Of a stretch of DNA of 64,000 nucleotides, positions 1 to 64,000 are shown in pieces. The DNA is from Desmonostoc muscorum FACHB-395 (GTDB lineage Bacteria > Cyanobacteriota > Cyanobacteriia > Cyanobacteriales > Nostocaceae), in assembly GCF_014698035.1 (NCBI RefSeq), contig NZ_JACJSF010000008.1:62001-126000 (forward strand), read 5' to 3'. Both the position numbers and the translations under genes were made by a program. The notes beneath the pieces are model-generated. The model searched no databases. It was not told the DNA's origin and saw only the letters and a list, made by a program, of their open reading frames with translations. Numbering within the stretch: position 1 is the stretch's first letter; the number at the start of each line of letters is the position of its first letter.

Positions 1-2
1 CA

Positions 3-89
3 GACCGTTTTGATAAATTAATGCAAGAATTAGCAGTCATTGGTAAGGCGGTAGGACGCTGGCAGCAACCAGCAATAGCTCTAGCTTAA
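3..89 (+). CDS. C-terminal fragment of an unidentified protein
   Basis: From base 3 an open frame runs 28 codons to a TAA at 87-89 and ends in ...GRWQQPAIALA. The start lies outside the window. The frame has no internal stop and ordinary amino-acid composition, but the piece is too short to assign to a family. It could also be chance, because only 28 codons are visible. Confidence 0.45.
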   Translation, partial: DRFDKLMQELAVIGKAVGRWQQPAIALA

Positions 90-128
90 AATTCAGTTGC
101 AACTTCTTGCTGGGCATAAATAAATTAA

Positions 129-192
129 AGTTTGTAGTCAGGACTAAAGTCCTGATAGCTCTGAAGAGGCGATGAATCGCTCACTACAAACT
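129..192. repeat. 64-bp element with perfect 10-bp terminal inverted repeats
   Basis: The element begins AGTTTGTAGT and ends ACTACAAACT, an exact reverse complement. Inside it are two smaller palindromes (CAGGACTAAAGTCCTG, and GCGATGAATCGC). The size and structure suit a small non-autonomous palindromic element. A possibly related half-element, TTTTGTAGTCACGGC, lies near 8615. Confidence 0.65.
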
Positions 193-253
193 AAGTTTTT
201 ATATGTTTAATTATGCCTATCTAAACCTCGTCTACCTTGAGAACCGTAGTTTT

Positions 254-333
254 GTAGATTGGGTGCAGCGATCGCGTAACCCAACATAAATAAGGTGGTA
301 ATGTTGGGTTGCGTTTCACTCCACCCAACCTAC
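254..333. repeat. Dispersed palindromic element, copy 1
   Basis: GTAGATTGGGTG at the left matches the inverted CACCCAACCTAC at the right. Internal CCCAACAT and ATGTTGGG segments are also inverted. A second copy with the same layout lies at 32549-32623, so this is a mobile or amplified intergenic repeat and not a one-off hairpin. Confidence 0.75.
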
Positions 334-413
334 ATCAATATATCTTTTAAAAAACTCTAGGTTTCAACATAAATGAGGTTTATCTACCTATTTATTTTAA
401 ATATGAAATAATG

Positions 414-445
414 CCCCTTTAGAAATATCCTAAAGGGGATTTTTA
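414..445 (+). terminator. Terminator-like hairpin
   Basis: CCCCTTTAG (414-422) pairs with CTAAAGGGG (430-438) across a 7-nt loop, followed by A and five T residues on the plus strand. It is more than 300 bases beyond the end of the partial gene at 89, so what it terminates is unclear. The stem could also act for the minus-strand gene ending at 523. Confidence 0.55.
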
Positions 446-522
446 AACACTAATCAAATCTAATGAAAAAAGAACTCTGCAATCAATATTGATGGTCAAT
501 ATTTTTTGCATTTGTAGGTCTT

Positions 523-783
523 TTATCTTCTATATACATAGTGAGCAGGTATCCATCGACGGCCACGATTTGTCTGCACCCAACGTCCAGGAACCAGTAT
601 TCTTCTTCTCGCTTGAACAGGGGTATAAACCCTAACTGGTGGTGATCTTCTGATTACTCTAACTGGAACTGGTCGCCTAACTGGCCATCTAGCCTGAGCA
701 TCAGCTTGGGAAGGAATAAAGGTAACAGCAATTGGTAAAATCAGTGCTGCACTAGCAAGCATTCTTTTAATACTCATTCGCAA
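523..783 (-). CDS. Small exported Arg/Val/Pro-rich protein, function unknown
   Basis: The 86-residue product has an N-terminal signal sequence (basic MRMSIKR, a hydrophobic stretch, then an SQADAQA-type cleavage site near residue 30), so export is likely. The mature part is very basic, with alternating P-V-R runs (WPVRRPVPVRV), and ends with two aromatic motifs, GRWVQTNRGRRW and HYVYRR. These resemble the short W/Y-x-x-G-x-W repeats of small exported bacterial proteins of unknown function. It stands alone between non-coding stretches. I do not recognise a function. Reality as a gene is supported by the clear signal peptide and the compositional contrast of the mature domain. Confidence 0.7.
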   Translation of the reverse strand: MRMSIKRMLASAALILPIAVTFIPSQADAQARWPVRRPVPVRVIRRSPPVRVYTPVQARRRILVPGRWVQTNRGRRWIPAHYVYRR

Positions 784-994
784 ACTTTCCTTCTATAAGT
801 TACACATCAAAGGCATTTATTTTTTGCAAAATATTAATCTCATTGACAAATAAATAATAGGGCTGAGAAGAGATATACACTAGTGCAAAAGGTAATTAGT
901 TCAACCGTGACTAATGTCATAGTTGAAGAAGAATTTAGAAGTCAGATTTCCCTTTAGCCGAGCAGTATTGGTGCCCAGCTTATCTTTGCCATCT

Positions 995-1025
995 AAAAAA
1001 AAGGGACGGGTATTTTGCCCATCCC
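995..1025 (-). terminator. Intrinsic terminator of the Deg protease gene
   Basis: On the minus strand GGGATGGG and CCCGTCCC form a stem with a short A-rich loop, followed directly by eight T residues. It begins about 30 bases past the stop codon at 1057. Confidence 0.8.
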
Positions 1026-1056
1026 AAAAATTCACTTTGACTCAATAGCAAAACTT

Positions 1057-2322
1057 TTATTGTACTGGTGCGGTGGGGAAAGCACCAGGTTGCACAGCGA
1101 CGTTAAGATTCTGTCCATTGCGACGTAATTCTAAGCGCAAATCCCCCCCGATTTGGCTATTTTCTACTACCTTTTGGACACTGTTGGCATCTGTGACTGC
1201 TTGCCCGCCAAGCTTTTGGATAACATCACCAGCACGTATTCCTGCTTTAGCAGCTGGTGAATTTGGCATAACTTTTACAACTAATACACCTTTATCTTCA
1301 TCTACACTCAAACCACTATTGGGATCTGAGTTGATATTTTGTTTTAGCTGAGGTGTTAACCCCACCATTTGAATTCCCAGGTAAGGATGTTCTACTTTGC
1401 CTGTAGCTATTATTTGACTGGAAATGCGTTGTGCTGTGTTGATGGGAATAGCAAAGCCTAATCCTTGTGCCCCTTGGATTATAGCTGTATTCATGGCAAT
1501 TACTTGACCACGGGAATTTAGTAGGGGGCCGCCGGAGTTACCGGGGTTAATGGCTGCATCAGTTTGAATATACTCTACTCGCTTATCGGCAGCACCGATT
1601 AGATTGCTGCTACGTCCGGTAGCACTGATGATTCCGGTAGTTACTGTATTATCTAGTCCAAGGGGGTTGCCGATCGCGATCGCCCATTCTCCCGGTTGCA
1701 GTTGATCTGAGTTCCCTAATGCTACTAACGGCAGATTGTCCGCCTGAATCTTAACAACAGCAACATCAGTTAACTCGTCTTTACCTAATACCTTACCTTT
1801 AAAACTACGTCCATCCTTGAGTATTACTGTCACCGTATCAGCACCATCGACTACGTGAGCGTTGGTGAGGATACGACCATCAGCACTAATAATAAAGCCT
1901 GAACCAGTACCTCGTTCTACCCGATTCTGTTGTGCTGGCATTTGAGAGCCAAAGAAACGTTGGAAAAATGGATCGTTAAATTCATCTGGTACTTGGGTTT
2001 TTACGGTTCGGGAAGAATCAATTCGTACTACAGCCGGCCCGACCTTTTGCACAACTTGGGTAACAAAGTTAGGATCTGTGGCAGCTGATAATGGAGGAGC
2101 GGCATTTACTCGACTCACTCCCAAATTAGATGCACTCTCAGACACCTGCTGAGAATGTCCAGCCATGTAGCCACCTGCCAATGTCATACCTGATCCCAGC
2201 AGCACCAGCGATAGAGAGGCGGCAGCCTTTTTCCAGGGTGCTTGATTATGGTATTTGGTGTCAGCAGTGTTGGATAAAATGCTATTTGATGGGTGTTCTC
2301 CATCACGAGATTGGTTTTGCAT
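1057..2322 (-). CDS. Deg/HtrA-family serine protease with one PDZ domain
   Basis: The 421-residue protein is a periplasmic or thylakoid-lumen quality-control protease of the S1C family (the HhoA/HhoB/HtrA group of cyanobacteria). An N-terminal hydrophobic segment (about residues 34-55, ending in AGGYMAG) acts as signal or anchor. The trypsin-like domain follows with His156 (TNAHVV), Asp186 (ELTDVAVV) and Ser263 (NPGNSGGPL), so the catalytic triad is complete. One PDZ domain covers roughly residues 310-410 (YLGIQM... [18 protein letters not shown]), the usual layout of cyanobacterial Deg proteases. These enzymes degrade or refold photodamaged and misfolded proteins. It is monocistronic, with its own terminator downstream. 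Which of the paralogs it is cannot be settled from the sequence alone. Confidence 0.95.
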
Positions 2323-2571
2323 TGCTGTCTGGAAAGATATTTAAAGGATATTTAGATGTATTACTAATGTAGATATGATTTGTGACAGTTTTGTTGCAGG
2401 GGTATTGCGTTGTTGTGAAAGCTTTGGTATTTTACTAAACCTTATTGGAATATACTCATTCGTAAGGTTACACAGTTGTCATGCTTGTAAACTTAGAGCC
2501 AGAGCGGTTTCTAACCAACAGTTTTACGTTAAGTTGACTGCGTGTTTTATACCATGTGTGAAGGAATGAAA

Positions 2572-3468
2572 ATGCCACAGGGGAAAATATTACTGAAACC
2601 TGGCACTTTATGGACAAGTGTTAAAGAACGAACTGAACATGCTTTGCAATGTGGGGCGTTACTGTCGATTCCGACAGAATTTGAATTTATCGAACAGGAT
2701 GGCGTGCGCTTTTTAGTGCGGATTTTGTCGAATCTGAATCGTAAAAAAGCAGCTAAGGAGAAACAGGAAAAACAATCTGCTATCTCTGGTCAAGAGTTTA
2801 ATCCTTTTTTGCCTTATGAAGAGGATTTATTTGTGGCGGATATCTCTGATACTCATGTATGTATTTTAAATAAATATAATGTTGTCGATCTTCATCTGCT
2901 AATTATCACCCGTGCCTTCGAGGAACAGGAAAGTTTGCTGACTCTGGAAGATTTTGCAGCTATGTGGGCGTGTTTAGCTGATTTCGATGGTTTAGCATTT
3001 TACAACAGTGGCAAAAGTGCAGGTGCTAGCCAGCGACACAAACACTTACAATTAGTGCCACTACCACTTGTACCTTCAGGGCCGCAGATACCTATTGAAC
3101 CTCTACTGAGGGCAGTACAATTTCAGAACTCGAACGTAACTTTAGCAAAACTCCCTTTTGTAAACGCTTTTGCGCCGCTAAATCCTGATTGGGTGCGATC
3201 GCCATTTACAGCAGCCCAAGCAACATTAGAAGTTTATCGCACTTTGCTAGGGGCTGTGGGTTTAGATGCAAAGGAATTGGGTGCTTACAATCTGCTAGCG
3301 ACACGAGAATGGATGTTGATCGTACCGCGATCGCAGGAGCATTTTGAGTCTATCTCTGTGAATTCATTAGGATTCGCTGGTACTTTGCTTGTGCGAAACG
3401 CAGCAGAAATGGAAATTCTCAAAGCCCAAGGGCCGATGACTATCCTCAAGAATGTTGCTATATCCTAA
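2572..3468 (+). CDS. ATP adenylyltransferase / Ap4A phosphorylase-like protein
   Basis: This protein of about 298 residues resembles the APA1/APA2-type diadenosine tetraphosphate phosphorylases, which split Ap4A into ADP and ATP. The key motif is QRHKHLQL near the middle, the H-x-H-x-Q nucleotidyl-transfer signature of the HIT superfamily, preceded by NKYNVVDLHLLI and FYNSGKSAGAS, which fit the substrate-binding region. The C-terminal part (YNLLATREWMLIVPR) is also typical. In-frame starts exist at 2542 (GTG), 2554, 2566 and 2572. I chose ATG 2572 because AAGGA (2561-2565) sits six bases before it. The gene is divergent from the Deg protease gene. Its likely role is control of alarmone-like dinucleotides. 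Confidence 0.85.
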   Translation: MPQGKILLKPGTLWTSVKERTEHALQCGALLSIPTEFEFIEQDGVRFLVRILSNLNRKKAAKEKQEKQSAISGQEFNPFLPYEEDLFVADISDTHVCILNKYNVVDLHLLIITRAFEEQESLLTLEDFAAMWACLADFDGLAFYNSGKSAGASQRHKHLQLVPLPLVPSGPQIPIEPLLRAVQFQNSNVTLAKLPFVNAFAPLNPDWVRSPFTAAQATLEVYRTLLGAVGLDAKELGAYNLLATREWMLIVPRSQEHFESISVNSLGFAGTLLVRNAAEMEILKAQGPMTILKNVAIS

Positions 3469-3509
3469 TATTGATTAGTCATTTGCCCAATATTAAATTG
3501 GTGAAGCCT

Positions 3510-4256
3510 CTAGTTGACGACTGTTAATTTTCTCTCTAAATCAAATAAAAAGCCGTGGATATATTCTTCAGTCCATTCGGCACCATAGAAGCGTTTAAAC
3601 ATCCCTCGTGCTGGGTCTTTTTCAGCCCGATATCGTAGGTATCGCAGTTGGGCTTGCTCGATGGCTTCTAAATTTTGGGAATCTGTTACAGCTTCTGCCT
3701 GCTCTACAAAATCTAGATAAGCTTTTAAATAGTCTTTAAAAGCGGCAAACACCTGAGTTTCTACTACAGCCGTTTCTTGGGGACGAGTCCACAGAAAAGC
3801 GGGAGAGAAAAAAGGCTGTGCTTCTTCTGGGAAATCTCCTCCCCAAGATAGATGCTGTTGATGAGTGTGGAAAATGGGCAGAATTGGTTCAGTATATTTT
3901 GCCTGATATGCTGAATCATCCCGAAATAGGGGCTGCATATCCAAAGCAATTAGGTGTCCTCCTGGCAATGTCACCAGATCCGCCCCAAAAAAGGGTAAAT
4001 CGTAGTTGAGGCGGGGGAAAATCACAAAATTCAGCACTTGCAGCGAATTACCACCCTGGACATGAGCAGCACGAATTTGGCGTAATTTTGCAGTTTGAAA
4101 GGCGTAACTAGTGGTGACAACTTCTTCTTGATTTTTGCCCTTACCCACAACAGCACTTTTGGACTCAAACCCAGTGGGGATGGGATAGGGTTCTAAATCC
4201 AAGCGCGATCGCATATAGGCGATCGCATAATCGAGAAATGGCTGATACAGTGTCAC
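3510..4256 (-). CDS. pebB: Phycoerythrobilin:ferredoxin oxidoreductase PebB
   Basis: A ferredoxin-dependent bilin reductase that converts 15,16-dihydrobiliverdin to phycoerythrobilin, the chromophore of phycoerythrin. Family features are the YQPFLDYAI start, [37 protein letters not shown] and [12 protein letters not shown], followed by [17 protein letters not shown] near the end. It lies just downstream of pebA on the same strand, as in other pebAB operons. An upstream ATG at 4277 would give an N-terminus of MNSERSDV, but that peptide comes from a dispersed 18-bp element also found at cpcT (19891-19908). I prefer GTG 4256, where GGAG sits nine bases upstream and the protein begins [10 protein letters not shown] (248 residues). 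Identification is firm; the start is inferred. Confidence 0.93.
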
Positions 4257-4269
4257 GTCGCTTCGCTCC
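4252..4269 (-). repeat. 18-bp dispersed element carrying SD-like GGAG and GTG start of pebB
   Basis: Read on the minus strand it is GGAGCGAAGCGACGTGAC, identical to 19891-19908 at the start of cpcT. Both copies are preceded by TGAATT. The GTG inside it is in frame with the conserved body of each gene. Confidence 0.75.
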
Positions 4270-4280
4270 GAATTCATAAT

Positions 4281-4311
4281 CCCAATGCCCAATGCCCAAT
4301 GCCCAATTCCC
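4281..4311. repeat. Heptameric STRR between pebA and pebB
   Basis: Four tandem heptamers (CCCAATG three times, then CCCAATT) fill the space between the pebA stop at 4313 and the pebB start region. Confidence 0.85.
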
Positions 4312-4312
4312 G

Positions 4313-5047
4313 TTATCTTTTACTTGCACTAACTGCTAGAGGAACAGCATCTTCAAATAAAAATTCATGAAGAAAACGCTCCGCCCATTCATGACCAAAG
4401 TAACTGCTAAACAAACCAGATGCTGGATCTCGGTCTGCACTATATTGGTCATAGTCTTTTTGGGCTTTGACAATCCGTTGGATATCTTCTGGATCGTGAA
4501 GCGCTTGGGCATCTGTTAGCATTTGCCAATACAAGTTTAAATAATCTTGAAAAGCTTCAAAGACTCGCGTTGAAACTGTTTCAGCGTCTGTTTTGGCAAA
4601 CAAGAGGTACTTAGAAAAATACTGGTTGGCATCGTAAAACTTCATTTCTAAGTTTTGCGCCAAATCCGGGTATTTATTATGGAGATATTTTAGCGGAGCT
4701 ATATATTTGTTTTGATAATCTTCATCCTGGAACAAAGGCTGAAAGTCAAGCACAATTAGATTTTTGACTTTGCCAAAGGATAAAAAATCAATCCCTAACA
4801 GAGGTAAATCGTAGTTATGGCTAGGATAAATCACGCTGTTAAAAATTTGGGCGCTTTCCCCGGCATCAATATAGGTATAGCGAATTTTCCGCAACTCTTG
4901 AGATTGGTAACACCAACTGCGAATAGTTGCAGGGTTTCTGCCGCGATCGCTAACTTTAAATTCCAAACCAGGGGGAATGACCCTACTTTGTAAATCAAAG
5001 CGCTGAAATAGCTCTTTTTCTAAAAATTCCAGGAAAGGTTTATACAT
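4313..5047 (-). CDS. pebA: 15,16-dihydrobiliverdin:ferredoxin oxidoreductase PebA
   Basis: This ferredoxin-dependent bilin reductase performs the first step of phycoerythrobilin synthesis, reducing biliverdin IXalpha at the 15,16 double bond; PebB then takes the intermediate. The sequence shows the family blocks [35 protein letters not shown] and [16 protein letters not shown], and the C-terminal [18 protein letters not shown]. The open frame extends upstream to 5119, but [17 protein letters not shown] at 5047 matches where family members begin and gives 244 residues, the normal length. No clear Shine-Dalgarno sequence precedes either start. It is the first gene of a two-gene pebA-pebB unit separated by an STRR. 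Confidence 0.94.
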
Positions 5048-5194
5048 GGAACATGATTTGTTAACCCTTGCATGAAAATAAGTGATGGCAATCATGCACG
5101 TCTCATTTATGAGAAACAAAGCAACATTCCTTAATAGGGAATTGGGAATTGGTTATTCTCCTCTACTTCCCCATTCCCCATTCCCGATTCCCCA

Positions 5195-5770
5195 CTAACG
5201 CCTAGCATGATTCCGAGCGATCATTTGCTCTAGCAGTTCTTGGGAAACACAGCGACGTTCAGAACAATAAGCCATTAAGTTGACACCATTCATCATTCGC
5301 ACGGTACTAACCCTGACACGAAAATCATCAGTAATAAACCAACAACGTTCTTGACCTTGGTTATTGTCATAGTCAGTATCAATCGTCAGCACTCCATCAT
5401 CGGCAAATCGATACTGGCTGACAACGGGAATGCTCTCAACATAGCCTTGGTTACGGATCAGTTTTCCAGAACGCCTCGTTTCGTCGGGAATATCAACCAA
5501 AATGGCAGCATTATCATTAGGTAGCCTGGTGTCTAAGTTAGCCTGCCATGCAAAACTCGCACCGCCTGTTGCTTTAGTAGGGTCTATGCCTTGGTCTTTA
5601 CAGACTTCTTGGACTTTAGGATCGTCCTTTTCCATGACTTTAATGATCAAATTCGACTGCCCAGACTCATCCTCTGCCGAGTCAAAATGGTGAACGGAGC
5701 GTTCCGTAAACCATGTACCCTCACTTTTATGGAAGAAGTCGATCATTGACAAGGGCGGTATTAGATACAT
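5195..5770 (-). CDS. CpcS/CpeS/CpeU-family chromophore lyase
   Basis: S-type lyases are lipocalin-like proteins that attach phycobilins to the Cys-84-equivalent position of phycobiliproteins. The product matches the family: FFHKSEGTWFTERSVHH at the N-terminus, then a beta-rich body with SFAWQANLD, AILVDIPDETRRSGKLIRNQGY (partly seen), YRFADDGVLTIDTDY, GQERCWFITDDFRVRVSTVR and AYCSERR. It shares the block order of the CpeS at 10220 but is clearly divergent. The frame begins at ATG 5770 with AGAGG 12 bases upstream; TTG 5752 or ATG 5746 would align better with the family N-terminus. It lies just upstream of pebA on the same strand, so a role in phycoerythrobilin attachment is plausible, but substrate specificity cannot be read from the sequence. 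Confidence 0.88.
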   Translation of the reverse strand: MYLIPPLSMIDFFHKSEGTWFTERSVHHFDSAEDESGQSNLIIKVMEKDDPKVQEVCKDQGIDPTKATGGASFAWQANLDTRLPNDNAAILVDIPDETRRSGKLIRNQGYVESIPVVSQYRFADDGVLTIDTDYDNNQGQERCWFITDDFRVRVSTVRMMNGVNLMAYCSERRCVSQELLEQMIARNHARR

Positions 5771-5886
5771 CTGTTTTAAAACCTCTTTTTATCAAATTTT
5801 GCCGTTATTGAATACTGAGCAATGAGATGAAGTCCCAATTTCGCTAAAGTGTAGAATAACTCCAAAAGTTATATTTTTATCAACTG

Positions 5887-6711
5887 ATGACAAATAGTGA
5901 AATTCAACTTATTACTAGCGATCGCCCCAGTCTAACTCCAGAAATATTAAAAGCCCTCAAAGCCGGAATCCCTCTGGATTGGGTCGATTTGTACCAATTC
6001 AATCTCAAGGAAGTTGATTTACAACAAGCTAACTTGAGCAAAGCCAAGCTACTAGGAGCCGACCTCAGTGAGCTAGTCTTGAGTAATGCCGATTTGAGTG
6101 GCGCAGATTTGCGAGGCGCTAATCTGCAAGGAGCCGATTTGAGTGGGGCTAATTTGCAGGGAGCCTATTTAAACCGTGCGAACCTCCAACGAGCCAATCT
6201 CAGTGGCGCAAATTTGGAAGGAGCTAAACTGCAAGTAGCGCGTTATGATGCACATACGAAATGGCCCCAAGAATATAACTACAAAGCATCGGGAGCAGTA
6301 GGGCCGGGTGCTAATCTCAATGGTGCTTTTCTTAACACCGCTTCTTTACGAAACGCAGATTTACAAGGTGTTAATCTGCGTGGAGCCTACCTGAGTGGCG
6401 CTGACTTGACAGGAGCAAATTTGCAAGGTGCGGCTTTAAGTGGCGCTGATTTGACGAAAGCTTATTTGACTGGGGCTTGTTTGCGGAATGCTCGATTGAC
6501 TGGAGCCGATTTGCGGGATGCAGACCTGCGAGCAACTGACCTCTCTGATGCAGAGATGGAGCATCTTCAAAGTATCGCTGGTGCAGATTTTACTTTAGCC
6601 CAAGGACTTACAGAAGCAACTAAAGCTATGCTTAAAAGCCGTCCATATTCAGAACTTGACGTTTGGAACGCCTACACTCGCATAACAACTCGTGAGAGTT
6701 TGAGTGCTTGA
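5887..6711 (+). CDS. Pentapeptide-repeat protein
   Basis: The 274-residue protein consists mostly of A(D/N)LxX pentapeptides that fold as a right-handed quadrilateral beta-helix. Two repeat blocks, about residues 45-115 and 140-230, are separated by a non-repeat loop (RYDAHTKWPQEYNY, about residues 119-132) of a type common in cyanobacterial members. A short N-terminal segment (SLTPEILKALKAGIPLDW) and a C-terminal helix flank the repeats. No signal peptide is seen, so it is probably cytoplasmic. The biochemical role of most pentapeptide proteins is unknown. It starts 116 bases from the divergent S-type lyase, within the phycobilisome-related block, but no direct link to phycobilisomes can be shown. 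Confidence 0.9.
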   Translation: MTNSEIQLITSDRPSLTPEILKALKAGIPLDWVDLYQFNLKEVDLQQANLSKAKLLGADLSELVLSNADLSGADLRGANLQGADLSGANLQGAYLNRANLQRANLSGANLEGAKLQVARYDAHTKWPQEYNYKASGAVGPGANLNGAFLNTASLRNADLQGVNLRGAYLSGADLTGANLQGAALSGADLTKAYLTGACLRNARLTGADLRDADLRATDLSDAEMEHLQSIAGADFTLAQGLTEATKAMLKSRPYSELDVWNAYTRITTRESLSA

Positions 6712-6899
6712 TCGTGGCAATTTTAGATTTTAGATTTGGGATATCAATATCAAGTTCGCTTAATTACTTGATAATTCAAAACTCTCCGCGCCAGCCGTCA
6801 TTACAAGTACTTATCCGAACATAGTATGAGTGCAAGAAGCGCTCTTTGTGCGCTAAACAAATCTAAAATCCAAAATTTTTTTGTTGTTCTGTAGTGACT

Positions 6900-7100
6900 T
6901 TACAACAGTTGCCAGTTCTTTTTTAAGAGCGCTAAAAACGTAGCGTATCCTTCAGAAAAACCCGGTGGATCGGGTAAAGCATATTGGGGAAATTCTTTAT
7001 ACGATCGCCAGGCTTCCGAAGCTTTATGCCGCAAATGTAAAGCAGATTCTGAAGAACCTGGTGGTCGCCAAGTCATTTGACCAGTTTGTATATCAGTCAC
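6900..7100 (-). CDS. Small conserved-looking protein of unknown function
   Basis: A 66-residue product starting at GTG (7098-7100). The start is supported by a perfect AGGAGG (7106-7111 on the minus strand) with five-base spacing, stronger than for most genes in the window. The protein has MTWRPPGSSESALHL and RSYKEFPQYALPDPPGF, rich in Trp/Pro/Tyr, and no membrane segment or signal. I do not recognise a family. It lies between the pentapeptide gene and the HEAT-repeat gene. Confidence 0.6.
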   Translation of the reverse strand: MTDIQTGQMTWRPPGSSESALHLRHKASEAWRSYKEFPQYALPDPPGFSEGYATFLALLKKNWQLL

Positions 7101-7246
7101 AAATGCCTCCTCATCTCGAAAAAGTTGATCTTTTCTTCCAGATTTTGGCAGATTACCCGGATATTTTGGTCAAATTTAAGGTAAAAAAACATCTTGCCTA
7201 TTGTTGAAATAAATCTTATCACAAGATTCGGCACAAACCCACATCG

Positions 7247-7909
7247 CTATTGTGGCAACAAGTCTTCTAAAGCAGCTCCGACAACTCGGTGATCCTCATC
7301 CTGTCTAAGTTGGTTCAGGGCTACTTTTGCTTCCGGCTCGTCAAAGCGTTTGAGGGCATAGCTAACTCGCACGCGCATCCGCCAAGATTCATCATTCACT
7401 AACGTTAGTATTTGAGATAGTGCCGCAGTATGTTGGCTAGAATCAGCTAGTAAACCGAGTCCATCAACAGAGGATTCCTGAACTGTGAAATCTTCATCTT
7501 TTAAACCTTGAACGCAGATATCAAATAGTTCTTCAGGACAATTCATTTCAGCGATCGCAGCTAAAATGCTCCGCTTAACTAGCCAGTGGTCATCTTGATA
7601 AAATGCCATAACTAGATGAGAAACTGCGACTCTACCAAATAGCGACAAAGAATTGGCCGCCTCAGCTCGCACGTTGGGGGTATCGTCAAATTTCATAATT
7701 TGCATCAAAGCAGCAAAAGATTCTGCTGATTGTTGATTACCCAAACCCCTAGCTACAAAAGAACGCACCAAAAATTCTGAGTCATGAAGTTTACTTGCTA
7801 AAAGAGGAACTGCAACTTCTGATTCATAATCATTGAGGGCTGCGATCGCCTTCAAACGATGGTGAAAATCTGGGTTCTTCAGTTCAGTTTGGATTTGATC
7901 GATTTCCAT
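7247..7909 (-). CDS. HEAT-repeat protein of the CpcE/CpeZ/NblB group
   Basis: The 220-residue product is built of five or six alpha-helical HEAT-like repeats: LKAIAALNDYESEVAVPLLASKL, VRSFVARGLG, VRAEAANSLSLFG, VKRSILAAIAEM, VQESSVDGLG and MRVRVSYALKRF. Proteins of this group act on phycobilisomes in different ways: CpcE/F and CpeY/Z are E/F-type lyases or chaperones, and NblB takes part in phycobilisome degradation. Length and repeat number fit CpeZ or NblB-like proteins better than CpcE. Its position between pebAB/lyase genes and a phycobiliprotein-like gene supports a bilin-related job, but function is inferred from context. It is divergent from the gene at 8010, with a gap of about 100 bases. 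Confidence 0.8.
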   Translation of the reverse strand: MEIDQIQTELKNPDFHHRLKAIAALNDYESEVAVPLLASKLHDSEFLVRSFVARGLGNQQSAESFAALMQIMKFDDTPNVRAEAANSLSLFGRVAVSHLVMAFYQDDHWLVKRSILAAIAEMNCPEELFDICVQGLKDEDFTVQESSVDGLGLLADSSQHTAALSQILTLVNDESWRMRVRVSYALKRFDEPEAKVALNQLRQDEDHRVVGAALEDLLPQ

Positions 7910-8009
7910 AGGTGCATTTGGTAGAGCTATCTTTACTTTATTTTACAGATGTCAAAAAATAGCGATCGCATTTGGGAAGATTTAACGCAATACCCTAAAC
8001 TCTTAACCA

Positions 8010-8591
8010 ATGACTCAATTAAGCGAAACTGTCAAAGAATTAATCGCCAAAGCTAGAATTATCAGCTTTGCTGAGTGGGATAAGTCTCATACCAAAGCAG
8101 CGATCGCCATATTTCAAGCTGCGGATGATGCTTTCCGTTATCTGAGCGACGAAGATTTATTACAGATTCAAACCAAGTCATCCGATAATTCTGAGTTGAT
8201 TCCTATTGCTGTGTTGTTACGCGATCGCGCCGCCGAAATTGTTGATGAAGCTAGAGAGCAGGTTTTGACAACCTATCCTGAAATTATCCAGCCTGGAGGT
8301 GGTCTTTATCCGCCTGAACGCGCCCAAGCTTGCTGGCGAGATTTTTGGCATTTTCTCCGTTGTATTACTTATGGCATAGCAGGTGGACACGCTGACTATA
8401 CAAATCCCACAGGACTGCACTATATGAACTTACTCTATCAGGAATTACAAGTTCCATTAGATGCAATGCTCTTAGGTTTAAAAAGCATTAAAGCTGCTAG
8501 TTTGAAACGCTGCCCAGCCAATCAGCAAGAAATTCTTAATCCCTATTTTGACCATTTAATCACCCAACTGGCTACTTTTCAAATTCAGTAA
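8010..8591 (+). CDS. Divergent phycobiliprotein-like (phycobilisome globin-fold) protein
   Basis: The 193-residue product has the phycobilisome-protein fold signatures but is not a standard alpha or beta subunit. The bilin-site region reads RAQACWRDFWHFLRCITYG (about residues 104-122), matching the classical A-C-L-R-D....LRY-x-T-Y-A block. Cys108, Arg110 and Asp111 therefore correspond to the residues that bind and hold the bilin. The C-terminal part (LHYMNLLYQELQVPLDAMLLGLKSIKAAS) matches the region where canonical subunits have GLRETY-x-ALG. It has no linker or REP domain. It may be a bilin-binding regulator, minor core component or assembly factor. It lies between the HEAT protein and the linker-cpeSTR operon. 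Confidence 0.78.
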   Translation: MTQLSETVKELIAKARIISFAEWDKSHTKAAIAIFQAADDAFRYLSDEDLLQIQTKSSDNSELIPIAVLLRDRAAEIVDEAREQVLTTYPEIIQPGGGLYPPERAQACWRDFWHFLRCITYGIAGGHADYTNPTGLHYMNLLYQELQVPLDAMLLGLKSIKAASLKRCPANQQEILNPYFDHLITQLATFQIQ

Positions 8592-9246
8592 GGTAAGTGA
8601 GCGTGAATAATTCAAGTTTTGTAGTCACGGCTAGAGTTGCTTACTAAGAGCCAATTTAATTGAATTTACATTACGTAATATAGTTTGATTTATTCTTGCC
8701 CACTTACCAAGATTAACTTTAATAAATCAGCACTATAAATACTCTTGCTCAAGGGAAAACAACAATACAATCGCCCGTATCCCAATCTCAAATCAAATTC
8801 TAAAAACAAGCTTAAATTTATCTCAAGTATTATCTAACTTAACAAAATTTAATAAATATGGTTTCGGCATCGTATCAGAATGTGTAAAGGTATTTAATGA
8901 TGTAAAAACTTAAATAATTAAAACTAATAAGGATTTAAAGTCTCTATGACCTTTCCTTTGTCACAAAGATGTAAAGTTTTTTAACATCTGCTGAATTCCT
9001 TCTCATAAAATCTAGTTGTTAACTGGGAGATATAAATAGCTTTTAGACCAGCATCATGATTAGGATTTGCTCAATTCTGCCGTCAGTTGTCATATACAAA
9101 GATATCTAACGCACTTTAAAAAAATAAAGTTTTACAAATGCTAGTCAGTAGCAAAAATAACTGACAACTGAGGTGAAATTCCACGCCCATAAGGGGTAGG
9201 ATGCTCAAAAATTTCATTTAATTTACGTTTTTAGGGAGATATTTCA
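8592..9246. other. 655-base AT-rich leader upstream of the linker-cpeSTR operon
   Basis: No gene is seen. The region is AT-rich and precedes the plus-strand operon that starts at 9247, so it should hold its promoter and 5' leader. Near the 3' end AGGGAGAT (9233-9240) provides the ribosome site. I found no confident CcaR or NtcA site by eye. Confidence 0.6.
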
Positions 9247-10005
9247 ATGTCACTGTGGGCTATTGATTCACCTAATGTTGAACTGCGTCCGAACACCAGC
9301 GAAAGTGAATTACAAACACTGATTCGGGCGGTTTACAAACAGGTTTTGGGGAATGCTCACTTGCTAGAAAGTGAGCGCCTAGCTACTGCTGAATCGCAAT
9401 TGCGCGATCGCAAAATCAGCGTCCGCGAATTCGTCAACACTGTTGCGAAATCAGAACTCTATCAATCTCTGTTTTTCAGTTCTTCTTCCCAATATCGGTT
9501 CATTGAACTAAACTTCAAACACCTGCTAGGTCGTCCTCCTGCCGATCAAGCAGAAATTGCCGAACACGTCCGCATCTACAACGAACAGGGCTACGATGCT
9601 GAAATCGAATCCTATATCGATAGCGAAGAGTATCAGCGAAATTTTGGCGAGAATATTGTTCCTTATCCTCGCAGCACTAGCTCCCAAATAGGAATTAAGA
9701 ATGTTACCTTTAACCGCACCTTTACCTTATTGAGAGGAGTAGCAAGCAGCGATAGCGATCGCAAAGCTAAACTGATCAGGGATATAGGTGCAAATTTACC
9801 CACATCCATCAAGGCTCCTGCTGCTGGTTCTAGTGTAAGCAGCACCAGCAAACGCTTCTTGATTAAGGCAGTCAAAGGTTCAAATAATCTCCGTACTCGT
9901 CTGGGCAACCTTGAATATGTAGTTAACTACAACCAACTGTCTGGGCAAGTGCAAAACATTCATAGAACGGGCGGCAAAATCATCAGTATTACTGAAGTTG
10001 CTTAA
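9247..10005 (+). CDS. Phycoerythrin-associated rod linker polypeptide (CpeC/D/E type)
   Basis: A 252-residue phycobilisome linker. The N-terminal two thirds form the PBS linker domain: MSLWAIDSPNVELRPN, IRAVYKQVLGNAHLLESERL, FVNTVAKSELYQSLFF, RFIELNFKHLLGRPP, ESYIDSEEYQRNFGENIVPY, then NVTFNRTFTLLRG. The last 55 residues (RFLIKAVKG... YVVNYNQLSGQVQNIHRTGGKIISITEV) form a CpcD-type domain. It joins hexamers in the phycobilisome rod and tunes energy transfer. It is followed by cpeS, cpeT and cpeR, the order known at the 3' end of the cpeCDESTR operon of Fremyella (Tolypothrix) diplosiphon, so it most likely serves phycoerythrin. CpeC, CpeD and CpeE cannot be told apart from the sequence alone. 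Confidence 0.9.
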   Translation: MSLWAIDSPNVELRPNTSESELQTLIRAVYKQVLGNAHLLESERLATAESQLRDRKISVREFVNTVAKSELYQSLFFSSSSQYRFIELNFKHLLGRPPADQAEIAEHVRIYNEQGYDAEIESYIDSEEYQRNFGENIVPYPRSTSSQIGIKNVTFNRTFTLLRGVASSDSDRKAKLIRDIGANLPTSIKAPAAGSSVSSTSKRFLIKAVKGSNNLRTRLGNLEYVVNYNQLSGQVQNIHRTGGKIISITEVA

Positions 10006-10219
10006 GTAGATGAATGGGGAGTCAGGAGTGGGAGGAGGATAATAACTTCTAATTCTCTACTCCTAACTCCCTACTCAGTAAAGGCTAAATGCCCCGATAC
10101 CCCTAACAGCACTCCCAAGTGCAGTTGTAATCAAGGAAGCTAGTATATAGGCTGGGAGAATAACTATTTAGCCAAGATATTCCTTGGATTGTAAGCTACT
10201 TTTTAAAATCACTTTTCTA

Positions 10220-10756
10220 ATGGAAATTACTGAATTCTTTGAACTTTCAATTGGGCGATGGCGATCGCAACGTAGCGGTCATCATTTAGCATTCGCTCAC
10301 TTTGAACAAGTGCTGTCTAACATTGACATTGAGTCTCTATCCACCGATGATCCGGCGGTATTAGCAATTTGTCAATTGTATGACACCGACCCCAGCAGTA
10401 TAACTCACCCTTTTCGGATGACTTGGAAAGGTGAGTCAGACTGGGACGATAAACCAATCTCTGGTAGTACCGTGCTGGTACCAATTCCAGATATAGAAAA
10501 TCCTTCTAGGGGAAAACTCTTACGCGACCAAGGATATGCTGAGACAATCCCAGCAGTGGGCAAATACCATTTGAGTGAAGATGGGATTTTTACCCTGCTG
10601 ACGGAGTATGAACACGCTGCTGCTGAAGAGCGAATTTGGTTTGCTACACCAAATCTGCGATTTCGGGTAGCGACAATTAAAACCAGTGATGGTAAAGGTG
10701 TGACAACAGCTTCCTTTTCTTCAGAGATTCGCTCTTTGTCTAGTTCAACCAGTTAG
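10220..10756 (+). CDS. cpeS: Phycoerythrobilin lyase CpeS
   Basis: An S-type lyase of 178 residues from ATG 10220; the frame is open back to 10184, but MEITEFFELSIGRWRSQRS is the family N-terminus. The family body is intact: HHLAFAHFEQVLS, FRMTWKGESDWD, TVLVPIPDIENPSRGKLLRD, YAETIPAVGKYHLSEDG and RIWFATPNLRFRVATIK. CpeS attaches phycoerythrobilin to the Cys-82/84-type site of phycoerythrin subunits. The gene sits between the rod linker and cpeT and is probably co-transcribed with both (gaps of 214 and 58 bases). Assignment to CpeS over CpcS rests on synteny with cpeT and cpeR. Confidence 0.9.
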   Translation: MEITEFFELSIGRWRSQRSGHHLAFAHFEQVLSNIDIESLSTDDPAVLAICQLYDTDPSSITHPFRMTWKGESDWDDKPISGSTVLVPIPDIENPSRGKLLRDQGYAETIPAVGKYHLSEDGIFTLLTEYEHAAAEERIWFATPNLRFRVATIKTSDGKGVTTASFSSEIRSLSSSTS

Positions 10757-10814
10757 TAATATCAGGTTAAAACATAAAAGGAATCATCTAGTTTTGTCAC
10801 TACTGAGGTTGAAT

Positions 10815-11444
10815 ATGACAATAGCACCCAGTGAATCTAGCACCAACGCTAGTGATTTGCTCACCTTAGCCTGTTGGATGGCAGGAGATTTTAGCAACTA
10901 CAAGCAATCTTTTGCAAATCCCCAACTTTACGCCCACATTCACATTTTTTTCCGTCCTTTACCGATTGAATTTTTTTCTGCCATCGGTTTTTATTCAGAA
11001 CAAGCTTATGACCACGATTTATGGACACCCTACCGCCAGGGAGTACATAGACTGGTAGATTGTGGCGATCGCATTTATATCGAAAATTACAGCTTGAAAG
11101 ACCAGATGCTTTATGCAGGTGCGGCTCGTGAATTAGATATCCTCAAAACCATCACCCCAGATTGCATCGAACGGCGTTATAACTGTTCGATGGTTTTCCA
11201 ACGAGACGGTGAAATGTTTCGGGGTAGCGTGGAACCGGGTAATCAATGTCTGATTAACCGCAATGGCTGCCAGACATATCTAGTCAGCGACGTAGAAATA
11301 ACCGAGCATACTTGGATAAGTCTAGATAAAGGTATGGATATTGAAACCCACAAGCAGATATGGGGATCAACTGCCGGGCCTTTGCGATTTGAAAAACGGG
11401 AAAGTTTTGCTGATGAATTACTTGCAGTGAGAGCATTATGTTGA
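10815..11444 (+). CDS. cpeT: T-type chromophore lyase CpeT
   Basis: A 209-residue CpcT/CpeT-family lyase. T-type lyases attach bilins to the Cys-153/155-type site of beta subunits; CpeT members act on phycoerythrin or assist other lyases. Motifs are LLTLACWMAGDFSNYKQSF, YAHIHIFFRPLP, EQAYDHDLWTPYRQGVHRL, CSMVFQRDGEMFRGSVEPG and WISLDKGMDIETHKQIWG. ATG 10815 is preferred over 10794 because GAGG lies eight bases before it and the protein then begins MTIAPSES. Its last codons overlap the start of cpeR (ATG 11438 within the stop context), indicating translational coupling. Confidence 0.92.
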   Translation: MTIAPSESSTNASDLLTLACWMAGDFSNYKQSFANPQLYAHIHIFFRPLPIEFFSAIGFYSEQAYDHDLWTPYRQGVHRLVDCGDRIYIENYSLKDQMLYAGAARELDILKTITPDCIERRYNCSMVFQRDGEMFRGSVEPGNQCLINRNGCQTYLVSDVEITEHTWISLDKGMDIETHKQIWGSTAGPLRFEKRESFADELLAVRALC

Positions 11445-11776
11445 TTCAGCTTGAATCTGTTAAATATAAAATGTTACCTCCACAGGCTGAAAAAAAGATG
11501 CGCTGTTGGATTCGTAGCCGCCACTTGATTTGTTCCGGTAACTTTTTTATATTCGAGACATTAGAATATACGACCATTGAAAGATTCTCTCAATGTGTCG
11601 CTTCTTTAGGAGGAACAGTAATATCCGTTGACCCCATTAATAAAATCTGGATGGGCGATCATCGCCAAGTAATTTTATATCAAGCTAAAGCTAGTTTACA
11701 TACTCCTCATCACACTTTGAAACAATACTGGATAAAATACGGTGGTTTCTACACTAGATTTGATGAGCGTGCTTAG
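11438..11776 (+). CDS. cpeR: Phycoerythrin operon activator CpeR
   Basis: The 112-residue product contains the distinctive CpeR sequence: LPPQAEKKMRCWIRSRHLI, CSGNFFIFETLEYTTIERF, QCVASLGGTVISVDPINKIW and a C-terminal HTLKQYWIKYGGFYTRFDE. In F. diplosiphon CpeR is needed for green-light expression of cpeBA. The ATG at 11438 overlaps the cpeT stop by seven bases; ATG 11471 (MLPPQAEKK) is an alternative that matches the family N-terminus. Being last in linker-cpeS-cpeT-cpeR, it is produced together with the lyases and would then switch on the phycoerythrin structural genes, which lie outside this window. Confidence 0.92.
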   Translation: MLIQLESVKYKMLPPQAEKKMRCWIRSRHLICSGNFFIFETLEYTTIERFSQCVASLGGTVISVDPINKIWMGDHRQVILYQAKASLHTPHHTLKQYWIKYGGFYTRFDERA

Positions 11777-11836
11777 AGTGACTTTCCTACGGAAATCCTT
11801 CTGACATTTGAATTTTAAATACTCCCCAAGGGGATT

Positions 11837-11909
11837 GACGGCTAATTGTTAATGTTTAATTGCTAATTATTTACTATGATTAGCTGTTATTTATTAACAG
11901 TTAGCCGTC
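11837..11909. repeat. 17-bp inverted repeat downstream of cpeR
   Basis: GACGGCTAATTGTTAAT (11837-11853) pairs with ATTAACAGTTAGCCGTC (11893-11909) with one mismatch around a 39-base loop. It lies about 60 bases past the cpeR stop and may protect or end the operon transcript, or be a dispersed element. Confidence 0.65.
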
Positions 11910-12118
11910 TAAGTTTGTTATAAATACGTACTGTACAAAAGAATCCAATACTGCATAGGTTTTGCCTATCAAATAAATTTTTATTAAGCTAAAAATATTT
12001 TAATTTGCATCCTCAAAAAAAATGAATCTCTTGTGGGGTGGGCATCTTGCCCGCCCTGGTTGTGCAAATTAAATACGCGACAGCTTAATCATTCTTTGAC
12101 GGTAAATAAACCTGCTCT

Positions 12119-12146
12119 GTAGGGGCAATTCATGAATTGCTCCTAC
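12119..12146. repeat. 28-bp palindromic element, copy 1
   Basis: GTAGGGGCAATTCATGAATTGCTCCTAC is nearly self-complementary (the core CAATTCATGAATTG is perfect). A second copy lies at 23933-23960. Both are preceded by AATAAA and ACCTGC, so the repeated unit is about 50 bases. Confidence 0.75.
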
Positions 12147-12522
12147 AATATGTATTTTAAGTAGTCTATGCAAAAAATTATACAAATATAGATAAATCGA
12201 AATTCTCTCTAATTGATGGTGCAATGTTTACAATGTGCTACGCCTACGCAGGCTTTTTTATGTCCTAAAGCACCACACCTTATGCAATATTAATTAACGA
12301 CAACAAGAAAAAACTAAATCTTTTATTACAAACCATCACTAAATCCTTTGAGTAACTATTAATTTTTCATGAGAGTAAAATCTATAACCGATAAATACAT
12401 TTAAGTACAGAGAAAATAATATTCGTGTTTGATTGATAAGTATTTGGCAATTTGGCAGCTACTGATTAGAGTATTTTGATATATTGCAGAAATTACCAAG
12501 ATGTTTTTACTTTTTATACAGA

Positions 12523-12547
12523 AGACGGGCTAATGCCCGTCTTTTTT
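12523..12547 (+). terminator. Intrinsic terminator 1 of the array
   Basis: GACGGGC (12524-12530) and GCCCGTC (12535-12541) pair around the tetraloop TAAT, followed by six T residues. No gene lies just upstream. Confidence 0.8.
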
Positions 12548-12749
12548 GTTGTTAATTGTTTGGCATTTTGACATTAAATTATAATTAAGCTGTGATATAT
12601 TAGCTAGAATGCAAATGATTGAAACATTAAGAATAAGCTCAACTAGCATTCTTTTTGTTCATATTATTTGTTTGTCTTACAACCTATTAAGTTTTATTTG
12701 TGCTGTTTTTTGCATATTCCAAGGTGTATTGCCACTTTCAAGCTATTTA

Positions 12750-12775
12750 GACGGGATAATTTATCCCGTCTTTTA
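12750..12775 (+). terminator. Intrinsic terminator 2 of the array
   Basis: GACGGGATAA and TTATCCCGTC (12750-12770) pair almost without a loop, followed by TTTTATTTTG. It shares the GACGGG/CCCGTC stem with terminator 1, about 225 bases upstream. Confidence 0.75.
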
Positions 12776-12859
12776 TTTTGTTTACTAGTTGGAAAAATTG
12801 CTTTTATGCAAGTTTTAGATATAAAAATATTTTGAGTTTTTTTACTATCTTTAATATCT

Positions 12860-12903
12860 AAATTAATCTGCCATAGCTTCTAACATTTGGCAGATTAATT
12901 TTC
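12860..12903 (+). terminator. Hairpin 3 of the array (possible terminator)
   Basis: AAATTAATCTGCCA (12860-12873) pairs perfectly with TGGCAGATTAATTT (12888-12901). The following T-run is short, so termination is less certain. An outer pair, TTTAGATAT (from about 12815) and ATATCTAAA (near 12854), adds structure upstream. Confidence 0.55.
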
Positions 12904-13042
12904 TATTTGAGGTATTCAATGATACTAGGAAAATATCCTATCAGGTTTGAGGATATTTGCACACATCCTATAGGAAGATGCCCTATGAATATAATAATGA
13001 GTAAATTAATTCGGGATGTTGTTATGCACTGGATTTATATAG

Positions 13043-13071
13043 AGGTTTGGCTCACCGCCAAACCTTTTTTT
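13043..13071 (+). terminator. Intrinsic terminator 4 of the array
   Basis: AGGTTTGGC (13043-13051) and GCCAAACCT (13057-13065) form a perfect stem with a TCACC loop followed by seven T residues. The porin gene beyond it is on the other strand and ends at 13175. Confidence 0.85.
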
Positions 13072-13174
13072 ATATCTCCAGAACTCACACAAAAATCGCC
13101 AAAAAATTTAATTTATCAGATGGCTCTCTCGTCTTATATGCTGTAAGCTCTATAATGTTTGTCTGCAAGCAAAA

Positions 13175-14872
13175 TTAAAAACTAAAAGTACTCCGCAGAA
13201 TGCCGATGGTAACTGAGTCACTATCTGGTGTATTACCAGGCTGCAAGAGATGAATTATTCCTGGTGTAATGCTAATATTATCAGTTAGCTGAAAACGATA
13301 AAATGCCTCAATTTGAGTCGTAGTTCCTGGTTGTCCACCTGCACGTCCTAAACCGGTATTAATAAAATCAGGGACATTATTCCCCACAGGTAGGTCGCTA
13401 CTAGTTATTTTAGGAGGTTGACCGACATAAATTCCCCCCAAATTTCCTTTAGCAAATAAATCAGGGAAATTCATAAACACCATATAATTTGTCGTTTCTA
13501 CATTTCCTGATTGTCCAGGAATGTAAGATTTAGTATAACCACCCCACGCACCTGCGCTAATACGAGGTGAAATTTGCCAAGTGACAGTCGCACCCACAGC
13601 ATTAGTTTGCAAAGGTGCTGATTTTCCGGTAGTGGTATTAACTGTAGTTAAGCATTCATCACCAACAAAGGTTAGCAAACAACCATCCGAAGAATAATTG
13701 TTGACATAATACAAGCTTAAATCTAGAGTGTCAGTTGGTGTTAGCAGCAATTGCACACCAGTAGTTGTGGTTCCATCGAATAAACCGCTACTGTTACCGG
13801 GATTACCTGGTTTATAACTAGTATAAATTGCTTGCAAACTAGCGCGTTTAGCAAATTGCCAATCAATAGCTATACCACCGTGACCGTATCCCATATTTAA
13901 AATTGGGTTTCTCTGGGCAAAATAAGACAACGGCCCTGTTGCAGCACTTTCTACCCGATTGGGGCCTCGGAAAGCAGCAGGCATACTTACGCCTTCTGTT
14001 CCCACCATTATTGCTAATTTATCCGTCACCAGCCAATGAAAATTGAGGTCACTTAGAATCAAGCTATCTGTAGGAAATTCGTAGCCAAGTAAAACATCAT
14101 TCCGGGAAACACTATTGGTAAATCTAGGCGAAGTTTTTCCTTTACCATCTATAAGACCTGTAAACAAGTAACTACTAGGAGTGATTTGACTAGTCAAATA
14201 TAGTTGCGCTAAGGATATAACATTAATGTTTGTCCCGCCATCATCTGTATCTTTTTGTCCATCTCTAAGATTGACATCACCACGATTGCTAGTCCGTCCT
14301 TGAATACCAACTATTAGTAGTCCACTGAGTTTGGTTGTTGTTGAGAATTGGTTGGCTTCAAGTTCGCCAGTTCTGGCTTCTAAACTATCGACACGACCCC
14401 GCAAAGTTGCTAATTCAGGGGCAAATTCTGATTGCAATTTTTGTAATGTTGCTAAATCTTCGCGGGTAACTAAATCGCTGGTGGCTGTAGTGATTAATTC
14501 GTTGACTCTATCCAAACAAGCATTCACCCCGGCGGCGAATTCATACCGAGTTAAGGCGCGATTACCGCGATAGCTACTATCTGGATATCCTGCTATACAA
14601 CCATAGCGTTCCACCAAAGACTGTAATGCTTGGAATGCCCAATCATTGGGTTGTACGTCTTTGAGTTGAGAAACCGATGTAACTTGCGCCATCGGATTTA
14701 TGGGGGAGAGGGGAGGAGAATTTAAATCTATACTCTCCTGCGCCTGAGTAGCTTCTGTATTGATGTACTCTTGTGCTGATGCTTTTTGGGCAACTCCATT
14801 TACTCCCGCAATGAGTAACCATGCGAGCATCCAGGTTTTGCGATGACTGCGGCTAATAAGTATACCTTTCAA
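13175..14872 (-). CDS. SLH-domain OprB-type outer-membrane porin
   Basis: The 565-residue protein has a signal peptide (MLAWLLIAGVNGVAQKASA, cut near residue 34) and one S-layer-homology domain (about residues 66-128: VSQLKDVQPNDWAFQALQSL, CIAGYPDSSYRGNRALTRYE) that binds cell-wall polymer. A short coiled coil follows (about 130-175, with LRGRVDSLEARTGELE), then an OprB-like beta-barrel to the C-terminus, which ends in Phe (STFSF) as outer-membrane barrels do. This architecture is the major porin type of cyanobacterial outer membranes; some members have been linked to inorganic-ion or iron uptake. It is single-gene, and an inverted repeat (14879-14911) lies just upstream of its start. Confidence 0.92.
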   Translation of the reverse strand: MKGILISRSHRKTWMLAWLLIAGVNGVAQKASAQEYINTEATQAQESIDLNSPPLSPINPMAQVTSVSQLKDVQPNDWAFQALQSLVERYGCIAGYPDSSYRGNRALTRYEFAAGVNACLDRVNELITTATSDLVTREDLATLQKLQSEFAPELATLRGRVDSLEARTGELEANQFSTTTKLSGLLIVGIQGRTSNRGDVNLRDGQKDTDDGGTNINVISLAQLYLTSQITPSSYLFTGLIDGKGKTSPRFTNSVSRNDVLLGYEFPTDSLILSDLNFHWLVTDKLAIMVGTEGVSMPAAFRGPNRVESAATGPLSYFAQRNPILNMGYGHGGIAIDWQFAKRASLQAIYTSYKPGNPGNSSGLFDGTTTTGVQLLLTPTDTLDLSLYYVNNYSSDGCLLTFVGDECLTTVNTTTGKSAPLQTNAVGATVTWQISPRISAGAWGGYTKSYIPGQSGNVETTNYMVFMNFPDLFAKGNLGGIYVGQPPKITSSDLPVGNNVPDFINTGLGRAGGQPGTTTQIEAFYRFQLTDNISITPGIIHLLQPGNTPDSDSVTIGILRSTFSF

Positions 14873-14878
14873 CTTTTT

Positions 14879-14911
14879 ACACTCTGCTCACATACTTAAG
14901 TGAAGAGTGTA
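14879..14911. promoter_or_regulatory. Inverted repeat in the porin 5' region
   Basis: TACACTCT (14879-14886) and AGAGTGTA (14904-14911) are exact inverted halves with a 17-base spacer, 7-39 bases upstream of the porin ATG. It could be an operator or an RNA hairpin over the ribosome site. It does not resemble a Fur box. Confidence 0.4.
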
Positions 14912-15182
14912 TGCGCTATTGTCTAGCGTTCACATGGGAAAATTTACGTATTTTGTCCAAAATTAGACTTAATCTTTCTGGGCAACTTCTGAAAGGACGA
15001 GTATAACAGGGTATTGGGTATTGGAGACTAGGTACTAGGAACTAGGAAAGAGTTTTCTCAACGAAGAGGCAGGGGGAAATGACCCCAACCGAGAGCCGTG
15101 AAGTAGAGCGGAACATGGGTCTGAATACCCCTTTCTGAATTGTCCCCCCTGCTCCCTGCTCCCTTCCCCCTTGCCTCTTTTT

Positions 15183-15216
15183 CAATCCCCAATCCCCAGT
15201 CTCCAATCTCCAATCT
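15183..15216. repeat. Heptameric STRR abutting a start codon
   Basis: Tandem heptamers CAATCCC, CAATCCC, CAGTCTC, CAATCTC and CAATCT end exactly at the ATG at 15217. Confidence 0.85.
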
Positions 15217-17571
15217 ATGGCAAATCGTCCACGCAAGCTGACACCAAAAGCCTCTAAACAAAATAAACCTCATACAGGTGTGATGAAACGCATCGCTAAA
15301 AAACCCCAGAAAAAGCTCAAAGGGGGAAAGTGGTTGTCGTCAACGCTAGCGATCGCAATTCTGTTAAGTAGTGCTAGTCTAATTATGGTTTTCGCCTGGG
15401 TTAGCGTTCTCTTCATCTTTAATCCAGACCAGGTAAGCTGGCTAAATAAAATTTTACCTGTATGGGCACAAATCCCCCTTGGGAACCACGAACGCCCCAA
15501 AACTATCAAACAAATTCAACTAGATTTGAGTCAAAACAACCAAATATTTGGCGAAACTCTGCCTTTACGTCAAGATGCCAAAGACTCTTTTTTACTGCCA
15601 GTTTTACAACAGCGTGCTAATTGTCAATCTGATTGTAAAAAACTTGTGGAACTCAGGGTTTACGAGCTATCAAAAGAGTTAGAGTTTAAATCTCAGTCCG
15701 AAAATTACTACTATTTAGCCACTCAATTACCTATAACTGGGCCAGAGGAATCCTCTGTGATTTCACCCTCACTTGATGAGACATCAGAACCCCAAGATAT
15801 CAGTGTTCCCCTACCTTTAACTAAAGTGCAACGCTTTGACGGTGGGACACCATCACCAGGGGTTTGGTTTAATTTGCGGGGTCAACGCCAACCAGGAACT
15901 GGTGCTTATGGTCAAGTTGTATACTACAATCCACAACGCACCAATTTACTACAAATGTTGTCTTGGACAAGTCCCAACGGACAATTACCCAGATGGCAGC
16001 AGGTAACTGGTGATGGTACAAAAGAGTTAGTTGTCGATCAAACTATAGGTTTAGAACCGCACTTACAGGTTTACCAAGTCAAGCCTGTGAGGTTATTCCT
16101 CAAACCAATTGAATTGGAGGCGATTACCCTCAAATCAGCAGCCCTCAAAGATTCTGCATACCAAAACGCCCTGTCAATTGCCCGTAGTGGACTATGGACA
16201 CCAGCCTTTGAATGGTTGAAATTCATCAAGAAACAGCGCAAAGGAGTTTTTCCAGAGGTGGCGCAAGCGCAAATGGACTTGATTCGCTTGCATTCCCAAC
16301 TTACTAAAACCCAAGCCGAGAAAAAATGGGCAAGTCCTAGCCAAGAAGTGCTAGCAAACTTGATTGATGGTCGCTGGGGGAAAGCATTACAGGTGTTTGA
16401 AGCGTCGCCACATAATACTCAAGAAATTGCTACTCTACTTAAAGCTGATAAAAAACGGTTGTGGAATCGCACAGCCGCCGCGTTGCGGGTGAACCCAAAT
16501 AGACTAGATGTGCAAGCTTGGTTCGCTTTGATTTTGGCAGTTCAGCAGGGAGAAGAACACGCTAATTCCTGGTTAAAGACGCAACCAAAAATTACAAAAG
16601 ATAATCTTGTCTATATTCAAGGTCTGTTAGCAAAACTCAATAGTGAGGCTGCAAAGTCGCAAATATCCTCTACTCACCCTAGTCAGATTATTGGTACTGT
16701 GCAACCAATTACTCAAGTTACTAGCAGCGAGTGGCTGCAACCAAATTCCTCAGCAGACTTGAAACTCACTGATAATCAAGTTTGGTATCAGGTAGAGGTG
16801 AGTGCATTTAATGACGGTAAAAGCTGGCTAAATTCCCCCTTTGAGAATTTGAACCCACCTAAAACTTCCGCCGCCAAATTTTTATGGAAAACTTTAGGAA
16901 TCATTTCTGACCCGGAAATCCAGATTATAGTCTGGTTGCCAAATGGAGAACAAAAAATTACTATAGCCGCTATCAAAGCAGTGCAACTACAGGGTAAAGT
17001 TTTGCGCCTATTGGCTGCGGGCCCAAAAATTCCAGAGAATCAAAACGATGTTCTTCAACCCAAACCTCTAGCTTTGACAAATGCAGCACTGGAATGGGTA
17101 CAACCATCTCCCATCACTCTACAAGAACTGTATCAACAAAATCCCCAAGGGGTGAAGGTAATATTATCGAGTGTGTGGCAATCTTTACAGCAATCTGGCG
17201 AAGTTGCGGCTGGTGCTATTCCTACCTTTGAGCAGATACAGGGGAAGTTGGGTGATTGGCCCGTTCAAGTGATTGATTTAACAAATAATGCTCAACCAGA
17301 AATAATACTGACTATCTCAGCAGCAGCAATAGCATCCTTGAATCAGTCTTCACCTGAAACCCAGGCGGAAAACATAGAAGAACGCCGCGACCGGACTATA
17401 ATTTTGTCTGACAGCAATCAAGTCATTTACAGTGATTTTACCAAAAATGACTTACAAAGACTCTCTGCGATCGCCAAGCTTTCAGACGTGCAATCTTTAG
17501 CTTTATTAGTTGAAAATGCTCATAACTACAGTCTGAGGCGCTGGTCAGAGAAAAATCAGCGCTTTGAATAG
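15217..17571 (+). CDS. Large membrane-anchored protein of unknown function
   Basis: A 784-residue protein with a basic cytoplasmic N-terminus (KRIAKKPQKKLKGGKW), one strongly hydrophobic segment at about residues 42-68 (IAILLSSASLIMVFAWVSVL) and a long exterior domain. That domain has an early Cys pair (ANCQSDCKK) and a middle helical section resembling degenerate TPR-like helices (ALSIARSGLWTPAFEWLKFI, then NRLDVQAWFALILAVQ). The sequence is even and shows no repeats or known catalytic motif. I do not recognise the family; it reads like a conserved cyanobacterial protein. The start follows an STRR with no clear Shine-Dalgarno sequence. Neighbours give no clue to its job. Confidence 0.8.
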   Translation: MANRPRKLTPKASKQNKPHTGVMKRIAKKPQKKLKGGKWLSSTLAIAILLSSASLIMVFAWVSVLFIFNPDQVSWLNKILPVWAQIPLGNHERPKTIKQIQLDLSQNNQIFGETLPLRQDAKDSFLLPVLQQRANCQSDCKKLVELRVYELSKELEFKSQSENYYYLATQLPITGPEESSVISPSLDETSEPQDISVPLPLTKVQRFDGGTPSPGVWFNLRGQRQPGTGAYGQVVYYNPQRTNLLQMLSWTSPNGQLPRWQQVTGDGTKELVVDQTIGLEPHLQVYQVKPVRLFLKPIELEAITLKSAALKDSAYQNALSIARSGLWTPAFEWLKFIKKQRKGVFPEVAQAQMDLIRLHSQLTKTQAEKKWASPSQEVLANLIDGRWGKALQVFEASPHNTQEIATLLKADKKRLWNRTAAALRVNPNRLDVQAWFALILAVQQGEEHANSWLKTQPKITKDNLVYIQGLLAKLNSEAAKSQISSTHPSQIIGTVQPITQVTSSEWLQPNSSADLKLTDNQVWYQVEVSAFNDGKSWLNSPFENLNPPKTSAAKFLWKTLGIISDPEIQIIVWLPNGEQKITIAAIKAVQLQGKVLRLLAAGPKIPENQNDVLQPKPLALTNAALEWVQPSPITLQELYQQNPQGVKVILSSVWQSLQQSGEVAAGAIPTFEQIQGKLGDWPVQVIDLTNNAQPEIILTISAAAIASLNQSSPETQAENIEERRDRTIILSDSNQVIYSDFTKNDLQRLSAIAKLSDVQSLALLVENAHNYSLRRWSEKNQRFE

Positions 17572-17632
17572 CACGCCCCCTAATCAAATTTAAATTAAAG
17601 AGGCACTGGCGACCGCTATCTCCAAAATTGAC

Positions 17633-17824
17633 TTATTCTTTTTGGTTAGTTTCGGCTAGACGTTGGTTTTTCAGGTTTTCCAACTGCTGCAACAGAGAGT
17701 CTACTTCTGCTTGTAAATGCATCAATTTCGCTTGCTGATCGTCTTGATAATAAGACTTGGTTAGCTTACTGACCCAGTTAGCCTGGGACTCGCGATCGGA
17801 AACACTAGATAAACAAGTAGGCAT
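17633..17824 (-). CDS. Small coiled-coil protein, function unknown
   Basis: A 63-residue product whose C-terminal half is a predicted coiled coil (QQAKLMHLQAEVDSLLQQLE then NLKNQRLAE), after an N-terminal segment SNWVSKLTKSYY-like in composition. It converges on the large membrane-protein gene. There is no signal peptide. Regular heptads and clean gene-like composition argue that it is real; the function is unknown. Confidence 0.6.
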   Translation of the reverse strand: MPTCLSSVSDRESQANWVSKLTKSYYQDDQQAKLMHLQAEVDSLLQQLENLKNQRLAETNQKE

Positions 17825-18475
17825 CGCTAATTAAATCCACAATTTAACTCACACCATTAGAAATATTATAATAATGCTCTTTTAAGCTTTATTAAAATAT
17901 TGTATATTTTTCATCAATTACTCTAATGGATTTTAGGTTCAATCATAAGAGACGGCGAGTATCATGGCTGTGTTCCAAACAGAACAATCCCCTAAGTGTG
18001 CAAAGCTTCCGCCCACTTGACGATACTTAGCAATACTTAAATTGATTAGCCTGTCAATTATGGTTGTATGAATTATTATCGCCCTTTTTAGGGAATTTAC
18101 GCAGGAATTATATGTAGACTATATCAAGAATTCTGCTAGATTATGAAAAATTGAGGGCTGACACAGCAAAGATTTCCCCAATCCCCTTAAAAATATGCCT
18201 TTTTAATATCCACCTTTTCTGGCAGTAGCCTTGGGCAAGGACTCGTCCAAGGCTACTGCCAAGGAGAGACAGCACATTGCCTATTTAACTGGTATTCTAA
18301 ATAAAAATGGCAAGTGAAACACCTGCACCACAAAAAATAATATTCTATAAGTAATATTCTTTTGGAATTAAAGAGCTGGGACAGGGCAAAGAAAAATTCA
18401 CTTTCTTCCTCTTCCGCTTCCATCTGCCACTTTCTCTAAATATCGAATCCTTAACATTAAGAAATTTTAAATCCT
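17825..18475. other. Intergenic region with a perfect 15-bp inverted repeat
   Basis: No gene is seen in about 650 AT-rich bases. TGGCAGTAGCCTTGG (18220-18234) and CCAAGGCTACTGCCA (18247-18261) form a perfect 15-bp stem with a 12-base loop. No T-run follows, so it is more likely a dispersed palindrome or RNA structure than a terminator. Confidence 0.65.
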
Positions 18476-19567
18476 GTGACTTTGAGCCTTTCTGTTGCTA
18501 AATCTCATCGCCAACCCTGGCCCGGACTGATAGAAGCCTATCGCCAATACTTGCCTGTCAGTGAAAAAACCCCGGTCGTCACTCTTTTGGAAGGCAATAC
18601 ACCTCTAATACCAGTGCCAGCGATCGCAGAACGTATTGGCAGACAAGTACGGGTTTTTGTAAAATATGATGGTCTGAATCCTACCGGTAGCTTCAAAGAC
18701 CGGGGGATGACTATGGCAATTTCCAAGGCCAAGGAAGCAGGAGCAAAAGCAGTAATTTGTGCCAGCACGGGTAACACCTCAGCCGCCGCCGCCGCTTATG
18801 CAAGGCGTGGGGGGATGAATGCCTTTGTATTAATTCCCGACGGTTATGTAGCGCTGGGCAAGTTAGCCCAAGCATTACTGTATGGTGCAGAAGTATTGGC
18901 AATTAAAGGGAATTTTGACCAAGCGCTAGAAATTGTCCGCGAAATGGCCGAAAGCTATCCGGTAACTTTGGTAAATTCGGTCAATCCATACCGCCTAGAA
19001 GGGCAAAAAACTGGAGCCTTTGAAATCGTCGATGCGCTGGGTGATGCCCCAGACTGGCTGTGTATCCCCGTAGGCAATGCGGGAAATATCACAGCATATT
19101 GGATGGGCTTTTGTCAATATCATCAAGATGGAAAGTGCGATCGCTTACCTCGAATGATGGGATTCCAAGCCGCAGGTGCAGCTCCATTAGTACACGGTCA
19201 GCCCGTAGCGCATCCCGAAACCCTAGCGACAGCAATTCGCATTGGCAACCCTGCTAGCTGGGAATTAGCGATCGCAGCCCAAACCGCAAGTCAGGGAAAT
19301 TTCCATGCCGTTACCGATGCAGAAATTCTCGATGCTTATCGACTTTTAGCATCATCAGAAGGTATCTTCTGCGAACCTGCTAGCGCCGCTTCTGTAGCCG
19401 GATTATTGCAGGTAAAAGACCAAATTCCTACAGGCGCGACAGTGGTTTGTGTCCTCACAGGCAATGGTCTAAAAGACCCAGATACAGCCATTAAACACAA
19501 TCACAGTCAATTTAAACAGGGGATTGCAGCAGAATTGGGCGCAGTCGCCGAGGCAATGGGATTTTAA
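18476..19567 (+). CDS. thrC: Threonine synthase
   Basis: A PLP-dependent enzyme that converts O-phosphohomoserine to threonine and phosphate. The 363-residue chain is the short bacterial form. It starts at GTG, with [10 protein letters not shown] near residue 39, [11 protein letters not shown] with Lys74 as the PLP lysine, [16 protein letters not shown], the phosphate-binding [12 protein letters not shown], and the C-terminal [12 protein letters not shown]. All the usual active-site blocks are present. A second, longer ThrC-type gene with a zinc ribbon lies at 38384-39694. The gene appears monocistronic. With two paralogs, this one is the more conventional candidate for threonine synthesis. 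Confidence 0.93.
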
Positions 19568-19903
19568 GCAGTCTGGAAATACAAGCGATCTTAATATCTA
19601 ATTGAAACATTGCGTAGGCAAAGCCCACCGGAGGTATTGCAGCCAATATTTTTCAGTCTGACTAGTGTCAAAATAACCCAAAATTGCAAAATGATTGCGA
19701 TAGACAAATTAAGACTAAGCAAGATGCAGCAAGCAATCCCCAATCAAAAATCTAAAATCTAAAATCCAAAATGGTATAATCCTAAAGAATTTTTAATCAG
19801 CTAGTTGATCATTTTAATAATCACCAACAAAGAAAAAATACAATCCCCTAAATAAATTTAGGGGGATTATTAATTTTGAATTTTGAATTTGGAGCGAAGC
19901 GAC
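19568..19903. other. Intergenic region upstream of cpcT
   Basis: It holds AATC/AAATCTAAAATCCAAAAT-type simple repeats near 19740-19770, a hairpin (19842-19868), TTTTGAA heptamers (about 19874-19889) and the start of the 18-bp element at 19891. No gene is seen. Confidence 0.6.
19842..19868. promoter_or_regulatory. Strong hairpin upstream of cpcT
   Basis: AATCCCCTAAAT and ATTTAGGGGGATT are inverted halves with a two-base loop and one bulged G, 35 bases before the cpcT GTG. It could be an upstream terminator, attenuator or 5' UTR stabiliser. Confidence 0.5.
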
Positions 19904-19908
19904 GTGAC
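19891..19908 (+). repeat. 18-bp dispersed element carrying SD-like GGAG and GTG start of cpcT
   Basis: GGAGCGAAGCGACGTGAC is identical to the element at 4252-4269 (minus strand) in pebB. GGAG is nine bases before the GTG at 19904. Confidence 0.75.
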
Positions 19909-20497
19909 TCATTCTACTGATATTGCTACCTTAGCCCGATGGATGTCAGCTGACTTTAGTAATCAAGAACAAGCTTTTGAAAATCCGCCTTTTTATGCCC
20001 ACATTCGTGTGTGTATCCGTCCCCTTCCCTTGGAATTGTTCTCAGGGGTAAGTTTGTTTCTCGAACAAGCTTATGATTTTATGCTCAATCAACCCTACCG
20101 GATGCGGGTAATGAAATTGATTCCCGCAGAAAACCACATTGCTATTGAACACTACACCGTTAAAGAAGAACAAAAATTTTACGGTGCATCTCGTGAACCC
20201 GAACGCCTCAAAGAGTTGTCTGTTGACCAACTGGAAAAAATGTCAGGCTGCAACATGATTGTAGAGTGGACAGGTAAGAGCTTCAAAGGCAGGGTTGAAC
20301 CTGGTAAAGGCTGCATTGTGGTTCGTGACGGCAAAAATACTTATTTAGATAACGAATTTGAGATTGACGCTAAAGAATTTTTCAGCCTCGACCGGGGAAG
20401 GGATTTAGACACTGATGAGCGTCTGTGGGGTTCCATCGCCGGCCCCTTTCACTTTGTCCGATGGGCTAATTTTGCCGATGAAGTCAAAGCTAATTAA
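19904..20497 (+). CDS. cpcT: Phycocyanobilin lyase CpcT (T-type)
   Basis: A 197-residue CpcT/CpeT-family protein. CpcT attaches phycocyanobilin to Cys-153/155 of phycocyanin and phycoerythrocyanin beta subunits. Motifs are IATLARWMSADFSNQEQAF, YAHIRVCIRPLPLELFSG, EQAYDFMLNQPYRMRVMKL, CNMIVEWTGKSFKGRVEPG and SLDRGRDLDTDERLWGS. It is clearly closer to known CpcT than the CpeT at 10815. A TTG at 19883 would add MNLERSD, but those residues are encoded by a dispersed repeat; GTG 19904 gives the family N-terminus MTHSTDIATLARWM. It stands alone, away from the cpe island. Confidence 0.9.
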   Translation: MTHSTDIATLARWMSADFSNQEQAFENPPFYAHIRVCIRPLPLELFSGVSLFLEQAYDFMLNQPYRMRVMKLIPAENHIAIEHYTVKEEQKFYGASREPERLKELSVDQLEKMSGCNMIVEWTGKSFKGRVEPGKGCIVVRDGKNTYLDNEFEIDAKEFFSLDRGRDLDTDERLWGSIAGPFHFVRWANFADEVKAN

Positions 20498-20792
20498 CGT
20501 GCTAGATGCTCAAAGTGAGTGAGCCGTTTGTGGTAGATATTGATGAACGTCGCAGGAATCACGGGTTAAGTGCTAAATTATCACTGCGTCATTATGACAG
20601 AAGTTTGGATTAGCGATCGCTAATCCAGATATAACAAGAACCTGGATGCCGATGCAAGACTAAAAGAATACCAAAAACATCCAGTTAACCCACTATCTCT
20701 ACCTCACAATCTTGTGCTACTATTGTCAAACTGATGCTATTGCCTCCTTAAGATATCAAGTGGTAGACAAAAAGGCTTTATAGTGTTGATGT

Positions 20793-20863
<71 letters not shown>

Positions 20864-20949
20864 TTAAATAAATATAAGCATTACAGGGCTTTGAAGCCCT
20901 TTTTTAATGGTAATCGTAGGGCTTGTTTCCAGAGCCTTCAAATATTTTT

Positions 20950-21072
20950 GGGGTAATTTTGGGTAGTTTGGGGAAACAACTGGGGTAAATATGTAAGGTA
21001 AAGGTGTTTACCCCAATACACATTTCTGGGGTAAAACTGGGGTAAAGTGGAAAAGTAAAAATGTTTACCCCA
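20950..21072. repeat. Cluster of direct and inverted GGGGTAAA motifs before the recombinase gene
   Basis: TGGGGTAAA occurs at 20981-20989, 21027-21035 and 21038-21046, and its inverse TTTACCCCA at 21007-21015 and 21064-21072; a shorter GGGGTAA lies at 20950. The cluster lies between the tRNA-Cys gene and the recombinase start at 21086, so it may be a set of recombinase arm-binding sites, an operator, or both. Confidence 0.7.
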
Positions 21073-21085
21073 GTTAATTAAGCTT

Positions 21086-22324
21086 ATGGAGCCTAAAAAA
21101 TCTCAAAGTATTGCCAGCCGGGGCTCGGTGCAGATAAAGAACTCTAACGGCAGTCTCCAATTAGTTTTTTCTCATCCTATTATTACGCCGACTGGAGAGC
21201 TAAAAACCAAACGTTTCTATCTTTCAACAAGGCACGACGATACACCTTTTGGAAGACATCAAGCATCGGCTTTGGCGACAAAAATCCAGAGGGATATTGA
21301 CTATGGAGAGTTTGATGCCAGTTTAGTTAAGTACAAACCAGCAGCATCATTAAGCACCGTTACCCCAATTACCCCAATTACACCTTCACGTAACCCCCAA
21401 CCAGACTTGGGAGAATTATGGGAAAAATACACTGAGTTTAAAAAACCACAGGTTAGTCCTTCTACTTATGCAGTTGACTACCGCAAGTATCGCAATCACA
21501 TTGCTAAGTTACCAACTAAAACTTTAGATGATGCGATCGCAATTCGAGACTATTTACTTGCAAATCTCAGTGCTAATGCCGCCAAACGTACTTTGACAAA
21601 TATAAATGCTTGCTGTGATTGGGCACTCAAGAATCAGCTAATTGAATCCAATCCCTTTCAAAGTATGGCAAAAGATATTCAAATACCGAAGTCAGAATCG
21701 GCAGAATATGAAATTAATCCCTTTACTAAGGAAGAACGGGATAGCATAATTCAAGCGTTCGAGGAGAGTAAGCTCTACAGCTACTATGCTCCTTTAGTAA
21801 AATTATTATTTTTTACTGGATGTAGACCATCCGAAGCGATCGCTTTACAATGGAAGCATATCAGTGATAAATACATTACCTTTGAGCAAGCAATTACAAT
21901 CAGTACTAAAGGGTTAGCCCTCAAAGATGGATTAAAAACCCAAAGCCAAAGACGTTTTCCGATTAATCATCAGCACCGTGAAATTTTAGACTCCATCAAG
22001 CCTGAGAACTGTAACCCAGATGATTTTATCTTTAGAAGCAAGAAAGGCGGCATAGTAGACTTTGGAGATTTTCTCAATCATGCCTGGAAAGGTTACAAAA
22101 ATCATCGTGGTACACATATAGATGGAATCGTAACTCAACTTGTAAAACAAGGTGTAGTAAGCGAATATCGCAAACCTTACCAATGCAGACACACTTTTAT
22201 TACTTTTTGCCTGGAAGCTGATATTGATGCGAAGGATGTAGGAAGGTGGGTTGGTAACTCTCCAGAAATTATTTACAAGCATTACGCAGGCAATAAACGT
22301 AACCTACAGGTGCCAGAGTTATAA
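21086..22324 (+). CDS. Tyrosine recombinase / phage-type integrase
   Basis: A 412-residue site-specific recombinase. An N-terminal DNA-binding region precedes a SAM-like core-binding domain (about residues 108-200: LWEKYTEFKKPQVSPSTYAV) and a C-terminal catalytic domain. Catalytic residues visible are Arg247 (FFTGCRPSEAI), Arg368-His369 (PYQCRHTFIT) and the probable nucleophile Tyr397 (IIYKHYAG). In the usual H-x-x-R box the first His is Tyr365 here. Residues 92-100 contain a TPITPITP repeat. The gene sits next to tRNA-Cys and a GGGGTAAA motif cluster, but no excisionase or cargo genes follow before hisC. It may be a lone integrase left from an integrated element or one end of a larger element. 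Confidence 0.9.
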   Translation: MEPKKSQSIASRGSVQIKNSNGSLQLVFSHPIITPTGELKTKRFYLSTRHDDTPFGRHQASALATKIQRDIDYGEFDASLVKYKPAASLSTVTPITPITPSRNPQPDLGELWEKYTEFKKPQVSPSTYAVDYRKYRNHIAKLPTKTLDDAIAIRDYLLANLSANAAKRTLTNINACCDWALKNQLIESNPFQSMAKDIQIPKSESAEYEINPFTKEERDSIIQAFEESKLYSYYAPLVKLLFFTGCRPSEAIALQWKHISDKYITFEQAITISTKGLALKDGLKTQSQRRFPINHQHREILDSIKPENCNPDDFIFRSKKGGIVDFGDFLNHAWKGYKNHRGTHIDGIVTQLVKQGVVSEYRKPYQCRHTFITFCLEADIDAKDVGRWVGNSPEIIYKHYAGNKRNLQVPEL

Positions 22325-22689
22325 ATTTGTTGAATTACAAAAATAGGCGATCGCCTACAAAGCAATGGTGTTAATAAAAAAATACTATATATGAACTGAT
22401 AAAAGTAACTTTTGCGCTAAATGCCGCTACTTGTCATCACCTTGTTCATTAATTCTTAGTACTGATGTAAATAATACAAGGACGCGATCCCCTTTTTTGA
22501 TTTAATACAGAATTATGTTGTGTGCAATCTGCGATCGCAGTTTCTGTATTAGCAACTAAATATCAAGCATTTTCAGGGGATATTGCCAGTTTTTACAACA
22601 ATTTCAATACATCGCCCAGTTTTTAGGGAAGAGAGTTTGCGATCGCTAACTTCACTATATATCAATGATTTAGATGCGTTCCCCCTGTC
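22325..22689. other. Intergenic region between integrase and hisC
   Basis: No gene is seen. It holds several HIP1-type GCGATCGC sites and an inverted repeat, AATACAGAA (22504-22512) with TTCTGTATT (22542-22550), enclosing a TGCGATCGCA palindrome. Confidence 0.6.
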
Positions 22690-23751
22690 CTAATCCCCAG
22701 TCCTCAACAAATAAATCAACGCTTCTACTAGAACTTGATTTTGCTCATCTGTGCCAACAGTAATGCGTAATTTATCGTCTAGCCCAGGCTGCTTGAAGTA
22801 ACGGATTAAAATTCCCTGTTCTTTCAGTTTCTGATAGAGATATTCCGCGTTTCTTTGTGGAGGCTTTACCAGCAAAAAGTTAGTTTGGGAATCCCAGATA
22901 TGAAAACCTAATTGTTTTAAGTCTGTTGATAGCTGATTCCGTGATGCTTTAATCTTTGCCACACAAGCATTTTTATAAGCTTGATCGGTAATAGCAGCCG
23001 TGCCAATTGCACAAGCGATCGCATCAATGTTATAGCTATCCTTCACTTTAAACAACCCCTGCAACAGTTTAGGATTCGCCACTCCAAATCCCAATCGCAA
23101 TCCAGCCAACGAGTAGCCCTTAGAAAGTGTACGAATTATGATCACATTTTCGTATTCCTTTACCAAAGCCAACGCATTCTCTTCGGTAAAATCTATGTAT
23201 GCTTCGTCAATCACCAAAACTCCAGATAACTGGCTGGCTAATTGGCGCAGTTCGTTAGTTGCTACCAGATGCCCCGATGGACTATTCGGCGACGCAATGA
23301 ATGTGACAGAACCATTGACAGCAACCAGTTCTTCCAAAGGTAAACTGTAGTCCTCGCTGTAGGAAATTTCAATAATTTCCGCAGCCTGCATTTCTGCTAA
23401 TGTACGATATAGCACATAAGTGGGCATCGGATAAACTACCTTCTTTCCAGGTTCTGCACAGGCTCGAATTATTACGCTCAACAATTCGTCACTGCCATTG
23501 CCTACAATAATCCAATCGCTAGGAACTCCTAAAACTTTACTTGCGGCTTCTCGAAATTCCCCGCCGAAAGGTTCTGGATATCGCCGCAACCACTCCCCCT
23601 CAATATTTTGTAGTACAGCTAGTGCCGCAGGAGAAGGAGGATAGGGGTTCTCGTTGCTGTTGAGTTTAATTATCTGTGTACCACGCTGGGGCTGCTCACC
23701 GGGAATATAGCTAGCCATTGCATCAACATTGGAGCGAAAGTAATTAGTCAT
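22690..23751 (-). CDS. hisC: Histidinol-phosphate aminotransferase
   Basis: A 353-residue class-II aminotransferase that transaminates imidazole-acetol phosphate with glutamate in histidine synthesis. It shows KLNSNENPYPPSP at the start, GNGSDELLSVIIRA, PMPTYVLYR, SPNSPSGHL, VIDEAYIDF and the PLP lysine Lys211 in TLSKGYSLAGLRLGFG, then FLLVKPP and GILIRYF near the end. The frame is open to 23778, but ATG 23751 gives MTNYFRSNVDAM, the expected N-terminus. It is not in a his operon, as is usual in cyanobacteria, where his genes are scattered. HisC paralogs with phenylalanine or tyrosine preference cannot be excluded. Confidence 0.92.
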   Translation of the reverse strand: MTNYFRSNVDAMASYIPGEQPQRGTQIIKLNSNENPYPPSPAALAVLQNIEGEWLRRYPEPFGGEFREAASKVLGVPSDWIIVGNGSDELLSVIIRACAEPGKKVVYPMPTYVLYRTLAEMQAAEIIEISYSEDYSLPLEELVAVNGSVTFIASPNSPSGHLVATNELRQLASQLSGVLVIDEAYIDFTEENALALVKEYENVIIIRTLSKGYSLAGLRLGFGVANPKLLQGLFKVKDSYNIDAIACAIGTAAITDQAYKNACVAKIKASRNQLSTDLKQLGFHIWDSQTNFLLVKPPQRNAEYLYQKLKEQGILIRYFKQPGLDDKLRITVGTDEQNQVLVEALIYLLRTGD

Positions 23752-24089
23752 AGGGCATTGGTTGTGTATCTTAAGCAAATTTCAACCCACAATTTCTGAC
23801 GATATCGTTTTTTGTCGTTTACAAAATACGGCTTTAAGACTTACATACCATACAGAGTTATGCTGTGAATCAACATAAATACGTCATTTCAGGTGTTTAT
23901 TAATAATTGATGATAATAAATAGACCTGCGTCGTAGGGGCAATTCATGAATTGTCCCTACGGGGAAAGTATTTGAACGCTTATTTCCCCTCAAAAATGTT
24001 TAAATCTCGTTAGAAAATAGAACCAGGGGGCAAAGGAGCAAGAAAAGAATAACAATATCCAATGACCAATGACAAATGACCAATGACAA
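23752..24089. other. Divergent intergenic region with a palindromic element and STRR
   Basis: It holds the promoters of hisC and the pseudouridine synthase gene, the palindromic element 23933-23960 and the STRR from 24061. No gene is seen. Confidence 0.6.
23933..23960. repeat. 28-bp palindromic element, copy 2
   Basis: GTAGGGGCAATTCATGAATT followed by GTCCCTAC matches copy 1 at 12119-12146 except for small changes in the right arm, which still pairs with the left. Confidence 0.75.
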
Positions 24090-24095
24090 ATGACA
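24061..24095. repeat. Heptameric STRR containing a start codon
   Basis: Five heptamers AATGACC/AATGACA in tandem. The fifth (24089-24095) contains the ATG used by the downstream gene. Each unit carries an ATG, so possible starts occur in all three frames. Confidence 0.85.
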
Positions 24096-24668
24096 AATCA
24101 TCACCGATATATTATTTTTTACAAACCCTATGGCGTTCTCAGCCAATTTACAAAAGATGCTCCCACACATAGCACCCTGAAAGATTATATAGATGTACCT
24201 GATGTCTATCCTGTAGGACGCTTAGACTGGGATAGTGAAGGATTACTGCTGTTAACGAATGATGGACAATTGCAACATCGCCTTGCCCATCCGCGTTTTG
24301 GTCATAAACGTACTTACTGGGTACAAGTAGAGCGAATTCCAGATGAAGATGCGATCAAAAGGTTGCAAACAGGCGTAAAAATTCAAGATTACCGCACTCA
24401 ACCAGCACAAGTTAGGCTCTTATCAAAAGAGCCAGAGCTACCTGAACGCATCCCGCCAATTAGATTTCGCAAAAATGTACCGACAGCTTGGCTGGAAATG
24501 ACTTTGACAGAGGGAAAAAACCGTCAAGTCCGGCGCATGACTGCGGCTGTTGGGTTTCCGACTTTGCGACTGGTCAGAGTCAGCATAGCCCACCTACGAT
24601 TAGATGACTTACAATTGGGTCAATGGCGCGACCTCACCACATCTGAACTCCAATTTATTTCTGTTTAG
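24090..24668 (+). CDS. RsuA/RluB/E/F-family rRNA pseudouridine synthase
   Basis: A 192-residue enzyme that isomerises a specific rRNA uridine to pseudouridine. The catalytic motif is [18 protein letters not shown], with the conserved Asp in GRLDW. Other family blocks are [31 protein letters not shown] and [20 protein letters not shown]. There is no N-terminal S4 domain, so it is the short RluE-like form that modifies 23S rRNA in E. coli; the exact target is inferred. The start codon is inside an STRR, and no ordinary Shine-Dalgarno sequence is visible. Confidence 0.9.
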
Positions 24669-24936
24669 AGACGACAGGAAGAGGGCTAAGGAGCAAGGGG
24701 AGATCAGGGAATGAGAGGGAAAAGGGGGCAAGGAAAATAACCATACTCAATTCCCGATTTCCAATCTTTGCGATCGCTATCTTATTGAACACAGCTTAAT
24801 ATACATTGGTTTGATAGGAATACCGGAGTTTCTAAAAAAACTTCTTGCTTGCTTAGGTAGAATATGTGATACTCTACATCTATAAACAAAGCACGGTAGT
24901 TCTATCGTTTTACCGTAGTTTAAAAGGACAGGATTC

Positions 24937-26094
24937 ATGCAGCTACTATGGTTCATCCCAACCCACGGCGACGGACGTTACCTTGCAACTGCTACAGGTG
25001 GAAGGGCAGTAAGCTTTCCCTATCTGCGGCAGATTGCCCAAGCGGTGGATGACCTTGGTTATACAGGGGCATTGCTGCCCACGGGACGTTCTTGCGAAGA
25101 TGCTTGGATTGTAGCGTCAACGCTGGTATCGCTGACACGACGGATGCGTTTTTTGGTGGCGATTCGTCCCGGCTTGGTATCGCCTGGAGTAGCGGCGCGG
25201 ATGGCGGCGACTTTTGATCGTCTCTCTGGAGGACGCTTGCTGATTAATGTCGTGACAGGAGGCGATCCCGTAGAGTTGGCGGGAGATGGCTTGCATTTGG
25301 ATCACGATCAGCGCTATGAATTAACAGATGAATTTTTGACAGTATGGCGAGCGATCGCTAGTGGAGAACAAGCCAATCTTCAGGGCGATTATCTCAATAT
25401 TCAAGATGGTAAGCTGCTGTTTCCACCTGTTCAGAAGCCATATCCACCGTTGTGGTTTGGCGGTTCCTCTCCTGTTGCTCAAAAAATTGCTGCCAAGCAC
25501 GTAGATGTCTATCTAACTTGGGGCGAACCACCGGCGCAAGTAGCCGAGAAGATTTCATTAGTTCGCAGACTTGCAGAAATAGAAGGGCGGACTTTGCGGT
25601 TTGGGATTCGTTTACATGTGATTGTTCGCGAAACCGAGAGTGCAGCTTGGGATGCAGCCAATGATTTAATTAAATATGTCGATGACGAAGCGATCGATAA
25701 AGCTCAAAAAGCTTATGCCCGGATGGATTCAGTTGGACAACAACGGATGACTCAATTACACCACGGGAATCGTGAGGCTTTAGAGATTAGTCCCAACCTC
25801 TGGGCAGGAGTTGGTTTGGTGCGGGGTGGTGCGGGAACGGCCTTAGTAGGCGATCCTCAAACCGTAGCGGCCAGAATGTTGGAATATGCAGATTTAGGTA
25901 TTGAGTCCTTTATCCTCTCTGGTTATCCCCACCTAGAAGAAGCTTATCGAGTCGCAGAACTTCTATTTCCCCATTTGCCCTTAGAAAATCTGCCAGTAGT
26001 AGAGAAGCAACACGTCTTGAGTCCATTTGGTGAGATTGTGGCAAATGAAGATTTCCCTAAACAGCATAAAGAGAAAGCCACATCCATATCCTAG
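24937..26094 (+). CDS. ssuD: FMNH2-dependent alkanesulfonate monooxygenase
   Basis: A 385-residue luciferase-fold flavin monooxygenase that oxidises alkanesulfonates to an aldehyde and sulfite, providing sulfur when sulfate is scarce. Family sequence is clear: [97 protein letters not shown] and [12 protein letters not shown], with a C-terminal [20 protein letters not shown] precedes ATG 24937. It is followed by ssuE, which supplies reduced FMN. No ssuABC transporter is in this window. An inverted ACGGTA/TACCGT pair lies just upstream (near 24890-24915). Confidence 0.95.
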
Positions 26095-26257
26095 TAAAGT
26101 TTAGGGTATGAGGGATTGGGGACTGGGGAAGAATAAAAATTACCTCTTTTCCGTCTGCCCCATTCCCCATACTTCTCTACGAGAGGCTGCGCCAACGACT
26201 GCGCTCAGTACAAGTTCCCAATTTCCCATTCTCATTAATACATAGGAGTTTAATTGA

Positions 26258-26824
26258 GTGACAAATATTTTAGCGATCGCAGGTAGTCCAACTCATCCAT
26301 CTAGAACTTATGGTTTGGTCGAATACACCGCCAAAATTTTACAACAAGAAGGCTTGCATGTAGACATTATTTCAGTTCGGGATTTACCTGCTGAAGATTT
26401 AGTTTTTGGACGATACGATAGCCCTGCTTTAGAACAGCCAAAAGCTTTATTAGCAAAGGCAGATGGTGTAATTATTGCCACCCCAATCTACAAGGCTGCT
26501 TACACAGGAGTGCTGAAGACATTTCTAGATTTGCTCCCACAAAAATCATTGACAGGTAAACCCGTATTACCAATTGCCCTTGGTGGAACGATCGCTCATT
26601 TATTGGCAATTGAATATGCTCTGAAACCTGTATTATCTGAATTAGGAGCGCGGCATATCTTAGCTACTGTTTATGCAGTAGACAAACAAATTCAACGACA
26701 AGCTGATAACAGTGTCATCTTAGATGAAGAAATTGACCAAAGGCTCAAAGATGTCCTCAAAGAATTTGTTAAAGCTGTAGCTTATGATGCCGCCGCGCCT
26801 CAAGAATTGGTTCATGCCAATTAA
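26258..26824 (+). CDS. ssuE: NAD(P)H-dependent FMN reductase SsuE
   Basis: A 188-residue flavodoxin-like reductase supplying FMNH2 to SsuD. It begins ILAIAGSPTHPSRTYGLVEY with the phosphate-binding GSP loop, then IIATPIYKAAYTGVLKTFLD, KPVLPIALGGTIAHLLAIEY and a C-terminal helix. Start GTG 26258 has AGGAG nine to ten bases upstream. It follows ssuD by 163 bases, a gap holding a dispersed repeat (GAGAGGCTGCGCCAACG near 26181), and has a strong terminator after it. Confidence 0.92.
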   Translation: MTNILAIAGSPTHPSRTYGLVEYTAKILQQEGLHVDIISVRDLPAEDLVFGRYDSPALEQPKALLAKADGVIIATPIYKAAYTGVLKTFLDLLPQKSLTGKPVLPIALGGTIAHLLAIEYALKPVLSELGARHILATVYAVDKQIQRQADNSVILDEEIDQRLKDVLKEFVKAVAYDAAAPQELVHAN

Positions 26825-26852
26825 ATAATCAAGTTTATACCTCCGTTTACTT

Positions 26853-26892
26853 GTAGCGGATGGGTAATTTCTCCCCATCTGCTACCTTTTTT
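26853..26892 (+). terminator. Intrinsic terminator after ssuE
   Basis: GTAGCGGATGGG (26853-26864) pairs with CCCATCTGCTAC (26874-26885) with one mismatch, followed by a six-T run. It lies 28 bases past the ssuE stop. Confidence 0.85.
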
Positions 26893-27200
26893 AAAAGTTA
26901 ATCAAATTAGCATAAAATTCCATTCAAATAAAAACCGGACTGTCTAACTACTTTGCTTTTAAGTTTAAAAAATAATTTTTACAACTAATTTATGATTTCT
27001 ATAGATATCAAAATTGTCTCCTAACTCTACCCGTAGTAGATTAGTTAAATTAACTATCTACTACTTTTTCTTTTGAGATTTTAAAATTGTCATCAGGATA
27101 TAAGAAAGTTTGCCGATAATATAAGTTGGATAAAGCTAATACTTTACCAACCAAAGCGCGATCGCTCTTAATACAAGAACATCATAACTTTATTTAACGT

Positions 27201-27301
27201 TAGTTCGATAAACCTCTCCCTGCCTTGAATTAAAGTTCAAGCCTATCCCTCTCCGAGTCGGAGAGGGACGGTTTTGCGTAATAAAACCAGGGAGAGGTCT
27301 T
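27201..27301. repeat. About 100-bp palindromic element, copy A
   Basis: The outer arms are ACCTCTCCCT and AGGGAGAGGTCT. Inside is the perfect palindrome CCCTCTCCGAGTCGGAGAGGG-type core, and a further TTGAA...TTCAA pair. A second copy lies in the opposite orientation at 30943-31045. The whole unit could fold as a long hairpin. Confidence 0.85.
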
Positions 27302-27825
27302 TTTATTAAGGTTAATTAAATGGACACTATCTAAACACAACCAGGGTAAAAACGATCGCCTTTTTGATGTACTTAAATATATTCATGGTTTCATTCCACC
27401 TGAAATTCTAGTTTTAGAATGGATTGTCTAATCTTTCGGTTCCGCTTTATTGAATCAACGAGAAAAAAGCAAACTTAACCATTAAGTAGAGTGCGAAGAA
27501 CTTATGTATTTATATCAACTTAATGGTTAAGGAAAATTAAAGTAATTTTCTATAAATATACTCTTACTCTTTTAATGAAAATGCAAGGACAGTTAAGACT
27601 GTTTAGACAATTAAGTAAACATTTAATACAATTTAAATATTTTATTAGGTTGGTAATATCGGTAAATCATTCGTTACAAGCGTTGTTGATCGCAAATGAG
27701 TAGCGTTTGGTTCGTGTTGGCGCATCCCAACCTAGGCATCTACAGCCACCGTATATTAATGGCAATACGCTTTTTTGGTCAGGTTAACCAGTAAATTAGA
27801 GGTAGAGCGTAAAAAAATAAACTCA

Positions 27826-29139
27826 ATGAAAGCGATATCTAACGACAAGCCGCAAGGCGTGTGCGCTACTGATTTTGCATCTATTATCGGCGAAGAAAAT
27901 GCTGTTTGCCTTTGGGAAAATATCGAAATAGGCCAGCAAAAACGTATCCAACAGGCTGTAACTTCTGGAAAATCTCCCACTTGTATCGTCTATCCCCGTA
28001 CCCAACAACAACTAGCCGCAGTCATCGCCAAAGCTCACAGTCACAACTGGCGCGTCCTACCCTGTGGTAGTGGCAGTAAACTTAGTTGGGGTGGTTTAGT
28101 TAAGGGCGTTGATGTCGTAGTTAGCACAGAACGCATCAACCAACTGATTGAACACGCTGTTGGCGATTTGACTGTCACAGTAGAAGCTGGAATGAAGTTC
28201 TCGGATCTCCAGGCACTTTTGGCAAAATCGCGGCAATTTCTCGCCCTTGACCCCACAGCACCGGAGTCAGCAACCATTGGCGGTATTGTTGCCACAGGTG
28301 ATACAGGTTCTCTGCGGCAACGTTATGGTAGTGTGCGCGACCAGTTACTAGGTGTTACCTTTGTCCGTGCTGATGGAGAAATCGCTAAAGCTGGGGGAAG
28401 AGTAGTTAAAAATGTTGCCGGATATGACTTGATGAAATTGCTTACTGGGTCTTATGGCACATTAGGTTTGATTAGTCAACTGACTTTCCGTGTGTATCCG
28501 CTATCAGAAGCATCGGGGACGGTGGTACTAACTGGTAGTGCTGAGGCTGTATCCCAAGCGGCTGATATTCTTCGAGGTTCGGCATTAACACCAGTTCAGG
28601 CTGATTTGCTATCAACTAAATTGGTGTCTAGCTTAGGTTTGGGTCAAGGATTGGGATTAATTGCCCGTTTTCAGAGTATTAGTGAGAGTGTTAAAGAACA
28701 GTCAAACCGAGTTTTGGAAGTAGGTCAAAAGTTAGGTTTAAATGGGGCAATTTTTGCCGATGCTGATGAGGCTAGTCTATGGCAGAGATTGCAAGAACGA
28801 ATACATTTTTCTGCCAGAGAATCTGTAATTACCTGCAAAATAGGAGTGTTGCCTACTGCTGCTGTAGATATTTTGACTCAGGTGGAGTTGGGTTTAATTC
28901 ATATAAGTAGTGGTTTAGGTTTGTTACAATTAGAGGATGAAAATCAAGTTTTGCAGGTGCGCGATTCCACCCAACTGAATAGAGGTTTTTTAACAATTCT
29001 GGAAGCACCAGTGGCGGTTAAAGAACAAATAGATGTTTGGGGTTATACGGGGAATGCTTTGCCGTTGATGCGCCGTATTAAGGAACAGTTTGATAGTAAG
29101 AATATTTTAAGTCCTGGTCGGTTTGTGGGTGGAATTTAG
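27826..29139 (+). CDS. glcE: Glycolate oxidase/dehydrogenase FAD subunit GlcE
   Basis: A 437-residue FAD-binding (PCMH-type) protein. The flavin-site signatures are CIVYPRTQQQLAAVIAKAHS, RVLPCGSGSKLSWGG, DLTVTVEAGMKFSDLQALL, LALDPTAPESATIGGIVATG and GSLRQRYGSVRDQLLGVTFV, with the C-terminal motif SKNILSPGRFVGGI. GlcE works with GlcD and GlcF to oxidise the photorespiratory product glycolate to glyoxylate at the membrane. The frame is open to 27775, but ATG 27826 (MKAISNDKPQG) is the likely start. glcF follows after 62 bases; glcD is not in the window. Confidence 0.92.
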   Translation: MKAISNDKPQGVCATDFASIIGEENAVCLWENIEIGQQKRIQQAVTSGKSPTCIVYPRTQQQLAAVIAKAHSHNWRVLPCGSGSKLSWGGLVKGVDVVVSTERINQLIEHAVGDLTVTVEAGMKFSDLQALLAKSRQFLALDPTAPESATIGGIVATGDTGSLRQRYGSVRDQLLGVTFVRADGEIAKAGGRVVKNVAGYDLMKLLTGSYGTLGLISQLTFRVYPLSEASGTVVLTGSAEAVSQAADILRGSALTPVQADLLSTKLVSSLGLGQGLGLIARFQSISESVKEQSNRVLEVGQKLGLNGAIFADADEASLWQRLQERIHFSARESVITCKIGVLPTAAVDILTQVELGLIHISSGLGLLQLEDENQVLQVRDSTQLNRGFLTILEAPVAVKEQIDVWGYTGNALPLMRRIKEQFDSKNILSPGRFVGGI

Positions 29140-29201
29140 GTTTAAGAAAACGAACCGCAGAGGCACAGAGAACGCTGAGGTAGAGAGGGGAAGGTAGAAA
29201 T

Positions 29202-30557
29202 ATGCAGGTTTCAGAAAATGCTGTTAACAATACGGCTAGTTTAAAGAATTTAAAGGGGTTTGATGAGAGTCATCCGCCTGACCCAAAGTTAATTGATAGT
29301 TGTGTACATTGTGGATTTTGTCTTTCGACTTGTCCAAGTTATCGAGTGCTTGGCAAGGAGATGGATTCACCTAGAGGACGCATCTATTTAATGGATGCAA
29401 TTAATGAGGGTGAGATTGCTCTCAATACGGCAACTGTAGAACATTTTGATTCGTGTTTGGGATGTCTTGCTTGTGTGAGTACTTGTCCTTCTGGTGTGCA
29501 GTATGACAAATTGATTTCTGCAACTCGCCACCAAGTTGAACGAAATTATCCCCGCAGTTTGCCAGACCAATTTTTTCGTCAACTGATATTTTCTCTGTTT
29601 CCCTATCCCAATCTTTTACGAGTTTTATTAGTTCCGTTGTTGGTTTATCAGAAGTTGGGATTTGCTAAATTCTTTCGCGCTACAGGTTTACTCAATAAAA
29701 TATCGCCCCGTTTGGCAGCAATGGAATCAATTCTGCCAGAAATTACCCTCAAATCTTTTCAAGATAATCTGCCTAGTGTGATTCCTGCTAAAGGTGAGAA
29801 GCGCTATCGAGTCGGGGTAATTTTGGGTTGTGTGCAACGGCTGTTTTTCTCCCCCGTGAATGAAGCAACGGTGCGGGTTTTAACAGCGAATGGTTGTGAA
29901 GTTGTGATTCCCAAATCTCAAGGTTGTTGTGCAGCACTTCCCGAACACCAAGGACAAACAGAACAGGCGAAAGCTTTAGCAAGGCAGATGATTGATAGTT
30001 TCGCTAACACTGATGTCGATTTTGTAATTATCAATGCTGCTGGTTGTGGTCATACTTTAAAAGAATACGGTCATATTTTAGAAGATGACCTCGAATATCG
30101 GGAAAAGGCAAAGGATTTTGCAGCTAAAGTTAAAGATGCTCAAGAGTTTTTGGCAACTGTTGGTATAACAGCAAAATTATCGCCACTCACTGATAAACCC
30201 TTGAATTTAGTTTATCAAGATGCCTGTCATTTATTGCATGGTCAAAAGATTAGCGTCCAACCGCGTCAGGTATTACGACAAATTCCAGGGGTGAAGTTGA
30301 GAGAACCAGTAGATGCGGCTTTATGTTGTGGCAGTGCTGGGGTTTATAATATGCTGCAACCGGAAGTTGCTGAAGAATTGGGTCAGCAAAAAGTACAGAA
30401 TTTGTTGAATACTGGTGCTGAGTTAATTGCTTCTGCTAATCCGGGGTGTACTTTGCAAATTACAAAGCATTTGCAGTTACAAGGTAAGAATATTTCAGTC
30501 ATTCACCCGATGGAGTTGTTAGATTATTCGATTCGAGGTGAAAAGTTGAAATTATAG
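29202..30557 (+). CDS. glcF: Glycolate oxidase/dehydrogenase iron-sulfur subunit GlcF
   Basis: A 451-residue electron-transfer subunit. Two 4Fe-4S ferredoxin motifs are visible at Cys34/37/40/44 (CVHCGFCLSTCPSY) and Cys85/88/91/95 (CLGCLACVSTCPSG). Two CCG (cysteine-rich) domains follow, with GCVQRLFFSPV... SQGCCAALPEHQGQ and QDACHLLHGQ... ALCCGSAGVYNMLQP. It passes electrons from the GlcD/GlcE flavins to the quinone pool. GGAAGG precedes the ATG by about eight bases. Co-transcription with glcE is likely; the 62-base gap contains a dispersed CGCAGAGGCACAGAG repeat. Confidence 0.93.
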   Translation: MQVSENAVNNTASLKNLKGFDESHPPDPKLIDSCVHCGFCLSTCPSYRVLGKEMDSPRGRIYLMDAINEGEIALNTATVEHFDSCLGCLACVSTCPSGVQYDKLISATRHQVERNYPRSLPDQFFRQLIFSLFPYPNLLRVLLVPLLVYQKLGFAKFFRATGLLNKISPRLAAMESILPEITLKSFQDNLPSVIPAKGEKRYRVGVILGCVQRLFFSPVNEATVRVLTANGCEVVIPKSQGCCAALPEHQGQTEQAKALARQMIDSFANTDVDFVIINAAGCGHTLKEYGHILEDDLEYREKAKDFAAKVKDAQEFLATVGITAKLSPLTDKPLNLVYQDACHLLHGQKISVQPRQVLRQIPGVKLREPVDAALCCGSAGVYNMLQPEVAEELGQQKVQNLLNTGAELIASANPGCTLQITKHLQLQGKNISVIHPMELLDYSIRGEKLKL

Positions 30558-30730
30558 ACATTTGCTTTTTTTAACGTGAGTTCGAATGGTAATATCACAA
30601 TACAGCATTTCTTTCTTCTCTCAGTGCCGAATGGCACTAAGATAAGCGCAAACCTATGATTTAACTGGCTTTTGAGTGTGGGAAGTGTGGGGAGAGGGGG
30701 GAGTGTGGGGGGTAAGACTTCTTCCCCGTC

Positions 30731-30775
30731 CTCCCACACCTCCCACACCTCCCACACCTCCCACACCTCCCACAC
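30731..30775. repeat. Nonameric tandem repeat with complementary upstream arm
   Basis: CTCCCACAC is repeated five times exactly. The upstream segment 30676-30712 is rich in GTGTGGGGAG-type complements, so the region can fold into a GC-rich hairpin. Confidence 0.85.
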
Positions 30776-30825
30776 CCTGCCCTGACGAAGTTTCAGCTTT
30801 TCTTAGTGCCATTCCTCTCAGTGCC

Positions 30826-30869
30826 CTCTGCGCCTCTGTGGTAGCCTGCGGCAAGCCGAAGCGTCTACG
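30826..30869. repeat. Dispersed 44-bp repeat, copy 1
   Basis: CTCTGCGCCTCTGTGGTAGC is followed by CTGCGGCAAGCC and GCGTCTACG. A related copy with the same block order is at 56775-56820, and a partial relative lies at 29150-29175. Confidence 0.7.
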
Positions 30870-30942
30870 TTAAAAAAATTGACTTTGACAAAGAGTTTTA
30901 GCCTTAACTGAACCGTATTGGGTCATATCATGTCCACCCAAA

Positions 30943-31045
30943 AGACCTCTCCCTAGTTTTACTACGCAAAACCTGTCCCTCTCCGACTCGGAGAGGGACA
31001 GACTTGAACGCAAGTTCAAGGCAGGGAGAGGTCTGTCGAACTCAC
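30943..31045. repeat. About 100-bp palindromic element, copy B (inverted)
   Basis: Its reverse complement matches copy A at 27201-27301 block by block: GAGTTCGA, ACCTCTCCCTGCCTTGAA, a CCCTCTCCGAGTCGGAGAGG core, TTTTGCGTA and AGGGAGAGGTCT. Differences fall mainly in the spacer and loop regions. Confidence 0.85.
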
Positions 31046-31164
31046 GTTTTTTATGGAAGTCCTTAATCAGTCGCCTTGAAGAAGTTTTTTCCGAAATAGC
31101 CGCTTTATCGTCTGTATAATCACTGAAATGGCAAGAGTATCAGGCTAATTTCGGGTGATTTGTG

Positions 31165-32469
31165 ATGAAACTAGATTTAGTCAGGTTTTTTCAAGCTTGC
31201 AACCCCAGTAAAACTCTGGTTGTGAGCAAACCGGAGGATAGACAATATTATATTGATTTCTCTAAAGTTCGTGGTGCCAAGATTATTGAAGAACTTGGGC
31301 GAACTATCACCCGCCTTGCACCAGAACAACCTACCTGTCAATTATTTACCGGACATATTGGCTGTGGCAAATCCACTGAGTTACTGCGACTAAAAGCAGA
31401 GTTAGAGCAGCAGGAATTTCATGTGGTTTATTTCGAGTCTAGCCAAAGCCTCGATATGGCTGATATTGATGTTACAGATATTTTACTAGCAGTAGCTCGT
31501 GAGGTGAGTCAAAGTTTAGAAGCAATAAAAATCAACCTTAAACCAGGATACTTTAAAAATCTATTTACCGAAATTTCTGAGTTTTTGCAAACGCCGCTAG
31601 ACATTGGGGTGGAGGCTGAATTATCTGTAGGTATTGCCAAAATTACTGCCAAAACTAAAGATAGTCCCAAACTCCGCGGCCAGTTACGGCAATATTTAGA
31701 ACCACGCACCAATGGCATTTTAGAATCAATTAACAAAGAATTGCTCAAGCCTGCTATAGAAAAACTCAAGCAGCAAGGTAAACAAGGACTGGTGGTAATT
31801 ATAGATAATCTCGACAGAGTGGATAATTCTTTGAAGCCTTCGGGTTATTACCAGCCAGAATATCTCTTTGTAGAACGTGGTGAACAGTTAAACCAGCTAA
31901 ATTGTCATGTTGTTTATACCATTCCCCTAGTGTTGATTTTTTCCAACGCTTTAGGAAGGTTAACAAATCGCTTTGGGGTAGACCCCAAGGTTTTGCCGAT
32001 GGTTCCTGTGCAATTGCAAGATGGTTCGCAATTTTCACAAGGACTCACGCTACTGCAACAGATGGTTATGACGAGGGCTTTTCCTGGCGTTAGTTGGGAA
32101 CAAAGTCAGAATTTAATTACCGAGGTTTTTGATAGTCCTGATACTTTAGAGCGACTTTGCCGAGTTAGCGGTGGTCATTTGCGTAATTTGCTGATGTTAT
32201 TATTTCGCTGTCTTCAGCAAGAAGACCCACCTCTGTCGCGGGAATGTGTGGATAGGGTGATAAAACAACGCCGCAATGAGCTAACTTTGGCAATTACGCC
32301 CGATGAATGGGAATTACTACGTGAGGTGACACAAGAGAAAAGCTTGAGAGGTCATGAAAGATACGAACTTTTGCTCCGCAGTATGTTTGTATTTGAATAC
32401 CGGAATGAGGATGGTTCTTGGTTTGATGTCAATCCGATTTTGGCTGAAGCCAAGGAATTTAGTTTATGA
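31165..32469 (+). CDS. P-loop AAA-type ATPase, probable partner of the STAND/WD40 protein
   Basis: A 434-residue cytoplasmic ATPase. The Walker A motif is GHIGCGKSTELL (about residues 69-80) and Walker B is GLVVIIDNLDRVD (about 210-222). After that come a sensor-like segment (LNCHVVYTIPLVLIFSN) and a helical C-terminal lid (RLCRVSGGHLRNLLMLLFRC). The layout recalls KAP/ORC-like STAND relatives without a sensing-repeat domain. GTG 31162 directly precedes ATG 31165. It is followed by a 21-bp tandem-repeat array and then, on the same strand, the 1641-residue STAND/WD40 protein. An ATPase working together with that sensor protein, perhaps in defence or signalling, is an inference from position only. 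Confidence 0.82.
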   Translation: MKLDLVRFFQACNPSKTLVVSKPEDRQYYIDFSKVRGAKIIEELGRTITRLAPEQPTCQLFTGHIGCGKSTELLRLKAELEQQEFHVVYFESSQSLDMADIDVTDILLAVAREVSQSLEAIKINLKPGYFKNLFTEISEFLQTPLDIGVEAELSVGIAKITAKTKDSPKLRGQLRQYLEPRTNGILESINKELLKPAIEKLKQQGKQGLVVIIDNLDRVDNSLKPSGYYQPEYLFVERGEQLNQLNCHVVYTIPLVLIFSNALGRLTNRFGVDPKVLPMVPVQLQDGSQFSQGLTLLQQMVMTRAFPGVSWEQSQNLITEVFDSPDTLERLCRVSGGHLRNLLMLLFRCLQQEDPPLSRECVDRVIKQRRNELTLAITPDEWELLREVTQEKSLRGHERYELLLRSMFVFEYRNEDGSWFDVNPILAEAKEFSL

Positions 32470-32548
32470 ATCGGGGTATTAATGTGCGTAGCGCTACGCG
32501 ACAATACACCCTACTGGCGTGGCAAGGCTAAAATGTTGCAAAAAAATT

Positions 32549-32623
32549 GTAGGTTGGGTGGAGGCTTTGCGTAACACAACATATCTCAGAATGTTGGGTT
32601 GCGCTCCGCTTCACCCAACCTAC
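32549..32623. repeat. Dispersed palindromic element, copy 2
   Basis: GTAGGTTGGGTGGAG at the left and TTCACCCAACCTAC at the right are inverted, with internal ACACAACAT/ATGTTGGGTTGCG segments, as in copy 1 at 254-333. Confidence 0.75.
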
Positions 32624-32675
32624 GGCTAATGCACTTATCAGGTATTTTGTGAAATTGTATAACGTTAAGCATCTT

Positions 32676-32859
32676 AGTCGTGACGGGAGCGATATCAGTC
32701 GTGACGGGAGCGATATCAATCGTGACGGGAGCGATGTCAATCGTGACGGGAGCGATGTCAGTCGTGACGGGAGCGATGTCAGTCGTGACGGGAGCGATGT
32801 CAATCGTGACGGGAGTGATGTCAGTCGTGACGGGAGCGATATCAATCGTGACGGGAGCA
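32676..32859. repeat. 21-bp tandem repeat array, nearly nine copies
   Basis: Eight full units (AGTCGTGACGGGAGCGATAT plus C) and a partial ninth. Variation is limited to A/G at unit position 2, A/G at position 19 and one C/T at position 15. The unit length is a multiple of three, so one plus-strand frame reads SRDGSDI/NRDGSDV heptapeptides. A second 21-bp array of different sequence lies at 56367-56513. Confidence 0.9.
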
Positions 32860-32962
32860 GCTACAGCTTTTAAAATTAGCAGAAATTATTCTCTTGTCTA
32901 CTGCCCTCTACTTAGATGATGTAATTATACAAACAGTTATTATAAGGTAAATTATTTATGTT

Positions 32963-35900
32963 ATGAGTAATCAGCAAGAGCCAGAAAATCTAGCCTTTGA
33001 CAATGAGCGTTCATTGCAAACTTTGGTGCGAGCAATTAACCTTTCTCAGGGAGAATTTTCACTGACTTTGCTGCGCTGTAACTATGCAGCTTTCCGTCAA
33101 GATATAGTACAACGTCTACACCAACTATCTCCTGTTAAAATCCGTGAAATCACCTTACCCGTGTCAGTGAAAACTCTTTACACGTCTATAGGTGAAAAAT
33201 TGGGAGATGAACAGCCATCAGCGTTAATGGTTTTTGGTTTGGAATCGGTTAAAGATATTGATACAGTTCTAACTTCAGCTAACCAAGTACGGGAGGAGTT
33301 TAGAAAAAACTTCCCGTTCCCAGTCATGTTACTGGTTAATGACCAAGTTCTGCAAAAGCTGATCAGATTAGCGACAGATTTTGAGAATTGGGCCACAATA
33401 ATTCATTTTGCGATCGCAAATGCTGATTTAGTTCAATTTATCAAACAAACTGCTGAATCAGTTTTTGCTCAAGTTTTAGATGCTGGCGCAGGAAAATTTC
33501 TCGATAATTCTGCAATCAACTTGGCAATCGGTTCGCCGCACCGCGTAGAACTTGAGTTAGCACAAGCTGAACTGCAAAAGCGGGGTGTGAAGTTAGACGC
33601 AGAACTAGAAGCCAGTTTAGAATTTGTTCTGGGTCGAGATGCGGTTTCGATGGAACAGTCACGCCAGCATTATGAACGCAGTCTCGCACTTTTGCAACAG
33701 AGTTCTAAACTAGAACAGCAAGGCTGTGTACTGTACAATTTGGGGTTATGGTGGCGTACCTACGCCGTGCAGCATTTAACGGAACAACAAAATGCTTGCT
33801 CGAACGCTAAAAATTATTATTACAAATGTCTCGAAATATTTGAGCAGGCGAATCGTCCTGACTTGGTAGCAAAATTTATCAACGCTTTGGGAGAAGTACT
33901 ACAAAAGCTTCAGCACTGGGATGAATTAGAAGCAGTTGCTCAAAAAGCTTTAACTCTATATCAAACTTATCCTGATTGGTTTAGAAAAGCAAGAGCTTAT
34001 GGATTTATCGCCGAAGTAGCACTTTCTCAGTCTGCTTGGGATAAAGCTAAACAAGCTGCCAAAAAAGCGCTTTCTATTGTAGCTAGTAACCAATCCATCC
34101 AATCGAAAGCTAATTTAGAATTGGTGCTATATTATCATCAAGGTTGGTATTTATTTGCACTAGCCAGAGCGCTACAGCAGCTTAAGAAGGTGGAAGATGC
34201 TTTAACTACCCTAGAAGCTGCAAGAAGAGAAACTAAACCTCAATACGATCCAGAGCTTTACATTCGGATTTTGGAGAGGTTACAAAGCATTTATTATCAA
34301 CAAGGTCAATATCTTGCAGCTTTTCAGATTAAGCAAGAGCTAATTAAAATTGAACATCAATATGGTTTTCGTGCTTTTATTGGGGCAGCTTATTTAATTC
34401 CTCGGCATGAGGTAATTAATCCGGCACTAGTGCAAGGAGAAAATCTCATAAAAGTTGCTCAAGAAATTGCTGTTTCTGGTCGGCAACAAGATGTTAATCG
34501 GTTGATGAAACGAATGAGCCGGACTGACAATAAATTGACTGTATTTCATGGTCAGTCAGGAGTAGGTAAAAGTTCAATTTTGAACGGGGGACTAGTACCA
34601 ACATTGCAACTACAATCAATAGATGCGCGTGATGTATTACCTATTGTCATGCGAGTTTATACAGATTGGATGGCGATATTGGCAAAGTGTTTAGCAGATA
34701 ATGGTACATCTAGTAATTCAATAGAATTTATCTGTGAAAGTTTGCGGAAAAAATCCGAGCGGAAGTTAACAGTTTTAATTTTTGACCAGTTTGAAGAGTT
34801 TTTCTTTGTTTACACAGATCAAAGTAAAAGACAGCAATTTTATAAGTTCTTGCAACTTTGTTTGGATATTCCTTATGTTAAGGTTATTCTCTGTTTGAGA
34901 GAAGATTATTTGCATTATTTATTAGAATGCGATCGCCTGCTGAATTTTAGAGCAATTAATAACAATATTTTAGATAAGGATATCCGTTATTATTTAGGAA
35001 ATTTCTCTTCAAAAGATGCCAAAGCTGTTGTCCAAAGTCTGACAGAACAAACCCACTTTTACTTAGAACCTGAGTTAATCGCTCAATTAGTAGAAGATTT
35101 ATCAGATGAACTTGGCGAGGTACGCCCGATTGAGTTACAAATCGTCGGTTCGCAACTTCAAACAGATAAAATTACAACTTTAGAACAATATCTTCAGTCA
35201 GGAACAAAAGAAAAACTAGTCGAGCGATTTTTAGAAGAAGTTATTAAAGACTGTGGTTCTGAAAACGAACTCTGTGCCAGAGTAGTTTTATATTTATTAA
35301 CAGACGAGAAAGGTACTCGTCCCTTCAAAACTTCTGACAATTTAGCGGAAGATTTAAAAACAGCAGATATTGTCTCAGAAAAAGAAAAACTAAATCTAGT
35401 TTTAGAGATTTTAGTTGGTTCGGGGCTGGTGTTAAATATTCCTGAAGACCCTGCTAACCTATATCAACTGGTTCATGACTATCTAGTTTCTTTTATCCGG
35501 CAGTCACAACAAGCAAGAAAATTAGAGGAACAGAAAAAGGAAAAGGAACAACGGCAACACGCTGAAGCAGAACTAAATCGTGTTCTTAAGCGACAACGCA
35601 ATGACGCAAAACGACAACGAAATTTTGCGATCGCAGGAGTCACTATAATGTCCATTCTGGCAGTTATAGCTGTAGGATTAGGAGTGCGGGCAGAATCTGA
35701 AAGGCAAAAAACAGAACAAGCTGAGACAATTGCCATTAGTAAAGCTTCAGAAGCCCTTTTTGCCTCAAATCAAAGGTTTGAAGCACTTAAACAAGCCATT
35801 AAAGCAGGTAAAAAACTCCAAGCTACAGACTGGGGAAAAACCGATTCTGAAATTCGTACCCAAGTTATAGCGGCATTACAACAATCAGTTTACTGGATAG

Positions 35901-37888
35901 TAGAGCGCGATCGCTTGGAAGGACACAAGGCTCTAATCTGGGGTGTAACTTTCTCCCATAATGGTAAGTTGATTGCCTCAACTAGTTATGACCATACTAT
36001 AAAACTCTGGAATCTAGATGGTAGCGTGTACAAGACGCTTGAAGGGCATCAAGATAAAGTCTTAGGTTTGAGTTTCTCACCTGACGATCAAACAATTGTC
36101 TCAGGCGATTTCCAGGGCATCATAAAATTTTGGAAGCGGGACGGGACTTTATTAAAAACCCTACCAGCATATCAAGATGGAGTAAATAGTGGCGAAAATA
36201 AGGGAGTTTATAGTATCGATTTCTCACCAGATGGTAAGACAATTGCTACAGGAAGTCGGGACAGTACACTAAAACTCTGGAAGCCAGATGGCACTTTATT
36301 AAAAACGATTAAAGCGCATCAAGATGGAGTCAATAGTGTGGCTTTCTCCCCCGACGGTAAGATGATTGCGACTGGTGGCCGGGACAAAACTGTGAAACTC
36401 TGGACATCCAATGGTAAGCTTTTGCACACTACAGAAGGCTATGACGACTTTGTTTGGGATGTTGCTTGGTCAAGCGATAGCCAGACAATTGCGGCGGCGG
36501 CTGGTGGTGCTGCTGCGACTGGTAACGACAACAGAGTAAAACTCTGGAATCGAGACGGCACTCCTTTAAAAAATTTTAAAGCACATAAAGATGGAATCAA
36601 TAGTGTGGCTTTCTCACCCGACGGTAAGATGATTGCTACAGCTAGTGACGACAAGACTGTAAAGCTTTGGAAGCCTGACGGTACTTTACTCACAACTTTA
36701 TCAGGACATAGCAATGGAGTTTATGCTGTCAGGTTTTCACCTGACTGTAAAATCCTAATTTCTGCCAGTGCTGACGGTACGATGAAACTTTGGCAAGTTG
36801 GTAATACCAGTTGCTTACACAACGCCCAAATTCCTACTTCTCCTAGCGCTGACAGCACAATGAAGATTCAGTATGGTAGTGGTGTGGTAAGTATTCTCAA
36901 CGGTCATAGCGATCGCGTTAATCAGGTAGATTTCTCACCTGATGACAAAATAATTGCCTCAGCCAGCCGTGACAAGACAGTGAAACTCTGGAAGCGCGAT
37001 GGTACTTTAGAAAAAACTCTTGAGGGGCATAGCGATAACGTTAGTTTCTCACCTGATGGTCAGACAATTGCTACCGCTAGTGATGATAACACAGTGGAAC
37101 TCTGGAACCGTGACGGTAAATTACTGAGAACCCTTTTTCCAAAAAGCGATAAAATATTAGACTTGAATTTCTCACCCAACGGTCAGTTTATCGCCTTGGG
37201 TAGTATGGACAACAAAGTAATAATATCGCGGCTTGATGGCATCAAACCTCAGATTCTCAACAAGCATCAGGACTGGGTAAGGGCTGTAGCTTGGTCGCCA
37301 AACGGTCAGATGCTTGCCTCAGCTAGTGATGACAACACGGTAAAACTTTGGAAGCAAAACAATAAGGGCGAGTTTCACATCTACAAGACTCTCGCAGGGA
37401 AAAACGGCCATAACAGTTGGGTTTTGAGCGTTAAGTTCTCACCTAGTGGCGATATGATTGCCACTAGTAGTAATGACAAGACGGTAATACTTTGGAAGCA
37501 GGACGACAAGGGCGAGTTTCGCTGGTACAAAAAATTGCAGGGGCATACCGATCAGGTGAATAGCGTGAATTTTTCACCTGACGGTAAGATGATTGCAACA
37601 GCCAGTGATGATAAGACTGTAAAACTTTGGACACGCGACGGTCATTTAGTGAGAACTCTAACTGGGCACAGCGATCATTTATTAAGCGCGAATTTCTCAG
37701 CCGATGGTAAAACTCTGGCTTTGGGCAGTGCTGATGGGGCTATAATTCTCTGGAATTTGGATGAGCTAAATCATCTCAAGAATCTAGATAGCTTACTGGA
37801 GCGTGGTTGTGATTGGCTGTATGACTATCTAAAGAATAACCCGAATGTCAGTAAGAGCGATCGCCATCTCTGCGACGATATCAAGTAA
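32963..37888 (+). CDS. STAND NTPase with TPR-like region, transmembrane segment and 14 WD40 repeats
   Basis: A 1641-residue signalling-type protein. Residues 1-170 form an alpha/beta domain resembling a degenerate nucleotide-binding fold (LTLLRCNYAAFRQDIVQRL). About 235-470 are TPR-like helices. The STAND ATPase follows with Walker A GQSGVGKSS (530-538) and Walker B LIFDQFEEF (Asp608). A charged coiled coil (about 855-885) precedes one transmembrane segment (about 887-910: VTIMSILAVIAVGLGV). Fourteen WD40 repeats (about 985-1602) then end mostly in TVKLW or similar, enough for two seven-bladed propellers. Such proteins act as ligand-sensing switches. The order with a P-loop ATPase gene upstream suggests a two-component unit; its biological role is unknown. 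Confidence 0.9.
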   Translation: MSNQQEPENLAFDNERSLQTLVRAINLSQGEFSLTLLRCNYAAFRQDIVQRLHQLSPVKIREITLPVSVKTLYTSIGEKLGDEQPSALMVFGLESVKDIDTVLTSANQVREEFRKNFPFPVMLLVNDQVLQKLIRLATDFENWATIIHFAIANADLVQFIKQTAESVFAQVLDAGAGKFLDNSAINLAIGSPHRVELELAQAELQKRGVKLDAELEASLEFVLGRDAVSMEQSRQHYERSLALLQQSSKLEQQGCVLYNLGLWWRTYAVQHLTEQQNACSNAKNYYYKCLEIFEQANRPDLVAKFINALGEVLQKLQHWDELEAVAQKALTLYQTYPDWFRKARAYGFIAEVALSQSAWDKAKQAAKKALSIVASNQSIQSKANLELVLYYHQGWYLFALARALQQLKKVEDALTTLEAARRETKPQYDPELYIRILERLQSIYYQQGQYLAAFQIKQELIKIEHQYGFRAFIGAAYLIPRHEVINPALVQGENLIKVAQEIAVSGRQQDVNRLMKRMSRTDNKLTVFHGQSGVGKSSILNGGLVPTLQLQSIDARDVLPIVMRVYTDWMAILAKCLADNGTSSNSIEFICESLRKKSERKLTVLIFDQFEEFFFVYTDQSKRQQFYKFLQLCLDIPYVKVILCLREDYLHYLLECDRLLNFRAINNNILDKDIRYYLGNFSSKDAKAVVQSLTEQTHFYLEPELIAQLVEDLSDELGEVRPIELQIVGSQLQTDKITTLEQYLQSGTKEKLVERFLEEVIKDCGSENELCARVVLYLLTDEKGTRPFKTSDNLAEDLKTADIVSEKEKLNLVLEILVGSGLVLNIPEDPANLYQLVHDYLVSFIRQSQQARKLEEQKKEKEQRQHAEAELNRVLKRQRNDAKRQRNFAIAGVTIMSILAVIAVGLGVRAESERQKTEQAETIAISKASEALFASNQRFEALKQAIKAGKKLQATDWGKTDSEIRTQVIAALQQSVYWIVERDRLEGHKALIWGVTFSHNGKLIASTSYDHTIKLWNLDGSVYKTLEGHQDKVLGLSFSPDDQTIVSGDFQGIIKFWKRDGTLLKTLPAYQDGVNSGENKGVYSIDFSPDGKTIATGSRDSTLKLWKPDGTLLKTIKAHQDGVNSVAFSPDGKMIATGGRDKTVKLWTSNGKLLHTTEGYDDFVWDVAWSSDSQTIAAAAGGAAATGNDNRVKLWNRDGTPLKNFKAHKDGINSVAFSPDGKMIATASDDKTVKLWKPDGTLLTTLSGHSNGVYAVRFSPDCKILISASADGTMKLWQVGNTSCLHNAQIPTSPSADSTMKIQYGSGVVSILNGHSDRVNQVDFSPDDKIIASASRDKTVKLWKRDGTLEKTLEGHSDNVSFSPDGQTIATASDDNTVELWNRDGKLLRTLFPKSDKILDLNFSPNGQFIALGSMDNKVIISRLDGIKPQILNKHQDWVRAVAWSPNGQMLASASDDNTVKLWKQNNKGEFHIYKTLAGKNGHNSWVLSVKFSPSGDMIATSSNDKTVILWKQDDKGEFRWYKKLQGHTDQVNSVNFSPDGKMIATASDDKTVKLWTRDGHLVRTLTGHSDHLLSANFSADGKTLALGSADGAIILWNLDELNHLKNLDSLLERGCDWLYDYLKNNPNVSKSDRHLCDDIK

Positions 37889-37940
37889 GAGTTAAGCGTT
37901 GACACTCTCTCAAATTATCTCAAGCGATCGCTAAGTTTTT

Positions 37941-37973
37941 AACTGATTCCCAATCTCAGACCGGGAATCAGTT
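37941..37973. terminator. Bidirectional hairpin between convergent genes
   Basis: AACTGATTCCC (37941-37951) pairs perfectly with GGGAATCAGTT (37963-37973). It lies between the convergent STAND and cysO genes and could stop both transcripts, although T-runs are short. Confidence 0.6.
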
Positions 37974-38027
37974 AATTTCTCAAAGGTTTGTCTAGTAAGT
38001 CTTTTACTTTATTTGATGTTTTCTGTA

Positions 38028-38303
38028 TTAACCACCAGCAACAGCAGGGACAATACTTACTTCATCGCCATCTTTTAGGGCTGTGTTAATACCATCTAAA
38101 TAGCGGATATCTTCACTATCAACGTAAAAATTTACAAATCGACGTAGCTTGCCTTCGTCATCGCACAACCGGGATTTAATCCCAGGAAAGCTTTGTTCTA
38201 AAGAATCCAACAATTCAGCAATGGTGCTACCGTTGGATTCTAGAGTAGCTTGATTATTAGTCAAATTCTGAAGAGTCGTAGGAACTAAAACTGTTACAGC
38301 CAT
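38028..38303 (-). CDS. cysO: CysO-like ubiquitin-fold sulfur carrier protein
   Basis: A 91-residue MoaD/ThiS-superfamily protein ending in the free C-terminal Gly-Gly (SIVPAVAGG) that is adenylated and turned into a thiocarboxylate. The segments [16 protein letters not shown] and [17 protein letters not shown] resemble Mycobacterium tuberculosis CysO (recalled, not searched), which donates sulfur to O-phosphoserine through the PLP enzyme CysM. Here the gene follows a ThrC-type PLP enzyme 80 bases upstream on the same strand, with no moa or thi gene nearby. That context argues against a plain molybdopterin or thiamine role and for sulfur transfer to an amino-acid precursor. The activating enzyme and any Mec+-type protease are not in the window. 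Confidence 0.82.
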
Positions 38304-38340
38304 AAAAGTACAAAGTGAAGAGTTAGGAATACAGTTAAGA

Positions 38341-38377
38341 GTTAGGAGTCATGAATCAAAAACTCATAACTCCTAAC
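38341..38377. promoter_or_regulatory. Hairpin in the thrC-cysO intergenic gap
   Basis: GTTAGGAGT (38341-38349) and ACTCCTAAC (38369-38377) pair perfectly, extended inward by a mostly matched ATGA/TCAT pair. It fills much of the 80-base gap between the two genes and could tune the ratio of the two products, or be a dispersed repeat. Confidence 0.5.
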
Positions 38378-38383
38378 TGCTAA

Positions 38384-39694
38384 CTAAACGAGAACTTGTT
38401 GCCATTCCAAGCGATCGAGAGTACGCGATCGCTCTAGGGCGCGTTCAAAACTATCCAGTTTAGCATCAATAGTCAAGGGTTCACCAACATAGCCTTGGAT
38501 TGCTTCTTGGGTTTTTAGACCATTGCCGGTGATGTAAATCACGGTAGTTTCATCTGGATCAATTTTGCCAGCTTCTACCAGTTTTTTCAGCACGGCCACG
38601 GTTGTACCACCAGCCGTTTCTGTGAAGATGCCTTCGGTTTCTGCCAGCAACTTGATGCCATCAATAATTTCTGCATCATTGACTGATTCAATGTTACCAC
38701 CAGTTTTCTGAGCTAACTCCACAGCATAAATACCGTCTGCTGGATTACCGATCGCTAGCGATTTCGCAATTGTATTTGGTTTAACTGGTTTAATAAAGTC
38801 GCGTCCTTCTTTGAAAGCTTGGGCAATTGGTGAACAACCTTCTGCTTGAGCGCCACTGAAACGGACTTTCTTGTCTTCTACTAAACCAACTTCGATAAAT
38901 TCTTGGAAACCCTTATAAATTTTTGTAAACAGCGAACCAGATGCCAAAGGAGCAACAACATGATCGGGTAGTTCCCAGCCTAGTTGTTCAGCAACTTCAA
39001 AACCTAACGTTTTGGAACCTTCAGAGTAATAAGGGCGCAGATTAATATTGACAAAACCCCAACCATGTGTATTGGCAACTTCCGAACAGAGACGGTTTAC
39101 TTGATCGTAGTTACCCTTGACGGCCATCAGCGTTGGGCTGTAAATCAAGCTACCAATAATTTTACCGGCTTCTAAATCTGCGGGGATAAACACACAGCAG
39201 TCTAAACCGGCATGAGCTGCGATCGCAGCTGTAGAATTTGCCAAGTTACCAGTGCTAGCGCAAGAAACGGTAGTGAAACCCAACTCTCGTGCCCTTGATA
39301 GAGCAACTGATACTACCCGATCCTTAAAGCTAAGGGTGGGCATATTAACCGCATCATTTTTTATATAAAGCTTATTTAGACCCAGGCGACGGGCAAGACG
39401 GTGAGAACGAACCAAGGGAGTCATCCCCGTTCCCACATCAATAACATTGTCAGTTGCAACAGGCAAAAAGGGACGGTAGCGCCAAATTGAATTGGGCCCG
39501 GCTTGAATTGTTTCACGAGTGACATTCAGACGGAGAGCGTTGTAGTCATACTTGACTTCTAAAGGCCCAAAACATAACTCACAAACATTACTGGCTTTGA
39601 GTTCATATTCGGCACCACACTCTTTACACTTTAAAGCTTGAAAGTAGGCAGTGCTGGTTTGGGTTTGGGTTTGGGTTTTGATTGCCTGAGTCAT
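38384..39694 (-). CDS. thrC: Threonine synthase paralog with N-terminal zinc ribbon
   Basis: A 436-residue PLP enzyme of the long ThrC type. Residues 20-50 form a zinc ribbon (Cys23, Cys26, Cys38, Cys41 in LKCKECG... NVCELCFGP). The PLP lysine is Lys124 in PTLSFKDRVVSVALSRA, followed by CASTGNLANSTAAIAAHAG, the phosphate-binding PLASGSLFTKIYKGF and the C-terminal VIYITGNGLKTQEA. It would use O-phosphohomoserine as substrate. A second, conventional ThrC is at 18476-19567. It is followed by a CysO-like sulfur carrier gene, so an alternative role in sulfur transfer to O-phosphohomoserine (homocysteine formation) is possible. A strong hairpin (39750-39797) lies upstream. Confidence 0.88.
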   Translation of the reverse strand: MTQAIKTQTQTQTSTAYFQALKCKECGAEYELKASNVCELCFGPLEVKYDYNALRLNVTRETIQAGPNSIWRYRPFLPVATDNVIDVGTGMTPLVRSHRLARRLGLNKLYIKNDAVNMPTLSFKDRVVSVALSRARELGFTTVSCASTGNLANSTAAIAAHAGLDCCVFIPADLEAGKIIGSLIYSPTLMAVKGNYDQVNRLCSEVANTHGWGFVNINLRPYYSEGSKTLGFEVAEQLGWELPDHVVAPLASGSLFTKIYKGFQEFIEVGLVEDKKVRFSGAQAEGCSPIAQAFKEGRDFIKPVKPNTIAKSLAIGNPADGIYAVELAQKTGGNIESVNDAEIIDGIKLLAETEGIFTETAGGTTVAVLKKLVEAGKIDPDETTVIYITGNGLKTQEAIQGYVGEPLTIDAKLDSFERALERSRTLDRLEWQQVLV

Positions 39695-39749
39695 AAACTA
39701 GCTTTCCCTGTTTGTCTGTCACTGTCGCCTGATAGTAACACGAGTAAAA

Positions 39750-39797
39750 ATACCAGTCAAACATACCCGACCTTTTTAGTCGGGTATCCCTGGTATT
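39750..39797 (-). promoter_or_regulatory. Two-tier hairpin in the thrC paralog leader
   Basis: An inner perfect stem, ATACCCGAC (39763-39771) with GTCGGGTAT (39779-39787), sits inside an outer pair, AATACCAG (39750-39757) with CTGGTATT (39790-39797). It lies 55-100 bases upstream of the ATG on the minus strand. It could be an attenuator, an operator or the terminator of an upstream transcript. No known riboswitch class was recognised. Confidence 0.5.
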
Positions 39798-40416
39798 GAA
39801 AAAAATAATTACTGTAAAATTTTTATATACGTAATTGTCAAGCTTAGTATTTATATTTAGACTTACTTGGTCTGAAATCAGATAATAGTTTCCGCTACTC
39901 AGTGTAAACGCTGGTCATGGATATGATTAAATTGCATCAAATCTATGAGCTATTTGCATTTCATTAAATTAAGATCGCTTTACTTGGTGATCGAGATCAC
40001 TGACTTAATTTTTTATTTCATTAGACAAATAACTACACACAGTATCATGTATGCATAGCAGCAAATATTCAAAAGAGCTTTGATATATAGCTTGTAGGAT
40101 ATTTTGCTTCTATTTCAAACACTACAATTTCTATCTGTGTTGCCAAAATAAAGTTAATTTTTCAGTTTTTATGCGTTCACTCATCGCTAAACAAGTTACT
40201 TGTTTATACGGAAGTTTTTTTTTGGTATAAAAGCTACATTGCTATTTACATCGAAAGATTCAGCAGAACACACTAGTAAATTACCTATATTTGCGATTGC
40301 TAACCTTGATAATCAACAGTGAGCGTAAAACAAGCAGGCAATAACTTTTCTGCCTATTGCCTAAATCTAGTAGTTTTTCAGGAGTCACTAGTAAATTAAC
40401 TTTTCATATATGCAGC

Positions 40417-40472
40417 GCCCAAAACCTTAAGGCTTTGGGCAAATTAGTCGGTAATTCTTTAAGGAATTGCCG
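40417..40472 (+). promoter_or_regulatory. Two tandem hairpins with TTAAGG loops in a leader
   Basis: GCCCAAA (40417-40423) pairs with TTTGGGC (40434-40440), and CGGTAATTC (40449-40457) pairs with GAATTGCCG (40464-40472) with one wobble. Both loops contain TTAAGG. They precede the ATG at 40531 by about 60 bases. Confidence 0.55.
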
Positions 40473-40530
40473 AACTTTATCCTGTCTCAAAACCCAAGAT
40501 ACAAGTTCAGCAAATAAACAAACTACTTTC

Positions 40531-43011
40531 ATGGTAAACCGAAAAAAATCTGTCAACAAGCAGCGCCAATGCTATCAATCTCTAGTAGCAACAGCATTAT
40601 TAACTAGCAGCCTTTTCCAATTTATTGCACCTGTACTAGCTGACGGGACAGCTGGTGGTCAATCTATCAGTAACACAGCGACTGCTACCTACGAAGATCC
40701 CAACGCGCCAGGGACAACTATAAATGCCACTTCTAATACTGTAACCGTCACTGTGGCAGAAGTTGCTGGGATCACCGTCACTGCCTCTGGTGTTACAGAT
40801 AACAATGGTGGCGCTGTTGGAGTTAACGATTTACTAACTTACACCTACACCCTAACGAACGTAGGTAACGACCCCACCAAATTCCATATTCCCAACCAAG
40901 CAACAACAACCGGGCCTGGTACAGTTTCTGGTGTACTTCCTCCTGATAAAAATGGGGTAACACCAGCTAGTGGCACACTGCAATATAGTACTGACGGTGG
41001 TACAACTTGGACAAACGTAACAGCTGGTGGTGTAGATACAGCCTCAATTCCGGTTAGCGGTACTGTGTTGGTGCGTGTGCCAGTGACTGTACAAACTGGC
41101 GCTCAATCCGGTGACGTAATTAAAGTTACCCTTGGTAATACTCCTGGAGATGCCCAAAACCAACTGCGTAATCCCGATGGTGGTGACGTTTACACTGTAG
41201 ATAACGCTGATAACGCAGGTGGTGGTGAAGTTCCTGGCGCACCAGTTAACGGTACACGAGAATCTAGTATTACCCAGCAAATTCAAGTGGGTAACACTGT
41301 TAAAACCGTTGCTCTAGCCACAATACTCAAAACTCGGACAGCCTACAACCCTGGTAATACTTCCGTACTCAATGATGATGTACTGACTTATGGTTTAAGC
41401 TTGCGAGTTGAGAGCAATGACGTAACCAATCGGGGGCTAACACCCGCAGCTTTAGCTGGTACAAGTATCAATGTAGACGGTAGTCTTGTTCCTCGCATCT
41501 TAGTTTCTGATGCACTTCCAGCATCCACAACTCTTAATGGAACTCCAACTGCTCCTTCAGGGTGGATAGTGGTTTACGCTGGCGAAGATCCTGCAACTAT
41601 AAATGCTGATCAGGCTCTGTGGAAAACTGACAAAACTCAAGTAACAGGCGGTGTAGTTAGACGGGTTGGTTTTATTAACAATCCTAGCTCTATCTCTTCA
41701 GTTGCCACTGGCACAACTGTTACAGGCTTTACGGTGCAAGTAAAGACCACTGGAATCGCAGTAACAACACCGACAAATATTAACAACATCGCTCAAGTGT
41801 TCGGTAAAACTGCTGGCGATCCAAATAGCCCCCTACTCTTCGACGATTCAGGCGATCAAAACCCAGATAACATCAACCCCTCTACTGGAGCCTTTCCTAC
41901 TACACCTGACGCTGGCTATTATCCTACTACTCCCACCAATATTGATACGGGCAATAACAACCAAGGTACTAATTCTGTTACAGGAAATGTCAACCTTTAT
42001 ACTGTTTCAGTCGCCCAGGCGAACTCAGTTTTAAACGGGCCGAATAATGCACCGGATGCTACTGGGCCATCGGGTTTAACCAACGATGACTTCACCAATA
42101 AATCTTCCTTTGTTCCTCCTAACACATCACCGGGTAGTACACTTGATCCGCAATCAGTTGGTTTCACTAACACAATTAAGAACAACGGTACTAGCCCTAA
42201 CGACATCACAATAGTGCCAACCGCACCAGCAACATTTACAGATTTGCCAAATAATACAAAGGTGACTGTTAGCTATAATAGTCAATCTGCTGTTTATACC
42301 TACAATAGTGCTACTGGTGTTTTTACCATAGCAAACGGTAATACACCAATTAAAATCCTTGCTGTTCCTGCTGGTGGCATTGTTAATTATGGTGTAGAAG
42401 TTGACTTACCACCTGGTACGCAACTATCGACTGATATTGGTAAGGGATTCCCAGTACCCATTACAGCCTTTATTGACACTAATAATAATGGTGTAGTTGA
42501 TCCTCTTGAAGTCAACAACATCTCCATCGATCGCGTCTACACTGGCTTCTTAAAACTGTTGAAAATGTCACGAGTTCTACAAGGAAGTGGCCCAGCAGTG
42601 CAAGGGACTGATGGTACATTCAGTATCACTCCGAAGAACCCTGCACCAGGAAACATTATTGAGTACCAAATTCAATACACAAATATTTCTGATGTTCAAT
42701 CTGGAACTGGTAACGTGATTTTGAACGCTGACAAAGTTGTGATTACCGAAGATGGTACAGCAGGGGGCAACAACTGGGCGCTAGACAACGACAATAACAC
42801 TCAAATTGATACTAGCAACATTGTTGGTTCAGCAAAGGATTCTGGGGCTTCAACTATCCAGTTCTTCAATGGTAATCCAGCTACTAACTCTAGCATCGAC
42901 CAAACCGGAACCACGCTAAACAGTGATGTCACAAAGTATGTAAATACTGCCACTGGACAGATTGCACCTGGTGTTCAAAGAACATTTATCTTCCAACGCA
43001 AGGTTAACTAG
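40531..43011 (+). CDS. Exported DUF11-repeat surface protein
   Basis: An 826-residue secreted protein from ATG 40531; the frame is open back to 40357, but MVNRKKSVNKQRQCY followed by ATALLTSSLFQFIAPVLA is a normal signal sequence, cut near residue 38. The mature protein is Thr/Asn/Gly-rich and built of beta-sandwich DUF11-type modules (ITVTASGVTDNNGG... LLTYTYTLTNVGNDPTKFHI; GNTVKTVALA... VLNDDVLTYGLSLRV; IIEYQIQYTNISDVQSG). No cell-wall sorting signal or transmembrane anchor is visible. It is the first of five exported-protein genes in a row on the plus strand (40531-52015). The role is unknown, with an adhesive or surface-layer function inferred. Confidence 0.85.
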   Translation: MVNRKKSVNKQRQCYQSLVATALLTSSLFQFIAPVLADGTAGGQSISNTATATYEDPNAPGTTINATSNTVTVTVAEVAGITVTASGVTDNNGGAVGVNDLLTYTYTLTNVGNDPTKFHIPNQATTTGPGTVSGVLPPDKNGVTPASGTLQYSTDGGTTWTNVTAGGVDTASIPVSGTVLVRVPVTVQTGAQSGDVIKVTLGNTPGDAQNQLRNPDGGDVYTVDNADNAGGGEVPGAPVNGTRESSITQQIQVGNTVKTVALATILKTRTAYNPGNTSVLNDDVLTYGLSLRVESNDVTNRGLTPAALAGTSINVDGSLVPRILVSDALPASTTLNGTPTAPSGWIVVYAGEDPATINADQALWKTDKTQVTGGVVRRVGFINNPSSISSVATGTTVTGFTVQVKTTGIAVTTPTNINNIAQVFGKTAGDPNSPLLFDDSGDQNPDNINPSTGAFPTTPDAGYYPTTPTNIDTGNNNQGTNSVTGNVNLYTVSVAQANSVLNGPNNAPDATGPSGLTNDDFTNKSSFVPPNTSPGSTLDPQSVGFTNTIKNNGTSPNDITIVPTAPATFTDLPNNTKVTVSYNSQSAVYTYNSATGVFTIANGNTPIKILAVPAGGIVNYGVEVDLPPGTQLSTDIGKGFPVPITAFIDTNNNGVVDPLEVNNISIDRVYTGFLKLLKMSRVLQGSGPAVQGTDGTFSITPKNPAPGNIIEYQIQYTNISDVQSGTGNVILNADKVVITEDGTAGGNNWALDNDNNTQIDTSNIVGSAKDSGASTIQFFNGNPATNSSIDQTGTTLNSDVTKYVNTATGQIAPGVQRTFIFQRKVN

Positions 43012-43025
43012 ATAGTTTGATTTCA

Positions 43026-43049
43026 CCCCTCTTTATTTGCAAAGAGGGG
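43026..43049 (+). terminator. Hairpin after the first DUF11 gene
   Basis: CCCCTCTTT and AAAGAGGGG pair perfectly around a six-base loop, 15 bases past the stop codon. No T-run follows, so it may be an RNA stabiliser or partial terminator. Confidence 0.5.
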
Positions 43050-43181
43050 TGTATAGCACATCTGTATTTGTAGCTGCTGCTTTAATCCTAAAGTGCCAAC
43101 TACAAAATGATTGTTCCCCAGCGAAAACAGGGAAAGATAAATCAGCAATCGGCATTATGAAAGTTTTTTGAGGTTATTGAT

Positions 43182-43745
43182 ATGAAGCGTTTTTCTTTTG
43201 CAAGTTTAGGAGCGTTCGCACTTATTGTTACAGTGCCATTTGTTAGCCAAGTGCCAGGAATCGCTTCTCTATGGCATTCTACCAGTGCTGTTGCCCAAAA
43301 TGTCAAAACTCAAGGGCAAATACAATTGCGCTTAGAAGCTGACAAGCAAGTCATAGCAAAGGATCAGCAGGGTAAGCAAAGCAAGACATGGCAACCTTTA
43401 AAAGGTCAAGTTGTGGTGCAACCAGGAGATGTGTTGCGATATACATTAAGTGGCGAAAATAAGAGCGATCGCCCCGTAAAGAATTTGATTCTCAATCAAC
43501 CTATTCCTAAAGGAATGGTATACATACTGAAATCTGCGATCGCCACTAATGAGACTAAAGTAACCTACAGCATTGATGGCGGACGCAGCTTTGTCGAAAA
43601 TCCCACTGTTAAAGTTACTCTTCCTGGCGGGAAAGTGGAAACAAAACCAGCACCAGCAAATGTTTACACCCACATCCGTTTGCAAGTGCCATCAGTTCCG
43701 GCCAAGAAAACGGTTAAAGCTATTTATCAAGTCCAAGTTCGCTGA
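43182..43745 (+). CDS. Small exported DUF11-like single-domain protein
   Basis: A 187-residue protein with a signal peptide (MKRFSFASLGAFALIVTVPF, cut after about SAVAQ near residue 37). The mature part has one DUF11-like beta-sandwich (VVQPGDVLRYTLSGENKSDRPVKNLILNQPIPKGMVYIL, in pieces) ending VKAIYQVQVR. It is the smallest of the five clustered exported proteins and may be a subunit or chaperone-like partner of the larger ones. Spacing to its neighbours is 170 and about 150 bases. ATG 43182 is preceded by TTGAGGTTATTGAT, an acceptable ribosome site. Confidence 0.82.
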   Translation: MKRFSFASLGAFALIVTVPFVSQVPGIASLWHSTSAVAQNVKTQGQIQLRLEADKQVIAKDQQGKQSKTWQPLKGQVVVQPGDVLRYTLSGENKSDRPVKNLILNQPIPKGMVYILKSAIATNETKVTYSIDGGRSFVENPTVKVTLPGGKVETKPAPANVYTHIRLQVPSVPAKKTVKAIYQVQVR

Positions 43746-43899
43746 TTCGTTATGCCTGATATCACCCGCCTGTAGCGACTTTTTTGGGAGTCAAGAGCGA
43801 AAAACAACGTGCTTTATAAGGAGAATCGGAGGGATCTTCGATAGATAAACAAGTGCTTTTATTAACAAAAAAAGTGGCATTCCAGAGGAGATGTGTTCA

Positions 43900-45441
43900 G
43901 TGAGCCGTCCTCAAAAGAAAAAACAAATTACTTATAGGAGTAGCTGGTATCAAAGGTTAACAGCTACTGTTCTTCTGGGGAGTTTTTTGCAAACTACTAT
44001 ATCTATACCAGCGATCGCACAACAGACTAACAATCTGGGTGTGTCTTTGCCATTAATAAATCAAGCTACTTATACTTATACAGACTCTGCTAATAATCAA
44101 AAATATGACGGAACTTCTAGTCAGCTTAATGTTAGTCCTAGCCCATTAGTCGATCCATTAGGGCGGATATTAGGTTGCGCTGGTACTATTTTGCCTGACT
44201 ATACAGGTTTTTCAGTTGGCGTATACGAATCTAACCCTAGCGACCCAACAGGTACAGAATTAGGCGGTTTGCTTTCTTTGACTCGAACAGAGTTACCCGA
44301 TATTCCTAATAACAACGTTCCTGGCGGTAAGTCACCAAATACCGAGAATAGTAACCCCTACTTCGTTACCAATAACCCTGCGGGTGTCTACAATTTCCTA
44401 CTCGATCCGAATAAGGGTCAAACTGATCCAGGTAGAACTTATATTTTTGTAGTTAATCCACCGCCAAATTCTATCTACAAACAACGGCGGATCAAGATTG
44501 AAATCGTTGGTACCACTGGCACACAAGGTAATAATATTGTGCGATATATCGCTAGTTCTCTAGATGGCCAACCAATTAGCCTTACAGGTGAGACTAGGGT
44601 AGAGCAAACAGTTGTCTTAGTTCCGAATGCAGAAGTAGTAGGACTAGACTTATTAGCCTTTGAATTCAGTACAAATCTGTGCCAAGCTAATCAGTTGCAG
44701 ATTATCAAAACAGGCGATCGCGCTACGGCTGAACCTGGAGATACGGTAATCTATCGGATCTCGGTAAAAAACCTTGCTGATGCTGGTCTGAATAATATAT
44801 TTGTCACTGACAACTTACCTTTAGGATTCCAGTTTTTACCTAAATCTGTGCGGGGTGAGTTAGATGGTCAAGCAATTACTATCACCTCAGAACGCAATGG
44901 AAACACGGTGACATTCCGCACAGATGTAACAGTTCCTACGGGAAAAACTTTGAATATTGCTTACGCGGCTCAACTAACAGTCGATGCTGTGCGTGGTAAC
45001 GGTCGCAATAGTGCGATCGTGAATGCTCAACGAGCTGATAACCGTTTTAGCACCAAGGATGGCCCAGCAACGCACCAGTTAAAAATTCGTCCAGGAATCG
45101 TTTCTGATTGTGGCACGATTATCGGTCGCGTGTTTATTGATAAAAACTTTGATGGTGAACAACAACCTGGTGAACCTGGAGTCCCCAATGCAGTGATTTT
45201 TCTGGAGGACGGAAACCGCATCACCACAGATCCGAATGGTTTGTTCTCCTTAGCTAATGCCTTACCAGGAAGTCATACAGGCGTACTAGACCTCAGCAGT
45301 GTACCGGGTTATACCCTAGCTCCCAACCAAAAATTCCGTGAACGGAATAGCCAATCTCGCCTAGTGCGTTTAGAACCTGGTGGCATGGTACGTATGAATT
45401 TCGCTGTCACCCCCGCCTTCCAGGAGCCAGTCAAAAAATGA
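43900..45441 (+). CDS. Exported protein with DUF11 and SdrD-B-like domains
   Basis: A 513-residue secreted protein. The ATG at 43891 has GAGGAG touching it, whereas GTG 43900 has the same GAGGAG (43885-43890) at the ideal nine-base distance, so GTG is chosen. The signal peptide (LTATVLLGSFLQTTISIPAIA) is followed by a Tyr/Thr-rich region, a DUF11 module (about residues 267-365: LQIIKTGDRATAEPGDTVIY, VTDNLPLGFQFLPKSV) and a C-terminal SdrD-B/carboxypeptidase-regulatory-like module (IIGRVFIDKNFDGEQQPGEP, TTDPNGLFSLANALPG). Its stop overlaps the start of the barrel gene by four bases (ATGA), so the two are translationally coupled and probably act together. Confidence 0.85.
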   Translation: MSRPQKKKQITYRSSWYQRLTATVLLGSFLQTTISIPAIAQQTNNLGVSLPLINQATYTYTDSANNQKYDGTSSQLNVSPSPLVDPLGRILGCAGTILPDYTGFSVGVYESNPSDPTGTELGGLLSLTRTELPDIPNNNVPGGKSPNTENSNPYFVTNNPAGVYNFLLDPNKGQTDPGRTYIFVVNPPPNSIYKQRRIKIEIVGTTGTQGNNIVRYIASSLDGQPISLTGETRVEQTVVLVPNAEVVGLDLLAFEFSTNLCQANQLQIIKTGDRATAEPGDTVIYRISVKNLADAGLNNIFVTDNLPLGFQFLPKSVRGELDGQAITITSERNGNTVTFRTDVTVPTGKTLNIAYAAQLTVDAVRGNGRNSAIVNAQRADNRFSTKDGPATHQLKIRPGIVSDCGTIIGRVFIDKNFDGEQQPGEPGVPNAVIFLEDGNRITTDPNGLFSLANALPGSHTGVLDLSSVPGYTLAPNQKFRERNSQSRLVRLEPGGMVRMNFAVTPAFQEPVKK

Positions 45442-48400
45442 AACCCAGACTGCACCATACAACTATTTTCAACCTGAAGATGATGGGGGTGATGCCAGTA
45501 GCTCTCAGCCTCGTTTTGTATCCTGCCATAGTTAAGGCAGAACCTACAAATGAAAATCTTTTTTTCCCCGATTCGCCTTCACAAGCAGACAAGGGTGTCG
45601 AAGATCCTGAATTTTCAAGGGATCTAGAAAACCTCTCTTTTCAGACAGGAGAGGCTTTGAATTCTCCCCCGTCCTTACAAGAGAAGGGGGCTAGAGGTTT
45701 GGTTTTTCCAAATAAGGTGAAAAACCAGGATGAGGATCAAGCGGATGGGAATAAAGTTGCTGAAAAAAGCATGGATTCAAATTCTCCCCATACTTTAGGA
45801 AGTTCTGACAAGCAACTTCTACCTCTTGAACTTCCTTCAACTAATACTTCAATTCCAGATGTTCAGCCCAGTGAAACGGAAATACAAGCATTTCAACCAG
45901 CAACTTCTGTTGATTTGCCCAGAGGCTTACGCAAACTAGCAAGAATCAAGAATGAAGAACGCAAAGACACAAAAATAGAGCTTCAAACTTCTCCAACGGA
46001 AATACAAGCATTTCAACCAGCGTTTTCTGCTCAATTACCTAGAGGCTTACGCAAAATAGCTGGAGTAACTGAGGAAAATCAGAAAATTCCCCCTACTTCC
46101 CCCATCTCCACAGGAATAAAATTCCTGATGCCAACGGCTAACAACATTGTGGATGTTCCAGCTACCACAGTAATTGTGCAATTCCCTGTTGGAAGCACAG
46201 TAGAATTACGGTCTAATGGTGTATTAGTAGATCCTTCCTCGATTGGACGAACAGAAAGCGATGCCAATACTAATTTATTAACGCAGACATGGTATGGTGT
46301 CTCGTTAAAAGAAGGTAATAACACCATCTCTGCACAAGTAGTAGGAGGGACAGAACCTCCTGTAACGGTGCAAGTCGTAGTCCGGGGAGCGCCACAGAAA
46401 CTAACCTTAGAAACTGTTGAGTCTCGTATCCCGGCGGATGGACGTTCTACAGCTACAATCAGGGGTCAACTGATCGATGCAAGTGGTAATCGCTCTAATC
46501 GGGATGCTGTTATCACTTTGATACCTACTGCTGGGGAGTTGGTTGGGAAAGACTTCAAACCCGATGAACCCGGATTTCAAGTAGAGGCGAAAGCGGGGCA
46601 ATTTACGGCTAAGTTGCGATCGCAACTCAAAGCCCAAACTGTCACAATTCGCGCCATCGCTAATAACTTAGAAGCCTTTACCCAACTACAATTTGAAACA
46701 TCACTGCGTCCGAGTTTGGTTACTGGCGTAATAGATTTACGTTTGGGCGCTAGAGGTACAGATTATTACGGAAGTTTCCGTGATTTTCTCCCGCCTGATA
46801 AAGATAACAGAACGCAATTAGATTTCCACTCGGCGATATTTGCTACTGGTGCGATCGGAGAATGGTTGTTTACAGGCGCATACAACAGTTCTCGTAACCT
46901 CAATGAAGATTGCAATTGCGATAATCGCCTGTTTAGAACTTACCAATCCAGCGAGCAAAATTATCCTGTCTACGGCGATAGCTCGCAAGTTGATGTCGTT
47001 GCTCCTTCCATTGACAGCCTATATGTGCGTCTTGAGCGTTCAACTGGTATCCCCGGAGCCGATCCTGATTATGCCATGTGGGGTGACTACAACACAGAAG
47101 AATTTGCGCGGCGATCGCAGCAATTTACTTCTATCACCCGACAACTTCACGGTTTTAAAGCTAACTACAACTTAGGGAATCTACAAATTACAGGTTTGTA
47201 TGGCAACCACTTAGAAGCTTTCCAGCGAGATACTATTGCTCCCGATGGTACTAGCGGTTATTACTTCCTCTCTCGCAGAATACTACAACCAGGTAGTGAA
47301 AATGTCTTTATTGAGTTAGAAGAACTCAATCGTCCTGGGACTGTACTAGAACGGAAACAGCTTAACCGTGGCCCAGACTATGAAATCGATTACGATCGCG
47401 GTACTTTATTATTCCGCGAACCTATCCTTCGTACCGATATCGATCAAACCGGACAAGTATTGGTACGCCGGATTGTTGTTAGCTATCAATATGACAGCGA
47501 AGATTCTGATAGCAATATCTATGCTGGTCGTTTGCAATATAACCTTTCCCGCAAACTTAACCAGGAAAGTTGGATAGGAGCAACTTATGTCCAAGAAAAT
47601 CAGGGAGTACGTGACTTTCAACTCTACGGTGCAGATGCGCTGATTTCTTTGGGTAATCAAGGTAGGTTAATTGCAGAATATGCCCATTCCACTAATGATT
47701 CTGATGTTGTAGGAAAGGTTAGTGGTGAAGCATATCGCTTGGAAGCTGAGGGACAAATTACTAACGGGATTCAAGGTCGTGCCTATTATCGCTTTGCCGA
47801 TACAGGTTTTGCTAATAATGCCACTATCAGCTTTGTCCCAGGACAAACCCGTTATGGAGCGCAGGTTACAGCTAAACTCACTTCAACTACAAACGTCAGG
47901 GCGCAGTACGACCACGAAGACAATTTTGGCATTGCTCCCCAACCCTTAGATACCTTTGAAGAACTATTTGCACCCCGCTATGAGTCGATACCTGGTAGTA
48001 AAGTTGATAATTCCCTAACGACAATTTCCGCCGGGATTCAACAACGCCTGGGTAGTGCCATTATTGATGTGGATTGGATTCATCGTCATCGGGAAGACCG
48101 CATTCCCGACAGCGCCCTCAGTGGTACTTCTGACCAAGTGCGATCGCGTTTTACAGTTCCTATTGCTAAAAATCTGACTTTCCAAGCCCAAAATGAAATC
48201 AGTTTATCTTCCCAAAAAGATAGTGTTTACCCAGACCGTACTATCTTCGGGCTGAATTGGGCAGCAATTCCTGGTGTAAATATCAGTTTGGCCCAACAGT
48301 TTTACACTAGTGGTCAATATTCGGGTAATTCCATCACCAGCTTGAGTGTCAACGGTGAACACAAACTTGGATCGGATACTACCTTGACTGGTCGTTACTC

Positions 48401-49427
48401 AATTTTGGGTGGTGCAAATGAAATGACTACCCAAGGGGCGATTGGTCTAAATAACCGTTGGACTATTGCTTCGGGATTGCGGCTGAATGTTGCTTACGAA
48501 CACGTATTTGGCAACTTCTTCGGACGGACTGCGGCGGGTCAACAATATGCCCAACCCTTCGCCTTTGGTCAATCAGCATCTGCGATCGGATTTGATGGTG
48601 GCGATAGCTACAGCGTGGGGCTGGAATACAGTGATAATCCGCAGTTTCAAGCCAGTGCCCGTTACGAACATCGTTCTTCTTCTGGTGGTAGCAATACAGT
48701 AATTACCGCAGGTGCTGCGGGTAAAATTTCTCCGGCTCTCACAGCTTTGGTACGTTATCAACAAGCTGGTTCTTCCAATCAAAAGCTTTCAGGACTGGGG
48801 GATACAGCTACCTTAAAGTTGGGACTAGCTTATCGTGACCCCAATAGCGATAAATTTAATGCCTTATTGCGTTATGAATATCGCAAAAATCCATCAACTA
48901 TCCCTGACACCATCCTCTTAGGTAGTGGTACGGGTTCCGAAGACCATACTTTTGCTTTAGAAGCTATTTATGCTCCTAACTGGCAATGGGAATTCTATGG
49001 TAAGTATGCCTTGCGTAACAGCACTTCTTACATAGCCAGCGATTTAGCTGGTACAAATACAGTAAATCTGGGCCAATTACGCGCTACCTATCGTTTGGGA
49101 TATAGCTGGGATTTGGTGGGTGAGGCTCGTGTAATTAGTCAGTCTAGCTACAGCGAAACAGGCTTTGTTGTAGAAACAGGCTATTATCTCACGCCTAACC
49201 TGCGTGTTTCTGCTGGATATGTATTTGGTAAAGTTGATGACCGGGATTTCTCAGGAACACGTTCCGCAGGTGGCGCATATTTGGGTGTCAGCGTCAAACT
49301 CAACGAATTATTTGATGGCTTTGGACAGCAAAAACCAGTGCCACGTCAGCCACAAGAATCTGCAATGAATACTTTGGTTGGTAAACTCAAGGCTGCAACG
49401 AAGGGGATACAAAAGCGTGAAATATAA
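45438..49427 (+). CDS. Large outer-membrane beta-barrel protein with invasin-like domain
   Basis: A 1329-residue protein with a signal peptide (MMGVMPVALSLVLYPAIVKA). Residues about 34-215 are a low-complexity linker that includes a duplicated motif (EIQAFQPA...LPRGLRKLA and EIQAFQPA...LPRGLRKIA) whose DNA repeats after 120 bases. Two Ig-like domains follow, the second Big-1/invasin-like (IPADGRSTATIRGQLIDASG). From about residue 430 to 1290 the sequence alternates polar and aromatic residues as in a large beta-barrel (LVTGVIDLRLGARGTDYYGS, YVQENQGVRDFQLYGADALI, LRVSAGYVFGKVDDRDFSG). A POTRA or TonB-plug domain is not evident. Coupled by ATGA overlap to the DUF11 gene upstream, it may export or anchor that protein. 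Function is inferred. Confidence 0.85.
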   Translation: MKPRLHHTTIFNLKMMGVMPVALSLVLYPAIVKAEPTNENLFFPDSPSQADKGVEDPEFSRDLENLSFQTGEALNSPPSLQEKGARGLVFPNKVKNQDEDQADGNKVAEKSMDSNSPHTLGSSDKQLLPLELPSTNTSIPDVQPSETEIQAFQPATSVDLPRGLRKLARIKNEERKDTKIELQTSPTEIQAFQPAFSAQLPRGLRKIAGVTEENQKIPPTSPISTGIKFLMPTANNIVDVPATTVIVQFPVGSTVELRSNGVLVDPSSIGRTESDANTNLLTQTWYGVSLKEGNNTISAQVVGGTEPPVTVQVVVRGAPQKLTLETVESRIPADGRSTATIRGQLIDASGNRSNRDAVITLIPTAGELVGKDFKPDEPGFQVEAKAGQFTAKLRSQLKAQTVTIRAIANNLEAFTQLQFETSLRPSLVTGVIDLRLGARGTDYYGSFRDFLPPDKDNRTQLDFHSAIFATGAIGEWLFTGAYNSSRNLNEDCNCDNRLFRTYQSSEQNYPVYGDSSQVDVVAPSIDSLYVRLERSTGIPGADPDYAMWGDYNTEEFARRSQQFTSITRQLHGFKANYNLGNLQITGLYGNHLEAFQRDTIAPDGTSGYYFLSRRILQPGSENVFIELEELNRPGTVLERKQLNRGPDYEIDYDRGTLLFREPILRTDIDQTGQVLVRRIVVSYQYDSEDSDSNIYAGRLQYNLSRKLNQESWIGATYVQENQGVRDFQLYGADALISLGNQGRLIAEYAHSTNDSDVVGKVSGEAYRLEAEGQITNGIQGRAYYRFADTGFANNATISFVPGQTRYGAQVTAKLTSTTNVRAQYDHEDNFGIAPQPLDTFEELFAPRYESIPGSKVDNSLTTISAGIQQRLGSAIIDVDWIHRHREDRIPDSALSGTSDQVRSRFTVPIAKNLTFQAQNEISLSSQKDSVYPDRTIFGLNWAAIPGVNISLAQQFYTSGQYSGNSITSLSVNGEHKLGSDTTLTGRYSILGGANEMTTQGAIGLNNRWTIASGLRLNVAYEHVFGNFFGRTAAGQQYAQPFAFGQSASAIGFDGGDSYSVGLEYSDNPQFQASARYEHRSSSGGSNTVITAGAAGKISPALTALVRYQQAGSSNQKLSGLGDTATLKLGLAYRDPNSDKFNALLRYEYRKNPSTIPDTILLGSGTGSEDHTFALEAIYAPNWQWEFYGKYALRNSTSYIASDLAGTNTVNLGQLRATYRLGYSWDLVGEARVISQSSYSETGFVVETGYYLTPNLRVSAGYVFGKVDDRDFSGTRSAGGAYLGVSVKLNELFDGFGQQKPVPRQPQESAMNTLVGKLKAATKGIQKREI
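45651..45713. repeat. Dispersed intergenic-type palindrome inside a coding sequence
   Basis: TTCTCCCCCGTCCTTACAAG is followed by AGAAGGGGGCTAGAGG, a palindromic element of the type usually seen in Nostoc intergenic DNA (recalled from general knowledge). It is in frame within the linker of the barrel protein and encodes LNSPPSLQEKGARGLVF. Confidence 0.6.
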
Positions 49428-49600
49428 AACAACTATTTAATAAAAACACTACCACTATCAATCTGAATACAAATGGTAGATTATTTACGATTTCGGGAAA
49501 GCTAGAGACTGAAGATTTGTTTGAGGATAATCAGTCCTCATTGATGATTATGGTTCAGGTAATCAATATTTTTTAAAGGTTATTTTATGGTGATTTACTA

Positions 49601-52015
49601 ATGAAGAATTTATGGCAAAATCTTAATATTTTTAGCTGGGGACTTCTTGGTGCGACATTAGTACTTCAACCTACAGTAGCGCAAGCTCAATATATCCAGC
49701 GATCTTTCCTGAATCCTGGCTTTGAGTCACCTGTTTTTGGTTCTACAAATCAACAATGTTACGTTCAAGTGAATGAAAGTCTTATTCCTGGTTGGAGTAC
49801 AACTCATGGTTCAGTAAAAGCAGGAACAGGTAACTGTACTGGTTATGTATCTCCAGGGTCAGTACCACTCATTGAAATTTGGACAACAGGATTTAATGGT
49901 GTTAGCACAGCAACGACACCAACTAGTGCAGGGAAGCAATTTGCAGAGTTAAATGCAGAACAAGCTTCTGAGTTGTATCAGAATTTATGCCTTATTAAAG
50001 ATGAGACGATTACATTCTCTTTTCTACATCGTGGGCGTTCAAGCGCAACTGTTGCTGATGTGGCGAATTTTCTAATTGGAGCAAATACTGTTTTTGGCAC
50101 GTTCTCAACAACTAGTAATGGAACAGTTACGGCACAACCAGTAGCACAGAATGGTGCAATTATTCCTACTGTAAGTAACAACAATGCAGTAAATGGCTGG
50201 GTAAGATACACTGGCACTGTTCCTTACACTGCTGCTTCTGCTAATCAACCTGTAGGATTTGCGGCTGTTTCCACAGCAGGGGGGAACAATACTGTAGGTA
50301 ACTTCCTTGATGAGGTGCAATTTGCTGGTAAACCGGTGCTTGAATTCACGGCGAGTTCAGGTGGTGCAGCAGAATCAGAAACTACCCCTACTACTAACCC
50401 ACCTAAACTTAGAATTGTTGGTTTAGTGCCAACTGGTGGGATCAGTGTTTCAATTTCCGTTTCTGGTACAGCCGTATTGGGTACAGACTACAATACAACA
50501 TCAGGCACACCCACTTTTAATATCGCTATCCCTGCGGGCAACTACGACGGCAGTGATGCTACTAGTGTCTTTACCATTCCTTTTACTGTCATTAATAACA
50601 ACGTTCCTCAAGGTGTGAGGACAATCGTATTCACCATACAACCTTCATCTAGTTTTTTCGCCAGTTCAACAACGACTTGTGGTGGTTCTCCAACGATCGC
50701 TTCTAGCTACACAATCTATGATGATGATTTCGTTAGCGGCAAGGTTTGGGATGATGCCGATAATAGCGCTAACAATACTTTTACTAATATCAATACTGGT
50801 TCAGAAACTGGCACTAATGCAGGTGGGTTATTAAATGCTATTCTCGTTGATTCTAATAATAAGGTCTTAAAAACAACACCTGTCGCCGCAGATGGTACTT
50901 ATACTTTTCTCGATGTTCCCTTGAATCAAAGCAACGTTAAAATTATTTTAAGTACAACTGCTGGGACTGTAGGTAATACTGCCCCTGCGCCATCCCTCCC
51001 ATCTAACTGGGTCAACACTAGCCCACTCACGACAGCTACTTTTAATACTGCTACAAACATATTTAGTAAAGACTTTGGAATTGAGCAGTTGCCCGATACT
51101 AATAATGTCAGTGGATCTACTACAACAAATCCAGGGGGAACCAATACTGTACAAGTTCCAACACTATCTGGCACTGACCCGGAAGATGGCAACCTTGGTT
51201 CTGGCAACAGTTTCAAGATTGTTAGTCTGCCAACTAATGGAACTCTGTACTACAACGGTGTAGCTGTGACAGCGAATCAAATTATTACTAATTACGATCC
51301 GACCAAATTAACAGTAGATCCGAACATAGATGGCGCTATAACCATCACTTTTACTGTAGCCGCAGTAGATAAAGCAGGCAAAGAAGATCCTACACCTGCT
51401 ACGGTAACTATGCCATTAACTGCGTTATCAGCTGCCAAACCTCAGCTAATTTTAGTGAAACGCATCACCCGGATTAACAGCCAGAATTTAACTAGCATTG
51501 TAGATGGTCGCAGCGACGTTTCTCCTAATGCTGCCAACTACGTAGCATCTCCTCGTGACACTGATGATGATAGTAGTAACACTTGGCCCACTAATTACTT
51601 GCGCGGATTGATTAACGCTGGGATAGTCAAACCAGGAGATGAGTTAGAATACACTATCTACTTACTTTCCAATGGTTTAGGTAATGCAACTAGTGTCCAA
51701 ATTTGTGATTTAGTTCCTGTCAATACTACTTTTATTCCCACTGCTTTTAATGGTCTGACTCCTAATGATGGTGGTTTATCAGGGGCAGATCAAGGTATTG
51801 CTCTTGCGCTTGGTTCCAGCACTCCTACGGCTTATCTAACCAATGCACTGGATGGCGATCGCGGACGCTTTTATCCTGCTAACGAGACAGTCCCATCATA
51901 CTGCGGTGCTAATATCAATGGGGCGGTGGTGGTGAATATTACGCGAAGTCCAGATTTACCCAATCTCGTCAAAGATTTTTATGGTTTTGTCCGCTTCCGC
52001 GCTAAGGTGAAATAG
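49601..52015 (+). CDS. Exported multidomain protein with Calx-beta, SdrD-B-like, cadherin-like and DUF11-like modules
   Basis: An 804-residue secreted protein with a signal peptide (LLGATLVLQPTVAQA). The N-terminal domain (about residues 32-235: LNPGFESPVFG, LIPGWSTTHG, GKQFAELNAEQASELYQ) looks like a galactose-binding/DUF642-type beta-sandwich. A Calx-beta module follows (about 245-365: SVSISVSGTAVLGTDYNTTS), then an SdrD-B-like piece (VSGKVWDDADNSANNTF), a cadherin-like module (GTDPEDGNLGSGNSFKI) and a C-terminal DUF11-like module (GDELEYTIYLLSNGLGNATS) that ends without a membrane anchor. It closes the cluster of five exported proteins. Its combination of lectin-like and adhesin modules suggests matrix or cell-surface binding. 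Confidence 0.85.
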   Translation: MKNLWQNLNIFSWGLLGATLVLQPTVAQAQYIQRSFLNPGFESPVFGSTNQQCYVQVNESLIPGWSTTHGSVKAGTGNCTGYVSPGSVPLIEIWTTGFNGVSTATTPTSAGKQFAELNAEQASELYQNLCLIKDETITFSFLHRGRSSATVADVANFLIGANTVFGTFSTTSNGTVTAQPVAQNGAIIPTVSNNNAVNGWVRYTGTVPYTAASANQPVGFAAVSTAGGNNTVGNFLDEVQFAGKPVLEFTASSGGAAESETTPTTNPPKLRIVGLVPTGGISVSISVSGTAVLGTDYNTTSGTPTFNIAIPAGNYDGSDATSVFTIPFTVINNNVPQGVRTIVFTIQPSSSFFASSTTTCGGSPTIASSYTIYDDDFVSGKVWDDADNSANNTFTNINTGSETGTNAGGLLNAILVDSNNKVLKTTPVAADGTYTFLDVPLNQSNVKIILSTTAGTVGNTAPAPSLPSNWVNTSPLTTATFNTATNIFSKDFGIEQLPDTNNVSGSTTTNPGGTNTVQVPTLSGTDPEDGNLGSGNSFKIVSLPTNGTLYYNGVAVTANQIITNYDPTKLTVDPNIDGAITITFTVAAVDKAGKEDPTPATVTMPLTALSAAKPQLILVKRITRINSQNLTSIVDGRSDVSPNAANYVASPRDTDDDSSNTWPTNYLRGLINAGIVKPGDELEYTIYLLSNGLGNATSVQICDLVPVNTTFIPTAFNGLTPNDGGLSGADQGIALALGSSTPTAYLTNALDGDRGRFYPANETVPSYCGANINGAVVVNITRSPDLPNLVKDFYGFVRFRAKVK

Positions 52016-52084
52016 CTTTGAGAAAGAAAAAAGGTTAAATATGAGGTTCCTTTACCCCTTAACCTTTTCCCTTTACCCCTCTTT

Positions 52085-53449
52085 TCATACTGGTATGGCT
52101 TGTCTCACTTCAACTGGTTGACCAGTCAAGCTAAAAGGGCGAACTTCGGTAATTTTTACCTTCACTAACTGCCCTTTCAATTCTTTGATGTCCCCACTGA
52201 AGAATGTCAGACGATTACCATCAGTGCGTCCCATCACCTGGGTTTGGTCTTTAGGATTTTGGTCTTCTACTAAAACTTCTTCGATACGTCCAAAGTAACG
52301 TTGTGATCGCTCGGCTACTTTCAAGTTTCCTAGATGATTGAGCCTTTGGAGGCGATCGCTTTTAACTTCTTCACTTAGTTGATTGTCCCACAAAGCGGCT
52401 GGTGTCCCTGGACGCGGCGAATATGCTGCTGTGTTCAACATATCAAAGCCAATATCTTCCACCAGTTTCAAAGTATTTTCAAACTGTGCCTCTGTCTCCC
52501 CAGGAAAACCGACAATCGCATCAGCACTAATGGAAGCATCTGGCATATACCGCCGAATGGTATCGATAATGCGGCGATATTTTTCATGGGTATAACCCCG
52601 CGCCATCGCCTTCAAAAGTTCATTATCCCCAGATTGAAAGGGAATGTGGAAGTGTTTGCAGACTTTGGGCAACTCAGCACAAGCCTTAATTAATCTTTCG
52701 GTAAAATAACGGGGATGGCTAGTAGCAAATCTTAACCTTTCAATTCCCGGCACATCATGGACGTAATAAAGTAAATCTGTGAAGTTGTGCAGATGCCGAC
52801 CTTCTGGTGTTGTTCCTGGCAAATCTCTGCCGTAAGCATCAATATTTTGACCAAGTAGAGTAATTTCCTTGTAACCTTGCCGTCCTAATTCTTCCATTTC
52901 AGCCCGGATCGCTGACGGCGTGCGCGATTGTTCGATACCGCGCACATTGGGAACTACGCAATAGGTGCAGCGTTCATTACAGCCGTAAATTACATTTACC
53001 CAAGCTGTGACTTTACTATCCCGTCGCGGCTGGGTGATATCTTCAATAATATGAATAGACTCGGTGGCGACAACTTGGTTGCCGTCAAACACTGACTCTA
53101 ACAAATCTTTGAGGCGATTGGCGTGTTGTGGCCCCATTACCAAGTCTAATTCTGGAACTCGCCGCAATAGCGCTTCACCTTCTTGCTGGGCAACACAACC
53201 AGCAACTATGAGGGTTAAATCAGGTTTTTCATGTTTGCGCTTTGCTTGTCTGCCAAGGTAAGAATATACCTTTTGCTCGGCATTATCCCGAATTGTGCAG
53301 GTATTGTAGAGAATTACATCTGCATTATTAGGATCTTCTGACCGTTCAAAGCCCATGTCTTCCAAAACGCCAGCCATGCGCTCTGAGTCAGCTTTATTCA
53401 TCTGACAGCCGAAGGTAGTGATGTGGTAGTGGCGTTTAGAAGTGGTCAT
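52085..53449 (-). CDS. miaB: tRNA-2-methylthio-N6-dimethylallyladenosine synthase MiaB
   Basis: A 454-residue radical-SAM methylthiotransferase that adds the 2-methylthio group to i6A37 of tRNAs reading UNN codons. The N-terminal UPF0004 domain carries Cys15 ([13 protein letters not shown]), Cys51 ([11 protein letters not shown]) and Cys85 ([10 protein letters not shown]). The radical-SAM cluster motif is Cys157-x3-Cys161-x2-Cys164 ([12 protein letters not shown]). A C-terminal TRAM domain ([14 protein letters not shown]) binds tRNA. All key residues are present and the length is normal. It is convergent with the exported-protein cluster and separate from it in function. Confidence 0.96.
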
Positions 53450-53477
53450 GTTGCTTAGTTAACCAGTTAGAGTGAGG

Positions 53478-54059
53478 TTATTCTTTAGCCTCAAAGTCAA
53501 CTTTATCATAAATATCTGATAGAGGGATTTGAAATTGAATAGAGGATAGTGTTAAGATAGTACTCTCTTCTTCACACTCTGAGAAAATCCATTTATTTTC
53601 GTCAGTTTTAGAATACTGTTCTACATGATTTTTGTATTGATCGATCAGAACATATTCCTGAAAACTGGGAATGGTACGATAAGCCGCAAATTTTTCATCT
53701 AGGTCATAGCTTCTGGTAGATTTGGATAACACTTCACAAATCACTAAGGGATTAGTAATTGTATCTGTACGTCCCTCAGAAAACTCTAATGAGCCTGCAA
53801 CAACCATTACATCAGGATATGTATGAATTTGCTTTTTGGGAATCCATAGACGTTGATCAGCGATGAATACTCGATAAGGTTGTCGCTTCAAAGCAAAATT
53901 GAGGGCTGCATAAAAATTACCAGCTATTTGGTTGTGATTTGGTGTTCCACCTGTCATGGGTATAATTTCACCATCTATATATTCATGACGATATTCGGAA
54001 ATGACTTCTAGTTCTAGGTATTCTGTGGGAGAATAGTCGCGTTTTTCTTGTAATTGCAT
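53478..54059 (-). CDS. Uma2-family (DUF820) PD-(D/E)XK-like protein
   Basis: A 193-residue protein of the Uma2/DUF820 family, very abundant in cyanobacteria and fold-related to restriction endonucleases. Motifs are YSPTEYLELEVISEYRHEYI, NHNQIAGNFYAALNFAL, IADQRLWIPKKQIHTYPDVM, LVICEVLSKSTRSYDLDEKF and FQEYVLIDQYKNHVEQY. The PDV-MVV...EVLSKST segment supplies the expected D...E-x-K-like residues, with Ser-Lys variation. The cellular role of the family is not established. It follows miaB on the same strand by 28 bases, so co-transcription is possible. Confidence 0.9.
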   Translation of the reverse strand: MQLQEKRDYSPTEYLELEVISEYRHEYIDGEIIPMTGGTPNHNQIAGNFYAALNFALKRQPYRVFIADQRLWIPKKQIHTYPDVMVVAGSLEFSEGRTDTITNPLVICEVLSKSTRSYDLDEKFAAYRTIPSFQEYVLIDQYKNHVEQYSKTDENKWIFSECEEESTILTLSSIQFQIPLSDIYDKVDFEAKE

Positions 54060-54178
54060 AGGGCAAGATTTTTTGGGATTTTTGATTTTGCATTGACCAG
54101 ATGCGATTAAGTCCGATCAATGCTATTCGTTTTTACTGTAGCGTTGTTTTTTAACGCAGAGGTAACGCAGAAGGGTTT

Positions 54179-55612
54179 TTAGGCTGGGTTCCAGGTGCCG
54201 TGGAAGCTGTGGGGGATGACGCTGGGTAATCCTAGTTTGCAAACGGGTTCGGCATTCAGGCGATCGCTATCAAAGACCCAAACTTCGCTACTATGAGAAT
54301 TACCATCGTAGACAACGGTTAGTACCCAACTTTGCTCAGGGTTTTGGGTATTTTGGGCGTGGATGGGTTCTGAAGGATAACGATTTTCTCCAAAGTCTGC
54401 TTCGGTGAGGGTTTCGGTTTTGTTGTCGTAGCGGGCGATCGCATTTGGTACTTCTTGGCTAATATCTGTTTCTGAACGGAATGTTGACATATATGTGTAC
54501 CGGGAAGCTTGTCCTACGTTTTGCTGTGGTACATTCGGAAATTCACAATGTCTGTTTAATAGTTGCTGAATTGACGTAACTTTGCCAGTTTGAGGATGCA
54601 AATGAACTCGCGTTAGTGTACTTTTAGCTGGGGTGTGAGTCTCACCTGTAGCTACTTCCTTGAGATATTGGTTAGTTTGAAAATCTTCATAACGGGCAAT
54701 ATCTACAATCACTGAACCGCTAGCATCTACATAACCGTTACCAAAATGCCATTGAAACCAAGGTTCGGTTTCTCCACGACTCACCACAGATAGGGTTTCG
54801 CGATCGATAACTAAAATCTGAGTTCCTAATTTAGGTTGCCACTCTAGCGAATCACTATAGTTGTTTATCCCTATTAGCACGGGTAAAATATTCAATCGCA
54901 CTGGCGGAAGGAAAAATACAAGATACTGTCCTGCTAAAACAAAATCATGCATCACTGGTATACCGTCTAATTGGTATGCGGCTTGTTGGATAATCCGGCC
55001 AGTCGAATCGCTTTTGTAAATATTCAGCGTCGCTTTTTGTCCAGGGCTGATGCCAAAGTTAAAAATCTCACCTGTTTGCTTGTCACGCTTATAATGTGCG
55101 GAATAGTTTAATCCTTTAGTTAACCCCCCTAAATCATCTTCGCCCCAAGTTTCTAAAGTTTGTAAATCAAGTGCGTGGGGTTTACCACCTTCCCACAATG
55201 CCAAAAGTTTATCTGGAAGTGCTAGAACCGAAGTGTTGGCAGCATTTTTGAGGGGCTTTTGCCATTGATTCCAAATTGGCCCTGGTGCAGTCATGCCATA
55301 ATTGCCGTAGAGTAGTTTACCTGCTGCGGCTTCTTCTTGATAGCCAGAGGTTTGCACGTAGCGATAAACCCCGGTTGCACCTGCATCAGTAAAATTTACA
55401 GCCAGAATTGCTCCATCTCCATCGAACCAGTGTCCCATGCGAATGCCACCGCGTTCTAGCCGTGCGGGGCCATTGCGGTAAAGTGTTCCACGCAAGCCAT
55501 CTGGGATTTTGCCAGAGATAATTGGCAATTGGGTAGAGGGGAATTCTTTTGCTGGTTTAGCGATCGCACCTGCCCAGTCTTTTTTAGTTGAATTTGGAGT
55601 AATAGTATGCAT
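54179..55612 (-). CDS. Carotenoid cleavage oxygenase (RPE65/ACO family)
   Basis: A 477-residue non-haem iron dioxygenase that cleaves carotenoids or apocarotenoids. The seven-bladed propeller has four iron-binding His residues: His173 (NYSAHYKRD), His222 (PVMHDFVLAG), His289 (WFQWHFGNG) and one in the C-terminal PHSFHGTWNP (His468 or His471, more likely 471). The RGTLYRNGPARLERGG and HWFDGDGAILAV segments at the N-terminus are typical. Substrate (beta-carotene, apocarotenals such as retinal precursors) cannot be inferred. There is no signal peptide; it is a soluble or membrane-peripheral enzyme. It is divergent from a single-domain globin gene, with a gap of about 225 bases. Confidence 0.93.
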   Translation of the reverse strand: MHTITPNSTKKDWAGAIAKPAKEFPSTQLPIISGKIPDGLRGTLYRNGPARLERGGIRMGHWFDGDGAILAVNFTDAGATGVYRYVQTSGYQEEAAAGKLLYGNYGMTAPGPIWNQWQKPLKNAANTSVLALPDKLLALWEGGKPHALDLQTLETWGEDDLGGLTKGLNYSAHYKRDKQTGEIFNFGISPGQKATLNIYKSDSTGRIIQQAAYQLDGIPVMHDFVLAGQYLVFFLPPVRLNILPVLIGINNYSDSLEWQPKLGTQILVIDRETLSVVSRGETEPWFQWHFGNGYVDASGSVIVDIARYEDFQTNQYLKEVATGETHTPAKSTLTRVHLHPQTGKVTSIQQLLNRHCEFPNVPQQNVGQASRYTYMSTFRSETDISQEVPNAIARYDNKTETLTEADFGENRYPSEPIHAQNTQNPEQSWVLTVVYDGNSHSSEVWVFDSDRLNAEPVCKLGLPSVIPHSFHGTWNPA

Positions 55613-55837
55613 ATTAAATTAGTATCTGATAAATAATCAATCTAGACAACTGCATTCTACAATTTCATCATGAATTAGTTATATATTCATGCGTTACGCT
55701 AAAGCCGTAACTCTTCCTGCTGGCTGACTCCTGACTTCTGAATTTTGGCTCCTGCTATATATGAGCTAGCTCATAGTAACTGCTAGAAATAAACAGTAAA
55801 TTCAAATCAATCAAGATTCTAAGCGGTTCCAAAAACT

Positions 55838-56299
55838 ATGGTTAGCCAACAAACAATAGATATCGTCAAATCTACAGCACCTGTTTTGAAAAAGAACGGT
55901 GAGCAAATCACAACTCGGATGTATGAAATCATGTTTCAAAATCATCCAGAAGTCAAAGAACAATTTAGTATGGCGGCTCAAGCAGATGGTTCTCAGCCTG
56001 CGAGATTAGCAACAGCAGTTTATAGCTATGCTAACCAAATTGATAATTTACCTGCTTTAAAGTCGATGGTAGAAAAGATTGCCCATCGTCATGTGCAGAC
56101 TCATGTTACACCAGAGCAATATCCTATTGTCGGAGAAAGTTTACTGCAAGCCATGAAAGATGTTTTGGGGGAAGCTGCTACAGAAGAAGTTATGGCGGCT
56201 TGGACTGAAGCTTATCAGGCATTGTCTGAAGTGTTCATTCACAGAGAACATGATATATATGTGGGTGAAGAGAAAAAACCACAGCTTTTGCATTCCTAA
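55838..56299 (+). CDS. Single-domain globin of the flavohaemoglobin (Vitreoscilla-type) class
   Basis: A 153-residue protein equal to the globin domain of flavohaemoglobins, without FAD and NAD domains. Ligand-pocket residues match that class: Tyr29 (B10, in TTRMYEIMF), Gln53 (E7, in GSQPARLA) and proximal His85 (F8, in IAHRHVQTHV), followed by TPEQYPIVGESLLQAMKDVL. The Tyr-Gln pocket is typical of proteins that bind O2 tightly or dioxygenate NO when coupled to a reductase. A C-terminal tail (HREHDIYVGEEKKPQLLHS) is extra. It stands alone on the plus strand. Its partner reductase, if any, is elsewhere. Confidence 0.93.
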   Translation: MVSQQTIDIVKSTAPVLKKNGEQITTRMYEIMFQNHPEVKEQFSMAAQADGSQPARLATAVYSYANQIDNLPALKSMVEKIAHRHVQTHVTPEQYPIVGESLLQAMKDVLGEAATEEVMAAWTEAYQALSEVFIHREHDIYVGEEKKPQLLHS

Positions 56300-56366
56300 C
56301 GACAGAACTTAGTACAGCATTTCATTAATTCGTAGCAAATTAAATTTGGCAATTCCCTACAATGCC

Positions 56367-56513
56367 AATGCGTCAACTTACATTGTTAATGCGTCAGCTT
56401 GTATTGTTAATGTATAGGCTTACATTTTTAATGCGTCGGCTTGCATTGTTAATGTATCGGTTTGCATTGTTAATGCGTCAGCTTACATTGTTAATGTATC
56501 GGCTTGCATTAAA
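56367..56513. repeat. 21-bp tandem repeat of mini-hairpins, seven copies
   Basis: Units start at 56367, 56388, 56409, 56430, 56451, 56472 and 56493 and follow the pattern AATGCGTCAGCTTACATTGT plus T. Each unit can fold on itself (AATGC with GCATT, or AATGTA with TACATT). In units 3 and 4 the two halves change together so that pairing is kept; in others the matching partner is in the next unit. The array overlaps the end of a HicB-like remnant on the minus strand. Confidence 0.88.
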
Positions 56514-56700
56514 AAAGTAAACGATGAAGTGCTGTCTCAAAAAGTGGGAACTCTTCTAAATAAAGTTCTGTTGCTTCCCAGAAATTAACAATAGCTTCTT
56601 CTATCGTCTCTCCTTGGCTGGCGGTTCCCACCTCTAGACATTCAGCTACATAAACATCCTCTTCCCAGTGCAAGATTGCTGTAAAGGTTCGAGTTTTTAT
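56509..56700 (-). pseudogene. HicB-like antitoxin remnant lacking a normal start codon
   Basis: On the minus strand a 63-codon frame reads KTRTFTAILHWEEDVYVAEC, then LEVGTASQGETIEEAIVNF, then WEATELYLEEFPLFETALH, ending RLLF and TAA (56509-56511). This is the HicB/DUF1902-like antitoxin fold (partial RNase-H-like). The codon at the natural start position (56698-56700) is ATA instead of ATG, an in-frame TAA lies four codons further upstream, and no ATG occurs before the conserved body. It is therefore either decayed or started from an unusual codon. No HicA toxin gene is seen nearby, and its stop overlaps the last unit of the tandem repeat. Confidence 0.6.
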
Positions 56701-56774
56701 ATCCTTATATTAGCCTGTTGCAATAAACTCAGGACTTACGCAAAATACCTCTCAAACTCTTATTCCTTCGTATT

Positions 56775-56820
56775 CTCTGCGCCTCTGTAGTAACCTGCGT
56801 CAAGCCACTTCGTGTCTACG
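56775..56820. repeat. Dispersed 44-bp repeat, copy 2
   Basis: CTCTGCGCCTCTGTAGTAAC is followed by CTGCGTCAAGCCAC and GTGTCTACG, matching copy 1 at 30826-30869 with a few substitutions and two extra bases. Confidence 0.7.
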
Positions 56821-56897
56821 ATTTTCCGTTACCTGTGCGTAAGTTCTAAAACTTATAGAGCGTTTATCCGGCTATCTTTTGATTTTTCTATTGTTGC

Positions 56898-58970
56898 TTA
56901 ACCACCTGGAACCAACAACATCCGCACCTCAATTGCTTCCCAGGTTTGGGGCGACACCCTCACTGCTGCTTGTTTGCATTGCATGATGAGGTAATTGGCG
57001 TGGAGATAATCGCCGAGTGCTTCCGCTTCTTCCTCAGATAAGTTGACCATTTCTAGGGTGAGATTGAAAGCATTGAGTAAGGTTTCTTGGAGGCGGTTAG
57101 CAAATGCTCGACGTACTTCTTCTGGCTGTTGCTCATCAGGAATTGTAGTTTTAAGTACTTCTAGTTGAGCAATCAGTACAGTAAAGTTGATGTTATTGAA
57201 GATTTTTGATCCTTCCAGTTTACGGGAGTAGTTGATAACTTCAGCGATGGCGTTGGCGTTGGCGTAGTTGATGGTGATGGTGATGGGGATGGCGTTGGCG
57301 TTGGCGATAAAGATGGCGTAGGGGATGGCGTAAGAGATAGCGGGGATGACGTAGGAGATGGCGGGGATGGCGATGGCGTAGGCCATCGCAACTGTACGTT
57401 TACCCACAGGTTTAAAATTCCCCGGCGATCCAACTGTTACCTGTTCTGCCCAATTTAATAAAGCTTGTAACTTCGGGATATTAATATACTTTTGCGCTTC
57501 CTTTTCCATCAGCAACAGCAAATCATCTGCACCACCGCGCATTAAACCAGCTACTAACAAAAACACCTCTTTCCAGCGTTGATCTGTTACGTGTTGAGTA
57601 ACTAACTTCTCAGCTTGGCGATGATCATCAATATATTGTGCTGTTAAATATTCCTGTAGCGTTAGATGAGAGAAGGAAAAGACATCCTCGGCTCGTTCTA
57701 CTAAAATTCCTTGTTGAACAGCGATCGCATCCAGTACTGATTCTCCATTTAAATGCTGAGGTGCATTCAGATTACTTGCTAAGAATGTTTTGATTTGCTG
57801 AACAATATCACGCCCAGAAAAGAACAGTCTGTCAGACTCAAAACCTGTATAAGCAATCTCTGATAGTAATATCTCTTCTAATTCTGTATGCAGTCCTTGA
57901 TAAATCTCTTCTCTGAGAATTCGCTTTTCTGATGCCCACTCTTCTAGCAATATCCGCAGTGCCTTCCGGTAAAGAACACTACGATTATCTGGAAAACTTT
58001 GGGAACGGTCATAAACTAAACACAGAAATGTCAGCAATAAAGGTGTATGCGCCAACTCTTTTGCAGCTTCATGTTCTGGTTTTTGCAGTAACTCCCAACA
58101 TTTCTCGCCTGTCTTCGCCTGTTTGTCTGCTTCACAATGGAACCAGTTATCAATAAATTGCTGAATTTGATCGTCGTCAAAATCTGCCATTCCCACATCG
58201 CTAAAGCGGCGAAAACTGCTGCGATAAGCCACCGTGCGGCAGGAAGCAATAAAACGATTTTTATCGTACTTGTCAACAAAATTTTGAATTTCGCTAATTG
58301 CCTCAGTCAAATTTTTTGTTGGTACTTCATCCAAACCATCCAGCAAAATTAGTAACTTACCTTCTTCTAAAGCTTTGGCTGCAAATTCATCAGGTGATGG
58401 AAAGCCGCAAATACGAAACTCTTCAGCAATGAACGTTTCAATATTAATATTGCTAGATGCAAACCTTTTCAATTCAATAAAAACTGGAATGCAAGCGTGT
58501 TTAAACCCTCCTTTTTTACCTTTGAGCGCTTCTAGTCCCATCTTCCGCACAAATGTAGACTTTCCAGCACCAGGCCCACCAAGTACCATCAGATATTGCT
58601 TATCGTTAGCAACTTTTATTCCTTCTTGTTTGCACTTATCTTGAGATTGGAACCTTCTGACTTTAGCTTGACGATAGAAATTTTCTAAATTTTCAATAGA
58701 TTCAAAACTCTGAATAGTGTCATCATCTAAAAACTGCACTGCTGTATAGAGCGATTCCAGCTTGACAGGTTCACGCATTCCTAACACTTTGAGAATGCCA
58801 TGCCGTTCTTCATAGTTCTCTTCATATTGATTGGATGCAGTAAAAATTAACTTCTTCGTTTTTTCATCTAGGGTTTTGCCCAACATTCCTAAAGCCTGAC
58901 CACCGCTTTGGAAAACCATCGCGGCGACACCGCTAACGGCTGATATCGCCCAAGGTTCCATTCCTGTCAT
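56898..58970 (-). CDS. NACHT-domain STAND ATPase with hydrophobic low-complexity insert
   Basis: A 690-residue protein. After an N-terminal helical region (about 1-120, effector or oligomerisation) comes a NACHT ATPase with Walker A GGPGAGKST (131-139), Walker B LLILLDGLDEVP (Asp211) and sensor-like FIASCRTVAYR. A winged-helix and helical arm follow (TPLLLTFLCLVYDRSQSFP; FSFSHLTLQEYLTAQYIDD). Near residues 530-575 is an unusual Ala/Ile/Tyr/Pro-rich segment (AIAIPAISYVIPAISYAIPY, then ANANAIPITITI) encoded by short GATGGCG/GTTGGCG-type DNA repeats; it could form membrane helices. The C-terminal helical domain has no WD40, TPR or LRR repeats. Bacterial NACHT proteins include anti-phage sensors, so defence is possible but unproven. 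Confidence 0.87.
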   Translation of the reverse strand: MTGMEPWAISAVSGVAAMVFQSGGQALGMLGKTLDEKTKKLIFTASNQYEENYEERHGILKVLGMREPVKLESLYTAVQFLDDDTIQSFESIENLENFYRQAKVRRFQSQDKCKQEGIKVANDKQYLMVLGGPGAGKSTFVRKMGLEALKGKKGGFKHACIPVFIELKRFASSNINIETFIAEEFRICGFPSPDEFAAKALEEGKLLILLDGLDEVPTKNLTEAISEIQNFVDKYDKNRFIASCRTVAYRSSFRRFSDVGMADFDDDQIQQFIDNWFHCEADKQAKTGEKCWELLQKPEHEAAKELAHTPLLLTFLCLVYDRSQSFPDNRSVLYRKALRILLEEWASEKRILREEIYQGLHTELEEILLSEIAYTGFESDRLFFSGRDIVQQIKTFLASNLNAPQHLNGESVLDAIAVQQGILVERAEDVFSFSHLTLQEYLTAQYIDDHRQAEKLVTQHVTDQRWKEVFLLVAGLMRGGADDLLLLMEKEAQKYINIPKLQALLNWAEQVTVGSPGNFKPVGKRTVAMAYAIAIPAISYVIPAISYAIPYAIFIANANAIPITITINYANANAIAEVINYSRKLEGSKIFNNINFTVLIAQLEVLKTTIPDEQQPEEVRRAFANRLQETLLNAFNLTLEMVNLSEEEAEALGDYLHANYLIMQCKQAAVRVSPQTWEAIEVRMLLVPGG

Positions 58971-59034
58971 AAAATTATCAGTTAATATACTTAAAAATTA
59001 AAGCAAAGTTGTATTATCAACTCTAAGTTATATT

Positions 59035-59799
59035 ATGACAACTACACCAAGCTTCAATTCCTGGGTTATCTGTCCGCAGCCAAATCCGCAAGCAAACTTG
59101 CGTTTATTCTGCTTCCCCTATGCTGGTGGTAGTGCGGCAATTTTTCGCACTTGGCCTAATAATCTACCGAGTAATGTCGAAGTCTGTGCTGTGGAATATC
59201 CGGGACGGGGAAGACAGATTAAGTCTGCACCCTTAACGCGATTAGAACCTCTTGTGGAAGCGATCGCACCAGTTCTGTTACCATACTTAGACAAACCATT
59301 CGCCTTCTTCGGTCACAGTATGGGCGGATTAGTGAGCTTTGAGTTGACCCGTCTACTTCGCTCCCAGTATAATCTTACTCCTTTTCACCTCTTCATCTCT
59401 GCTCGTCGCGCTCCGCAATTGCCACCCATAAAACCACCCCTCCACATCCTCTCAGACCATGATTTGCAGAACGAGCTACGCAGTCTTAACGGTACACCCA
59501 AAGCAGTGTTAGAAAGCGAGGAACTAATGCAGATATTTCTCCCGATTTTGCGGGCAGATTTTGCAGTTCTAGAAACTTACATTTACACTCCAAAACAGGC
59601 ACTAGAGTGTCCTATTACTGCTTTTGGTGGTTTACAAGACCAAGATGTTAGTCATGAAGATTTGCAAGCATGGCGAGAACAGACCATCACTGCTTTCTCA
59701 TTACATGAGTTGAACGGCGACCACTTTTTCATCCATTCCCACCAAGAATTATTATTTAAACTTATATATCAAGAATTGCAGATGCGTAACGGTAGCTGA
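59035..59799 (+). CDS. Type II thioesterase (external TE of NRPS/PKS systems)
   Basis: A 254-residue alpha/beta hydrolase of the GrsT-like group that removes wrongly loaded acyl groups from carrier proteins of nonribosomal peptide and polyketide synthases. Features are LFCFPYAGGSAAIFRTWP, VCAVEYPGRGRQ, the nucleophile elbow FFGHSMGGLVSFEL (Ser95) and the catalytic His in LNGDHFFIH. An LSDHDLQNELRSLNG lid segment is also typical. No NRPS, PKS or carrier protein is in the window, so its partner enzyme is elsewhere. It is divergent from the NACHT gene with a 65-base gap. Confidence 0.92.
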   Translation: MTTTPSFNSWVICPQPNPQANLRLFCFPYAGGSAAIFRTWPNNLPSNVEVCAVEYPGRGRQIKSAPLTRLEPLVEAIAPVLLPYLDKPFAFFGHSMGGLVSFELTRLLRSQYNLTPFHLFISARRAPQLPPIKPPLHILSDHDLQNELRSLNGTPKAVLESEELMQIFLPILRADFAVLETYIYTPKQALECPITAFGGLQDQDVSHEDLQAWREQTITAFSLHELNGDHFFIHSHQELLFKLIYQELQMRNGS

Positions 59800-59888
59800 T
59801 ATTTAGTTATTAAATAAAAAGGAGTTAGGAGTCAGAATATCGAATTTTCCTGACTCTCTGAACTTCTGATGTACAATATTTCTACTTT

Positions 59889-60290
59889 TTATTTTTGGGT
59901 AGCGATCGCTAACTTTGCCCCTTCAACTTTACGAACCCGATCCATCACCGCTACTACTCGACCATAATCAACTTTCTCATCAGCATTAATAATCACCAAC
60001 ACGTCTCGATTAGAACCAACTAAAGCGCGTATTTGCTCTGTCACATCATCAACTGCAATTGGTTTACGGTTCAGACTTATTTGTTCTTTGTCATCTACCG
60101 TAATCGTAATTCTGGTGGGAACTTGCTGTTGTTTCGCTGTGCTAGCCTTCGGTAAATTTACTGGTAAACCTTCTGAGCGGGTTAAAAACAGAGTTGACAT
60201 GATAAAAAATGTCAAAATTGCAAAAATCACGTCAATCATTGGCACGATGTTGATCTGTAATGGAAGTTCTGGCTCATCTGGTAGACGCAT
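59889..60290 (-). CDS. exbD: ExbD/TolR-family energy-transducing protein
   Basis: A 133-residue inner-membrane protein of the ExbB-ExbD-TonB system, which uses the proton gradient to drive outer-membrane transporters. It has one transmembrane segment (VPMIDVIFAILTFFIMSTLF) with the conserved Asp in PMIDVIF, then a periplasmic domain with KQEISLNRKPIAVDDVTEQI-like features and INADEKVDYGRVVAVMDRV. A longer start at 60311 exists, but ATG 60290 is preceded by GAGGAG at a good distance. The start overlaps the end of exbB (60274), indicating translational coupling. Confidence 0.93.
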   Translation of the reverse strand: MRLPDEPELPLQINIVPMIDVIFAILTFFIMSTLFLTRSEGLPVNLPKASTAKQQQVPTRITITVDDKEQISLNRKPIAVDDVTEQIRALVGSNRDVLVIINADEKVDYGRVVAVMDRVRKVEGAKLAIATQK

Positions 60291-60927
60291 AAGTTTTTTC
60301 TCCTCTTTCATAACGACGGCGGTAGAGTAATTCTAACTGTCCTCCATACTCCTGAATTAGTGCGATTTGCCTTTGGTACAATCCCCGAAAGGTATTAGCA
60401 AACAAGAGTGTAAAAATAGCAACGATCAATCCTGATGCGGTTGATACCAAAGCTTCACTAATCCCAGATGTAACGCCAGTTGTTTTAGTACCTCCCACAT
60501 CACCAAGGTTTAGGGAGGCAAAAGAGGCAATCAATCCTAACACAGTACCGAGAAGACCTAATAATGGTGCTAGCCCGATAATTGTCTCAAAAATGTTTTG
60601 GAAACGTTTGAGTACAGGTATCTCAGCCTGAGCTTCGCTTTCTAATGCCAAACGAAATTCCTCTGGATTTGGCTCTTCCAATTCTAAAGCCGCAAGAAAA
60701 ATCCGTGCCAATGGTAAATCTGCGTTTTTCTGAAGTTTATCCATTGCGCCGACAACATTATCAAGACGGTAGAGATTCAAAACCTCTCGCACCACGCGGT
60801 TTTGACGCTGATTAATCCGTACCCAAAACCTGATCCGCTCGATGATCAGTGCCACACCCAATACCGAAAACGCCAACAGGGGCCACATGACCACACCGCC
60901 TGCTGCAAACAAATTCTGAATTCCCAT
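60274..60927 (-). CDS. exbB: ExbB/TolQ-family proton channel protein
   Basis: A 217-residue MotA/TolQ/ExbB-type protein with three transmembrane segments: one near the N-terminus (AAGGVVMWPLLAFSVLGVAL) and two later ones (ETIIGLAPLLGLLGTVLGLI; ALVSTASGLIVAIFTLLFAN). The central GLAPLLGLLGTVLGLI block and TSGISEALVSTASGL are diagnostic. With ExbD it forms the ion-driven motor that energises TonB. It is the first gene of exbB-exbD on the minus strand, 342 bases from and divergent to the TonB-like gene at 61270, so the three parts form one system. Confidence 0.94.
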   Translation of the reverse strand: MGIQNLFAAGGVVMWPLLAFSVLGVALIIERIRFWVRINQRQNRVVREVLNLYRLDNVVGAMDKLQKNADLPLARIFLAALELEEPNPEEFRLALESEAQAEIPVLKRFQNIFETIIGLAPLLGLLGTVLGLIASFASLNLGDVGGTKTTGVTSGISEALVSTASGLIVAIFTLLFANTFRGLYQRQIALIQEYGGQLELLYRRRYERGEKTYASTR

Positions 60928-61269
60928 GTAGTGCCTCTATAACATCATCCACAATACAAAATCAGACTACCAGAATCTAGTTCAAAGCTGAAACTTTTTC
61001 TCAATAAAATATAAAATATAATGATAACTTTTTCAAATGTAGCCATCATGATTTTTATTTAATTGTTCGTTTGCTTTGCATAAAAAAATTTAATTGGATT
61101 GAAACAAAAATTAATTTTGTTCAAATACCATGATATTGGTGGTTTTAAAAGATGTTTTTGCTAGTGAAGGGTTCCGTAAGGCGATCGCAATTAATTTTAA
61201 TTTTTGACTTGATATTTGTAACTTTGCATTCTAAGATGGCTAAATTAGTGAGAATAGGTAGCAATAGCT
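60928..61269. other. AT-rich divergent promoter region of exbB and the TonB-like gene
   Basis: No gene or strong hairpin was found. A single HIP1-type GCGATCGC lies near 61181. Promoters for both directions should lie here. Confidence 0.55.
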
Positions 61270-62745
61270 ATGAGTTTTTCTGGCATTACTGTCGAGCAAC
61301 GTTCCAAAGAAGTTGAGGCTCTCAAGTCTTTTCTGACTTACAGTCTGATAGGTTCACTGGCGCTGCATATCGGCGTACTGTCATCAGGCATAAGTAATTA
61401 TTTGACGAGAGTGCCGAAAGAACAAGATGAAGCGATAGAGTTAGCGATCGTGGATTCTCCGGCCGCGGAACCAGAAAAACCACTTGAAAAAATTCCAGAA
61501 GAACCTAAAAAAGAACCTGAAGTTGTTCAAAAACAATCTATAGAAACTCCACAAGTACAAAAACCAGTACAAGAATTGATTGAAAGATCGACAATTCAGC
61601 CAGTTCAACAAAAACCGCAACAAACTATTCAAAACCCACAGCCAGTTCAACAACAACCAAAACAAACTACTCAAAACCCACAGCCAGTAAATAGGGAAAT
61701 TGCTCCCAAACCAGAAATCCCTGTGACAACTGTTGCTCCTCAGAGTGGTGGTGGAGGTGGCGGTTCAGGTATTGGTTTAGGCTCAGGCAGTGGTATTGCT
61801 GTAGGTACAAGCAGTGGTAGTGGCGCTGGTGGAGGAACTGGCACTGGCTCTGGTGGTGGCATTGGCAGTGGTACTGGCACTGGTGTTGGCTCAGGAATTG
61901 GCTCTGGCACTGGTAGTGGTGTTGGCTCAGGTAATGGTAGTGGTATTGGCTCAGGTACTGGTAATCAAACAGGAAATCGTCCGCCAGTAGCAACAGCGCC
62001 AACACCACCAACACCTCCAAAAATTAACAGTTCAGGTAATGGTAATGGTCGTGCAGCCTGCCGCGAATGTAATGCCAAATATCCAGAAGCAGCAAGGCGG
62101 CGAGGAGTTGAAGGCAGAGTAGAAGTAGCTGTTGATACTGATGCACAAGGCAATGTTACCAATGTTCGGGTTGCTCGCTCCAGTGGAAACCGCGATTTGG
62201 ATGAAGAAACTGTAAGACAGGCGCGTGACTGGAAATTAAAACCCGCAGAAGGTGGTAGACAAGGGGTATCAATAGCCACTGAATTTGCCATACAAGGTTC
62301 ACGGCGATCGCGCCAAGTTCAAGAACGAAAAAGACAAAGAGAAGCAGAAGAGAGAACCCAACAGACAACGGCTGCTAATTCCACAGAAGAAGCTCCAAAA
62401 CGTAGGCGTAGAGAATTGACACCTTCATCTAATGAAGTTAGAACTACAAGACCAGCAATATCTGGATTTAGTAGACGATTGGAACCTCAAACAGGGGAAA
62501 GTACTCCTACCAACTCATCATCTGGAGCTAGTACAACTCGCACTCAAGGAAATGCTAGAGAGTCTTTACGCCGCATCCGGCGTGAGCAAATGGCTAACGA
62601 TTCATCACAAAAGCCACAACCAACCACAAATAGGCGGCGGCGAAGAGACAACTCTAACCAGAACAAGTTGCGGGACTCGTTGCGCCGTTTACGCCAACAA
62701 CCCCAATCGCAACCTGCTGCACCGCCTGCTACAAGTCAGGAGTAG
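61270..62745 (+). CDS. TonB-family protein with a long C-terminal tail
   Basis: A 491-residue energy transducer. A single N-terminal transmembrane segment (about 21-40: FLTYSLIGSLALHIGVLSSG) is followed by a Pro/Gln/Glu/Lys-rich periplasm-spanning linker (about 60-155) and a Gly/Ser tract (about 158-235) encoded by GGTAGTGG-like microsatellites. The TonB C-terminal domain lies at about 255-345 (ECNAKYPEAARRRGVEGRVE, ARSSGNRDLDEETVRQARDW). In ordinary TonB proteins this domain ends the chain, but here about 145 further residues follow, rich in Arg, Gln, Ser and Thr, with basic clusters (RRRRRDNSN-type). ATG 61270 starts just after AGGTAGCAATAGCT. It is divergent from exbB-exbD. Confidence 0.88.
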   Translation: MSFSGITVEQRSKEVEALKSFLTYSLIGSLALHIGVLSSGISNYLTRVPKEQDEAIELAIVDSPAAEPEKPLEKIPEEPKKEPEVVQKQSIETPQVQKPVQELIERSTIQPVQQKPQQTIQNPQPVQQQPKQTTQNPQPVNREIAPKPEIPVTTVAPQSGGGGGGSGIGLGSGSGIAVGTSSGSGAGGGTGTGSGGGIGSGTGTGVGSGIGSGTGSGVGSGNGSGIGSGTGNQTGNRPPVATAPTPPTPPKINSSGNGNGRAACRECNAKYPEAARRRGVEGRVEVAVDTDAQGNVTNVRVARSSGNRDLDEETVRQARDWKLKPAEGGRQGVSIATEFAIQGSRRSRQVQERKRQREAEERTQQTTAANSTEEAPKRRRRELTPSSNEVRTTRPAISGFSRRLEPQTGESTPTNSSSGASTTRTQGNARESLRRIRREQMANDSSQKPQPTTNRRRRRDNSNQNKLRDSLRRLRQQPQSQPAAPPATSQE

Positions 62746-62888
62746 AGATGTAGAAGTGTTACGTCTCTAGAAGGATGTAGAATTTCCTGATTTTTTGTGA
62801 GCATTTCAACAGGTACGGTTATTGCGATCGCACATTGCTATAAAACCGAACCTGCTCAACTTGAAGGTTGATTTAGTCTAATAACTAG

Positions 62889-62973
62889 GAAGCTTGAGAT
62901 TTGGCTTCATGCAATTTAAGATTGCTTAACAACCCATTTTATCAGCTGTTCGTAAGCTAAGAAGCTTGAGATT
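62889..62973. repeat. 13-bp direct repeat upstream of the heat-shock gene
   Basis: GAAGCTTGAGATT occurs at 62889-62901 and again at 62961-62973, followed by TGGCTTC and GAGCCTC. Both lie in the 270-base region before the Hsp20 gene. No CIRCE element is seen. Confidence 0.5.
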
Positions 62974-63015
62974 GAGCCTCCTAAGACTAAATAGTTCATC
63001 TTAGAGGTAATAGTT

Positions 63016-63513
63016 ATGGCACTGATGCGTTGGAACCCATTCCGGGATAGTGAACGTTTAGAACCATTTCGGGATACTGAATCTTGGGAACCATTCCGAG
63101 AAATCGATACCTTGCAGAGGCAAATGAATCGTTTATTTGACAGATTGATGCCAACTACTAATGGTGGTGAGAGGTCTGGATTTATATTTAGTCCTGCTGC
63201 TGAACTAGAAGAAACTGATGATGCAATTCGCTTGAAACTAGAAGTACCTGGTCTAGAAGCAAAAGATATAAATGTAGAAGCAACTCCCGAATCAATTTCA
63301 ATTACCGGTGAGCGTAAAACTGAAACCAAGAGTGAAGAAAACGGTATTACTCGGTCTGAATTCCGTTATGGAAAATTTCAGAGGATAATCCCGTTACCTT
63401 CCCAAATTCAAAATGACAAAGTGCAAGCTGAGTACAAAAATGGTATTCTCCAGTTAACTTTGCCGAAAGCGGAATCAGAAAAACACAAAGCCGTCAAAGT
63501 CAATCTTGGTTAA
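63016..63513 (+). CDS. hspA: Small heat-shock protein (Hsp20/alpha-crystallin family)
   Basis: A 165-residue ATP-independent chaperone that holds unfolding proteins and, in cyanobacteria, protects membranes and photosystems under heat or light stress. The alpha-crystallin domain spans about residues 55-150 (PAAELEETDDAIRLKLEVPG, SISITGERKTETKSEE, RIIPLPSQIQNDKVQAEYKN), ending in GILQLTLPKAE, which supplies the I-x-I/L-like tail contacts. The N-terminus has an internal duplication: WNPFRDSERLEPFRDTESWE-PFREI, three WxPFR-type units where most homologs have one. AGAGGTAATAGTT precedes the ATG. It appears monocistronic with its own terminator. Confidence 0.93.
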   Translation: MALMRWNPFRDSERLEPFRDTESWEPFREIDTLQRQMNRLFDRLMPTTNGGERSGFIFSPAAELEETDDAIRLKLEVPGLEAKDINVEATPESISITGERKTETKSEENGITRSEFRYGKFQRIIPLPSQIQNDKVQAEYKNGILQLTLPKAESEKHKAVKVNLG

Positions 63514-64000
63514 TTCAATTCAAGATTCGGGAGTCTTGGACTTTCTCTGATATTTTGATTAGCTGTGAGAACCGCCTTCTAAAAAATGGGAGGTGGTTCT
63601 TCTTTATACATAAATTGCTTTGCTACTCGTCACCCATCTACTATGGGGAAGAGGGCTTAAAAGTGGTCTACTTTATATAATTGGCAATTATACACACTGG
63701 TAATAACTTGATTTTTCCATCAATAAAAGTAGAAGCGAATAATCTTGCACTCCCCTATGCTCAATTTCCCTGATGAAGTCGATGAAAATCGTTTCTGCAT
63801 CCAGATGAATCAAAATCAGGGACTGAAGGATACTCTGGTAAGATTTAATTCACAGTCTATTCAAGCACCTCGAAAAGGTCTTTAAGAAACTATTGTCGAA
63901 GTGTAATCTTATCCAGCGAAACTAGTAGTCTGCCAACCCAAAAATGCGCTTGTGAGGTCTGGGTAAAGGGTAAGGGATTTAAAACCTTTCCCCCTTCCCC
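63514..64000. other. Intergenic region at the right edge
   Basis: After the terminator no firm gene is seen. A 42-codon frame (ATG 63757 to TAA 63883-63885, starting MLNFPDEVDENRF) is too short and unsupported to call. The last 40 bases are CCCTTT/GGGTAAAGG-type low-complexity sequence. Confidence 0.5.
63569..63606 (+). terminator. Intrinsic terminator after the heat-shock gene
   Basis: GAACCGCC (63569-63576) pairs with GGTGGTTC (63592-63599) with one G-U pair across a purine-rich loop, followed by TTCTTT. It is 56 bases past the stop codon. Confidence 0.7.

Follow-up and report, generated by a model that had tools for sequence, protein, structure and literature searches.

The question raised by the locus described here is what a second gene of the threonine synthase family may be doing beside the gene for a sulfur-carrier protein, in a cyanobacterial genome that also possesses an ordinary thrC. 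The window, that is the whole stretch of DNA analysed, consists of 64,000 nucleotides from Desmonostoc muscorum FACHB-395 (Nostocaceae). A first-pass annotation, made from the letters alone, had described a zinc-ribbon ThrC paralog followed 80 bases later by a 91-residue carrier ending in Gly-Gly, as well as a second, conventional thrC beginning at 18476, and all three genes are indeed present as open reading frames:

38384..39694, minus strand: metM-like gene, encoding a PLP enzyme of 436 aa of the threonine synthase family, with an N-terminal zinc ribbon (open reading frame, profile matches, clade with a Nonomuraea homologue)
38028..38303, minus strand: metO-like gene, encoding a CysO/MoaD-type sulfur carrier of 91 aa with a free C-terminal Gly-Gly (open reading frame; Pfam, NCBIfam and PDB matches)
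18476..19567, plus strand: canonical thrC, 363 aa, the ordinary threonine synthase of the genome (TIGR00260, 340 bits)

The first two genes are on the same strand, with metO downstream of metM and 80 bp between them. MetM carries a CxxC...CxxC ribbon at its N-terminus, belongs to the PLP fold family PF00291 and scores 337 bits against TIGR00260 (thrC), whose cut-off is 167. MetO matches Pfam ThiS with 67.7 bits and ends in ...PAVAGG followed by the stop codon. Its best PDB matches, both full length, are 4n6e_B, a ThiS/MoaD protein (E 4.9e-23) whose source we take to be Amycolatopsis, and 3dwg_C (E 6e-22), listed as the 9.5 kDa antigen cfp10A and presumably the CysO of Mycobacterium tuberculosis, in line with the kinship to CysO proposed at first. 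The NCBIfam labels are thrC for the enzyme and small modifier protein SAMP1 for the carrier, so that current family models name MetM a threonine synthase. The idea that the carrier might be the only MoaD or ThiS of the genome does not hold, as three ThiS-family proteins are encoded: MetO, a ThiS whose gene follows a ThiE-like one, and a protein of the MoaD type. Two proteins of the genome match the ThrC profile above the cut-off, and six more match it less well. As had been noted, no moa or thi gene lies near the pair among the 19 further open reading frames scanned (nine, plus ten at E 1e-20 only) of the 45 of at least 110 aa. The median dN/dS of MetO is 0.144 (NG86; of 36 coding sequences, 30 could be used). 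The closest named relatives of the locus, among the best 80 of 586, are from Nostoc (99% identity to Nostoc desertorum); one scan with a single protein as the query returned no viral relatives. The predicted structure of MetM is poor (mean pLDDT 62.6, from a 14-row alignment) and is not used in our conclusions. Elsewhere in the window, positions 32963-37888 encode an nSTAND1 NTPase of 1641 aa that carries WD40 repeats at its C-terminus and whose gene is transcribed toward the metM-metO pair, and two cyanobacterial small RNAs, NsiR8 and a member of a heterocyst sRNA family, are found close together at 12597-12770 and 13013-13068.

Conservation of the adjacency, one of the checks proposed for the pair, was assessed in a sample of 292 genomes of the phylum, of which 139 belong to the class of the window, with MetM homologues called at an identity of at least 76%, MetO at E up to 1e-8, and with at most five candidates per genome scored for MetM and six each for MetX and PF01053. 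MetM homologues are present in 108 of the 292 genomes, all within the class sample, and the next matches are at most 42% identical, among the matches listed. Every one of these 108 also encodes MetO, for which a single weak match turned up elsewhere; the MetO gene lies next to and downstream of that of MetM, in the same orientation, in 102 (gap of 10-671 bp, median 106) and apart from it in the remaining six. The named loci, which are the best 80 of the 586 relatives and are all cyanobacterial, give the same picture, with the adjacency seen in 79 and just 159 bp remaining downstream in the 80th; 78 of the 79 aligned carriers have Gly-Gly before the stop, and the alignment of the last one stops short. 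Such an arrangement is beyond chance, and the conserved linkage implies a selected function. Among 22 loci examined for their surroundings MetO is present in 18; in a neighbour count based on the longest open reading frames it is itself counted in 13, one further family is shared by five (in the example seen, an open reading frame antisense to MetO), and others by at most four. For five zinc-ribbon ThrC genes from outside (three from haloarchaea, one each from Chloroflexota and Priestia), no carrier is annotated as a neighbour in the gene tables, which are incomplete.

In the 2024 work of Hasebe and colleagues on Streptomyces albulus, a ThrC-like enzyme, MetM, reportedly works with a thiocarboxylated carrier, MetO. 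A later paper credits Hasebe and colleagues with finding MetM as a homocysteine synthase of Streptomyces that has cyanobacterial homologues, and reports that the 'ThrC' of Microcystis is 51.6% identical to MetM and its adjoining gene metO-like (47%; PMC12172450). We consider that the pair in the window is the cyanobacterial version of MetM-MetO, a proposed homocysteine synthase with its sulfur carrier, and would put the probability of this at roughly 80%; the assignment is well supported by comparison, and the function in cyanobacteria is a prediction. The suggestion made at the outset, that the carrier might deliver sulfur to O-phosphohomoserine on a ThrC scaffold to give homocysteine, gains support from these comparisons and would be the very reaction published for the S. 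albulus proteins, so that the pair would belong to a known system and the idea is not new. The reading starts from the gene pair itself, its conservation and co-occurrence, its homology to an operon with a SAM riboswitch, the divergence of MetM from ThrC, and a palindrome upstream. We have weighed against it the DUF39/NIL proteins, MetY-MetX, the activities of the Microcystis enzyme, the gaps in JAB occurrence, the lack of a SAM riboswitch, the divergence shared with other zinc-ribbon ThrC proteins and the long branch of the Nonomuraea homologue, all presented below.

As we envisage the pathway, an E1-like MoeB-rhodanese protein would adenylate the C-terminal Gly-Gly of MetO and install the thiocarboxylate; MetM would bind O-phosphohomoserine supplied by the threonine pathway and eliminate its gamma-phosphate on PLP; the thiocarboxylate of MetO would then attack C-gamma, in place of the attack of water at C-beta; and homocysteine would be freed from MetO through hydrolysis or by a JAB peptidase, to be methylated to methionine. 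Transcription of metM would start at a promoter beside the conserved palindrome. We infer all of this chemistry from the Streptomyces work and from the CysO-CysM precedent, as we infer the regulation of metM.

A link of these genes to methionine is suggested by an actinobacterial homologue. The best relative of MetM in the plasmid collection, at 54.8% identity, belongs to a Nonomuraea record, in which a SAM riboswitch (68.7 bits) is followed by the MetM homologue (55%) and then directly by MetO (44%), an operon that would tie MetM-MetO homologues to methionine; the actinobacterial evidence consists of this one record. In the window, no SAM riboswitch is detected at the Rfam threshold. In a tree with 26 of the 48 MetM rows, 14 of the 20 canonical ThrC rows and six other zinc-ribbon rows, the MetM proteins, including the Nonomuraea homologue, form one clade with a support of 100/100; the Nonomuraea row sits on a long branch, a situation of which the tree tool warns.

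MetM scores above the curated thrC cut-off; the conserved motifs of the canonical enzyme are replaced in it. When 48 MetM rows are compared with 20 rows of canonical ThrC, 69 alignment columns are near-fixed for different states (thresholds of 95% and 90%), 19 of these setting a residue against a gap, and the motifs GNAGN, STGNTS and NPYRxEGQKT of the canonical enzyme become ASGS, STGNLA and RPYYxEGSKT, respectively, in MetM. In the other zinc-ribbon ThrC proteins (six rows), too, many of the 69 columns deviate from the canonical motifs, so part of the divergence is not special to MetM; states absent from these proteins are found in MetM at, for example, A251, R220, Y223, S227, K258 and T360. 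Such motif residues in ThrC hold the cofactor and substrate phosphates, and the released phosphate helps the addition of water; their loss would be consistent with sulfur attacking C-gamma instead. In two of eight aligned MetM proteins (L071 and L082) most of the cysteines of the zinc ribbon are lost.

As to the activation of the carrier, a candidate was found for the E1-like enzyme that the first-pass annotation had proposed to look for elsewhere: the window's own genome encodes a JAB peptidase and, 142 bp further on, a MoeB-type adenylyltransferase with a rhodanese domain, the latter being the expected E1 and the former a possible release enzyme. A JAB peptidase is present in 39 of 49 tested pair-bearing genomes versus 19 of 31 without the pair, so that its presence does not strictly follow that of the pair, and a strict need for it is unsupported. 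In one genome (G177:C1:2170191-2171183) the gene for a second MetO-like carrier, 42% identical, follows that of a JAB peptidase at a distance of about 330 bp.

Two other readings give the pair a different role. In one, MetM is an additional threonine synthase that moonlights as a threonine deaminase, and the carrier does something else; the score of 337 bits, well over the thrC cut-off, speaks for it, as does the biochemistry of the Microcystis orthologue, which is reported to make threonine from O-phosphohomoserine (OPHS; Km 4.416 uM, Vmax 0.01762 umol/mg/min) and to convert threonine to ketobutyrate, a deaminase activity, and which, in the view of that paper, does not completely fill the role of MetM inside the cell (PMC12172450). 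The sulfur source in that assay was Na2S, not the thiocarboxylate of MetO, and the published result thus does not decide the matter; an unidentified HPLC peak near methionine was noted both with and without Na2S (PMC12172450). In favor of a MetM role, the Microcystis thrC and its metO-like neighbour are reported to go up jointly under threonine, with methionine relieving the toxicity (PMC12172450). We hold the threonine synthase reading to be unlikely: the genome has its canonical thrC, which makes two proteins over the cut-off; the reported Vmax looks low, in our judgement; the canonical motifs are replaced; the Nonomuraea homologue stands behind a SAM riboswitch; and the carrier is conserved alongside in 102 of the 108 genomes. 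In the other reading, MetO supplies sulfur to an enzyme of the CysM type or for the sulfuration of tRNA or a cofactor, its linkage to MetM reflecting co-regulation only. The nearest solved carriers, CysO and the presumed Amycolatopsis protein, would be in agreement with such a role, the JAB and MoeB-rhodanese proteins could serve several carriers, and the six weaker ThrC-profile matches may include cysteine synthases. However, the two proteins occur together throughout the 108 genomes, even in the six in which the genes are not adjacent, and the adjacency recurs in Nonomuraea, making this reading, to our minds, less probable still.

If the pair is indeed MetM-MetO, it should be considered together with the other ways of making homocysteine. 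Synechocystis PCC 6803 reportedly lacks MetA/B/C. A review of Synechocystis metabolism from 2020 describes the steps before MetH, and even the starting substrate of methionine synthesis, as undetermined (PMC7133116). Of the 108 pair-bearing genomes, MetX is found in 29 (three of the matches partial), MetA in one and a PF01053 enzyme in 35, and 71 have none of the three. The first-pass annotation had proposed to check whether such genomes lack routes of the metA/metX/metB type. They do not lack every other route: in this Nostoc itself, MetY and MetX adjoin each other about 42 kb past the right end of the window (this MetX scores 438.6, below the TIGR01392 cut-off of 500 and above that of NF001209), and the proteins of another route are widespread. 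DUF39 (HcyBio) is encoded in 107 of the 108 pair-bearing genomes. NIL proteins occur in each of the 49 pair-bearing genomes tested for them, being composed of NIL plus two 4Fe-4S motifs in the five loci read. The class genomes without the pair number 31, namely 30 of one family (f25), whose genomes are mostly small and which we take to be the picocyanobacteria, and one further genome, G051. All 30 of the former have MetA plus a PF01053 enzyme, none has DUF39, and none of the 13 tested has NIL, while five pair-bearing genomes of the same family have no match for MetA or PF01053, one having a partial MetX. This swap, or parallel loss, may amount to a single event in one clade. The DUF39 proteins of these five genomes (L064; G175, G239, G270, G274) are strongly diverged, scoring 127-189 bits versus mostly about 470-515. 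G051 belongs to the window's own family (3.8 Mb, one contig) and has both DUF39 and NIL (L063, L210); no match was found in it for a MetM ortholog, MetO, MetX, MetA or PF01053. Another genome, G118, a draft of about 210 contigs, has the pair and NIL and no match for DUF39, MetX, MetA or PF01053.

With DUF39 in 107 of 108 genomes, NIL in 49 of 49 and MetY-MetX in this Nostoc, we reject the pair as the sole route to homocysteine, whose synthesis can be explained without it. The two gene sets suggest instead that two homocysteine routes probably coexist in pair-bearing cyanobacteria, and either may be enough on its own, to judge from G051 and, with the reservation that it is a draft, from G118. 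A possible reading, to which we would give somewhat less than an even chance and which is compatible with the pair being MetM-MetO, is that DUF39 with NIL/ferredoxin, starting from aspartate semialdehyde, is the main route, MetM-MetO being minor or condition-specific. It has in its favor the near-universal presence of DUF39 in pair-bearing genomes and its presence in G051, which has neither the pair nor MetX, MetA or PF01053, the two 4Fe-4S motifs of the NIL proteins in five loci, and the report that homocysteine synthesis in Desulfovibrio requires DUF39, NIL/ferredoxin and COG2122 proteins (PMC5764234). On the other hand, it is judged here on two of these three components, COG2122 being the third, G118 maintains the pair and NIL with no match for DUF39, MetX, MetA or PF01053 (in a draft assembly), and the conserved MetM-MetO linkage implies a function under selection. 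A literature search returned no paper, among the matches listed, that treats DUF39 and MetM together in cyanobacteria.

The region around metM offers a clue as to how MetM-MetO may be controlled:

39763..39787, no strand assigned: 25-bp palindrome ATACCCGAC-N7-GTCGGGTAT, proposed Rrf2/IscR-type operator of metM (motif scans)
39732..39760, minus strand: sigma-70-type promoter TTGACT-17-TACTAT upstream of metM (consensus match)
38304..38383, minus strand: gap between metM and metO, folding into a strong hairpin (-24.8 kcal/mol, z -5.3)

Two bases separate the palindrome from the promoter downstream of it. Promoter consensus matches as such were seven, versus 4.6 in shuffles. The complete layout, a half-site, 3 nt, TTGAC, a spacer and TANNNT, is present upstream of metM in 79 of the 80 named loci, and three controls (the reverse strand, the downstream region, and shuffles of two-base blocks) did not show it once; the one locus missing it, L152, has 258 bp before its match. 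This test is stronger than a looser palindrome scan, in which 98 of 100 loci, weak matches included, have a site with at most 4 of 14 mismatches versus 8.75 from plain shuffles. With at most one mismatch, the pattern occurs once in the own genome, at metM, and the reversed control pattern four times, which speaks against a wide regulon of the exact form and is not an enrichment. Such sites occur in six of 26 genomes, being exact at metM in G000, G068 and G251; G181 has a site with one mismatch at metM, and five further sites with one mismatch are located elsewhere than at metM; so few genomes match because the left half-site varies. A regulon shared with other homocysteine or sulfur-carrier loci was considered and rejected, since no further site above 12 bits was found at the own-genome DUF39, MetY-MetX, ThiS, MoaD and JAB/MoeB loci, the DUF39 loci of G051 and G181, or eight NIL loci of other genomes, a scan that left out the own NIL locus (L211). 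The gap hairpin is a ACTCCTAAC-type inverted repeat with no T tract right after the stem, and no terminator was called in 38304..38383.

The core of the metM palindrome is GAC-N7-GTC, and it fits 23 of the 25 positions of the IscR type-1 consensus, the next best site in the window fitting 19. The same core is described for the Rrf2 regulator RisR (PMC9973013), and Slr0846 of Synechocystis is listed as an uncharacterised IscR (PMC7058544). A regulator of the Rrf2/IscR type may thus act here, making the palindrome a possible control point of the MetM-MetO route. The observations can be brought together in a broader scenario, which we offer tentatively and consider rather doubtful as a whole: most cyanobacteria would maintain two dissimilar routes to homocysteine in parallel, MetM-MetO using O-phosphohomoserine and protein-bound sulfur and DUF39/NIL-ferredoxin using aspartate semialdehyde, an Rrf2-family regulator would switch MetM-MetO by way of an operator nearly private to it, leaving the choice of route to cysteine, Fe-S or redox state, and marine picocyanobacteria would have dropped both for MetA-MetY.

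Overall, what is most likely a gene pair already described in Streptomyces is found in nearly all sampled cyanobacteria outside one small-genome group, and with two concrete gene sets, MetM-MetO and DUF39/NIL, the question of how cyanobacteria make homocysteine becomes testable. Of the known systems, MetM-MetO of S. albulus is the one that the pair resembles in both members, a ThrC-family enzyme and a CysO-like carrier, the identities of 51.6% and 47% being those reported for the Microcystis proteins. It differs in its regulatory region, the window having a palindrome and a sigma-70-type promoter in place of a SAM riboswitch, which the Microcystis pair is also reported to lack (PMC12172450). 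Unlike the Streptomyces system as described, the Nostoc genome also has DUF39 and MetY-MetX. In the CysO-CysM-Mec+ system of M. tuberculosis, the carrier CysO supplies CysM, which acts on O-phosphoserine. The window shares with it a CysO-like carrier with a GG end (E 6e-22) and, in the genome, a JAB peptidase and an E1-rhodanese, whereas the adjacent PLP partner is of the ThrC family (TIGR00260) rather than a cysteine synthase, and the proposed acceptor is O-phosphohomoserine rather than O-phosphoserine. The HcyS/MetY route of Wolinella, in which the PLP enzyme MetY (PF01053) uses O-acetylhomoserine and sulfur from a protein thiocarboxylate, has in common with the pathway proposed here the source of the homocysteine sulfur, but the window enzyme belongs to PF00291, not PF01053. 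Finally, the canonical ThrC encoded at 18476-19567 shares with MetM the PLP family PF00291 and probably the substrate, while MetM is set apart by its zinc ribbon, its altered motifs, and the carrier gene that stands beside it in 102 of 108 genomes.
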